Part shown: positions 1 through 37,791 of the stretch, one piece after another
Layout of the letters: every line of letters begins with the position of its first letter
Numbering within the stretch: the stretch's first letter is position 1
From: a virus
DNA: 37,791 bases
IMG/VR virus record: IMGVR_UViG_3300027733_000977
Coordinates: 1-37,791 of that record
Reading direction: 5' to 3' (one strand)
Made by a program: the position numbers and the translations under genes
Notes under the pieces: generated by a model
What the model was told of the DNA's origin: nothing
What the model saw: the letters and a program-made list of their open reading frames with translations, nothing else
Databases searched by the model: none

Positions 1-2495
1 AACCAGTGTAACCAACTGAACCGTTATAGCCAGTCGAGCCTGTGTAGCCAGTAGCGCCTGTATCACCCTTTGAGCCAGTGTAACCAGTAGAGCCAATGCT
101 GCCAGTAGAGCCGTTGTAACCAGTAGCGCCAATAGAACCACTGTAACCAACTGAACCGTTATAGCCAGTAGAGCCGTTATAGCCAGTAGAGCCGGTATCG
201 CCCTTTGAGCCAGTGTAACCAGTAGAGCCATTATAGCCTGTTGCGCCAACTGAGCCGTTATATCCTGTCGAGCCGTTGTAGCCAATAGAACCAGTGTAAC
301 CTTGAATACCGATAGCACCATCTAAGTTTACTTCCCAAGAACTATAAGTTCCGGAACCAGTGTGCGAATCCTTAGAAAATGTTAGTACACCAGTGCCAGC
401 AACATAAGTTACGACTGTAGCATGTTGATGATTGGAACCATCATAAGCAATAATAATACTTTGACCTGGAGAATAATCTACATTAGTGGTTGTTAGAGTA
501 ACTGAAGCATTTCCATTATTACCTAGCGTAAACGAACCTGTTGCAAACGTGTGGTATGTATCACCATCAGCACCAGCCGAGCCAGAGTAACCAGTAGAGC
601 CGTTATAGCCTACACCAATAGAACCAGTGTAACCAGTTGAACCGTTATAGCCAACAGAACCATTATAACCAGTCGAGCCTGTGTCGCCTTTAGAACCAGT
701 GTAACCAGTAGAGCCATTGTAGCCTGTATCGCCCTTAGAACCAGTATAACCAATAGAGCCAGTATAACCAGTAGAGCCGTTATAGCCAACTGAGCCGTTA
801 TAGCCAGTAGAGCCTGTATCACCCTTTGAGCCAGTGTAACCAGTAGAGCCATTATAACCAATAGAACCAGTATAGCCTGTTGCGCCAGTAGAACCACTGT
901 AACCAGTAGAGCCGTTGTAGCCAGTCGAGCCCGTATCACCCTTAGAACCAGTGTAACCAATAGAGCCAATGCTGCCTTGTGAACCAGTATAGCCTACGCC
1001 AATAGAACCAGTATAACCAGTAGAGCCATCATAGCCAACTGAGCCGTTATAGCCAGTTGAACCAGTGTAGCCTACGCCAATAGAACCAGTATAACCAGTA
1101 GAACCGTTGTAGCCAATAGAGCCATTATAACCAGTAGAGCCATCATAGCCAGTTAATCCAGTGTCACCCTTAGAGCCTGTATAACCAGTAGAACCCGATG
1201 AACCTGTATAACCAACACCAGCAGAACCAGTGTAACCAACAGGGCCCACATCGCTAATGCTTATGACACCTTGCATTGCGCTATGGAATTGGCAAATGTA
1301 ATATAGTGTGCTAGGCGCATCATATGGAACAGCAAATGTAATTGTGCCAACTGCTGCGCCGTTATTTGTTACGCCAGAAGAATAGGTATTGCCTGTTCCT
1401 GTTACAGCAGCAGTTTTAATCCAGAAAGGATGGCCAGTCGCATTTACATTAAATTGATATGTAAATCCGCGTAACAAATAAAGTGTTGGATCATTAGATC
1501 CATCTATAACATATGCAGATGCGCCACTGTTCGTGACTGTATATGATCTTGCACCAGTAGAACCAGTGTAGCCTGTTGCGCCAGTAGAACCAGTGTAACC
1601 AGTAGAACCGTTGTAGCCAGTAGAGCCTGTATCACCCTTAGAACCAGTGTAACCAGTAGAGCCAATGCTGCCTTGTGAACCAGTGTAGCCTACGCCAGTA
1701 GAACCAGTGTAACCAGTAGAACCGTTGTAGCCAGTTGAACCGTCATAGCCCACGCCAACAGAACCAGTATAGCCTAGTGAACCAGTATAGCCAAGAGAGC
1801 CTGTAGCGCCAACAGAGCCGTTATAACCTACGCCAATAGAACCAGTGTAACCGACTGAACCGTTATAGCCAACAGAGCCGCCATAGCCAAATGAGCCTGT
1901 GTAGCCGATGCTGCCAGTATAGCCAGTAGAACCTTGTGAACCAACAGAACCGCCATAGCCTAATGAACCATTGTAGCCAGTAGAACCAGTGTCGCCCTTA
2001 GAGCCTGTGTAGCCGATGCTGCCTTGTGAACCAACAGAACCGTTATAGCCAGTAGAACCTTGTGAACCAGTATAGCCTAGCGATCCAGTAGAGCCAGTTG
2101 CGCCGACAGAGCCGTTGTAGCCAGTTGAACCTTGTGAACCAGAATAACCAACGGATCCATTGTAACCAGCTGAACCTTGAGAACCACCGTAACCAGTTGT
2201 ACCTTGTGAACCAGAATAACCAACGGATCCATTGTAACCAGTTGCGCCGACAGAGCCGTTATAGCCAGTCGAGCCTAGAGAACCAGTATAGCCTACTGAA
2301 CCGCCATAGCCTAGTGAGCCAGTATAACCTACAGAACCGCCATAGCCTACTGAACCGCCATAGCCTACTGATCCGTTGTAACCAGTAGAGCCAGTAGAAC
2401 CGACAGAACCGTTGTAGCCACTGGAACCTTGAGCGCCCTGTGAACCAGAATAACCAACAGAACCGTTATATCCAGCAGAGCCACTGTAACCCGTG
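1..2495 (-). repeat. Degenerate 9-18 bp repeats encoding Gly-X-Y triplets
   Basis: Units such as CCAGTAGAGCCGTTATAG (plus strand) recur dozens of times in 1-300, 585-1240 and 1560-2495. On the minus strand they encode G-S-T-G-Y-N and relatives. Spacing is always a multiple of 9 and the coding frame is kept, so these are protein-coding repeats, not a CRISPR array. They are prone to recombination between copies, which could change fibre length. Confidence 0.85.
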
Positions 2496-2776
2496 GCAAT
2501 GGTACTCCAGTAAGTTGATGTTCCGTTACTTGTTAGTGCTTGTCCAGCAGTGCCGACTGAGCCATTTGCAGAGATCGCTTTGACAGTAAGAGTGTTCGAA
2601 ACACTAACGTTCGTGTTATTTGCGCCAATTGCAAAAACAATAGAACCGTTGGTGGAATACAAAATTCCATCGGCCATATTGAGCGCAAGTTCACCTGGAT
2701 TGGTTAACGTTAATGTGTTAGCCGCACGACCGGAAATAGATGTGCGCTTAATTTGAACAACGGTATTACCTGCCAT
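1..2776 (-). CDS. Collagen-like tail fibre protein (partial, runs off left edge)
   Basis: The frame is open from the ATG at 2776 to the window edge, giving about 925 codons with no stop, so the C-terminus is missing. Residues 1 to about 90 form a non-repetitive head (MAGNTVVQIKRTSISG, then NPGELALNMADG), a type of N-terminus I recall from marine T4-like phage fibres. From about residue 96 the chain becomes Gly-X-Y collagen repeats of unusual composition, mainly alternating G-S-X and G-Y-X triplets (GSTGYNGSVGYTG). Two folded domains interrupt the repeats: a cupredoxin-like domain at about residues 407-510, and a beta-rich domain at about residues 730-825 that ends in W-E-V-N-L-D-G. The role is inferred to be an adhesion fibre at the distal tail. 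Transcription is probably from the exact late promoter at 2858-2865. Neighbouring glycosyltransferases diverge from it. Highly repetitive DNA makes assembly errors possible. Confidence 0.88.
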   Translation of the reverse strand, partial: MAGNTVVQIKRTSISGRAANTLTLTNPGELALNMADGILYSTNGSIVFAIGANNTNVSVSNTLTVKAISANGSVGTAGQALTSNGTSTYWSTIATGYSGSAGYNGSVGYSGSQGAQGSSGYNGSVGSTGSTGYNGSVGYGGSVGYGGSVGYTGSLGYGGSVGYTGSLGSTGYNGSVGATGYNGSVGYSGSQGTTGYGGSQGSAGYNGSVGYSGSQGSTGYNGSVGATGSTGSLGYTGSQGSTGYNGSVGSQGSIGYTGSKGDTGSTGYNGSLGYGGSVGSQGSTGYTGSIGYTGSFGYGGSVGYNGSVGYTGSIGVGYNGSVGATGSLGYTGSLGYTGSVGVGYDGSTGYNGSTGYTGSTGVGYTGSQGSIGSTGYTGSKGDTGSTGYNGSTGYTGSTGATGYTGSTGARSYTVTNSGASAYVIDGSNDPTLYLLRGFTYQFNVNATGHPFWIKTAAVTGTGNTYSSGVTNNGAAVGTITFAVPYDAPSTLYYICQFHSAMQGVISISDVGPVGYTGSAGVGYTGSSGSTGYTGSKGDTGLTGYDGSTGYNGSIGYNGSTGYTGSIGVGYTGSTGYNGSVGYDGSTGYTGSIGVGYTGSQGSIGSIGYTGSKGDTGSTGYNGSTGYSGSTGATGYTGSIGYNGSTGYTGSKGDTGSTGYNGSVGYNGSTGYTGSIGYTGSKGDTGYNGSTGYTGSKGDTGSTGYNGSVGYNGSTGYTGSIGVGYNGSTGYSGSAGADGDTYHTFATGSFTLGNNGNASVTLTTTNVDYSPGQSIIIAYDGSNHQHATVVTYVAGTGVLTFSKDSHTGSGTYSSWEVNLDGAIGIQGYTGSIGYNGSTGYNGSVGATGYNGSTGYTGSKGDTGSTGYNGSTGYNGSVGYSGSIGATGYNGSTGSIGSTGYTGSKGDTGATGYTGSTGYNGSVGYTG
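1238..1561 (-). other. Cupredoxin-like domain inside the collagen-like fibre
   Basis: This is a segment of the fibre gene at about residues 407-510, flanked by Gly-X-Y repeats on both sides. It reads SYTVTNSGASAYVIDG at its start, has GHPFWIKT in the middle, and ends with APSTLYYICQFHSAMQG followed by VISIS. The pattern of His449 in G-H-P-F, then Cys495, His498 and Met501 in C-Q-F-H-S-A-M matches the four type 1 copper ligands of cupredoxins in order. The C-x2-H-x2-M spacing is that of amicyanin (CTPHPFM). Beta-strand-like alternation before and after agrees with a Greek-key fold. Copper binding itself is inferred. Confidence 0.72.
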
Positions 2777-2794
2777 ATGGCGTCATTCCTGTGC

Positions 2795-2834
2795 TAGATA
2801 TATATCTATAAGTAAGTCAGCTATATAGTTGACT
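2795..2834. other. Two palindromes in the 5' leader of the fibre gene
   Basis: TAGATATATATCTA (2795-2808) is a perfect 14-nt palindrome. AGTCAGCTATATAGTTGACT (2815-2834) is a near-perfect 20-nt one. Both lie between the minus-strand late promoter and the fibre ATG, so the fibre mRNA leader would carry two hairpins. They could stabilise the mRNA, limit translation or bind a protein. Function is unknown. Confidence 0.5.
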
Positions 2835-2857
2835 TTTTAGTTTTGCTATGCTATTCT

Positions 2858-2865
2858 TATTTATA
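2858..2865 (-). promoter_or_regulatory. T4-type late promoter for the fibre gene
   Basis: The minus strand reads TATAAATA, an exact match to the T4 late promoter element. Transcription would start at about 2852, leaving a leader of about 76 nt before the fibre ATG. The element overlaps the divergent plus-strand element by two bases within the palindrome ATTTATATAAAT. Confidence 0.7.
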
Positions 2866-2871
2866 TAAATG
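2864..2871 (+). promoter_or_regulatory. T4-like late promoter for the glycosyltransferase operon
   Basis: The plus strand reads TATAAATG, one mismatch from TATAAATA. The start would be near 2877, about 17 nt before the glycosyltransferase ATG, with AGGTG as a ribosome binding site in the leader. It is weaker than the overlapping minus-strand element by consensus. Confidence 0.5.
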
Positions 2872-2893
2872 AATTTTCGATAGGTGCTTACAC

Positions 2894-4960
2894 ATGAAAA
2901 TAACTTTTATTGATTGCCTTGGTCTTCCCTATGATGGCTCAACACTCTCCAAACGCGGTCTAGGTGGTTCAGAATCCGCCGTAATCTTAGTCTCAAAAGA
3001 ATTAGCAAAAATTGGCTTTGATGTTACAGTCTTCAATGATTGTGACAGCGAAGAGAATGTTCCTGGACTATACGATGGAGTTACCTATCGACCAATTCGT
3101 GATATTGTAAATGAAACATCTTTTGATGTTGTTGTTGCCTCACGCACAGTGGCGCCGTTTACTCCGTCACAAGTCAACAAAACTTTCAAATCTTTTGTCA
3201 CATTACCCAATTTTGATCATATTGTGCCTAACTCTAAACACAGAATTCTCTGGATGCACGATACGTTCTGCGACGGAGATGATCTAATTGAGCGTCTTCT
3301 TATTGACAAAAGACTTCACGAAGTTTTTGCACTTTCAGATTTTCATCTAGACTATGTGACAAATTGCGCTCACGGCAGCAAACGTATGTTTGAAGTCATG
3401 AAGAATTACATGTACTTGACTCGCAACGGCATCGGCAGTCGTACAGACTGGGTAGACATTAAAAAGAAAGATCCAGACCTATTCGTGTTCAATTCTTCTG
3501 TCTCTAAGGGCATGATGCCTCTAGTAGACAAAGTGTGGCCTGCAATCAAGCAGCGTATTCCACATGCGAAGCTAAAAATTATTGGTGGTTATTACAAGTT
3601 CAAAGCTGCCGACGGTCCAGATGCTCAACAAAAGCGGTACTTTGAACTTCAAGAGTACAGCAAGAGCATGGGTCTAGATATCGACTTTACAGGTATTATC
3701 AAGCAAAGCGAAATTGCAGAGATCATGGCTAAGTCATCGTTCATGATCTATCCAGCAGCTTATCCAGAGACTTACGGCATCTCATGCTTAGAAGCACTAG
3801 CACATAACACGCCTCTCATCACCTGTCGCTTTGGAGCGTTGGAGGAGACTGCTGTTGATCTTGCTTGCTATAAGATTCCATATGCAATTGAACCGAACAC
3901 TTTGTTCCCACATATCAACCATGAATACCAAATCAATGCCTTTGTCGAGATGGCTGTACAAGCACACGCTGATCGTTATCTGCATCAGCAAAAGATGTAT
4001 GCATGTAATCAAGTCAAAGATATCTGTGGCTGGGATTCAGTTGCACTTCAATGGAAGCAGCACATCTTCTACAAGCTAGGAGAGTATCTACCTATTGATG
4101 ATTATCATAAAGTTTCTATGATCAACTATCGTGTACGCAAGGTATTTGGTCGACGTTTCTTGAATTTAGAAGAACTTCAAGAGCCTAGGATGCCAGAAAA
4201 CCCCATCACAGTCATTACACCTGTGTATAACTCAGAAAAATATATCAAGAATTGCATTTTATCGGTTGCCAGCCAAGATTATATGTTGTATAATATGATT
4301 GTCATCAATGATGCTTCAACAGATAAAACTCTAGAGGTAATCAATGAGACTATTGCATCTTTGCCAGAATCTATCAGAGGCAGGTTCTCAGTCGTAGACA
4401 ATACAGAAAATCTAGGCGCAGTCTGTAATCAAATTACAAATATTCGAAAGCTAGAGAACGACAGCATCATTATGCTTATAGACGGTGATGATTCGCTTGT
4501 TAATGATCCAAGTATCTTTCACAAGTATAACAACATCTACGCTGCTGGCGCTGAATTCACTTACGGTTCTTCTTGGTCTTCTGTAGATAATATTCCTCTT
4601 ATCTCACAAGAGTATCCAGAATATATTAAACAAAGTATGCTATACAAAGACTACAAGTTTAATTGGAACATGCCGTATACTCATCTAAGAACTTTTTCTA
4701 AGACGCTGTTAGATGCCATTCCAGATTATAAATTCAAAGATGAAGACAACAAATGGTATAAAGCAGGTGGTGACAATGCTGTATTCTATAGTCTTCTAGA
4801 AGTAGTCGATCCAAACAAGGTTGTTTGTGTTCCAGATGTTGTATACAATTACAACGATGCAAATCCGTTGAATGATTATAAAGTAAATGCCACAGAGCAG
4901 ACTAAAAACTCTGAACAAATTTGCGGTATAAGTAAAACTGTTGACATGGAGATTTTATAA
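2894..4960 (+). CDS. Two-domain glycosyltransferase (GT4-like + GT2-like)
   Basis: The 688-residue protein fuses two sugar transferases. The N-terminal half (about 1-400) looks like a GT-B family 4 enzyme: an early L-G-G-S-E-S-A loop at the start of the donor/acceptor fold, and E292-x7-E300 in PETYGISCLEALA, the GT4 nucleotide-sugar motif. The C-terminal half (from about 436) is a GT-A family 2 domain, opening with ITVITPVYNSEKYI, then VINDASTDKT, and the metal-binding D-G-D-D at 530-533. It overlaps the next gene by one base (TAATG), so the two are probably translationally coupled. The substrate cannot be read from the sequence. Candidates are a virion protein such as the adjacent fibre, or a host surface glycan. 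Confidence 0.88.
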   Translation: MKITFIDCLGLPYDGSTLSKRGLGGSESAVILVSKELAKIGFDVTVFNDCDSEENVPGLYDGVTYRPIRDIVNETSFDVVVASRTVAPFTPSQVNKTFKSFVTLPNFDHIVPNSKHRILWMHDTFCDGDDLIERLLIDKRLHEVFALSDFHLDYVTNCAHGSKRMFEVMKNYMYLTRNGIGSRTDWVDIKKKDPDLFVFNSSVSKGMMPLVDKVWPAIKQRIPHAKLKIIGGYYKFKAADGPDAQQKRYFELQEYSKSMGLDIDFTGIIKQSEIAEIMAKSSFMIYPAAYPETYGISCLEALAHNTPLITCRFGALEETAVDLACYKIPYAIEPNTLFPHINHEYQINAFVEMAVQAHADRYLHQQKMYACNQVKDICGWDSVALQWKQHIFYKLGEYLPIDDYHKVSMINYRVRKVFGRRFLNLEELQEPRMPENPITVITPVYNSEKYIKNCILSVASQDYMLYNMIVINDASTDKTLEVINETIASLPESIRGRFSVVDNTENLGAVCNQITNIRKLENDSIIMLIDGDDSLVNDPSIFHKYNNIYAAGAEFTYGSSWSSVDNIPLISQEYPEYIKQSMLYKDYKFNWNMPYTHLRTFSKTLLDAIPDYKFKDEDNKWYKAGGDNAVFYSLLEVVDPNKVVCVPDVVYNYNDANPLNDYKVNATEQTKNSEQICGISKTVDMEIL

Positions 4961-5547
4961 TGAAACGAATTTTGATTGCTATTCCTACAGCAAATGATAT
5001 TCATCCGCAAACATTTAAGTCTATCTTTGACGCTGCACAGATACTACCTCCTGGTTACGTAGCGCAATTCCAATACTTTTACGGCTATCGTGTAGATCAA
5101 GTACGCAATCTAATCGCAGACTGGACAGTTAAGGGCTTTGACTATCTCTTTGCTGTAGATCATGATGTGTCGTTTGAACCAGATACGCTGTACAAGCTTA
5201 TCATGGCAGACAAGCCAGTTGTAGCGGGTGTATATCGTCAACGTAATGAAACACAGATTCTAGAAGTGCATGATTTCAACTTTAGAAATCTTTCTTGGGA
5301 AAATCTAAAAGGTAAGGGCGTTGTTGAAGTCGGCGCATTTGGCTTTGGCTGTGTTCTAGTTAAGAAACAAGTTCTTGTTGACGTAGGGCATCCACAGTTT
5401 GTTTATCACGTTGCTTTAGATCACGCTAACACGTTTAGTGAAGACTTAGACTTCTGTAAGAAAGCTAGGGAGCAAGGACACTCTCTCTGGGTCGACACAT
5501 CAATCGTTTGTGGTCATCACGGACAAAAGGTATTCACAGTATCATGA
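4960..5547 (+). CDS. Small GT-A type glycosyltransferase
   Basis: The protein has 195 residues. It opens with MKRILIAIPTANDIHP, a GT-A Rossmann start, and has the D-x-D metal site D67-H-D69 in FAVDHDVSFEPDTL. A later stretch, GAFGFGCVLVKK, and the acidic F-S-E-D-L-D-F-C-K-K resemble the C-terminal part of family 2-like catalytic domains, where the base sits. It lies within a three-gene operon, with its ATG overlapping the previous stop and its stop overlapping the next start (ATGA). No membrane segment is visible, so it should act in the cytoplasm of the infected cell. The acceptor is unknown. Confidence 0.8.
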   Translation: MKRILIAIPTANDIHPQTFKSIFDAAQILPPGYVAQFQYFYGYRVDQVRNLIADWTVKGFDYLFAVDHDVSFEPDTLYKLIMADKPVVAGVYRQRNETQILEVHDFNFRNLSWENLKGKGVVEVGAFGFGCVLVKKQVLVDVGHPQFVYHVALDHANTFSEDLDFCKKAREQGHSLWVDTSIVCGHHGQKVFTVS

Positions 5548-6269
5548 CATATGCATTTGAACCCTACTCAAAAGAGTACGCACGTAAAGAATTTGCACTA
5601 CACGGCGAAGACTGGATTCTACAGAAGCTAAATGGTCAGTTGAAGACTATTCTAGATGTTGGCTCTAACATTGGCGAATGGACTCGTATGGCAAGAGAGC
5701 TTCATCCTGATGCTGAGATCCATACGTTTGAAGTTGTACCCGAGACGTATAGAAAGTTTCTTGTTAATCTAACGTTAGACGATAAGATTGTTCCTAACGG
5801 GTTTGGTCTCTCAGATACATGCGGCACTCTTCCGATGAAGTGGCGAAAAGATCACGATGCTGTTAGCAGCCATCTTGCTAAGTTAGCAATCGAAAATGCT
5901 GAATGGCGTGATGGTATTGTTTTCACTGGCGATCAATACATTAAGAGTAGATCAATTGATTACGTTGACTTTCTTAAGATTGACACTGAGGGTGCAGAGG
6001 GCATGGTACTCAAAGGTTTCTCAGAATCTTTAAAAAATGCAAAGATTGGAATTATTCAATTTGAGTATGGCATGGCAGCTATTCTAAGCAAGTTTCTTCT
6101 TGTAGATGCGTATGAGCTTCTACAGCCTTACGGCTTCTATCTAGGCAGACTGCATCAAGGTAGAATAGAGTTTCATGAGTATAATCTTCCAGCTGAAAAC
6201 TTCAGCATGTACTTAGATAGTCAAGACTATGTAGCAGTACACCAAACTAAGATGCACTTATTTGCTTAG
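5544..6269 (+). CDS. FkbM-family SAM-dependent methyltransferase
   Basis: The 241-residue protein has the SAM-binding glycine loop LDVGSNIGEWT (about 37-47), an acidic end of strand 2 in THTFEVVPET-like sequence, and the FkbM hallmark DFLKIDTEGAEGMVLKG (about 142-158). FkbM enzymes O-methylate sugars or small molecules, so this one could cap a glycan built by the two upstream glycosyltransferases. I chose the ATG at 5544 because it forms an ATGA overlap with the upstream stop; a longer frame from 5508 would run deep into that gene. The 3' end overlaps the convergent 72-residue gene by four bases and no terminator is visible between them. Confidence 0.88.
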   Translation: MTYAFEPYSKEYARKEFALHGEDWILQKLNGQLKTILDVGSNIGEWTRMARELHPDAEIHTFEVVPETYRKFLVNLTLDDKIVPNGFGLSDTCGTLPMKWRKDHDAVSSHLAKLAIENAEWRDGIVFTGDQYIKSRSIDYVDFLKIDTEGAEGMVLKGFSESLKNAKIGIIQFEYGMAAILSKFLLVDAYELLQPYGFYLGRLHQGRIEFHEYNLPAENFSMYLDSQDYVAVHQTKMHLFA

Positions 6270-6484
6270 AATGTACCGCAATCAATAAGAGTCAAATTAA
6301 GATTATTGGGAGACTCTAAGATATAAGTGCTATTAGCAGAATTATAGACAAGAGTGTTGCCGTCTGATTTATCAGTCTCAACAACATCTCGTAATTCGCT
6401 TATACTTGTACTTACAGCCAACTGTGAGCGAATTACAATTGGTTCTGCTGTATTACTAAATCTAAATTTGCCTAGAGTTGCCAT
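6266..6484 (-). CDS. Small virion-associated protein, unknown
   Basis: The protein has 72 residues starting MATLGKFRFSNTAEPIVIRS. It is the last gene of the long minus-strand tail operon, with its start overlapping the upstream stop (TAATG). I do not recognise a named family. The N-terminus is beta-rich and the position next to other small fibre-region genes suggests a minor structural or fibre-attachment component. Nothing catalytic is visible. Confidence 0.65.
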   Translation of the reverse strand: MATLGKFRFSNTAEPIVIRSQLAVSTSISELRDVVETDKSDGNTLVYNSANSTYILESPNNLNLTLIDCGTF

Positions 6485-6822
6485 TAGCTTACTTCCGTTA
6501 CTTTTGGTGTTACAGTAAGAATGCCTTCAATGATACGTGTTATTGTACCGTGTGAGTCGATAGTAACAATATCATAAACATATCTACCATAATCTAATGA
6601 GCTAGTGGTATTAGCTGTTAAGCCCAGGTTGATTGTACCGCTAGTCGGTTCCAAAATAGAAACAGTAAAATTCACTGAATTTGATGATGTGTACCACTTA
6701 CGTAATTGTGCCTGCACAGTCATATCAGTCAAATCAATAAGTCCGTCATTTTCATCAGCCAACACCAACGCTGTTGTGAATGTTGCGCCTTGATCTAAAA
6801 TGATATTTGCTTTAGCTCCCAT
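6484..6822 (-). CDS. Beta-sandwich virion protein (fibre/baseplate accessory)
   Basis: The protein has 112 residues. The pattern LDQGATFTTALVLADENDG, then IDLTDMTVQAQLRKWYTS, then YGRYVYDIV and EGILTVTP is, from memory, a recurring small all-beta protein of marine T4-like phages that resembles the N-terminal domain of BppU-type baseplate proteins. No signal peptide or catalytic residues are seen. It sits between the small fibre-region genes and is coupled to the downstream gene by a TAATG overlap. Confidence 0.72.
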   Translation of the reverse strand: MGAKANIILDQGATFTTALVLADENDGLIDLTDMTVQAQLRKWYTSSNSVNFTVSILEPTSGTINLGLTANTTSSLDYGRYVYDIVTIDSHGTITRIIEGILTVTPKVTEVS

Positions 6823-6826
6823 TGCA

Positions 6827-7399
6827 TTATACCTGTAGTGAAGTTCTTTGGAAACTTACTGTCGAAACAGCAGGCGATGGAGTAATCAATAGATTGACGT
6901 TGCTTGAAGCAATGTTCACAGAGAACACGCCTTGAATACCGTTTGTGCTTAGTGTAGCATATTCAGTAGAGAATACGTTTGTGCTGCCATCGTGTAGCAC
7001 TAGAATCTCTGTAGACTGATAGCCTACAGCAGTATTTACCTGAAGCAGATACTTTGATGATCTGCTTGTTGTTAGAGCAAAGCTATCAATAACCTGATTA
7101 GCACTAGCATTACATGAAACTAGACCAGAGACAGTCAGAGTGACGTTCTGTTGTAGAACGTTGCTGCTGATGTTTAGTACGTTAGCAGTGGCTACTGTGC
7201 CACCACGGATGTTGGCAACAATAGCTAGAGTATTAGCAGAGAACACGCCATTGACATAAGCGTTACCTGTAGTGACGCCAGTTGCGCTGTTAGCTGTTAC
7301 TACTTCTGTTGATAGTTTATAGGAAATCGTATCAGTCTTAGTGATCCAATCCTGAAAACTATCTGTTGTAATATTTACGTTTGATGTGCTAGTTGCCAT
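6827..7399 (-). CDS. Structural protein, Ser/Thr/Asn/Val-rich, unknown
   Basis: The 190-residue protein starts MATSTSNVNITTDSFQDWI, continuing with TKTDTISYKLSTEVVTANS. It is almost entirely beta-prone, rich in N, S, T, V and A, and shares this composition with the large baseplate genes upstream. The start of the kind SFQDWITKTN is familiar to me from marine T4-like phage structural genes, but the role is not known. It overlaps the end of the upstream coiled-coil gene by 11 bases. Confidence 0.72.
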   Translation of the reverse strand: MATSTSNVNITTDSFQDWITKTDTISYKLSTEVVTANSATGVTTGNAYVNGVFSANTLAIVANIRGGTVATANVLNISSNVLQQNVTLTVSGLVSCNASANQVIDSFALTTSRSSKYLLQVNTAVGYQSTEILVLHDGSTNVFSTEYATLSTNGIQGVFSVNIASSNVNLLITPSPAVSTVSFQRTSLQV

Positions 7400-7691
7400 T
7401 TTTCTTTACCAAAATTTTTAGAATTTCTTTAATCTCATCAATAGAGTCAGACAACTCGTCTACCTTTTTATTGATATCCGCTTGTTTTAAAAATCTAGCT
7501 CTCTCATTCATATATTGATTTAATTCAGCATCGTTATTATTTATCACTGCTCCAGTGCGGGTATCTCTAACAAGACCAGGAGTGGCTGTGGGGATATACT
7601 TCTTTTCTGGCACACCAGCTAAAGAACCCCTTTGTGGCGCTGAGGGCATATGCACAAAAGCTTTTGATTGCGGTCTTTGCGTCTGTCGCAT
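7389..7691 (-). CDS. Small coiled-coil tail-region protein
   Basis: The protein has 100 residues. The first half is basic and Pro/Gly-rich, with PGLVRDTRTGAVINNND in the middle. The C-terminal third, about 70-97, is a predicted coiled coil with hydrophobic heptads (INKKVDELSDSIDEIKEILK). I recall similar small proteins from the structural region of cyanophages and related T4-like phages, without a function. A trimeric coiled coil near a fibre gene could serve as a fibre connector, which is inference. The start overlaps the upstream stop as TAATG. Confidence 0.75.
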   Translation of the reverse strand: MRQTQRPQSKAFVHMPSAPQRGSLAGVPEKKYIPTATPGLVRDTRTGAVINNNDAELNQYMNERARFLKQADINKKVDELSDSIDEIKEILKILVKKNGN

Positions 7692-9760
7692 TATGCGCTA
7701 ACTCCTAATGCACGAATATTATTAATTCTAGGCGACACACTAACATTATCTGATAGAAGATCGACCTTGATCTGCATTGTGTCAAATGTGTCGTATTCTG
7801 TCAAGTCTTGGCTGTAGTATCTTACAATGTTGCCGTTCTGCGGATTAATAAACGCAGTGTAAGGATCAGAGACAACATCAATCTTCAAGCCAGATGCTAC
7901 CATACTTGCATTAGTAATTGGCGAGTTGATAGTCAAGCTTGTTGTATTCGCTACAGCAGTTACTAGAGCAACTTGGAACTGAGTTGGAAACAATGGCGAA
8001 TAAATCTTAACAACATTGTTTGCAACGATATCAGTACCAAACTGAGTGCTAGAGCCAGTGATAGTTGCGTTGCTTGAAACTGTTGTTACAGTGCCGTTTG
8101 CAGTAAATGCACTAGGCGGAGAAGTAGGAATACCGAAAGAGTATTCGATATAGTTTCCAGTTGCAGAACTACTTACTGCTGCATTGCTGTCGTATAGTGC
8201 GCCGAGTTGAGTCCACTCTTTATCATCAAACGCATCTGTGTCTTTTGTATTATGCAACTTAATGTAAGGAACAATGTCTGTGCCAGTTGGCTTATATGCT
8301 GTGATGTAAACTAGAGCATCTTCAGCAGACTTACCTTTATCAAAGGTAATCTTTGTTGTGATGTGCTTAGACAGTGCGTTGCCGTAACGAGTATTCTCAG
8401 AAGTGTTGTCGTTATTGATCAAGTTGCGGCCAGTGAAAAAGTCTAGCTTCTCTTGGTAAATGTATGGTGATGTATAGATGTTATTGAACGTGGCATTTGA
8501 TATGCCGTTTTGACCAAGAACAATCTTAACAATTGCTGATTTACCACTATAGAGATAAGTTGGATTAGCAACTTCATTTGATCTTGACATAACTAGAGAA
8601 TTATAATCAGAAATAAGTTCTAACTTATTGTTGTCAATTTGCTTAAAGTTGCCAGTATCTACAACGTATGCACTGCCGTTAGAGTATGCAAAGCTATAGC
8701 TAACTGTGCAGTTGCCGTTATTTGGAATTGTTACGCCAATTTCTGGCTTAAATTGAGCAACAGCAACGTTATCAACACTAACAATAGTAGCAGTCTTATT
8801 AGAAGACTTGCCTCTGATTACGCCGCTTGATGAGAACTTGAGTGTGCTATTTGCATATGAGTCTGTAAGATACACGGTATTTGCAGGCTGATTTTGCTGA
8901 TACAGTGAACCAACAGCAGCAGCAAAAAAGTTTGCTGAAGAGTTTGTGTAAGCAAACGCAGAACTTACAGTCAATGAAGTGTTACTAGCTTTTGCACTGA
9001 CAGTTACAACATCACATGTGCTGCTGTTTGCCCACAACACAAGATGACCACCTACACTTACGATAGAGTCAAAAGAAGTGCCTGTACCAGTTAGAGTAGT
9101 GCCGCCAGAAGTAAAGCTTACTGTGCCTGTAGCGTTTGCTGCGATTTGAAATACACTCTCGCCGCCAGTGAACTGACCAGACTGACCTGTAACAGTAAAG
9201 AACTCAAAGTCTTTGTTTGTTAGATAGTATGTCTGTGTATTTGCTGTGAACTGTGCAATGTTTACATCAAACTTCAACTGTGTAGATGCGCGTGGAGTTA
9301 TAGTACCATCAGTAAAGTAATCAAACAGTTGACCTTGAAAATTGCTTGAGAATCCAGGAAGTGCATTATTTGATCCAACTACTGCATCATTAGACTTTGC
9401 CATCCAAACGTCATAATCTGGATCTTCTGTCTTAATCTGAATAGCATAAGATTTGCCAGAGAATAACGGCACTAACTGATCAAAAGTAAACTTTGTTGCT
9501 ACTGATGCATCACTGCTTGTTGAAATCTCAGAATACGCCAATCTTTTAACAGACTGTAGATACTCTGCTGTTTGATTTGGAACATTTGACATTGTGGTGT
9601 TTAGAATAGAAACTCTGACGCCAGGATTTGTTATGCCAGAAGCGTTGTTTGTAGCACTTGGTTTCTTTTTGAAATAAATATCAACACTAGACAGGAAAAC
9701 GGAATCCGAATTTCCTGCTGCGTTTGCATCTATAAAAAATGTTTGTTGAACAATATACAT
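7691..9760 (-). CDS. Large beta-rich virion protein, partner of the DUF4815 protein
   Basis: The 689-residue protein opens with QQTFFIDANAAGNSDSVFLS followed by SVDIYFKKKP. This resembles segments that I recall in the C-terminal part of giant cyanophage tail-fibre/baseplate proteins, so it may be a split-off half of the upstream 1637-residue protein. Internal modules recur (about 205-275 and 560-630), with TGTGTSFDSIVS and ITGSSTQFGTDIV as paired starts. A GGAG ribosome binding site precedes the ATG. An AATAAATA sequence near 9783-9790 might be a weak late promoter. It is likely assembled into the baseplate rim or fibre base. Confidence 0.78.
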   Translation of the reverse strand: MYIVQQTFFIDANAAGNSDSVFLSSVDIYFKKKPSATNNASGITNPGVRVSILNTTMSNVPNQTAEYLQSVKRLAYSEISTSSDASVATKFTFDQLVPLFSGKSYAIQIKTEDPDYDVWMAKSNDAVVGSNNALPGFSSNFQGQLFDYFTDGTITPRASTQLKFDVNIAQFTANTQTYYLTNKDFEFFTVTGQSGQFTGGESVFQIAANATGTVSFTSGGTTLTGTGTSFDSIVSVGGHLVLWANSSTCDVVTVSAKASNTSLTVSSAFAYTNSSANFFAAAVGSLYQQNQPANTVYLTDSYANSTLKFSSSGVIRGKSSNKTATIVSVDNVAVAQFKPEIGVTIPNNGNCTVSYSFAYSNGSAYVVDTGNFKQIDNNKLELISDYNSLVMSRSNEVANPTYLYSGKSAIVKIVLGQNGISNATFNNIYTSPYIYQEKLDFFTGRNLINNDNTSENTRYGNALSKHITTKITFDKGKSAEDALVYITAYKPTGTDIVPYIKLHNTKDTDAFDDKEWTQLGALYDSNAAVSSSATGNYIEYSFGIPTSPPSAFTANGTVTTVSSNATITGSSTQFGTDIVANNVVKIYSPLFPTQFQVALVTAVANTTSLTINSPITNASMVASGLKIDVVSDPYTAFINPQNGNIVRYYSQDLTEYDTFDTMQIKVDLLSDNVSVSPRINNIRALGVSA

Positions 9761-9792
9761 TCAGTTATTCTCCAGTATCTCTATTTATTTCT

Positions 9793-12700
9793 TTACCAAT
9801 AATAATTACTATAATAATCGCCGTATTCGTTATAATTGTAAGACCATTCGATTTGTGTATCATATGAGCTTACATCTGGTGTAACAACAACTGGATTTGC
9901 TGGTGCCACTTGCGTCACTGCTGGTTGTGCAGTAAAGTCAGAACCAGCTACGAATGTGATCGTTGTTGATGCAGTTGATCCAGAAGCCGAAATTGAAGCG
10001 GTTTTAGGCCCAGCTAGATTATTTACTTTTGACTGTGAAGAAGAATAATCTGTTGATGCACTATCTAGACCAGAATTATAAGTGAATGAGAAATTCAACG
10101 TACCGTCTGCGCCAGATACTAAAGATGTGCATTGTGAAGACTGATCTGCGCCATCAAAAGTAAATGTATGCAATGTGCTTGGCTTTAGACCAGTTGCGGT
10201 AAAGTTGAACGTCTGAGACGATGCAAAGTAATATGTTGTAGTAGTATATACTTCTGGATAATAGTAGCCATAATTATATAAATCCCAGCCAGAACCATAA
10301 CCATAACCATAACCATAATTGTTATAGTTATAACCATTATAATAATCGCTATACCAGTAACCATCCCAGTAATAATTGTAATACCACTGCGTATCGCTGC
10401 TAGAGCTTGTCTCTAGTGTAAATGTCTGCGGATCACTTGATAGTGAGCCAACATAGTTTGTTGGCGGTTGAGGAGGCACAACATAACCACACTCTACGCT
10501 ATTTGCAGTTACATCTTCGTATGTACCACCGGTGCCGTCATTGCGAACAACATGTTTTGAGTGATCTGAATAATCGCAATATTCGCTGACGTATGTGCCT
10601 CTTGCGGGATATGTTTGAGTTGGTGTTGTATTGGCCGTGGCTTTGTAATTGCAATGAGAAACACTCTTTGCTTCAACTAGAAGGTCTGTGCTGCCGCCAT
10701 TGCCATCAGCAACGATGTTATGCCAACCATAGCTAGTATCGCAATAATCAGATAGAACTGTACCTGCTGCTGGATAAACAATAATTGGTCCAGATGTTGC
10801 ACTTGCTTGGCCTGTTAGACGTTTCTCAGTAGCAGAGTATGGTAGTGTCAAGAACTTGCCAGTTACACCGTCACCAGTCAAGAAGTCAAATTCAAAGTTA
10901 GTATATGCTTGTTTTGCGACAACTTCATTATTAATAACAGAAGCAGCATATTCTGGATTTTGAACATCAGAGTAATTTGGGTCTTTGAAGCTATCAGCAA
11001 AGAAGCCGTATTTGAAACGGTTCATTGTAGGATCAATAGACGAAGGAATAGTCAAGTCTTTAACTTGCTGTTCTAGCTGTGAAAGAGCAGCTTGATTTTC
11101 AAGAGTTCTAATTCTTGTTTCAAGATTTTGAATATCTTTCATGCTATAACGGTTAGGTTGATATTGCTTAATCTGATCTTGACCTAAGAGAGGAACAGTA
11201 ATCGCATGATTAGCATCTCTTTGTACAGAGAACTTCTCATTAGCAATACCCTTATCTAGAATTGTAACTAGATTGTTTGACTTACCCTGAGGAATATTTG
11301 GATAAGGAGGAATATACAACAGATTGATTGTCATTGTATCTGCTGGTTGTGCTGGTGCAGATAGCGTATCATTTGTACTAGGTGTACCCTTGATTGCTTT
11401 AATACGACCTTTCTTATCAATTACAATACGATCAACTCTGCCTAGATAGTGAGATAGATCAGAGATATAACGGCTATCGGGATCAGGGAAGCCAACAGCA
11501 GAAAGTGATGCACTGCTACCAAAACGAGTGTTTGCATTTCCTACGCTTGGATTAGTTGTCGAGATATCGACATTACCTGCCGTAGTGTTTGCGGTAGAAA
11601 TAACTCTTGTTCTGAAGTCAACAGTATTGATTATATCAACGTAACCACCAGAAGTTGTGTACAACTCTGGAATTTCATTTGTGTTAATCTTACCGCCAGT
11701 CTTTGTTGCGTTCAACTGTGTGTATGTCTTCGTATCGTCAATTGGATATGAATCAATTGTGTAGAAGCCAGCCACAGAGTTACTGAAGTGGTCAAACTGA
11801 ACAACAAGACCCTGACTATTGGCTAGAGCCAAGCTTGACTTTGGCTTTAGATATAGATAGCCATAATCGTAGTAGTCTAGATTTTGATTATGATCAATAT
11901 AGAAATCATTTGTTACATCTGTAAATGAGCTATTTGTATATGTGAGTGTATTAGCAGCAAGAATTGCTGTGTTGACGCCCAAATAGACTTTCTTAAGTCT
12001 GAAAATATCAGGCTTGCCCAATGCCCATGGACCAGATGTATTATTACCAGAACTGTTGTTAGCAAAGTTAATCTTTACAGTGGTGTCTCTGTTTGAAGTC
12101 TTTGTAGCTGGTGTAGCGCTGACAACTTGAATGTTTGTTGTCAAATTATACGTTGTATTAGCGGCAAGAGTGCCGTTTAGATTAATTGTTAGTAGCTGAC
12201 CAGTTGTGTCGATGTTTGCAGAACGACTGTGTACTGATAGAGGAACTTGTACGTCCTTAGGATAGAACTGTACAATGTTAGCTTGACCGTTTGCAATTGT
12301 AGTGTTTGAATTGACTTGAATTACAGTAGAGTTTACAACAGCGTCAATTCTACGAACTTCACTATGAGTAGCATTGCTGAAAACTTTAATGTAGTCTCCA
12401 GCAGAAAATGTTGTGATGAAGTTTGGTGTAGCACTAGCACTATTTGCAATAATCCAGTTATTGCTAGTAGATTGTACGCGAACATAACCAGTAGCGTTTG
12501 CAGATGCTTGAGCATTAGCAGTAAATACTAGATTGAAGTTAATTAACTGATCAGCAGATAAACTTGCATTTGGTGTATACTGGAAATACTCATTACCAGC
12601 TAATTGTACTTGTACAGTACCAGCTGTATTGCCAGTCTTGATTGTCTTATAGATGTAGTCAATATTTGCTGTTGCGTGTGTTGCCTGTGAGCCAACATTA

Positions 12701-14706
12701 AACAACATTGTTGAACCAGACGTATTAGCAATAGATGCAATATATGCGCTTGTAGTTGGGTCTTGAATTAGAACAAGATCAGCAACACCTGTACGACCTG
12801 TGCCAGCATTTGTATATCTAACAGACTTTACATTCTTGAAGTTAAAGCCAGCAAACATTGTAACATCATAAAGATACATGTAGTACTGAGCAGAGGCTGT
12901 GCCTGCAACACCAGATACAAGAACTACTGAACGAATTCTTGCTGTGCCTAGAGCCGAGCCTACAACAGTTAGATCATCACCAGAGAAATTTGCTGTTGAT
13001 GTTAAGAACTGCTTTGCTGTATCATAGAATGTAACAAGATCGCCTAGAGTGCAGTCAAATGTGCCGCCTAGTTCATTTACAGTAATATAGTTACCGTAGT
13101 TTAGATTAATTGTGGCGCTGGGCACTGTCTTGCTATCAATACCCTGATCAATAACTAGAGAATAATTCTGTCTCGTATTGACTCTTTGCCCAGAAATATA
13201 TGCTTTACCTGGATCAATGACAACTCTAAAGCTGCCGTTTTCGTCTACAGTATTAGCAGCAGTCTTTGTTGACAATACAAAATTATCTAGAACGTAGTCG
13301 CCTGCGCTTTCATAAGTTCTCTTGGCCATCTCATCGCCAATCTTACTATACGAAGTTTCTTGGTTCTGAAGATATGGTTGACCCAAAGTGAAAGCTGTGA
13401 TCTCAAAGAATTCAGTATTTGCTTCGGCATCAGAAGAGCTAAGAACAGTCAACTGTGGAGTCAACTGAAGTCTGTCTGCGCCTGGAGCTTGATAGTTTAG
13501 CGAGCCGCTTGCGTTGTCTAGTAGAGTATTGTCAATATTGCTATTGATAATAGACTCTGAAGTATTGAAGCCAACAGATAGTGAATCTGGAGCATTGGTG
13601 TACTTTGAAACAACAGTTGTCTGTGAGTTAACGTATAAGAAGTAACCCTTCTGATAGATAACACCCTCAGAGACGCCAAAGGCAAACCCAGAACCAGTTG
13701 GTGTGCTATTGCCAGACAGAGTTGTGTTTGCTACAGTTACAGTAGCGAGATAGTTCTGAGCAGTTAACGAAATCGCAGAAGTAGCAACGTTTGCTGTTGT
13801 ATTTGCAGTTTTAATTGTAACGTAGGGCGGGACAATATACCCGTTACCCTGAGTAACCATTAGAACGTCATTAACTTTACCAACGCCGTCTGTTACTGGG
13901 ACAGCGGCCGCACCTGAGCCGACAATGCTGACGATGCTAGAAGAAACACTATTATTAATAAGAACTGTATTGCCTGTGTTGAATGTCCAAGCAGTATTTG
14001 AGATAGAATTGTTTGTTAGCGCATTAGCGTATGGTCTAACGGACACAACGTTTGAGCCGACAATAGCAGTTGTGTTAATTGACACAACAACGCCATTTGC
14101 CTTAGACACTGGGTCATTGATCGTATCGCCAACGTTGACGGAGTGGTTCATCGTCATTGATGGCATGAAAACCATAACGTCAGAATTACTAAATCCTTGA
14201 CCTGTACCACCAACTGGTACAACTACTTTAAAGATAGAAGTGTTTGCATCATAGATTGTTAGTACATCGTCTGCCGAATATGAGTTTGCTGTACCAGTAT
14301 TGCCGGAATTCAAGTAACGAACAAATAGTGTGTTTAGGTCTGGCGAGAGAGACTCATAGCCAGCATTTGCCGTTAGAATCTGAGATACTAGATTTGAACT
14401 GTTCTTTGTATATAGACCAACATAGTTGCCTAGAGTTACTGGCAATAGATCGTTTGTCTGTAAGTCTCTGATCTTTACATAAGGATAGTAAGAATAATAC
14501 TGGAAATTGCAGCCACTGATGATAGTGCCTTTAGTGAATACGTTATCACCAAAGCGTTCAATCTGGTTCTGGAGAATAGTTTGTAGCTGGTTGACCTCTC
14601 TTGTTTGCACAGCAACGCCGGGCCTGAAGAGAATTTTATGGTAGTTCTTTGACTCGTTAAAGTCATCGAAATACGGGGCAACGCTGAGATCAGTTTGAAT
14701 TGGCAT
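9793..14706 (-). CDS. Giant DUF4815-type baseplate/tail-fibre protein
   Basis: At 1637 residues this is the largest gene here. The N-terminus (PYFDDFNESKNYHKILFRPG, then VQTREVNQLQTILQNQIERFG) is the DUF4815 signature of T4-like phages of marine bacteria. The centre is made of beta modules, one of which (Trp751 in NNWIIAN) is shared with the 843-residue protein. A short coiled coil (QNLETRIRTLENQAALSQLE) lies near residue 1200. Two tandem modules with paired cysteines follow (YPAAGTVLSDYCD and YPARGTYVSEYCD). The C-terminal part has a Tyr-rich tract and ends in a second Tyr-rich tail. Its position after gp8 suggests a gp10-like or fibre-connecting baseplate role, which is inferred. Confidence 0.82.
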   Translation of the reverse strand: MPIQTDLSVAPYFDDFNESKNYHKILFRPGVAVQTREVNQLQTILQNQIERFGDNVFTKGTIISGCNFQYYSYYPYVKIRDLQTNDLLPVTLGNYVGLYTKNSSNLVSQILTANAGYESLSPDLNTLFVRYLNSGNTGTANSYSADDVLTIYDANTSIFKVVVPVGGTGQGFSNSDVMVFMPSMTMNHSVNVGDTINDPVSKANGVVVSINTTAIVGSNVVSVRPYANALTNNSISNTAWTFNTGNTVLINNSVSSSIVSIVGSGAAAVPVTDGVGKVNDVLMVTQGNGYIVPPYVTIKTANTTANVATSAISLTAQNYLATVTVANTTLSGNSTPTGSGFAFGVSEGVIYQKGYFLYVNSQTTVVSKYTNAPDSLSVGFNTSESIINSNIDNTLLDNASGSLNYQAPGADRLQLTPQLTVLSSSDAEANTEFFEITAFTLGQPYLQNQETSYSKIGDEMAKRTYESAGDYVLDNFVLSTKTAANTVDENGSFRVVIDPGKAYISGQRVNTRQNYSLVIDQGIDSKTVPSATINLNYGNYITVNELGGTFDCTLGDLVTFYDTAKQFLTSTANFSGDDLTVVGSALGTARIRSVVLVSGVAGTASAQYYMYLYDVTMFAGFNFKNVKSVRYTNAGTGRTGVADLVLIQDPTTSAYIASIANTSGSTMLFNVGSQATHATANIDYIYKTIKTGNTAGTVQVQLAGNEYFQYTPNASLSADQLINFNLVFTANAQASANATGYVRVQSTSNNWIIANSASATPNFITTFSAGDYIKVFSNATHSEVRRIDAVVNSTVIQVNSNTTIANGQANIVQFYPKDVQVPLSVHSRSANIDTTGQLLTINLNGTLAANTTYNLTTNIQVVSATPATKTSNRDTTVKINFANNSSGNNTSGPWALGKPDIFRLKKVYLGVNTAILAANTLTYTNSSFTDVTNDFYIDHNQNLDYYDYGYLYLKPKSSLALANSQGLVVQFDHFSNSVAGFYTIDSYPIDDTKTYTQLNATKTGGKINTNEIPELYTTSGGYVDIINTVDFRTRVISTANTTAGNVDISTTNPSVGNANTRFGSSASLSAVGFPDPDSRYISDLSHYLGRVDRIVIDKKGRIKAIKGTPSTNDTLSAPAQPADTMTINLLYIPPYPNIPQGKSNNLVTILDKGIANEKFSVQRDANHAITVPLLGQDQIKQYQPNRYSMKDIQNLETRIRTLENQAALSQLEQQVKDLTIPSSIDPTMNRFKYGFFADSFKDPNYSDVQNPEYAASVINNEVVAKQAYTNFEFDFLTGDGVTGKFLTLPYSATEKRLTGQASATSGPIIVYPAAGTVLSDYCDTSYGWHNIVADGNGGSTDLLVEAKSVSHCNYKATANTTPTQTYPARGTYVSEYCDYSDHSKHVVRNDGTGGTYEDVTANSVECGYVVPPQPPTNYVGSLSSDPQTFTLETSSSSDTQWYYNYYWDGYWYSDYYNGYNYNNYGYGYGYGSGWDLYNYGYYYPEVYTTTTYYFASSQTFNFTATGLKPSTLHTFTFDGADQSSQCTSLVSGADGTLNFSFTYNSGLDSASTDYSSSQSKVNNLAGPKTASISASGSTASTTITFVAGSDFTAQPAVTQVAPANPVVVTPDVSSYDTQIEWSYNYNEYGDYYSNYYW

Positions 14707-14715
14707 CTATGTCCT

Positions 14716-16530
14716 CTAGAATTCTAATATTAGTTTAATCGTCTCAGTCTGTGTGGATGATCTATTTACTGCATCAAAATTCTCAAGATACAGCACATCA
14801 CCGCTCTCAAAAACTAAATCTGGTTCATAATTTGTATTTATATTAAAAATTGCACCGCTTGTTTGTCCAACAATATTGTTTGAAGAATATATTGGACCTA
14901 GCTTTTGTGTCAAATAGACAGTGTTTCCAGAGGAGTTATTTGAGTGAAAAATTGCATTTGAAACTGCTACATTTGACTGATATACAACTTCATCAGCAGT
15001 AAATTGAGAAGCAGTGACGTATGTTCCGTTATACTTATAGAGTTGAGAGAAGGTCTCAAATCCCTTAACAACGCCGTTATTTGTAATTGCATCTACTGTT
15101 GCATTAGCAGAAGAAGAGTCGCCCACAATATCATATCCTGAGGCAAAGAAGCCCGAAGTATTTGTGACTTGAATTGAGCCAACGCCAATCTGTGAAACAT
15201 AACCAAAAGCAGAGTTGCTTCCAGCAGTTTGTGTTACAAGTTCATTTGCAGTGAATGTGCCGTGCTGATTTGATGTTGTGAATGTGACATTAGCAAACAT
15301 TGGATCTTTAAGAATACCGACTGTCCTATAGTCATTATATGTTGTAATAGTATTGCTTTCGCTGTTTGCAAACTTGACGCTTAGACCAACTCTAGAGCAG
15401 AATAGCTCAGAAGTTACGTTTGCGCCGTGACCACCCTTAGGACCAGAGATGACACGTAGAATTGCTGTGTTAGTTACGCCTACTTGATTTGCTGCTAGGA
15501 CGTATGCACCAGCAGAGTAGACATTGCCACCACGTGCTAGAATTTCTACTTTGTAGATGCTATTAGCAGTTGCAGAGTCAACTAACGCACGTGCTTCTAC
15601 GCCAGTTAGACTGTTAGTGCTGTTTAGAATCACAACAGAAGGCGTAATCTCATATGTCGAGGTAGCATCTGGTTGTGCAGCAAACTGTCTGTCTAGATAG
15701 ACGTAAGTGCCAGTTGCGTTTGAAATGTGTGAAGTAATTTGACCATAATTGCCTTGAGCAGCACCATTTGAGATATAAAAATAGCAACCCTCATAAAAAT
15801 GTGATGTTGAAACTGCGCTATTACCTATAACGCAATACGGAGCACCAGCAATGTTCACAAACGCCGTATTCGACGGAAATGTGTCTGTATAGTAATTGCC
15901 GTAGCCAGAACCACTAATTGCACTAATATCGCCATTAGCATCAACAGGGACAATAACGTCAACTGCGCCAGGAGAGGCAGCGTCAGTTACGTTTGTATCT
16001 TCTGTAAATGGAATGTACAAGCTTGTGCTGAATTTTAAATATGTCGCAGAATTTAACTGATACATGTATTTCCACTGATAACCGTCACCAGTCTCATAAT
16101 ATGTGTCTGAAGCAGAAGTATCGGCAAAAGTTGGTGCATCAGTAGACGCAGCGCCGTTGTTATTGTTTAGGCACTTATAAATGTAATATGTTGTGCCTTC
16201 ACTAACGCACACGTAGAATTGTTTTGTGCTTAAAGCAATATCCTGATCGTCATACATGTCATAGACAGTACCGCTAATCCAGAGATTAGCATTTACCATG
16301 TATGCAATATCGGTGGGCTGAATGTGCTTGCCGAAAAGCATATTGTTCTGAGCATTAAATTGTGTAGTTTTTACAGAATCATAAATTGTTGAGACAACAC
16401 CGCCTGGAAAGCCAGAAGTTTTACCAGCAAAGGCATAATAAACATTATTTGCACCTTCATTAAATGACTCAAAAAACTGTTGAGCCATATGAAGTCTATA
16501 GTTATTTGTAGTTAACTGTGTCGTTGTCAT
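14716..16530 (-). CDS. 8: Baseplate wedge protein gp8
   Basis: The 604-residue protein is gp8-like: NNYRLHMAQQFFESFNEG at the start, then a W-I-S-G-T-V-Y-D-M-Y-D-D-Q-D motif, KFYVC-type text and YIYKCLNNNNGAASTDAP, followed by DGYQWKYMYQL, all typical of the T4-like wedge protein. T4 gp8 has 334 residues; the extra length here is a C-terminal series of beta modules (for example SNNIVGQTSGA). It lies directly after the gp6 and gp7-position genes as in T4. A perfect late-promoter octamer lies in its last 130 bases. Confidence 0.85.
   Translation of the reverse strand: MTTTQLTTNNYRLHMAQQFFESFNEGANNVYYAFAGKTSGFPGGVVSTIYDSVKTTQFNAQNNMLFGKHIQPTDIAYMVNANLWISGTVYDMYDDQDIALSTKQFYVCVSEGTTYYIYKCLNNNNGAASTDAPTFADTSASDTYYETGDGYQWKYMYQLNSATYLKFSTSLYIPFTEDTNVTDAASPGAVDVIVPVDANGDISAISGSGYGNYYTDTFPSNTAFVNIAGAPYCVIGNSAVSTSHFYEGCYFYISNGAAQGNYGQITSHISNATGTYVYLDRQFAAQPDATSTYEITPSVVILNSTNSLTGVEARALVDSATANSIYKVEILARGGNVYSAGAYVLAANQVGVTNTAILRVISGPKGGHGANVTSELFCSRVGLSVKFANSESNTITTYNDYRTVGILKDPMFANVTFTTSNQHGTFTANELVTQTAGSNSAFGYVSQIGVGSIQVTNTSGFFASGYDIVGDSSSANATVDAITNNGVVKGFETFSQLYKYNGTYVTASQFTADEVVYQSNVAVSNAIFHSNNSSGNTVYLTQKLGPIYSSNNIVGQTSGAIFNINTNYEPDLVFESGDVLYLENFDAVNRSSTQTETIKLILEF
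14835..14842 (-). promoter_or_regulatory. Possible internal late promoter for the DUF4815 gene
   Basis: TATAAATA occurs on the minus strand inside the gp8 coding sequence, about 130 bases before the start of the DUF4815 gene. T4 late promoters often lie within the preceding gene. The sequence also falls within N-I-N-T-N-Y coding, so chance is possible. Confidence 0.4.
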
Positions 16531-16532
16531 TT

Positions 16533-19064
16533 TTAACCTATACTCGGTCCAGAACCATAATTGTTTATTCCCGGATTTGGCGTAATTGTTGATTTCTTAA
16601 CAACAGCGCCAAATAACTTTGTGCCAGCAACGTGTACTACTTCTTTTACCATGTCAGAGTATCTAGTCAAGTCTAGAGAAGCTCTGATCTCATACGAGAA
16701 ATTCTGATAGTATGTGCCATCTTGTATGTATTTATCAGCACTCGTAAACCCTCTGGTGCTGGCATAATAGCCCTCATTAGTACCTTGCTTACCTAAAGAA
16801 ACTCTTGCCGTGCCCGTTTTTGTGCCGTCTATGGATGTGAAAGTAACAAGTTCGTCGTTAACATATCCGAAACCAGAGTCCTGTACGTCTAGAGTCTTTA
16901 CAGCGCCGTTGGCAGCAAATACTTGTGAAGTGACGTTTGCGTTTTCTCCAGCAAAAGCTGAAGTTGTATCTGCCTGTACAGAAGTAACATTAGCTGAAGC
17001 ACCGCTCAGTTGACCGACTATATTAGAATTGACTCGAAAATCATTCTTATAAGATAATCTTTTTACAGTCATACCTGTAGTGTTTGCTGCCTTAACTCTG
17101 CCAATAGCAAGACCAGTTAAGCCGCTAAGTGTTACAGCAGAAGTGTTACCCACGCCGCTTGAGTTTAGACCATTAACTGTGTTACTCGTAACAAATGTAC
17201 CGCTGAATACATTAATCTGAATTGTATTACCAGATAGATTAATAATACCGCCAGTAGCAGTATTTGCAGTTCCATTGCTTTGATAAATTAGTTCATAATA
17301 TGAGAATGTGTTTGCATAATGATCTGTAGTAATAGAAACAATATTGCCCTGTAAAGGAACTGTACTCGTTACAATTTCACCTTCTCTAAATATACCAGTA
17401 AGAGTATCAATAGTAATAATATAATCTTGTAGTTTCTTAGAAGCAACACCGCGCTCATATATTTTAACATATGGAGCAACGTTATAGTTCTTGCCTGGGT
17501 TGAGTGTTGTGATGCTATCAACTTCGCCAAGAGTAGGAATTGAGTATTGTAAAATCCTAATCAATGAGTCGCTGCTTACGTTAGCGGCAGGCTTCTTTGG
17601 AAATTTAAATGAAGTAGAATTCAATGGTATAGAAAGATATGGTGTTGGTACTGTATTTGCATTATTGTCTGCAATATAATCTGTAAATAGAACAACTGTT
17701 TCTGTACCGCCAATTGTGCCTAGAGCAATGTTTGCATCAATACCAGTAGAGATAAGTGTTATAGTAGCATTCCCGTTAGGCACATATAGCTTAGTGTAGT
17801 TATTGCTCAATGAACCAGATAGAGTGGTAAGTCCAACATTGTTAGATGCAAAAGAAATAGCATTTGCTGTTACGTTAGACGATACCATCTTTGCTATCTT
17901 GGAAATACCATTTGCGTATGCGGTATTTGATGCAAGAACTAGAACAGTCGAATTAGCAACATTAGTTACTTGTTTTATCTGACTGGTAGAAGAATTTGCA
18001 AAAATCTTTACATAATCGCCATTAGCAAAAGTTGTTGTGAAGTTTGGTGTACCAGTATTTGCAATGATCCAATTATTGCCAGATGCTTGCATCCGTACTG
18101 TACCAGAAACATTAGCGCCAGCAACAGTATATGATGCAGCATTTGTATTATACAATGTTACTCGATCAAACTCATTAATAAATGGATTGCTCGTATTTGC
18201 AAGCTGCACATTTGAAAAGCTAACAACAGTATTTGAAATTAAAATAGAAGAGTTTACTGAATATCCCCAGCCCGATGGAATATCGTTAAGTGTAAACTTA
18301 ACAGCACCAGTAACTTCGTTAATAGCAGTTACGCGACCAACGCCCATCTTGCCATTTGAAGAAGTTAGATTAACAAGATCGCCAATGCTGAAACCATAAC
18401 CTGCTTCGTCAATAAGCAAATCAGATAGAGATCCCACAACAACTGGCACATTAGTTAGATTGCCATTCCAGTCAAGTTGTTCGCCAGTCTGAAAGTCTTT
18501 TGACAAATCAGTAATATAAAAAAGATCAATGAACTTTGAGTTGACTTTTCTACGTACAATATGATCAACGAAAGCAGTTGCGCGACTATTTACGCCCGTG
18601 ATTTTTTTACCTAGAAATTCTCTGTTACGTGATGTAGCAGAAACTTCTAGATAAATTGGTTTAATCCAAACACCGTCTGATGTTTTAAAGATATCATTAC
18701 CTGGCAAATATACATCAATATCTTCATTAAAGACAAGCTGAAACAATAACTTTAAAGCCCGTTCGTTGCCCTTTGAGCGATATAGATCAATGATCTTCTT
18801 TACAGTTAGGCGCTTATCAGATAATGTATTAAACTGAATACCCGCTAGGTATGTGTTCTTAAAATAAATAATAAACTCTTCTAGAGTTGTATCAATATCA
18901 GAATAGCTTAGTAGATTTCGTGATCTATTGAGAGCATTGCCTTGTTGTTCCATCCACTCGTAATAAGCTTCAATAAAGGCAATGAGATTTGTCCCCTCTG
19001 TCTGGTAAACAGAAGGGAATTGACTAGCAATTAAATTCGAAATTGTAGTTTGTATTTGACTCAT
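16533..19064 (-). CDS. Baseplate wedge protein at the gp7 position
   Basis: The 843-residue protein has a conserved N-terminus (FPSVYQTEGTNLIAFIEAYY, then DKRLTVKKIIDLYRSKGNER and LPGNDIFKTSDGVWIKP). The R-S-K-G-N-E-R-A-L-K-L-L-F stretch recalls the helical core of P2 gpI-type tail proteins, to which T4 gp7 is structurally related. T4 gp7 has 1032 residues. The rest is beta modules, including one with Trp332 that is nearly the same as one in the DUF4815 protein. The order gp6, this gene, gp8 matches T4 6-7-8. The gp7 name rests on position and not on clear sequence identity. Confidence 0.75.
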   Translation of the reverse strand: MSQIQTTISNLIASQFPSVYQTEGTNLIAFIEAYYEWMEQQGNALNRSRNLLSYSDIDTTLEEFIIYFKNTYLAGIQFNTLSDKRLTVKKIIDLYRSKGNERALKLLFQLVFNEDIDVYLPGNDIFKTSDGVWIKPIYLEVSATSRNREFLGKKITGVNSRATAFVDHIVRRKVNSKFIDLFYITDLSKDFQTGEQLDWNGNLTNVPVVVGSLSDLLIDEAGYGFSIGDLVNLTSSNGKMGVGRVTAINEVTGAVKFTLNDIPSGWGYSVNSSILISNTVVSFSNVQLANTSNPFINEFDRVTLYNTNAASYTVAGANVSGTVRMQASGNNWIIANTGTPNFTTTFANGDYVKIFANSSTSQIKQVTNVANSTVLVLASNTAYANGISKIAKMVSSNVTANAISFASNNVGLTTLSGSLSNNYTKLYVPNGNATITLISTGIDANIALGTIGGTETVVLFTDYIADNNANTVPTPYLSIPLNSTSFKFPKKPAANVSSDSLIRILQYSIPTLGEVDSITTLNPGKNYNVAPYVKIYERGVASKKLQDYIITIDTLTGIFREGEIVTSTVPLQGNIVSITTDHYANTFSYYELIYQSNGTANTATGGIINLSGNTIQINVFSGTFVTSNTVNGLNSSGVGNTSAVTLSGLTGLAIGRVKAANTTGMTVKRLSYKNDFRVNSNIVGQLSGASANVTSVQADTTSAFAGENANVTSQVFAANGAVKTLDVQDSGFGYVNDELVTFTSIDGTKTGTARVSLGKQGTNEGYYASTRGFTSADKYIQDGTYYQNFSYEIRASLDLTRYSDMVKEVVHVAGTKLFGAVVKKSTITPNPGINNYGSGPSIG

Positions 19065-20863
19065 TACTGTCTGACAATCTGTACTGTTACATTGATTTCA
19101 TCGTTTGGAATTTCTAGAATTGTATTCTTATTTGAACTATTATCTTTACTCCTTGGCATAACATAAATTCTGATTGCATCGCCAACATAATTTGTTGTCA
19201 AGAAGTTATTCAATAAAATTCTACCATTCGTATAATCAACAGTGCCGATATCTAATAGAGTAGTGTGTTCGCCATTTGCGTTTTCACTGACAATACGCAT
19301 TTTGCCTACACCATCGTCTTCTAGAGAAACAAGCTGGCCACTATAATAGAACTTAGTAGAATAAACAGTATGTCTATCTGATGCTATATGATTTAGTGGC
19401 TGTGGCGGCAATGCATCATCTAATGCAGTATTGAATTCAATTGTGTAGTTTTTCTGAGTAGAAGTTGATGGCACAATCTTTTTCATCAAAACATAATCTG
19501 TTTCGTTACTGACAATACTTGCATGAGCATTGTCAATTTGATTAACCAATCTTGAGTACAATAGTGTTGCTTTAAAATTGTTTAGATTTGTAAGATTGTA
19601 ATTCTGGATAGCATCGGTAACAAGAGTATTAATATCTTCTGGATTCAATGAAGTCTGATTGACATTATACTTCACATTACTGTTAACACTAACATATGTG
19701 TAGTTAGGTTCAATGAACACTGGACGAATTGTCAATGGCGCACGTGTGCTAATGAATGTAGTATATTCTGTTTTCTTTGAAGTAGGAATAGCGTCAAAGT
19801 TTGCAATCTTCATTGAGATCAATACGCTACCGTACTGTGGAGGCGATGCATCTTCACCGCCGTATACTGAGATAGCTTGAATCTCTGGATAGTTTACAGT
19901 GAATAGAGTTTCATAGTCTTTAACAGTAACAGCACGATCCTGTGTAGCATAGAAGCGTGGAGCATTTCTACGGATTGATTCGATATCTTCTGCAATGTCG
20001 CCGCCTGAAGCTGAAGATACTGTAGTGACAATGACGTTAGAAGTGCCGCCGATTTGACCGTTGGGTGTAAACTTGCTTACGCCATTGGGCAACTGACCGT
20101 TTGTTGAACGATACTCAACAATAATAGCAGAACCATCTAGGGGCTTCTTACCAACAACGTTGTCGCCGAAAAGCAATTCAAACTTACTGTTTTCTGAACC
20201 CTGTAAGAAGTATACATTAGAGTCAGTCTTTAGATCAAGAATGTTTGATGCTAACTTGTAGCTAACTGTGTTTGCGCCGTTGTTCTCTAGACCAGTGACA
20301 GTTAGAGATGTAGTATCAATTGTTGGATTTGAAAGTACAAACTTCTGTCTGTCTGTATTTGAAGATGGCTGAACAACAAACGTATCTGTAACGTATGTGC
20401 CTTCGTAGATCGAAACGTTATCTGCAATGAAAACGCCATTACCGCTTGTTACAGTGATCATCTGGTCTGTGCTGAATGTGTAGTTGTTTGATCCAGCTTT
20501 TGACGTAAATGAAGTACCCTTTGGAATTGTAATTAGCGAGATATTTGAATCTGTTGGCGTAATCGTCAAGCTTACATTAGCACTTGAAGATCGGAATGAC
20601 CTAGGAGTATAGTTTAGTTCTTTTGCTCTAAGAACAACAGAGTCTCTCTGCTGTGCGGTATCTAAGAACATCTCGGATCCGATCATGTTCATATAGAACG
20701 CATTTTGATATGTATTGTATGCAAGAAGGTCTAGAATGACGCTAAGATTGCTACCGTCAAAGTTGTAGTCGTTGAACCGATCCTGAGACTGTAGAAAAGT
20801 CTTAAGACTGTTCTTATAGTCTGCAAAGTCTAGACTTGTTAGTGAAATACTTGTGTTTGCCAT
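19064..20863 (-). CDS. 6: Baseplate wedge protein gp6
   Basis: The 599-residue protein is close to T4 gp6 (660). It opens with SLTSLDFADYKNSLKTFLQS, then FDGSNLSVILDLLAYNTYQN and DSVVLRAKELNYTPRS, the standard gp6/baseplate J-type N-terminus. A central R-R-N-A-P-R-F-Y-A-T-Q-D-R-A-V-T sequence followed by DYETLF is the hallmark of the J-like domain. gp6 forms the inner wedge ring with gp25 and gp53. Both gene ends are TAATG overlaps with neighbours. Confidence 0.93.
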   Translation of the reverse strand: MANTSISLTSLDFADYKNSLKTFLQSQDRFNDYNFDGSNLSVILDLLAYNTYQNAFYMNMIGSEMFLDTAQQRDSVVLRAKELNYTPRSFRSSSANVSLTITPTDSNISLITIPKGTSFTSKAGSNNYTFSTDQMITVTSGNGVFIADNVSIYEGTYVTDTFVVQPSSNTDRQKFVLSNPTIDTTSLTVTGLENNGANTVSYKLASNILDLKTDSNVYFLQGSENSKFELLFGDNVVGKKPLDGSAIIVEYRSTNGQLPNGVSKFTPNGQIGGTSNVIVTTVSSASGGDIAEDIESIRRNAPRFYATQDRAVTVKDYETLFTVNYPEIQAISVYGGEDASPPQYGSVLISMKIANFDAIPTSKKTEYTTFISTRAPLTIRPVFIEPNYTYVSVNSNVKYNVNQTSLNPEDINTLVTDAIQNYNLTNLNNFKATLLYSRLVNQIDNAHASIVSNETDYVLMKKIVPSTSTQKNYTIEFNTALDDALPPQPLNHIASDRHTVYSTKFYYSGQLVSLEDDGVGKMRIVSENANGEHTTLLDIGTVDYTNGRILLNNFLTTNYVGDAIRIYVMPRSKDNSSNKNTILEIPNDEINVTVQIVRQ

Positions 20864-21291
20864 TAGCGTACTCTATAAAGAATTGTATTGAGGGTTACAG
20901 CTTCATTCTTATTTATCAAGTAAAATACAATGGTTACAACGTATGCGTTATCGTCAACATACGGAGAAGCAACAACATCTATTAGCTTTGCTCTAGGCTC
21001 GTAGTTTTCAATTACATTTCGAATTTCGTTTTGGATACCAGCTTGCGTTTGCGGAGAAATAGGTTCAAACAAATACTTTGAAATATTGCTGCCTAGCGCA
21101 GGCTGAAATGGTCTTTCATATTTGTTTGTAAAAATTAAATTGCGAATAGAAGTCTTAACTGCCTCTTCGTTTTTTTTTCGGACAACATCGTGCAACTCAG
21201 GATGTACATCAAAATCTGTAAAAAGATCGCTGTATATCTCTGTTTGAGTCTTTACTGATGTATACTTGTCTTGATTAAAGATTTGCGCCAT
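20863..21291 (-). CDS. 25: Baseplate wedge protein gp25
   Basis: The 142-residue protein matches the GPW/gp25 family, with T4 gp25 at 132 residues. Key features are the V-K-T-S-I-R-N-L-I-F-T-N-K-Y-E-R-P-F-Q-P stretch, then GSNISKYLFEP and the acidic core E-N-Y-E-P-R-A. gp25 joins the wedge to the sheath and initiates sheath assembly. It overlaps gp6 by one base, and AAGG lies ahead of its ATG. Confidence 0.93.
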   Translation of the reverse strand: MAQIFNQDKYTSVKTQTEIYSDLFTDFDVHPELHDVVRKKNEEAVKTSIRNLIFTNKYERPFQPALGSNISKYLFEPISPQTQAGIQNEIRNVIENYEPRAKLIDVVASPYVDDNAYVVTIVFYLINKNEAVTLNTILYRVR

Positions 21292-21303
21292 GTTTGCCTT
21301 CTA

Positions 21304-22167
21304 TTATTTTGGTACGTCGGTGTCTGCAAGGCCTGCCGTTACTTTTCCATGCTTATGATTATGTAATGATATGCCATTCGCAATAACATCTTTGTCTGCT
21401 GTGAGAGTTCCATGTAGGGCAATATCGCCCGTAATGTCCCAAGAAGCAGCCTTAGCAGTAGCATTGCCGTCAATTGTTAATGAAGCATTGCCATTCACTT
21501 TGCCAGTAGCGTCACCCTCAATTGTTATAGTTGCATTACCTTTTACTTGTATATTTAAGTTACCACCAACGTAAAGCGTCTTGTCTTTTACAATAATTTC
21601 AAAATCTTTGTCTACAACTTTGGTGACTTTTTGACCATCGTGATTGATCTCAAAATATGTACCAGAATTGTGGTATACGTGAATTCTTTCGTTTGCAGCA
21701 GTGTCGTCAACTTCAATAACATGTCCAGCTTGTGTCTGCCATACATGATTGAAGGGATACTTCGCAGCATAGGCAGATTGTGGTTCTGGACCGACTTGTT
21801 CCTTTTTAATCGTATTTATCTCACGCGCTAGACCAGGCACATCATTATTGTTCTGGTCTTTGCCTGGCATTTTAGCATATGAACCCCAAAGAACAGGTAG
21901 TTGTTTTTCGTGTCCGTCTAGAAAGAAACCAAAGACATGGGAGCCGACTTGAAGTCCAGTAGGAGAACGGCCAACTTGCTTGTAGCTGGCTGAAGTGATT
22001 GGTGTTAGAGGAGTTGCCCAGTGTAAGTCTTCTGTAGTGATTGCTGGATCGTCATGCTCGCCTATCACGCGGATCTTGACGCGACCGAGCATCTCTGGGT
22101 CATCAACATCTTCAACAGTTGCAATGAACCAGCGTAGTCCCTCTTCTCCCATACGTGATGTAGTCAT
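21304..22167 (-). CDS. 5: Baseplate hub spike protein gp5 without lysozyme domain
   Basis: The 287-residue protein has the gp5 OB-fold at about residues 12-110 (EEGLRWFIATVEDVDDPEML, then GRVKIRVIGEHDD, then VLWGSYAKMPG). The C-terminal part is a triple-stranded beta-prism with GNLNIQVKGNATITIEGD repeats, which forms the needle. T4 gp5 (575) has a lysozyme between these parts; here it is missing. Near the C-terminus is S-L-H-N-H-K-H-G, an H-x-H type tip motif like the iron-binding tip of P2 gpV. It sits directly downstream of the hub gene. Confidence 0.87.
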   Translation of the reverse strand: MTTSRMGEEGLRWFIATVEDVDDPEMLGRVKIRVIGEHDDPAITTEDLHWATPLTPITSASYKQVGRSPTGLQVGSHVFGFFLDGHEKQLPVLWGSYAKMPGKDQNNNDVPGLAREINTIKKEQVGPEPQSAYAAKYPFNHVWQTQAGHVIEVDDTAANERIHVYHNSGTYFEINHDGQKVTKVVDKDFEIIVKDKTLYVGGNLNIQVKGNATITIEGDATGKVNGNASLTIDGNATAKAASWDITGDIALHGTLTADKDVIANGISLHNHKHGKVTAGLADTDVPK

Positions 22168-23426
22168 TATGAATTATCCTCGTTTGTGCCCTTAATCAAT
22201 TCTAGAGAGCAGCTATATGTTTTTTCTTGCCCTAATGGACAAATTACAGAATGTCTTACTTTAGACATTAAATAATTGCCTGAGATAAGTCGGTTCTCTT
22301 CTTGATTTTTTGTACCACCTATAGCATTTGGCAACCTAATTTCTATAACATCACCAGCAGTTAAAGCAGAGTCGCCATGAACATGTGCGTGAAAAATATT
22401 TTGAGATAACTTTGTAGCAAACGAAATCTTTGCACCCATAGATTCTGCTGTAAACGTTTCTGGCAAATGACTAGAGAACGGTACTACCATAACTTGAGAT
22501 GCTTCTGCGCCATAAGTGTCTTCATAGTGAGTAGTGTTTAGACCAACAGGCTTGTCTGAAGCATATTTGAATTTGCCTTGTTGCTCAGTATTCTTGTATT
22601 GTGTAACTGTCATTTCACCAGTCATTAAATCAAATCTCTTAACAATATTGTTTAAAGAGCCTTGAGCAAGTTTCTTTGTATTATTTACCTGAGACACATT
22701 TTCAATTGACAAAATGTTTCTTGTATTCATGTTTTTTGCATCTGTGTCTGGTGCAGTATCGTAGAAGAATATCTTGTCTTTTACTTTTGATTTCAAATTG
22801 TCCATAAGAAATTCAACTGTGCAGAAGTTGAATCCTGTTTGATTTTCAAAAAATACATAAGTTGAAGAAAGATATTTTTCAGAAACAGAACGGCGTCTAA
22901 CCATGTCGATTGCTTGTAAGGGCTTTAATCGACTAATGAGTATTTCTTGAATACCTTTAGGAACATCGCCTACAGATACATTCTTATCTGTGTTTAAGAA
23001 TTCTTTTGCTATGTTTTGAACAATATCGCCAGCGCCAAGAGAATATTTTTTCGTAACGTACTTGACGTTATTTGTCACAAACTCTTCGCTAGTAGCATGA
23101 ACTATGTACATCCTGCCTTTGTTTTGTGGAGTTGAAACTTGATTCTCTACAGACTTTACATGAAATTTGTATTTTACTGTTTCATCGTAACCAGACGTAA
23201 CAAATTCAACTTCTATGATTTCTTCGCCGATGATAGGAAAATCAGTTAACACATCAACAGCATCATTAAATGTAAAGCTGGCACGAACAACTGGGAATAA
23301 AATATCTTCGTAGATATTGAAACCAATAACTTGACCTCGCAAATCGTGATTTTTACTACCAGTCAAATTTGACATAGTAATCGACTTGATATCAATCGAA
23401 CCAGATTTTATATAATTTGTAGACAT
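22167..23426 (-). CDS. 27: Baseplate hub protein, gp27-like
   Basis: The 419-residue protein is adjacent to gp5 and has the size of T4 gp27 (391). Visible features are a repeated-barrel-type N-terminus (KSITMSNLTGSKNHDLRGQV, then NIYEDILFPVVRASFTFND) and a linker followed by RPLQAIDMVRRR-like text (SRLKPLQAIDMVRRRSVSEK). This agrees with the gpD/gp27 hub that holds the spike trimer. Identification rests on position, size and this pattern. It is coupled with gp5 by a TAATG overlap. Confidence 0.77.
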   Translation of the reverse strand: MSTNYIKSGSIDIKSITMSNLTGSKNHDLRGQVIGFNIYEDILFPVVRASFTFNDAVDVLTDFPIIGEEIIEVEFVTSGYDETVKYKFHVKSVENQVSTPQNKGRMYIVHATSEEFVTNNVKYVTKKYSLGAGDIVQNIAKEFLNTDKNVSVGDVPKGIQEILISRLKPLQAIDMVRRRSVSEKYLSSTYVFFENQTGFNFCTVEFLMDNLKSKVKDKIFFYDTAPDTDAKNMNTRNILSIENVSQVNNTKKLAQGSLNNIVKRFDLMTGEMTVTQYKNTEQQGKFKYASDKPVGLNTTHYEDTYGAEASQVMVVPFSSHLPETFTAESMGAKISFATKLSQNIFHAHVHGDSALTAGDVIEIRLPNAIGGTKNQEENRLISGNYLMSKVRHSVICPLGQEKTYSCSLELIKGTNEDNS

Positions 23427-24268
23427 TATCTCAATAGATTCTTAAGTTGTTTTGTTGCTTCGCTTGAATATTTGTTGTCTAATAGTTTGATTGATTTCTT
23501 TTGATGATTTAACTCATGTTCATACTCATATGCAGAGATTGGCGACCAATATACAAGTTCATTATCTGCAATGTTCTGAGCAATAGAAGTTACTGTGCTT
23601 ACTGTTGCTGTTGCGCCAGAAGTTAATCCTACAATTGTATTGGAGGCAGAAATAGTGCCAAAAATATGTTTTGCAACAACATATTCATCTGAAGAATACG
23701 AAACTGTAGCTACAGTGTTTCCGCCGATCTGAAGTAATTCATCAGAAACAAATGCGCCAGTTAAGCTAGATATTTCTAAACCCTTTAGCATATTTGTTGT
23801 GACAACCCAATCTTCTTGTTTACGAACATAACCGATGATGCTATTGTTGTAGCCCAGTTCTGGTTGCCAATATTTCTGTTGACCTAAACCTAAAGCAGCG
23901 TATGCAGCAGTAGTGATATTTGATTCGTCATTTGTCCAATTGTTTCTATAGAAAAGAATAGTTCTCTGTGCAGTAAGAACACTGCCGTACTTTACAGTAA
24001 TCATTTTATTCAGATTGTCATCTGTTAGTGGCAAATCATAATACGGATCAATAATATTGTTTGTTAGATTAATAAGCCAAACATAATCCGGATTATCGTA
24101 GTAATTGTATGATGTGCCATCTACACGCTCATCGTCTTTCATTACATAGTCATAGAATGACTGCTGATTTCTCAGAGCAAGCTTGGACATTGTAACACGC
24201 GACATTAAGTTAATTGCCGCTGTATTAGCGTAGTTTGTTACTGGAAACTTTTTAAAGTACTGTGTCAT
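23426..24268 (-). CDS. 53: Baseplate wedge protein gp53
   Basis: The 280-residue protein matches gp53 over its N-terminal part: FPVTNYANTAAINLMSRV, FYDYVMKDDERVDGTSYNYY, then WLINLTNNIIDPYYDLPLTD. T4 gp53 has about 196 residues; the extra 80 or so come from an inserted beta module (about 170-240, with SNTIVGLTSGATATVSTV) before a charged C-terminus (EYEHELNHQKKSIKLLDNKY). gp53 binds gp6/gp25 and gp7 at the top of the wedge. It starts adjacent to the gp48 stop. Confidence 0.87.
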   Translation of the reverse strand: MTQYFKKFPVTNYANTAAINLMSRVTMSKLALRNQQSFYDYVMKDDERVDGTSYNYYDNPDYVWLINLTNNIIDPYYDLPLTDDNLNKMITVKYGSVLTAQRTILFYRNNWTNDESNITTAAYAALGLGQQKYWQPELGYNNSIIGYVRKQEDWVVTTNMLKGLEISSLTGAFVSDELLQIGGNTVATVSYSSDEYVVAKHIFGTISASNTIVGLTSGATATVSTVTSIAQNIADNELVYWSPISAYEYEHELNHQKKSIKLLDNKYSSEATKQLKNLLR

Positions 24269-25459
24269 TTATTCGCCACCAGTTACAAATTCTTTTGTTG
24301 CGTCTGTAACATATCCCGTTCCCTGATCTTTTATTCTATTAATAAGTTCTTTTGCTTTTCCAATAACATTTTCGCCAATTTTATTGCCGCCATAATCTTC
24401 TTGAGTAAGGTATTCCATCTCATCTAAAGATATGCTAAGTTGAATTAATACGGGCGCACCTGTTCCAAGAAAAAACGCAGGCGTGGATTGTGGCGCATAA
24501 TTGACATTACATTCCTTAATAACACATTTTTTGAAACTATACAAATCTGGAAATGAACTTCCAGATGTTGACGTTGGTCTGAATTCTGGCTGAACAATAT
24601 CTGGATAATTAAAAAATGCGCCCGTTGATGATGTGTATGTCGGCAAAGAGTGCATTTTAATTTTTTTAATAATTTCTTTAATACGCGCAGATTCATCTGC
24701 ATTTTTTGCAGCAAACGTCCAACTAAAGCTATGGCGTCTAAACCCAACTCCTTGAAATAATTGAGAAGCTGCGGGATTAGGAACTGCGCCAAGCAGACTT
24801 GATGCTGCACCAACAAATTCGCCAGGGGCAAGATTTGCTCCAACATAAAGCAATGCTTCTGGTATTACGTTTTTTCCAGAACCAGGTGCAGTAAATGCAT
24901 CCACATTTGTAATTGAATTTGCTATCAGTCCAGCCATACCTAAACCTGTCTCTGACCATCCTGGCGCCAACTGATCCACCAATTGATCTGGCATTGGTAA
25001 AATAATAGTTTCAAGGGCATCATATGTTGTGTTGCCCATAACTTCTGGTCGTTTATATTTTAAGAACCTAAATGCGATATGATATGGTGCAGGTACAGGA
25101 GGATAACTCAAATCTGTCCCGCCAGTGGTAGAACTCTTAGAAGCGGCAGTCTGTGTTTCTGGATTAGAGGACGAGTCACCTGCTTTGTTTCTGTCATTAA
25201 GCGAATCTATGGTTGTTCTCATTGGAGAGTTTGCTCCAAATGCAGAGCTTGAGCCAGAAATCAAGTTATCTAGACTTGCTGCTACTGCTGCACCTGTAGT
25301 TAGGGCAGAGATGCCAGACTGCACCATCTTGTTAGTCATAAGAGCAGCAACGCCGATTTGACCAAGATTGGACGATAGGAGATTGTTTACAGCGCCAGAA
25401 GCTTTCTGAGCAACGTTCTGTAGTGCAGTCTTATTAGCTTGTGATGTGAAGACGCTCAT
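24269..25459 (-). CDS. 48: Baseplate tail-tube cap protein gp48
   Basis: The 396-residue protein is near T4 gp48 (364). It opens with helical and Ala-rich sequence (VNNLLSSNLGQIGVAALMTN), then a conserved core (ETIILPMPDQLV) and HSFSWTFAAKNADESARIKE, the gp48-type tube-fold strand and helix, followed by YSFKKCVIKECNVNYAP and a C-terminal coiled segment. gp48 caps the hub and begins tail-tube growth with gp54. It is the first gene of the long minus-strand baseplate operon, directly downstream of a perfect late promoter, with AGGGA as ribosome binding site. Confidence 0.83.
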   Translation of the reverse strand: MSVFTSQANKTALQNVAQKASGAVNNLLSSNLGQIGVAALMTNKMVQSGISALTTGAAVAASLDNLISGSSSAFGANSPMRTTIDSLNDRNKAGDSSSNPETQTAASKSSTTGGTDLSYPPVPAPYHIAFRFLKYKRPEVMGNTTYDALETIILPMPDQLVDQLAPGWSETGLGMAGLIANSITNVDAFTAPGSGKNVIPEALLYVGANLAPGEFVGAASSLLGAVPNPAASQLFQGVGFRRHSFSWTFAAKNADESARIKEIIKKIKMHSLPTYTSSTGAFFNYPDIVQPEFRPTSTSGSSFPDLYSFKKCVIKECNVNYAPQSTPAFFLGTGAPVLIQLSISLDEMEYLTQEDYGGNKIGENVIGKAKELINRIKDQGTGYVTDATKEFVTGGE

Positions 25460-25467
25460 ATTTTCCC

Positions 25468-25475
25468 TATAAATA
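25468..25475 (+). promoter_or_regulatory. T4-type late promoter for gp4 and downstream plus-strand genes
   Basis: The plus strand reads CTATAAATA, which contains the exact TATAAATA element. The start would be near 25482, within 30 bases of the gp4 start. The element itself lies in the leader of the opposite gp48 gene, and the leftward promoter at 25488-25495 faces it. Confidence 0.72.
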
Positions 25476-25487
25476 GACCATATGACT

Positions 25488-25495
25488 TATTTATA
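25488..25495 (-). promoter_or_regulatory. T4-type late promoter for the baseplate operon (gp48 onward)
   Basis: The minus strand reads TATAAATA. The start would be near 25481, giving a 22-nt leader before the gp48 ATG. It faces the plus promoter so that both predicted start points nearly coincide. Confidence 0.72.
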
Positions 25496-25507
25496 GTGAG
25501 TTTTAAA

Positions 25508-25927
25508 ATGAAGGGTAAATTTCAGCCTAAGAATCCCTCAAAGTACAAGGGCAACCCCACTAATATTATATTTAGATCAAAATGGGAAGCTGACGTATTC
25601 AGATTTTGCGATATGAATACGGATATTGTGAAGTGGTCGAGTGAAGAGATTATAATTCCGTATGTTTCACCACTTGACGGGCGAGTACACAGGTACTTTC
25701 CTGACATATGGGTGCAGAAAGCAGACAAGTCTTGTATGATTATAGAGATCAAACCATATAAGCAGACGTTGGAGCCTGAGATTCCGAAGAGAAAGAGTAG
25801 AGCATTTCTTAATGAAGCAGCGACATATGTAGTTAATCAAGCTAAGTGGAAAGCTGCAAATGAATATTGTAAAGACAGAGGCTGGAAGTTTACCCTAATG
25901 ACTGAGAAAGAGATATACGGCAAGTAA
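25508..25927 (+). CDS. 4: Head completion nuclease gp4
   Basis: The protein has 139 residues. It matches T4 gp4/gp50 with MKGKFQPKNPSKYKGNPTNI, then RSKWEADVFRFCDMN, and PDIWVQ...IIEIKP, which is the PD-(D/E)xK-like core: D in FPDIW and the E-x-K in I-I-E-I-K-P. gp4 completes the filled head before tail joining. A GTG at 25496 would add four residues (MSFK), but the ATG at 25508 gives the usual N-terminus and is preceded by GTGAG. The gene starts within 30 nt of the predicted late transcription start. Confidence 0.87.
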   Translation: MKGKFQPKNPSKYKGNPTNIIFRSKWEADVFRFCDMNTDIVKWSSEEIIIPYVSPLDGRVHRYFPDIWVQKADKSCMIIEIKPYKQTLEPEIPKRKSRAFLNEAATYVVNQAKWKAANEYCKDRGWKFTLMTEKEIYGK

Positions 25928-26521
25928 ATGGCAATCGAACAATTCACCAATATTCTTCAGAAAGGTATTAACAAAGGTCAGATTCCTGGGCGGACACAAG
26001 AGTCCAGGGACTGGTTTCGCAATACAGCACAGAGAATTAAAAGTATTTCCGAGGGTGGTCTTCTTGCCTCTAAAGACGCAGTTACAACTCAAATGGAAGT
26101 CGGCAGAATGTACATGTTCGTGTACGATCCTAAGACAAAAGCTGATTTGCCGTACTATGACAAATTTCCATTGATTTTTCCGTTTAAGAAAACACCAGAT
26201 GGATTCTTAGGCATCAACCTACATTACTTGCCTTACGTATTACGCGCTACACTCATGGATATGCTTTACAACTACGTGAGTGACCCAAAGTTAAATGACA
26301 GGGCGAGACTAAAAATTACATATGATCTCTTAAGCAGCGCGGCCACTAATAAATACATCAAGCCGTGCGTGAAGAGATATCTGTCAAATCACGTTCGGTC
26401 AAAGTTCATTTACGTAATACCAAAAGAATGGGATATCGCATTGTTCTTACCAGTAGAAAACTTTGCAAAGGCAAGCAATCGAAAAGTATGGGCAGACAGC
26501 AGAAAAATCATAGGCAATTAA
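25928..26521 (+). CDS. Conserved T4-like phage protein, probably virion-associated
   Basis: The 197-residue protein has GRTQESRDWFRNTAQRIKSI, then MEVGRMYMFVYDPKTK, PYYDKFPLIFPF and the highly recognisable GINLHYLPYVLRATLMDMLY. I recall this family from marine T4-like phages between gp4 and the tail-tube genes, but no function. The C-terminal half (KPCVKRYLSNHVRSKFIYVI) is basic. It begins right after the gp4 stop. A head-tail neck role is possible from the position only. Confidence 0.75.
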   Translation: MAIEQFTNILQKGINKGQIPGRTQESRDWFRNTAQRIKSISEGGLLASKDAVTTQMEVGRMYMFVYDPKTKADLPYYDKFPLIFPFKKTPDGFLGINLHYLPYVLRATLMDMLYNYVSDPKLNDRARLKITYDLLSSAATNKYIKPCVKRYLSNHVRSKFIYVIPKEWDIALFLPVENFAKASNRKVWADSRKIIGN

Positions 26522-26522
26522 T

Positions 26523-27305
26523 ATGGCAATAACCGACAGAATTCTCAGTGGTCTTGGCCTGACAAGTCCTAAAATGCGTAAGCCCACAGAGGGCTTCAGC
26601 ATCAATGAGTTCAGGTCAAACGTACTCAATAAGGGTATACTAAAGAACAATCTGTATCTTGTCCGTTTTCAGTTTGGTAAGTTTCCAGAAGAATTAGTGT
26701 TTTATACGCATAGTGTGCAAATTCCCGCAGCAGACTTAGCAACAGCAGATATTAGACGCTACGGCTATGGTCCGTTAGAGCGTGTGCCATATAGACCAAT
26801 ATTCAATGACATGACTATGGACTTCTACACAGAAGCTTCTAGTAAATCTGCTCTAGAAGTCATGATGAAAAGACTATCTTCTGCTACTAATTTTATGAAC
26901 TATAAAGACTTTGCTACGGACTCAACTAATCCTTATGAAGTTGCATATAAAAACGATATCTCTTTTGATATTGAAGTTTATATCTACAATGAAAACACAG
27001 AAAAAATCATAACTTACAACTTTAGAGAGTGCTTTGCCAGACAAGTTGGTTCTATTCAGCTATCTTGGGAAAGTGAAAACAGTTTGTTAAAAACAAATGT
27101 CGGATTCTCTTTTACAGACTTTTCTGTTAATATGATTGATGCTGTTAAATCTGATAACATCAACAAACTTTCGCCTCTACAGAAGATTCTTCAGTTGGGC
27201 ACAATTGCTCAAACGATTTCGGCAATCAAGCGGCCTCAAAGCGTAGGAGACGCAATCAATATTTTAAATAACGCAAATGTAGTAAAGAATGGTTTGGGAC
27301 TTTAA
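26523..27305 (+). CDS. Tail-tube-fold baseplate protein, gp54-like
   Basis: The 260-residue protein starts MAITDRILSGLGLTSPK and holds KNNLYLVRFQFGKFPEELVF, then HSVQIPAADLAT and NDMTMDFYTEASSKSA, followed by FDIEVYIYN and SWESENSLLKTNVGFSFTDF. The order of strands fits the T4 gp19/gp54 tube fold, and the place next to gp26 and near gp48 fits gp54, which primes tube polymerisation on gp48. T4 gp54 has 320 residues. gp54 is favoured over gp19 because the protein has the extra C-terminal helical tail (SPLQKILQLGTIAQTISAIK). Confidence 0.62.
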   Translation: MAITDRILSGLGLTSPKMRKPTEGFSINEFRSNVLNKGILKNNLYLVRFQFGKFPEELVFYTHSVQIPAADLATADIRRYGYGPLERVPYRPIFNDMTMDFYTEASSKSALEVMMKRLSSATNFMNYKDFATDSTNPYEVAYKNDISFDIEVYIYNENTEKIITYNFRECFARQVGSIQLSWESENSLLKTNVGFSFTDFSVNMIDAVKSDNINKLSPLQKILQLGTIAQTISAIKRPQSVGDAINILNNANVVKNGLGL

Positions 27306-27328
27306 CATTAATATGAATGGAGTTAACT

Positions 27329-28060
27329 ATGGCATTACCTAAATTATCAGTACCTCTTTTTGATGAAATTGTACCATCAACAAAGCAAGTAGTAAAATAC
27401 AGACCATTTCTTGTCAAAGAAGAAAAAATTCTTCTTATGGCTCATTCTGGTGGCACTCGCAAAGAAATGATTAATGCAATTAAACAAGTGATCAATAATT
27501 GTGTTGTCTTTGCTGATGGCAAAGAATTTGACATTGATGATATGGCTCTATTTGATCTAGAGTATCTGTTTATCAAGATTAGAGCAAAGTCTGTAGACAA
27601 CGTTGTAAAATTAAATTACATTGATCATGAAGACGAAAAGTCATATAGCTTTGATGTTAAGCTTGATGAAATTCAAATTCAATGGAATGAAAAGCATACT
27701 AACAAAATTAAAGTAAATGATGAAATTGGTATTATTATGAAATATCCTACTCCAGCAATTACAGAAAAATTGACAAATGGTGAAATTGAAAATATCAAGG
27801 ACGCAGAATTTTCACATCTTCTTATTAAAGAGTGTATTGAAAAGATTTACGACAAAGATCAGGTGTATCTTGCTAAGGAAGCTGATCCTAAAGAATTAGA
27901 CGAATTTATCGACTCGTTGACAGTTAAGGTGTTTGAAGACATTAAAACCTTTTTCGATACTTTACCAAAACTACATCACAAGATCGAATACACCAACTCA
28001 ATGGGGACAGCAAGAGAAATCGAACTGGCAACGTTAGACGATTTTTTTACATTGGACTAA
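27329..28060 (+). CDS. 26: Baseplate hub assembly protein gp26 (T4_baseplate family)
   Basis: The protein has 243 residues. It opens with MALPKLSVPLFDEIVPSTKQ and VKYRPFLVKEEKILLMA, the signature of the T4_baseplate (gp26) family; T4 gp26 has 208 residues. I use the ATG at 27329 because GGAG lies 6 bases before it; an upstream in-frame ATG at 27317 has no such site. The last codons are D-D-F-F-T-L-D and a stop, and the run of seven T inside this tail is the proposed frameshift site. gp26 is a hub assembly protein, and the next gene encodes the probable hub/tape-measure protein. Confidence 0.87.
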   Translation: MALPKLSVPLFDEIVPSTKQVVKYRPFLVKEEKILLMAHSGGTRKEMINAIKQVINNCVVFADGKEFDIDDMALFDLEYLFIKIRAKSVDNVVKLNYIDHEDEKSYSFDVKLDEIQIQWNEKHTNKIKVNDEIGIIMKYPTPAITEKLTNGEIENIKDAEFSHLLIKECIEKIYDKDQVYLAKEADPKELDEFIDSLTVKVFEDIKTFFDTLPKLHHKIEYTNSMGTAREIELATLDDFFTLD

Positions 28061-28138
28061 GTCACAATACATTAAGTAATTACTACGATACAATGTATTC
28101 AATGGTACAAAATTACCATTACACAGTGAGTGACTTAG
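28042..28138 (+). promoter_or_regulatory. Candidate -1 frameshift signal: T_TTT_TTT plus three-way-junction RNA
   Basis: The seven T at 28042-28048 sit in frame as T_TTT_TTT (codons GAT TTT TTT). After a spacer of 8 nt (28049-28056), CTAAGTCAC (28057-28065) pairs perfectly with GTGACTTAG (28130-28138). Inside this stem are two more perfect hairpins: AATACATT (28066-28073) with AATGTATT (28092-28099), and AATGGTA (28101-28107) with TACCATT (28114-28120). The layout and the 8-nt spacer suit -1 programmed frameshifting. The frame-0 stop lies within the first stem arm. Confidence 0.7.
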
Positions 28139-28227
28139 AGAATATGATACCGTTTGAGAGAGATATTTTTATAGGAATGATCAAGAACGATATAGAGAGT
28201 AACACAGAAAATGGCACTGGAAGTTAA
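28048..28227 (+). CDS. -1 frame extension of gp26 (59 residues, via frameshift)
   Basis: Slipping back one base at the T run leaves an open frame of 59 codons ending TAA at 28225-28227. It begins YIGLSHNTLSNYYDTMYSMV and continues QNYHYTVSDLENMIPFERDI, then FIGMI. The reading is protein-like: I recall short segments of the form LSHNSL...YY...M.QHHKYS..E.E.M.P.ER in T4-like phages of marine bacteria. An independent start at 28093 has no visible ribosome binding site. The full frameshift product would be 299 residues (240 + 59). It overlaps the next gene by 17 bases, so the two are probably coupled. Confidence 0.68.
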   Translation, partial: YIGLSHNTLSNYYDTMYSMVQNYHYTVSDLENMIPFERDIFIGMIKNDIESNTENGTGS

Positions 28228-30781
28228 AAACGTAAAAGCACTAGGCGGACCAGCTGAATTTCAGAAGATGGTCCAAAGCCTATTGGATAAACAGGCAGCT
28301 GCCGAAAATGCATCTAATACTGTTGATAAGAAAGTGTCCGATTCTTCTCAAGAAATAAAAGCTCTCTCTAAGAAAGTAGACAAAGTTTCTGATAAAGTAG
28401 ATAGAGTTTCTGCTACGCTATCCGTAACAGCAAGAAGAGTCGATGCTGCTGCTAAAGCAGCTATCGGTGCAGCAGACTCGGTTAAACTTGTTCGCAAGTC
28501 TGTTGATGCGTCTATAAAATCTACTACCGCTATTGAAAAATCCACTGGCAGTATTCTAAGCAAAATGTCAGGTATTGATAAATCAATCTCTTCTATTAAT
28601 CGTAATAAAGAAAAAGAAAACATCTCTCCAGTACAGAGAGGCGTAACGCAATTAACAAATCCTAGAGTAGACAATACAACTGCAATTTCAGAAGATGATA
28701 AAGATACAAAAGGTCCAAGCTTTGCAACTAAAGTAAAGAACTTCTTTGGTGGTAATACTATTATCATCAAAAAATTGAATGTTATTGATAACAAAATAAC
28801 AAGACTGAGTGAAAGCATTACTAGAATCATGGACAAAATGGGTCTAGATGCTAGAGAGAATGAGTTAGAAAAAATAAAAGGAATTTCTAGCGATAAAAAA
28901 GACACTGAAGATAAAAAAGAAAAAAACCCTTCTTGGTTGAAGTATCTATTACCATTTGCTATTCCTATGGTAATTGCCGCGGTGAAAGCCCTATTAAAAA
29001 ACGGCGGAGAAATTTTTAACTCTATTAAAGACGCCCTTGGTATGGGTACTGGTGGTATAGGTGGAGTAGTCTTAGGAACTTATCAAGCTGTAGTACGTAC
29101 AGGCAAAGAATTCGGACAAGGAATTAAAAATCTTGCTGAAGGTGGAAGCTGGAAAAAAGTACCAAAACCAGAAGACATGCCAACAAGAGATGGTAAAAAA
29201 TTAAGAATTGCTACCGAAGGTGAACTTGTAGATAAGAATGGAAAGGCACTTAAAGGCGGTGCTAAAACAATGCGCTTACAGGCACTCGGTGCGGTTGAAG
29301 CTACTTCTGCTGAAGGAAAAATATTAGCAAAAGAAACGAGTGCAGCAACAAAAATAATGCGCGGTGCTGGCAAAATTACTGGCAACGTTGCTAAAATAAG
29401 TGGAAAAGTACTTGGTATTCTTGCACGTTTAACCGGTCTAAGGACTGTACTAAAGTCTATTCCAGCATTAGCAACTTTGATTGCATTTATTGATCCACTA
29501 CTACTTCTTCTTAACAGCGGCGGACAACTAACTCCAGAAATAGTAAAATCATTTGGTAAAGCAATAGGTGGATTAGCAGGCGGCGCCTTAGGGTCGATGT
29601 TGGGTAGTGCTTTAGGTTCAATTATTCCTATTGCTGGAACACTTATTGGTGGTATTGCTGGATCATTCATGGGCGCAAAAGCAGGCGAATACATCGGCGA
29701 AAAAATTGCAGAATTGATGTTTGGGATAAAAACTCCTGCACAAGTCATGGCAGAAATAGCAGCAGATTCAATAAAAGCCGTAAAGAGTGCAGGAAATTCC
29801 ATACTGGGTGCTGTTATGCATCCAGTCGATACTGCAAAGGCCGCTGTGAGTGCAGTCAAGGGAGCAGCAAAAGCTGTAGGTGGATTCTTTAGTGGTGCAG
29901 GTGCAGCAGTATCAAAATGGTGGAGTGGAGGCAAAACTGAAAATAAAGGAGTTACGCCAGGATCTGCTAAACCGAAAACACCAGCAAAAGTTTCTGGTTT
30001 TGATGACGTTAAAGCAGCGATTAAAGCACATGAGGGTGAAGAATTAATACCGTATCAAGATGGTGGGGGTAAATGGACTGTAGGCGTAGGACATCTAATT
30101 GGCGATGGATCAGATACGGCGTTAGCAGCATCGGGATATCAAAAGCATGTAGCAATAACAAAAGAAAAATCTGACGCATTATTTGAAGAGGATTTTGCAA
30201 AACATGTCAAGATAGCACAAAATTCTCCTGGTTGGGACAAAGCAAACATGCAAGGTAAAGCTGCAATGATTGATATGACATATAATATGGGTGCATGGTG
30301 GACAAAGTTCACAGTCGCAGCAAAATTACTTGCTACAGGTAACTTTGCTGCCGCGGCCGAAAATCTTCGTGGGCAAAAAAAATGGAGAAGTCAAGTCGGT
30401 GGACGTGTCGATTGGGTTGCAGATAACATGGCCGCCGGCGGTGGAACAAATGCATCTCCTGATGCCCGTGCAAGTACTGTAAAAACGGCCTCTGTTTCCG
30501 GCGGTGGCACTGCATCTGCTGCAACACCTAAAGCTCCAGCTCCCAAAGCTCCAGGAGCTCCAGGAGCGGGCGGTGGACAACCTGCTGTAGCGTCTGCTAC
30601 ACAGTCTAACAAGTATCCAGCCCCAGCTGGAGCAGCGTCTGGAGCAGCTCCTCAGCAGCAAGCAAGTGCATCTACTAGATCAATTCCAAGTCCGACAGCA
30701 CCACACGCACAAGAAGATCACTATGCGGTACATTTTAATGCAGGTCAATCTGGTGGTGGTAACGTACCTTCATTTGTATAA
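28211..30781 (+). CDS. Coiled-coil tail/hub protein with T4-type lysozyme domain, tape-measure candidate
   Basis: The 856-residue protein has four parts. The first 200 residues are coiled coil (ALSKKVDKVSDKVDRVSATL). A hydrophobic helix lies at about 244-262 (YLLPFAIPMVIAAVKALL). A Gly/Ala zipper follows at about 445-505 (GGALGSMLGSALGSIIP). From about 595 to 740 is a lysozyme of T4 type: E608 in HEGEE, D617 in YQDGG and T623 in KWTVGVGH, with the same E-8-D-5-T spacing as T4 lysozyme. The C-terminal 110 residues are Ala/Pro/Gly-rich. Place after the gp26 frameshift pair and the size suit a tape measure or hub/lysozyme carrier, replacing the lysozyme missing from gp5. Confidence 0.82.
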   Translation: MALEVKNVKALGGPAEFQKMVQSLLDKQAAAENASNTVDKKVSDSSQEIKALSKKVDKVSDKVDRVSATLSVTARRVDAAAKAAIGAADSVKLVRKSVDASIKSTTAIEKSTGSILSKMSGIDKSISSINRNKEKENISPVQRGVTQLTNPRVDNTTAISEDDKDTKGPSFATKVKNFFGGNTIIIKKLNVIDNKITRLSESITRIMDKMGLDARENELEKIKGISSDKKDTEDKKEKNPSWLKYLLPFAIPMVIAAVKALLKNGGEIFNSIKDALGMGTGGIGGVVLGTYQAVVRTGKEFGQGIKNLAEGGSWKKVPKPEDMPTRDGKKLRIATEGELVDKNGKALKGGAKTMRLQALGAVEATSAEGKILAKETSAATKIMRGAGKITGNVAKISGKVLGILARLTGLRTVLKSIPALATLIAFIDPLLLLLNSGGQLTPEIVKSFGKAIGGLAGGALGSMLGSALGSIIPIAGTLIGGIAGSFMGAKAGEYIGEKIAELMFGIKTPAQVMAEIAADSIKAVKSAGNSILGAVMHPVDTAKAAVSAVKGAAKAVGGFFSGAGAAVSKWWSGGKTENKGVTPGSAKPKTPAKVSGFDDVKAAIKAHEGEELIPYQDGGGKWTVGVGHLIGDGSDTALAASGYQKHVAITKEKSDALFEEDFAKHVKIAQNSPGWDKANMQGKAAMIDMTYNMGAWWTKFTVAAKLLATGNFAAAAENLRGQKKWRSQVGGRVDWVADNMAAGGGTNASPDARASTVKTASVSGGGTASAATPKAPAPKAPGAPGAGGGQPAVASATQSNKYPAPAGAASGAAPQQQASASTRSIPSPTAPHAQEDHYAVHFNAGQSGGGNVPSFV

Positions 30782-30782
30782 T

Positions 30783-30813
30783 AAAAAAGGGGAGCATTTC
30801 TGCCCCCCTTTAA
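30783..30813. terminator. Bidirectional intrinsic terminator between the lysozyme gene and gp32
   Basis: On the minus strand AAAGGGGGGCAGAAATG is followed by CTCCCCTTTTTTAT, a GC-rich stem with a run of six T that ends gp32 transcription. On the plus strand the same stem has only three T (CCCCCCTTTAAAAC), so it is weaker for the plus-strand gene. Confidence 0.8.
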
Positions 30814-30853
30814 AACTTCAACTTGAACGCACTCCGTGCTTATTGAAGAAGTT

Positions 30854-31768
30854 TTAGTCGTTAGCCAACTTCTTGAAGTAGCTTAGGTCTTCATCATCTT
30901 CTTCAGTAGCGTTAGACTTCCACGGCGCGTCATCGTCATCCATCTTAGCTGGCTTTGTCTTTAGCACAGGTGCTTCAGCACGGGCAGCAGGGATATCGTC
31001 TTCATTGACGGTACGATTGAGACCGAGTACAGTATTAAGCTTCTTCTTAAGAACGTCATAGTCCTTGAAGTTCTTCGGATCAAGAAACTCTTGTAGAGCA
31101 TACTCTTGATTGTAGACGCGCTCTAGTTCGCTCTCATCATTGAGAAGAGGACCACGCTCATCGAACTCAGACTTATCGTAGTTGCGATAGCCTTCGACCT
31201 GACGGATCTTGATCTTGAAGTTAGCGCCTTCCCAGAGATCGAACGGATTCAGAGGCTTCTCGTCAGCAAACTGAGGATGCATCGCCTCATTAAGCTTATC
31301 GAAAATCTTCTTACCGTAACGGAACAGGAAGACCTTGCCTTCGTTCTCAGGCTTCGCAGGATCCTTAACAACGTATACATTAGAGATATACGTTAGCTTA
31401 CGCTTCTGATCACGCGCCTGCTTACGTGCAGGAGACTTGTCATCAGTGGTTGAGTTCCATAGCTGAGTGTTGTACTCACTGACTGGATCGTCCTTGCCCA
31501 GAGTAGTGAGAGAGTTTTCGATGTACCACTGACCACTGGGGCCCTTAAAGCCGTGTGTGAAGACTCGGACGAAAGGAACGTCTTCGTTCTTCGATGCAGG
31601 CAAGAAACGAACAACAGCATAGCCGTTGCCAGTCTTGTCTACGTCAGGATACCAGAAGCGGTCATCAGAAGAGCCGCCAGTCTTTTCATTTGGGTTTAGC
31701 TTCTTAAGCTGTTCGCTTAGTTTGCTTAGATCGTTCGAACGTGAACGCTTTAGTGTTGCAAAGTCCAT
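30854..31768 (-). CDS. 32: Single-stranded DNA-binding protein gp32
   Basis: The 304-residue protein is T4 gp32 size (301). The basic N-terminus M-D-F-A-T-L-K-R-S-R-S resembles the KRKST-type cooperativity motif. The core has DRFWYPDVDKTGNGYAVVRF, then GPSGQWYIENSLTTLGKDDP and KLTYISNVYVVKDP. The acidic tail ends DDEDLSYFKKLAND, as in gp32 contacts with replisome proteins. There is no cysteine, so the zinc site of T4 gp32 (His64, Cys77, Cys87, Cys90) is lacking. An AGGAG ribosome binding site precedes the ATG. gp59 lies directly upstream. Confidence 0.95.
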   Translation of the reverse strand: MDFATLKRSRSNDLSKLSEQLKKLNPNEKTGGSSDDRFWYPDVDKTGNGYAVVRFLPASKNEDVPFVRVFTHGFKGPSGQWYIENSLTTLGKDDPVSEYNTQLWNSTTDDKSPARKQARDQKRKLTYISNVYVVKDPAKPENEGKVFLFRYGKKIFDKLNEAMHPQFADEKPLNPFDLWEGANFKIKIRQVEGYRNYDKSEFDERGPLLNDESELERVYNQEYALQEFLDPKNFKDYDVLKKKLNTVLGLNRTVNEDDIPAARAEAPVLKTKPAKMDDDDAPWKSNATEEDDEDLSYFKKLAND

Positions 31769-31834
31769 ATAGTTTCTCCTACGAATGTTTAAATGTTTGT
31801 ATATCTTTTATCCACAGTACACATAACCACGTAC

Positions 31835-31842
31835 TATTTATG
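31835..31842 (-). promoter_or_regulatory. Late-like promoter upstream of gp32
   Basis: The minus strand reads CATAAATA, one mismatch from TATAAATA, about 67 bases before the gp32 ATG and overlapping the gp59 stop codon. T4 gene 32 also has its own late promoter, which makes this plausible. Confidence 0.4.
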
Positions 31843-32434
31843 TGGCACAAAAAGCATTGTCACTAAACACTTTGAGTGTAATAGCTTTCATTGCTTTTTT
31901 ATCATATTGTAAAAATGAGCGATATTTTCTGCACAGCAAATGTACATCCTTCCATAAAATATCGCTCTCAAGTTGCTTGTTCCAGTGCGGGAAGAAATTC
32001 AATAGGTCATTAAGAATAACCAAAGTTTCTATTGATACCTTCTTTCTTAGAACGAGCTTCAGCAAGAAAGGGTGCTGATGTTCTTTAACTATAACATTCT
32101 CATCTAAGTTTGTCAATAGTTTTTTCAAATCTTCTTCATAAAAATAACTGAGTGCTTGGGTACGTTTCTTCCAGTCAGTGAAGTGTTCTTCAATAGAAGA
32201 GTTATTGACTAGATCACCTATCCATGTAGAGTTAGAAGAGACAAAGCTAGAGATAAGATACTCTTTAATATCTTTTCGTTTTGCTAACTTTGCAAAAAAG
32301 AACTTGTCTCTGCGCCTTTCAAAATTATCTACTGAAGTCTTGAATTTACCGTTGTATTTGATAAAGTCGTAGTCTTCTGTAGTGAAATGCATCTTCAAAG
32401 CACAGTACAAGACATATGCTTCATACGGAGTCAT
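31838..32434 (-). CDS. 59: Helicase loader gp59
   Basis: The 198-residue protein matches T4 gp59 (217 residues): TPYEAYVLYCALKMHFTTED, then YDFIKYNGKFKTSVDNFERR and RDKFFFAKLAKR, near the T4 pattern DVIKYN...RRDKYFFQKL. gp59 loads the gp41 helicase onto gp32-coated DNA. It starts by a TAATG overlap with gp33 and is followed by gp32, the T4 order. Confidence 0.9.
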   Translation of the reverse strand: MTPYEAYVLYCALKMHFTTEDYDFIKYNGKFKTSVDNFERRRDKFFFAKLAKRKDIKEYLISSFVSSNSTWIGDLVNNSSIEEHFTDWKKRTQALSYFYEEDLKKLLTNLDENVIVKEHQHPFLLKLVLRKKVSIETLVILNDLLNFFPHWNKQLESDILWKDVHLLCRKYRSFLQYDKKAMKAITLKVFSDNAFCAT

Positions 32435-32670
32435 TATATCGGTAGCCTTGCTATCTTTGGTAAATAATTCAGCGTTTCCGCTTCCGCCTGGATCTTACCC
32501 TTCATATTTGCATTAAGTTTGATCAATGAAGCAGCAGTCTCTACTTCTAAGTTATTTTTTTCACAGTAAAGCACAACAGCGTCCATGTATTCGATATCGT
32601 GCTTCCAGACTAGTTCTTCGATCTCAGCAGCAAACTCTGCCGGCGTCTTCATCTTCAACTCTTGTTGCAT
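32434..32670 (-). CDS. 33: Late transcription coactivator gp33
   Basis: The 78-residue protein, shorter than T4 gp33 (112), has TPAEFAAEIEELVWKHDIEY, then MDAVVLYCEKNNLEVETAAS, IKLNANMKGKIQAEAETL, close to the T4 core MVEEFGMSYLEATTAFLEEN. gp33 bridges RNA polymerase and the sliding clamp at late promoters, here TATAAATA. The C-terminus (PKIARLPI) lacks the L-D-F-L-L clamp-binding end of T4 gp33. It sits between the endolysin and gp59, as dsbA-33-59-32 in T4. A start with AAAGGTG upstream fits. Confidence 0.83.
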   Translation of the reverse strand: MQQELKMKTPAEFAAEIEELVWKHDIEYMDAVVLYCEKNNLEVETAASLIKLNANMKGKIQAEAETLNYLPKIARLPI

Positions 32671-32683
32671 AGTGTATTCACCT

Positions 32684-33409
32684 TTAAATTTCGTTGTGCC
32701 GTCGCAACTTGTAAAATATATGATCTTCTATCTGAATAGTACGAACTAGGTTCTTCCAGTCTGGACTCACCGAAGTGTTGTGAAAGTACAAAGCACCGCC
32801 AGTGATATCATTGACTCTATTATAATGCATATAGACAGAAGTTGCAAGTGAATAAATTCGGTTATATGAAGTTTTATCTAGAATCTTAGCAGTTTCTTCA
32901 GCACAGCGCCATTCGAACTGACAGACTTTCTTCGTAGGCTGCTGCGGATCATCTTGCTTCACTAGCGTAGTCTGATTGACAACGCCGCAGATGGTCTTAG
33001 GAAACCTACCCGATTTGCTTCTGTTAATAGTTACAAGAGCAACAGCTTTGATACCTGCTGTGGACTGACCACGTGCTTCGTGATACATGTTCTGAGCAAG
33101 ACAGCTAATCTGTGTTTTGTCTTTAACAGAAGCAGTCTTAAGCTTAAGCTTGTCTACTTGCTGCTGTTGAATACCTAATAGACGTTCTTCGTTCTGTTTC
33201 TTAAGAAGAATATTAGTCTCTATAAGAGATGTATTGATAGCAGCAAGATTATTCTCTACTGTAACATTCTGTGTGTAAATTGAACCGAGTAGAACTACTA
33301 CAATGAGTAGTAAAATTCGTTCTACGTTTAGAGTTCGCTTTTTCTTTGTTATTTCAATATGAGTGCGGTGTCTCTGCGGACGACCGAAAACGTTGGCTTC
33401 TTTTCGCAA
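32684..33409 (-). CDS. Membrane-anchored SleB-type cell-wall hydrolase (endolysin)
   Basis: The 241-residue protein carries a basic N-terminus (1-30), a signal-anchor helix at about 31-46 (RILLLIVVVLLGSIYTQN), a charged coiled linker (52-98) and a Hydrolase_2/SleB domain. Diagnostic are LAQNMYHEARGQSTAG, with probable catalytic Glu111, then VNQ, CQFEW and GALYFHN...W, ending with IEDHIFYK. It cleaves peptidoglycan. The start codon is TTG (33409), with GGAG seven bases before it and no in-frame ATG before the catalytic domain. It lies in the same minus-strand stretch as the tmRNA and gp33. It could act as a SAR-type or spanin-independent endolysin. Confidence 0.85.
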   Translation of the reverse strand: MRKEANVFGRPQRHRTHIEITKKKRTLNVERILLLIVVVLLGSIYTQNVTVENNLAAINTSLIETNILLKKQNEERLLGIQQQQVDKLKLKTASVKDKTQISCLAQNMYHEARGQSTAGIKAVALVTINRSKSGRFPKTICGVVNQTTLVKQDDPQQPTKKVCQFEWRCAEETAKILDKTSYNRIYSLATSVYMHYNRVNDITGGALYFHNTSVSPDWKNLVRTIQIEDHIFYKLRRHNEI

Positions 33410-33459
33410 GAGAAAACTCCTTTGCTTCTAGGTTAGCATGGCGTATAGTATTATGTAAA

Positions 33460-33748
33460 GATGGGGGGATTCTGTTGCCAAGTTCCCCCCGGGACTCCGA
33501 TTAGGCTGCTAGAGCCATATCATATGCTGAATTATCGTTAGCATTTACGTTTTGATCCTTTAGAAACGGTGGTATCTACCGTATTAATCTCCGTTACCCT
33601 CATCCCTATTGTCGAACCTGTTCGCCCCCATCATAAACACACTAACGCAAGATTGCATAATAACATTAGTGATGTTAGACTCAATGTGTTTATGGTGGAG
33701 GCGGCGGGAATCGCACCCGCGTCCAATACGAAACTACTGTAACATCAA
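33460..33748 (-). ncRNA. ssrA: Circularly permuted two-piece tmRNA
   Basis: Read on the minus strand, the 3' acceptor piece comes first (about 33748-33693), with T arm GCGGG/TGCGATT/CCCGC and 3' end CGCCTCC-A-CCA. A 63-nt spacer (33692-33630) follows, then the 5' piece from GGGGGCGAACAGGTTCGACA (33629) to about 33460. GGGGGCG pairs with CGCCTCC in seven pairs, with the third one a G-U, the G3:U70 identity of alanine tRNA and tmRNA. CAATA (33611-33607) pairs with TATTG (33728-33724) as P2. The tag frame at 33542-33501 reads ANDNSAYDMALAA then TAA. AACGG and CCGTT may form PK1; GGGGGG/CCCCCC at 33490-33463 closes the 3' end. Split ends are inferred by analogy with alphaproteobacterial tmRNA. 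Confidence 0.93.
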
Positions 33749-33751
33749 CGA

Positions 33752-34009
33752 TTAATTCTTTGGCGCGGACATCTTCTTCTTAGCGACCTTCTTCACTTTG
33801 TCAGTGACCTTGGCCTCAACGTCCTTGACCTTCTTTGCTACTTGAACAGCAGCAGCTTGAGCGTCAGCAGCATTGATCTTACCGTCCTTGTTTACGTCAA
33901 GAATCTTCTTAACGACTTCCTCTTCCTTCGATACCCAAGCACCGAAAGCTGGTAGACTAAAGTAAGCAACAACTGCAATAGCAACAATAACAACAATAAG
34001 TGTAAGCAT
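33752..34009 (-). CDS. Small membrane protein with EF-hand-like calcium loop
   Basis: The 85-residue protein has a membrane helix at about 3-20 (TLIVVIVAIAVVAYFSLP). D38-V-N40-K-D42-G43-K44-I45-N-A-A-D49 fits a 12-residue EF-hand/dockerin calcium loop (D-x-N-x-D-G-x-I-x3-D). The C-terminal half is Lys-rich (VAKKKMSAPKN). An AGGAG ribosome binding site precedes the ATG. A late promoter lies 40 bases upstream, and the tmRNA acceptor piece starts a few bases downstream. The function is not known; a role at the inner membrane during lysis is only a guess. Confidence 0.72.
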   Translation of the reverse strand: MLTLIVVIVAIAVVAYFSLPAFGAWVSKEEEVVKKILDVNKDGKINAADAQAAAVQVAKKVKDVEAKVTDKVKKVAKKKMSAPKN

Positions 34010-34048
34010 TTTTATATTCTCCTATAGTTTCAACTTCAAAACGTGTTT

Positions 34049-34056
34049 TATTTATA
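34049..34056 (-). promoter_or_regulatory. T4-type late promoter for the EF-hand gene, tmRNA and endolysin unit
   Basis: The minus strand has an exact TATAAATA. The start would be about 34043, giving a leader of 34 nt before the ATG at 34009. No terminator is evident before the tmRNA, so the transcript can cover the tmRNA and endolysin. Confidence 0.68.
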
Positions 34057-34118
34057 TATCTGAAAAACTCACGCTACTAGACCAGTATACAATAAAAAGA
34101 TCATTAAGTCAAGCTCGG

Positions 34119-34316
34119 TCATTCTTCAACTCCAAAATGTTTTCTAATCAAATCATTAGCCTTATACGGTTCTGCTTTGTCAGCAATGTCAGCACATTCT
34201 TTCACAATCAACTCGGCGAACTTTTCCAGTTCTTGTGATAATGAGTTGCCATAATGATCTTGGTGACCATTTTTAAATCCAGCGTGATACGCAAGTTCAA
34301 GAATTCGGTTGTTCAT
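34119..34316 (-). CDS. Small conserved phage protein, unknown
   Basis: The 65-residue protein ends with EKFAELIVKECADIADKAEP, then RKHFGVEE, a form I recall from many T4-like phages as a short protein of no known role. It is helical, acidic and has no membrane segment. It begins MNNRILELAYHAGFKNGHQD. It is preceded by a weak terminator that ends the DUF932 unit, so it may have its own start. Confidence 0.75.
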   Translation of the reverse strand: MNNRILELAYHAGFKNGHQDHYGNSLSQELEKFAELIVKECADIADKAEPYKANDLIRKHFGVEE

Positions 34317-34332
34317 TGTATATATTCTCAGT

Positions 34333-34366
34333 AAAAAAAAGAGAGCAGTTTTAATAAGTCATGCTC
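34333..34366 (-). terminator. Weak intrinsic terminator after the DUF932 gene
   Basis: On the minus strand GAGCA (34366-34362) can pair with TGCTC (34347-34343), followed by TC and eight T (34340-34333). The stem is only five pairs with a loop of 14, so strength is doubtful. Confidence 0.4.
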
Positions 34367-34380
34367 AGGACTTAATGATG

Positions 34381-35352
34381 TTAAGCAGCCTCTGCCATCT
34401 GTACAGCGAGGTTGAGAGCCTTGACCTTCTTGTTCTGATTGACACCGAACCATGCAGAGGTTAGGCGCGTATCAGCAGAGCGGCCCAACTCATGATCAGT
34501 CAGATACGTAACAGCGTTGTAGGCGTTCCACCAGCTGCCTGAGGCGTACCCTGCACCCGGCTGTGTATCTACAACTGCCATTGCCAACTGTGCCGCACGG
34601 CTATGCAGTTCGTTAGCGTTAGCTGTTTCGTTCTTTCGATCAGAAGTCTTCGGAAACACTTGATTGAAATAGGTAATCAAGTCCTTTGCATTGTACAGCT
34701 TCTTGCCAAGAAATGCGGCCATTTCCTTGTACTTTGCCAGCTTCTCACTAGCAATACCTAGTGTTTGCTTAACATCATCGCCATCGAACTGTCGGCGATG
34801 ATTAATTCGAACAACTCGATCAGAGCCCTGACTCAGTGACAGTGTAAGAGTGTTGTTGCAGACTACACGAATGGGCGTAAACTGCACAGTGATACTCTTA
34901 CCGAACTGGTGGGGATTAGAGAAGAGCAGAAAGCCTTCAACTTTATCGCCTCCGAACAGTTCGAACGAGTCATTGATCTTAGCAAGCGCCCAGACATGAG
35001 TGCCGCCCTTGAGAGAGCCAGCAGTATGCATTTCCATATCGCCAGCGCCAACAAAGTCATTGAAGAATTCAAACGCTTCACGGTTCTGACACGGATTCCA
35101 CGTATCAGTGACGATAGTGAGAACTTTATTATCAGTCTCACGAATAAGTGCTTCAGCGCCTGTCTTGACCTTCTTATTGCCGATCTCAGCAAACAGAGGT
35201 ACCTTCTTAACTTCCCAGTCAAGACCTGCTGCCTCTAGTACCTGCTGAGGAGACAAATCACTCGGAATCTGCTTACCCAGACCATGCCACGGAGTCTCAC
35301 CCACGTAAGCAATCTGAGCCTTACCATTCACGTATTCAATTTCATGCGACAT
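34381..35352 (-). CDS. DUF932 (phage/plasmid-like TIGR03299) protein
   Basis: The 323-residue protein has the DUF932 hallmarks: M-S-H-E-I-E then GETPWHGLGKQIP, QVLEAAGLDWEVKK, IVTDTWNPCQNREAFEFFND, GTHVWALAKI, and FTPIRVVCNNTLTLSL. The family is found on phages and plasmids; its biochemical role is not established. It is preceded by a perfect sigma70 promoter, which marks it as an early or host-polymerase gene, unlike the late structural genes. Confidence 0.9.
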   Translation of the reverse strand: MSHEIEYVNGKAQIAYVGETPWHGLGKQIPSDLSPQQVLEAAGLDWEVKKVPLFAEIGNKKVKTGAEALIRETDNKVLTIVTDTWNPCQNREAFEFFNDFVGAGDMEMHTAGSLKGGTHVWALAKINDSFELFGGDKVEGFLLFSNPHQFGKSITVQFTPIRVVCNNTLTLSLSQGSDRVVRINHRRQFDGDDVKQTLGIASEKLAKYKEMAAFLGKKLYNAKDLITYFNQVFPKTSDRKNETANANELHSRAAQLAMAVVDTQPGAGYASGSWWNAYNAVTYLTDHELGRSADTRLTSAWFGVNQNKKVKALNLAVQMAEAA

Positions 35353-35396
35353 TGTATAGTTACCTTTTTTGTTTAAATATCAAACTTACATATATT

Positions 35397-35424
35397 ATTA
35401 TAACAGAAAAAACTTATCTGTCAA
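35397..35424 (-). promoter_or_regulatory. Consensus sigma70 promoter for the DUF932 gene
   Basis: On the minus strand TTGACA (35424-35419) and TATAAT (35402-35397) are both perfect, with a spacer of 16. Transcription would start about 40 bases before the DUF932 ATG. This would be read by the unmodified host RNA polymerase at the beginning of infection. Confidence 0.82.
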
Positions 35425-35433
35425 GTGTTTTTT

Positions 35434-35610
35434 TTAGAAGTCTCTTCCCTTAAAGAGAAAGTCTACCTTAGACAGATCAGGTGCTTTAAACGCTTGATGG
35501 AAGATTTCACGCGCAACAGAGGCGCCGATATGTTCCCAGCGATCAGTGCGACCATCTGTATAGTCTATCTGTACGCCCATGCCGTCGAGCGAGAGGTCAA
35601 TCGTTTCCAT
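35434..35610 (-). CDS. Small protein of 58 residues, unknown
   Basis: The frame reads METIDLSLDGMGVQIDYTDG, then RTDRWEHIGASVAREIFHQA, ending LFKGRDF and TAA. It starts four bases after the stop of the small membrane protein, so it is in the same operon. The DG-turn with aromatic and charged residues looks like a small folded domain. I do not recognise the family. The next gene downstream is DUF932, with a promoter just after this stop. Confidence 0.65.
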   Translation of the reverse strand: METIDLSLDGMGVQIDYTDGRTDRWEHIGASVAREIFHQAFKAPDLSKVDFLFKGRDF

Positions 35611-35613
35611 GTG

Positions 35614-35805
35614 TTAGTTCCACTTCATTTGAGAGGCAATGATCCGCATCAGCGAACCGCAGAACAGTGCAGTAAACGAACACACAACAAACAGCACAGT
35701 GCCGCACAGATCATGCATAGTAGCCAGCATGTAAGCAAAGTAAGCAAACATAACGCAAGCAGCGTACATAAAGCCAGCGCCAGCATAATTCATAAACTTA
35801 TCCAT
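35614..35805 (-). CDS. Small membrane protein with two helices
   Basis: The 63-residue protein starts MDKFMNYAGAGFMYAACVMF and has a second hydrophobic run (GTVLFVVCSFTALFCGSLM), so two membrane helices are likely with a short loop (ATMHDLCG). I choose the ATG at 35805; a longer frame back to 35856 would overlap the preceding gene. It is in an early operon, so it might act at the host membrane as an early host-takeover or exclusion factor, but that is only a guess. Confidence 0.6.
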   Translation of the reverse strand: MDKFMNYAGAGFMYAACVMFAYFAYMLATMHDLCGTVLFVVCSFTALFCGSLMRIIASQMKWN

Positions 35806-35821
35806 AGTTCTATATCTTTCT

Positions 35822-36076
35822 TTAAGCAGCTTCGGAAATATTAACAGCACGGTCACGGAAGCGGACCGAGAACTTCATCATGTCCAGATAACTGGCACGA
35901 CCACACAGGCAAGTGATGCTTCCGTCTAGCGACTCAATCGTGTACCAAGGAATCAAGTCACCAGCAGCAGTGTTGCCCATGACCGCAGCGATTACTTCGC
36001 CACGAATAACGCCAGCAGCAGATTCCCAGCGAACTCGGTCACCGAGGCGAATGTCATAGATTTCTGTCTTTTTCAT
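35822..36076 (-). CDS. Small early protein of 84 residues, unknown
   Basis: The protein reads MKKTEIYDIRLGDRVRWESA, then AGVIRGEVIAAVMG, and PWYTIESLDGSITCLCGRAS. The D-R-V-R-W...I-R-G-E-V-I-A stretch resembles a small SH3-like beta barrel fold, as in many short phage proteins that bind DNA or RNA. I chose ATG 36076 because the -10 box at 36107-36112 would place the transcript start just before it; the longer starts at 36115 and about 36097 are too close to or upstream of the start point. Confidence 0.6.
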   Translation of the reverse strand: MKKTEIYDIRLGDRVRWESAAGVIRGEVIAAVMGNTAAGDLIPWYTIESLDGSITCLCGRASYLDMMKFSVRFRDRAVNISEAA

Positions 36077-36106
36077 CGTTTTTGTCTCTGTTTTCATCAT
36101 GTACAC

Positions 36107-36134
36107 AGTATACACTAGTGGCAGAGTAATGCAA
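36107..36134 (-). promoter_or_regulatory. Sigma70-like promoter with upstream box
   Basis: On the minus strand TTGCAT (36134-36129), spacer 16, and TATACT (36112-36107). The -10 is five of six; the -35 is three of six, so it may depend on an activator. The conserved box at 36141-36165 lies just upstream, with the same spacing as in the 37.5 kb promoter. Confidence 0.55.
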
Positions 36135-36140
36135 GCTTTT

Positions 36141-36230
36141 TCTTTTCAATAAAAACAATGACTTAACCGTGTATTCTGTAAGTCTTTGTTTTATAACGAA
36201 AAGTATATTCTTAATAAAATCAATGACTTA
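36141..36230 (-). repeat. Two copies of the promoter-upstream box (C and D)
   Basis: Copy C is TAAGTCATTGTTTTTATTGA (minus strand, from 36165), followed by AAAGA. Copy D is TAAGTCATTGATTTTATTAA (from 36230), followed by GAAT. The 65-base spacing differs from the pair at 37.5 kb. The adjoining 36116-36330 gap holds no convincing gene. Confidence 0.6.
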
Positions 36231-36289
36231 GCAAATTGTAAGCTTTGTGCTACATATCCTTTGAATATGTCTTATGCCTGCGCCATTTG

Positions 36290-36324
36290 CTCAATTGAGT
36301 AAATTTACTCAATACGTTGAGTAA
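36290..36324. other. Interlocking palindromes built on TTGAGT half-sites
   Basis: CTCAATTGAG (36290-36299), TTGAGTAAATTTACTCAA (36295-36312) and TTACTCAATACGTTGAGTAA (36305-36324) are each perfect inverted repeats and share arms. It could be an operator array with four half-sites or two alternative hairpins. It lies seven bases past the stop of the 77-residue gene, and has no run of T. Confidence 0.6.
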
Positions 36325-36330
36325 GGCGGG

Positions 36331-36564
36331 TCATGTCTTACTCCTTGCGCGGATTGCGGCGGCGTACTTGTCTGCATAATCACCAGCCATGCCTTCCATG
36401 TTTAAACACACCTTCGCACACGCCTCACGCTCTGCGGCTGCAACCACTTCGGCAAAGCGTTCAAGGCCCGCGTCATCAAACACAAACTCCAACCGTCCCT
36501 TGTTATCTGTCACAGGGCGTTCTGCCGTGCGACAAGCAAGTGCGATCAATTCCTCTAGGTTCAT
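36331..36564 (-). CDS. Small phage protein with AEREACAKVC motif
   Basis: The 77-residue protein has FAEVVAAAEREACAKVCLNM and ends YAAAIRARSKT. This form is common, from memory, in phages of beta- and gammaproteobacteria, where it is a helical protein of unknown role. The AAGGAG ribosome binding site before the ATG is strong. The DNA is more GC-rich than the structural region, which hints at transfer. It sits after the AAA+ gene with an 18-base gap, so they are in one operon. Confidence 0.75.
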   Translation of the reverse strand: MNLEELIALACRTAERPVTDNKGRLEFVFDDAGLERFAEVVAAAEREACAKVCLNMEGMAGDYADKYAAAIRARSKT

Positions 36565-36582
36565 CTTATATTCTCCTTAAAC

Positions 36583-37455
36583 TTAACGGCAGCACGTAAT
36601 CTTGGCAATCTTCTGCCACTTTTCTTGCCTCAGCTTGCGGATAGAAGCAACTTTAAGTGCAACACGGATCGACAACTCACGCAGACTGTCTTTATTGTCT
36701 TCAATGAATGCCACGACCTCGTTCTGAGCAGTAACATCGATGCCGACATTGCCGAGCAGACCCTTAGAGACCACTTGACGGATGCGGACCATGTAGTCAC
36801 GCTTAGTTTTCATAGCGAGGTCGATATAGTGGCTACGGCTCATCATCGCAAGCAAGTGTGGCGCCAGCTTATGACCCTTTTCGATCATAGCATCAAAGTC
36901 ATAATTGGTAATAAAGATGACGGTGCCCTTGAATTCAAAGGACTTGGGCAACTGTGTGCCCGTTTCATCATCAAACAACTGACCCTCAGTCAGATAGCTA
37001 ACTCTACGGGACTCAGTACTATCACACACGGCTTTAAGCATGTTCAGTGACGTATCATCAAAGAAAATGGTATCAGCATCATCAAAGACAATGACCTTGC
37101 CAGGCTCTGAGTGAGCAAACAGAAGCTTATAGAGACCAGTAGCACGTACATAGCCCTTGATGATAGTGTGATCCACACCGTCGGGGTCCCAGAACTTGAG
37201 AGTTTCCTCTACTGTGTAGGACTTGCCAAGACCAGCTGGACCTGATACAATAAGAGAACGTACCTGACCCGTTGTAGAGCCAATCGTAAGGTCCTCGAGT
37301 ATCTCAAAGCGGTCACTGATACGCTCTTGGATCTCCGAGTCCGTCTCAGTCTGTACAGTCTCACGTACCGCTGTCATGCCAGCGCCAGCAGCAGCCGTAT
37401 TCTTCTTACTCTTACGGCTCTTACGGAAGCCAGCCTTAGGAACACCACGGGGCAT
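36583..37455 (-). CDS. AAA+ family ATPase
   Basis: The 290-residue protein starts with a basic tail (PRGVPKAGFRKSRKSKKN). Walker A is SGPAGLGKSYT (about 71-81), Walker B VIVFDDAD (121-128), sensor-1-like FITNYD (Asn184), and an arginine finger-type M-M-S-R-S (Arg207). It resembles phage AAA+ ATPases annotated near early genes in T4-like and roseophage genomes, without a known target. It could be a remodelling or replication-related ATPase. The C-terminal lid is helical and basic (RKLRQEKWQKIAKITCCR). Its own promoter lies upstream. Confidence 0.88.
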   Translation of the reverse strand: MPRGVPKAGFRKSRKSKKNTAAAGAGMTAVRETVQTETDSEIQERISDRFEILEDLTIGSTTGQVRSLIVSGPAGLGKSYTVEETLKFWDPDGVDHTIIKGYVRATGLYKLLFAHSEPGKVIVFDDADTIFFDDTSLNMLKAVCDSTESRRVSYLTEGQLFDDETGTQLPKSFEFKGTVIFITNYDFDAMIEKGHKLAPHLLAMMSRSHYIDLAMKTKRDYMVRIRQVVSKGLLGNVGIDVTAQNEVVAFIEDNKDSLRELSIRVALKVASIRKLRQEKWQKIAKITCCR

Positions 37456-37488
37456 ATCTCTTAACCTCTAATCAATTTCAATATAGCT

Positions 37489-37516
37489 ATATTAACAGGA
37501 TGGTAGGTAGAGTCAA
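37489..37516 (-). promoter_or_regulatory. Sigma70-like promoter of the AAA+ gene
   Basis: On the minus strand TTGACT (37516-37511), 16-base spacer, then TAATAT (37494-37489). The -35 is five of six, the -10 four of six. The conserved upstream box (37523-37547) ends six bases before the -35. Confidence 0.6.
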
Positions 37517-37522
37517 GAACTA

Positions 37523-37586
37523 TCTTTTCAATGAAATCAACGGGTTATCCAGGGGTGAAAACTTCTTCAATGAAATCAATGGGTTA
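37523..37586 (-). repeat. Two copies of the promoter-upstream box (A and B)
   Basis: Copy A (minus strand from 37547) is TAACCCGTTGATTTCATTGA followed by AAAGA. Copy B (from 37586) is TAACCCATTGATTTCATTGA followed by AGAA. The shared core is TTGATTTCATTGAA, and the copies are 39 bases apart. Confidence 0.65.
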
Positions 37587-37603
37587 CGGCTGAACTTTTT
37601 TTG

Positions 37604-37791
37604 TTATAAGCTTAAGTAACGGTCTTGTCTGGCGCAGTCGCCATTCAGCTTACTCTTTCGTTTGTGACATATGGGGCACAATAAGGCACGATATTCACAT
37701 CCGTTCTGCCTACGCACTTTCTTATTATACGAACTGTTGTACCATTTAATCCAATCGGCGTTCTTTTTCTTTGAACCTAAACTAGGCAATT
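37604..37791 (-). CDS. Cys-rich protein, partial at right edge
   Basis: About 61 residues from the right edge: SKKKNADWIKWYNSSYNKKV, then RRQNGCEYRALLCPICHKRK, ending DCARQDRYLSL. The paired C-P-I-C with flanking Cys in NGC and GDC look like a zinc-binding site. No start codon is seen in the window; the first in-frame triplet at the edge is TTG, so the beginning is probably missing. It precedes the early block but I do not recognise the family. Confidence 0.6.
   Translation of the reverse strand, partial: LPSLGSKKKNADWIKWYNSSYNKKVRRQNGCEYRALLCPICHKRKSKLNGDCARQDRYLSL

Follow-up and report, generated by a model that had tools for sequence, protein, structure and literature searches.

A predicted -1 frameshift in the gp26 tail assembly chaperone gene of a T4-like virus, with a downstream stem enriched at a constant distance

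The stretch of DNA analysed here, referred to as the window, is a 37.8-kb virus record in IMG/VR (IMGVR_UViG_3300027733_000977; 37,791 nucleotides). Its gp26 gene is located on the plus strand at 27329-28060 and is predicted to encode a short tail assembly chaperone (TAC-N) of 243 residues, as judged from matches to PF12322 (T4_baseplate/gp26; E = 6.6e-55) and phrog_150 (E = 5.3e-59) and from an AF2 model. The start is most likely the ATG at 27329, which is preceded by GGAG at 27319-27322 and would give a short product of 243 residues and a frameshifted product of 299 residues; an alternative in-frame ATG is found at 27317. The short form ends at a TAA stop at 28058-28060. The next gene, at 28211-30781 on the same strand, encodes a long protein with an N-terminal coiled coil, a hydrophobic stretch and a phage lysozyme domain (PF00959, E = 6e-12; phrog_7). 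We infer a tape measure role for this product, and the position of gp26 directly before a coiled-coil/lysozyme tape-measure candidate, as given in the preliminary description of this DNA, is borne out. In phages Cr30 and HTVC008M, the annotated tape measure gene lies one small gene further downstream.

The end of gp26 contains an in-frame T_TTT_TTT heptamer at 28042-28048, where the gene reads GAT TTT TTT ACA TTG GAC TAA, so that the stop lies 9 nt past the heptamer. An 8-nt spacer (28049-28056) separates the heptamer from a predicted RNA stem. The -1 frame that follows (28048-28227, plus strand) consists of 59 codons with a stop at 28225-28227, overlaps the 28211-30781 gene by 17 nt and would form the gp51-like C-terminal part of a long form (TAC-NC) of 299 residues. 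This segment matches phrog_634 (gp51; E = 5.9e-18) and also the end of the gp26 family profile (phrog_150 columns 230-281, E = 1.2e-5), which suggests that some phrog_150 proteins are already gp26-gp51 fusions. Its first ATG, at 28093, has no Shine-Dalgarno sequence before it, and no Shine-Dalgarno-like stimulator was found upstream of the heptamer in the window. The heptamer, the spacer and an open, protein-like -1 frame of 59 codons without its own ribosome binding site had all been proposed previously and were confirmed here, as was the figure of 299 residues if gp26 starts at ATG 27329. An argument from the heptamer alone was dropped because runs of seven T are not rare in this AT-rich window (15 observed against 17.6 expected). 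What goes beyond chance is the conserved frame and position of the heptamer, the protein in the -1 frame and the downstream stem.

We examined 168 sequences from IMG/VR loci and cultured phages, 112 of which were non-redundant after near-duplicates were removed; the IMG/VR part of the survey comprised 160 loci plus the window. In the IMG/VR loci and the window, the gp51 part was observed in the -1 frame relative to gp26 in all 158 sequences having both parts. The preliminary description had named alignment of this frame across relatives as one of its checks, and the frame proved to be conserved in every homologue with both parts. An in-frame heptamer of the X_XXY_YYZ type was present in all 112 non-redundant sequences, as T_TTT_TTT in 100 and as T_TTT_TTC in 12, and always lay 0-9 nt before the gp26 stop. 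The cultured phages carrying it include P-SSM2 (Prochlorococcus), HTVC008M (Pelagibacter), phiM12 (Sinorhizobium), Cr30 (Caulobacter), nt-1 (Vibrio) and S-CAM4 (Synechococcus), and the same arrangement was seen by inspection in PhiW-14, Ah1, Mendera and F86. Rhizobium phage P10VF has the variant T_TTT_TTG. The codon before the two phenylalanines is variable (GAT, AGT, AAT, TCT or GCT, encoding Asp, Ser, Asn or Ala), while its last base is always T; codons ending in C do occur elsewhere in the gp26 genes of the relatives.

The -1 frame also carries the mark of coding selection. Among the relatives, pN/pS was 0.34 for codons 5-17 and 0.28 for codons 18-39 of the -1 frame, compared with 1.12 and 1.91 for the same region in the other frames, so the gp51-like segment evolves as protein in this one reading. 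Codons 5-17 are under purifying selection in no other frame, which indicates that the stretch is translated. In 81 of the 112 sequences, the open part of the -1 frame is free of ATG, GTG and TTG both before the site and over its first 10 codons, and in 40 of the 112 a -1 frame stop lies immediately 5' of the heptamer. Since most relatives have no start codon there, the stretch can be reached in them by frameshift only. A separate gp51 gene with its own start, which had been named among the findings that would overturn the proposal, is thus not what these sequences contain.

Two members of the Ackermannviridae keep the -1 arrangement with no standard in-frame heptamer; phiEa2809 reads CAG ATT TTC ATT TAA and Kuja reads AAC CTT TTT CAA TAA at the corresponding position, and the slippery site in these two phages may be different. 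A Shine-Dalgarno-like GGAGG about 10 nt 5' of the heptamer, in a dnaX-like arrangement, was noticed in some marine, cyanophage and Caulobacter relatives (L163, L164, L168 and L179). In the marine/cyanophage group, a GGAGG-like sequence of at least 5 nt lies 8-10 nt upstream in 40% of sequences against a synonymous expectation of 21%, an excess which is modestly above that expectation.

The identity of gp26 was approached through its AF2 model (pLDDT 91). Residues 1-89 of the model match the HK97 tail assembly chaperone (2ob9) with Z 8.2 and an rmsd of 3.8 over 87 residues of a 107-residue target, and the next-best solved structure reached Z 2.2. Foldseek alone gave a weak match for the model (E 0.6-0.7), and a sequence search of the PDB returned nothing meaningful. 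Phage T4 supplies a further comparison because its gp26 aligns to the profile of the fusion up to the FF junction, while its gp51, a single protein, crosses that junction and aligns over nearly the whole fusion profile. Among the T4 and window reading frames of the tested regions, no further one aligns to the profile in this way. The two T4 genes are separate and lie in opposite orientation. The match to the HK97 fold, the alignments of T4 gp26 and gp51 and the neighbouring tape-measure candidate together identify gp26 as the short chaperone form and the predicted frameshift product as the long form. Going by its modelled fold, gp26 is a tail assembly chaperone, and the tail-chaperone analogy drawn earlier gains from both the fold and the T4 pair. 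Of the T4 pair, gp26 equals the short form, and gp51 is the long form encoded by a gene of its own. The frameshift site implies two products of different length with a common N-terminus, and the T4 proteins appear to be natural versions of the two.

The RNA downstream of the heptamer is predicted to fold into a branched structure in the window. Stem A pairs a 5' arm at 28057-28065 (CUAAGUCAC) with a 3' arm at 28130-28138 (GUGACUUAG) and encloses stem B (8 bp; 28066-28073 with 28092-28099) and stem C (7 bp; 28101-28107 with 28114-28120), all on the plus strand. The three perfect stems of 9, 8 and 7 bp described beforehand are all present in the minimum free energy fold of the window RNA. The fold of 28042-28160 has an energy of -21.8 kcal/mol (z -2.2 against dinucleotide shuffles) and the junction alone has -16.1 kcal/mol (z -2.6 against the same kind of shuffles). 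In this exact form the stems are perfect in just two sequences, the window and its nearest relative, L082; stems B and C and the partner position of the 3' arm were confined to this pair, while the position of the 5' arm is conserved across the relatives. The three-helix structure had no excess of covariation over 70 sequences. Tests on sets of 70 and 106 sequences led us to reject the three-way junction as a family-wide structure beyond L082. RNAalifold returned no consensus for the mixed set of 70 sequences because a minority of the set breaks the main stem.

A simpler feature was observed to be general. Across the relatives, the 85 nt past the site fold more stably than shuffled sequences with a mean z of -2.2, compared with -0.4 for control stretches taken from these genes (p = 8e-22 by a Mann-Whitney test). 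Against synonymous recodings, which keep the same protein and resample its codons, the mean z was -3.0 and that of the window was -3.2. When the start of the 5' arm was scanned, the excess over synonymous recodings formed a sharp peak at 7-8 nt past the heptamer, inside the 5-9 nt expected of a structure that stimulates -1 frameshifting; by this criterion about one third of the relatives have no strong simple stem where one would be expected. By these sequence comparisons, a predicted stem at 7-8 nt is far commoner than the encoded protein would demand. The proposal of a three-way-junction stimulator is retained in part, in that a stem at this distance and the position of its 5' arm are common to the relatives, whereas the junction belongs to the window and L082 and the 3' partner differs elsewhere.

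The 3' partner was found at several places, counted from the start of the heptamer, and the grouping by 3' arm used here is descriptive. In the largest group, an arm with the sequence GCUGAGYCA pairs with UGGCUCAGC at 61-69 nt to form a 9-bp stem. The 9-bp stem of the main clade is paired in 87.6% of cells, compared with at most 37% for slid registers, and 16 cells are changed on both sides in a compensatory manner. Its covariation score was reached by none of 500 shuffles; pairing in the shuffles was still 85.3%. Since pairing in the main clade rests mostly on column conservation, the test against synonymous recodings is the weightier of the two. Some members of the marine group have an arm, often CCUUUC, whose partner is GAAAGG near 119; in the window the partner lies at 88-96, and a few other relatives have theirs near 48-60. 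In our reading, a stem at the right distance may be selected while its partner drifts, and in the lineage of the window the partner could have moved far enough to enclose two hairpins and so produce the three-way junction. It is reasonably probable, though well short of assured, that the stimulator of T4-like phages is set by position: the 5' arm would be fixed 7-8 nt past a U-rich heptamer, the 3' arm would have moved (its ends lying at about 48-60, 69, 96 and 119 nt from the heptamer start), a three-way junction would have arisen in one lineage, and the signal would have been lost in T4 once the long form became a separate gene. A stimulator with a constant position and a moving partner is the least expected part of this system, and the relocating partner offers a set of natural variants in which to study the requirements for a frameshift stimulator. 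We did not find a description of the stem among the papers searched, and a search of the window with Rfam at gathering scores returned only the tmRNA.

We regard it as very probable that programmed -1 frameshifting yields a long form of gp26 ending in the gp51 domain. This prediction is strongly supported by comparison, through the conserved site, the frame, the coding selection, the stem, the chaperone fold and the single-protein equivalents in T4. Most ribosomes would stop at 28058 and release the 243-residue short form. A minority would slip back by one base on U_UUU_UUU, where both tRNA-Phe can re-pair on UUU, helped by strain from the RNA stem that starts 8 nt downstream. The slipped ribosomes would then read the -1 frame to 28225 and produce the 299-residue long form, in which 59 residues carrying the gp51 domain are added. 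If gpG and gpGT of lambda are a guide, the product of the following gene, the tape measure protein, would be coated by both forms, and tail tube subunits would be brought in by the C-terminal domain of the long form. In this scheme we infer that slippage takes place, how often it does so and what each form binds.

Other origins of a second product were considered for the same locus. RNA polymerase could add or drop a U at the T run so that some mRNAs encode an in-frame fusion; the run is seven or more T in most relatives, with up to nine in some, and poly-U runs have been discussed as slippage-prone (PMC4066793). However, the 12 non-redundant relatives in which six T are followed by C (T_TTT_TTC) keep the heptamer rule rather than the length of the run, which makes transcriptional slippage unlikely, and the stem is held 7-8 nt downstream as is typical of ribosomal stimulators. 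A sequencing or assembly indel in the homopolymer, with one continuous frame as the true gene, would agree with the error-prone nature of homopolymers and with the continuous gp51 of T4. Yet the same split occurs in 112 non-redundant sequences, which include complete cultured phages, a conserved stop and the T_TTT_TTC variants, and a separate IMG/VR record (L081) is identical over the region; we consider an artefact of this kind vanishingly improbable.

Alternatively, gp51 might be a small gene of its own, whose translation begins at ATG 28093 or through reinitiation once the gp26 stop has been reached. Several records annotate it as its own CDS just after gp26, and in some relatives (nt-1 and P-SSM2) an ATG overlaps the gp26 stop or lies just past it. 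Against this, a conserved YIGLSHxxLxxYY block under purifying selection precedes every possible start in most relatives, candidate starts are found at scattered positions, and ATG 28093 is without a Shine-Dalgarno sequence. T4 gp51 runs through the junction as one protein, and a separate gene would leave the invariant in-frame heptamer unexplained. We therefore judge an independent gp51 gene to be very unlikely and keep programmed frameshifting as the preferred explanation.

Most tailed phages use a frameshift of this sort, and those in the chaperone genes of lambda (G/GT) and other tailed phages were reportedly described by Levin in 1993 and Xu in 2004. Frameshifting in tail chaperones is regarded as classical, with T4 listed as an exception in a major review (PMC5009743). 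The short and long forms of lambda occur at about 30:1, the tape measure is coated by the short form, and the long form recruits the tail tube protein through its T domain (PMC5009743). Systems of the lambda G/GT type and the window would have in common short and long forms with a shared N-terminus, and they share a chaperone fold like that of HK97 gp13. In contrast to lambda, the window has a U_UUU_UUU slippery site, a larger N-terminal protein (243 residues, extending C-terminally past the HK97-like domain) and a strong positional stem downstream. For T4-like phages, chaperones were reportedly identified by Vladimirov, Gautam and Davidson (2022), in an article whose title proposes a mechanism other than frameshifting, and PRFect cites that article for some T4-like phages not using frameshifting. 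A passage of PMC12846349 credits Vladimirov et al. 2022 with poly-T -1 signals in TAC-N of T4-like phages. The earlier suggestion that no T4-like equivalent had been described is contradicted by that passage, according to which a frameshift in T4-like TAC-N genes is already known as a kind, and the window adds a further case. The chaperone genes of Vandenendeviridae and Andersonviridae (PMC12846349) share with the window a poly-T slippery site, the -1 direction and the same gene position, but they use a GTTTTT motif and belong to different phage families. A -1 signal with a three-way junction is known from IS911 (Rettberg 1999, as cited in PMC4066793 and PMC5009743), and its stimulator, which has three stems in a branched arrangement and lies 3' of the slippery site, is comparable in outline to that of the window (PMC5009743). 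IS911 differs in its slippery site, its Shine-Dalgarno-like upstream stimulator and its transposase gene, and is unrelated; a branched structure conserved by covariation within the family, as in an IS911-type signal, was not observed for the relatives of the window.

T4 gp26 is a homologue of the short form of the window and T4 gp51 of its entire long form, and whereas T4 has two divergent genes, the window would make both forms from one gene by the predicted frameshift. The one-gene arrangement is probably ancestral. The two-gene solution of T4 looks derived because much of the wider T4-like world keeps the frameshift, including cyanophages, pelagiphages, rhizobial, Caulobacter, Vibrio and Stenotrophomonas phages and uncultured freshwater phages. 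Annotation of gp51 was observed to be inconsistent: P-SSM2, S-SRM01 and phiM12 list it as a separate CDS that begins at a chance start, and S-CAM4 and Ah1 leave it out. The 'gp26' and 'gp51' of many records should be one gene, and gp51 database records probably need a ribosomal slippage join. The products should be named as tail assembly chaperones and no longer as baseplate hub proteins.

The window also contains a tmRNA gene on the minus strand at 33410-33785, which was called by ARAGORN and matches Rfam RF04321 (115 bits) and RF01849 (96 bits). It is permuted, of the two-piece type and of the alphaproteobacterial kind, with the tag ANDNSAYDMALAA, and it points to a host among the Alphaproteobacteria and to a ribosome-rescue RNA carried by the phage.
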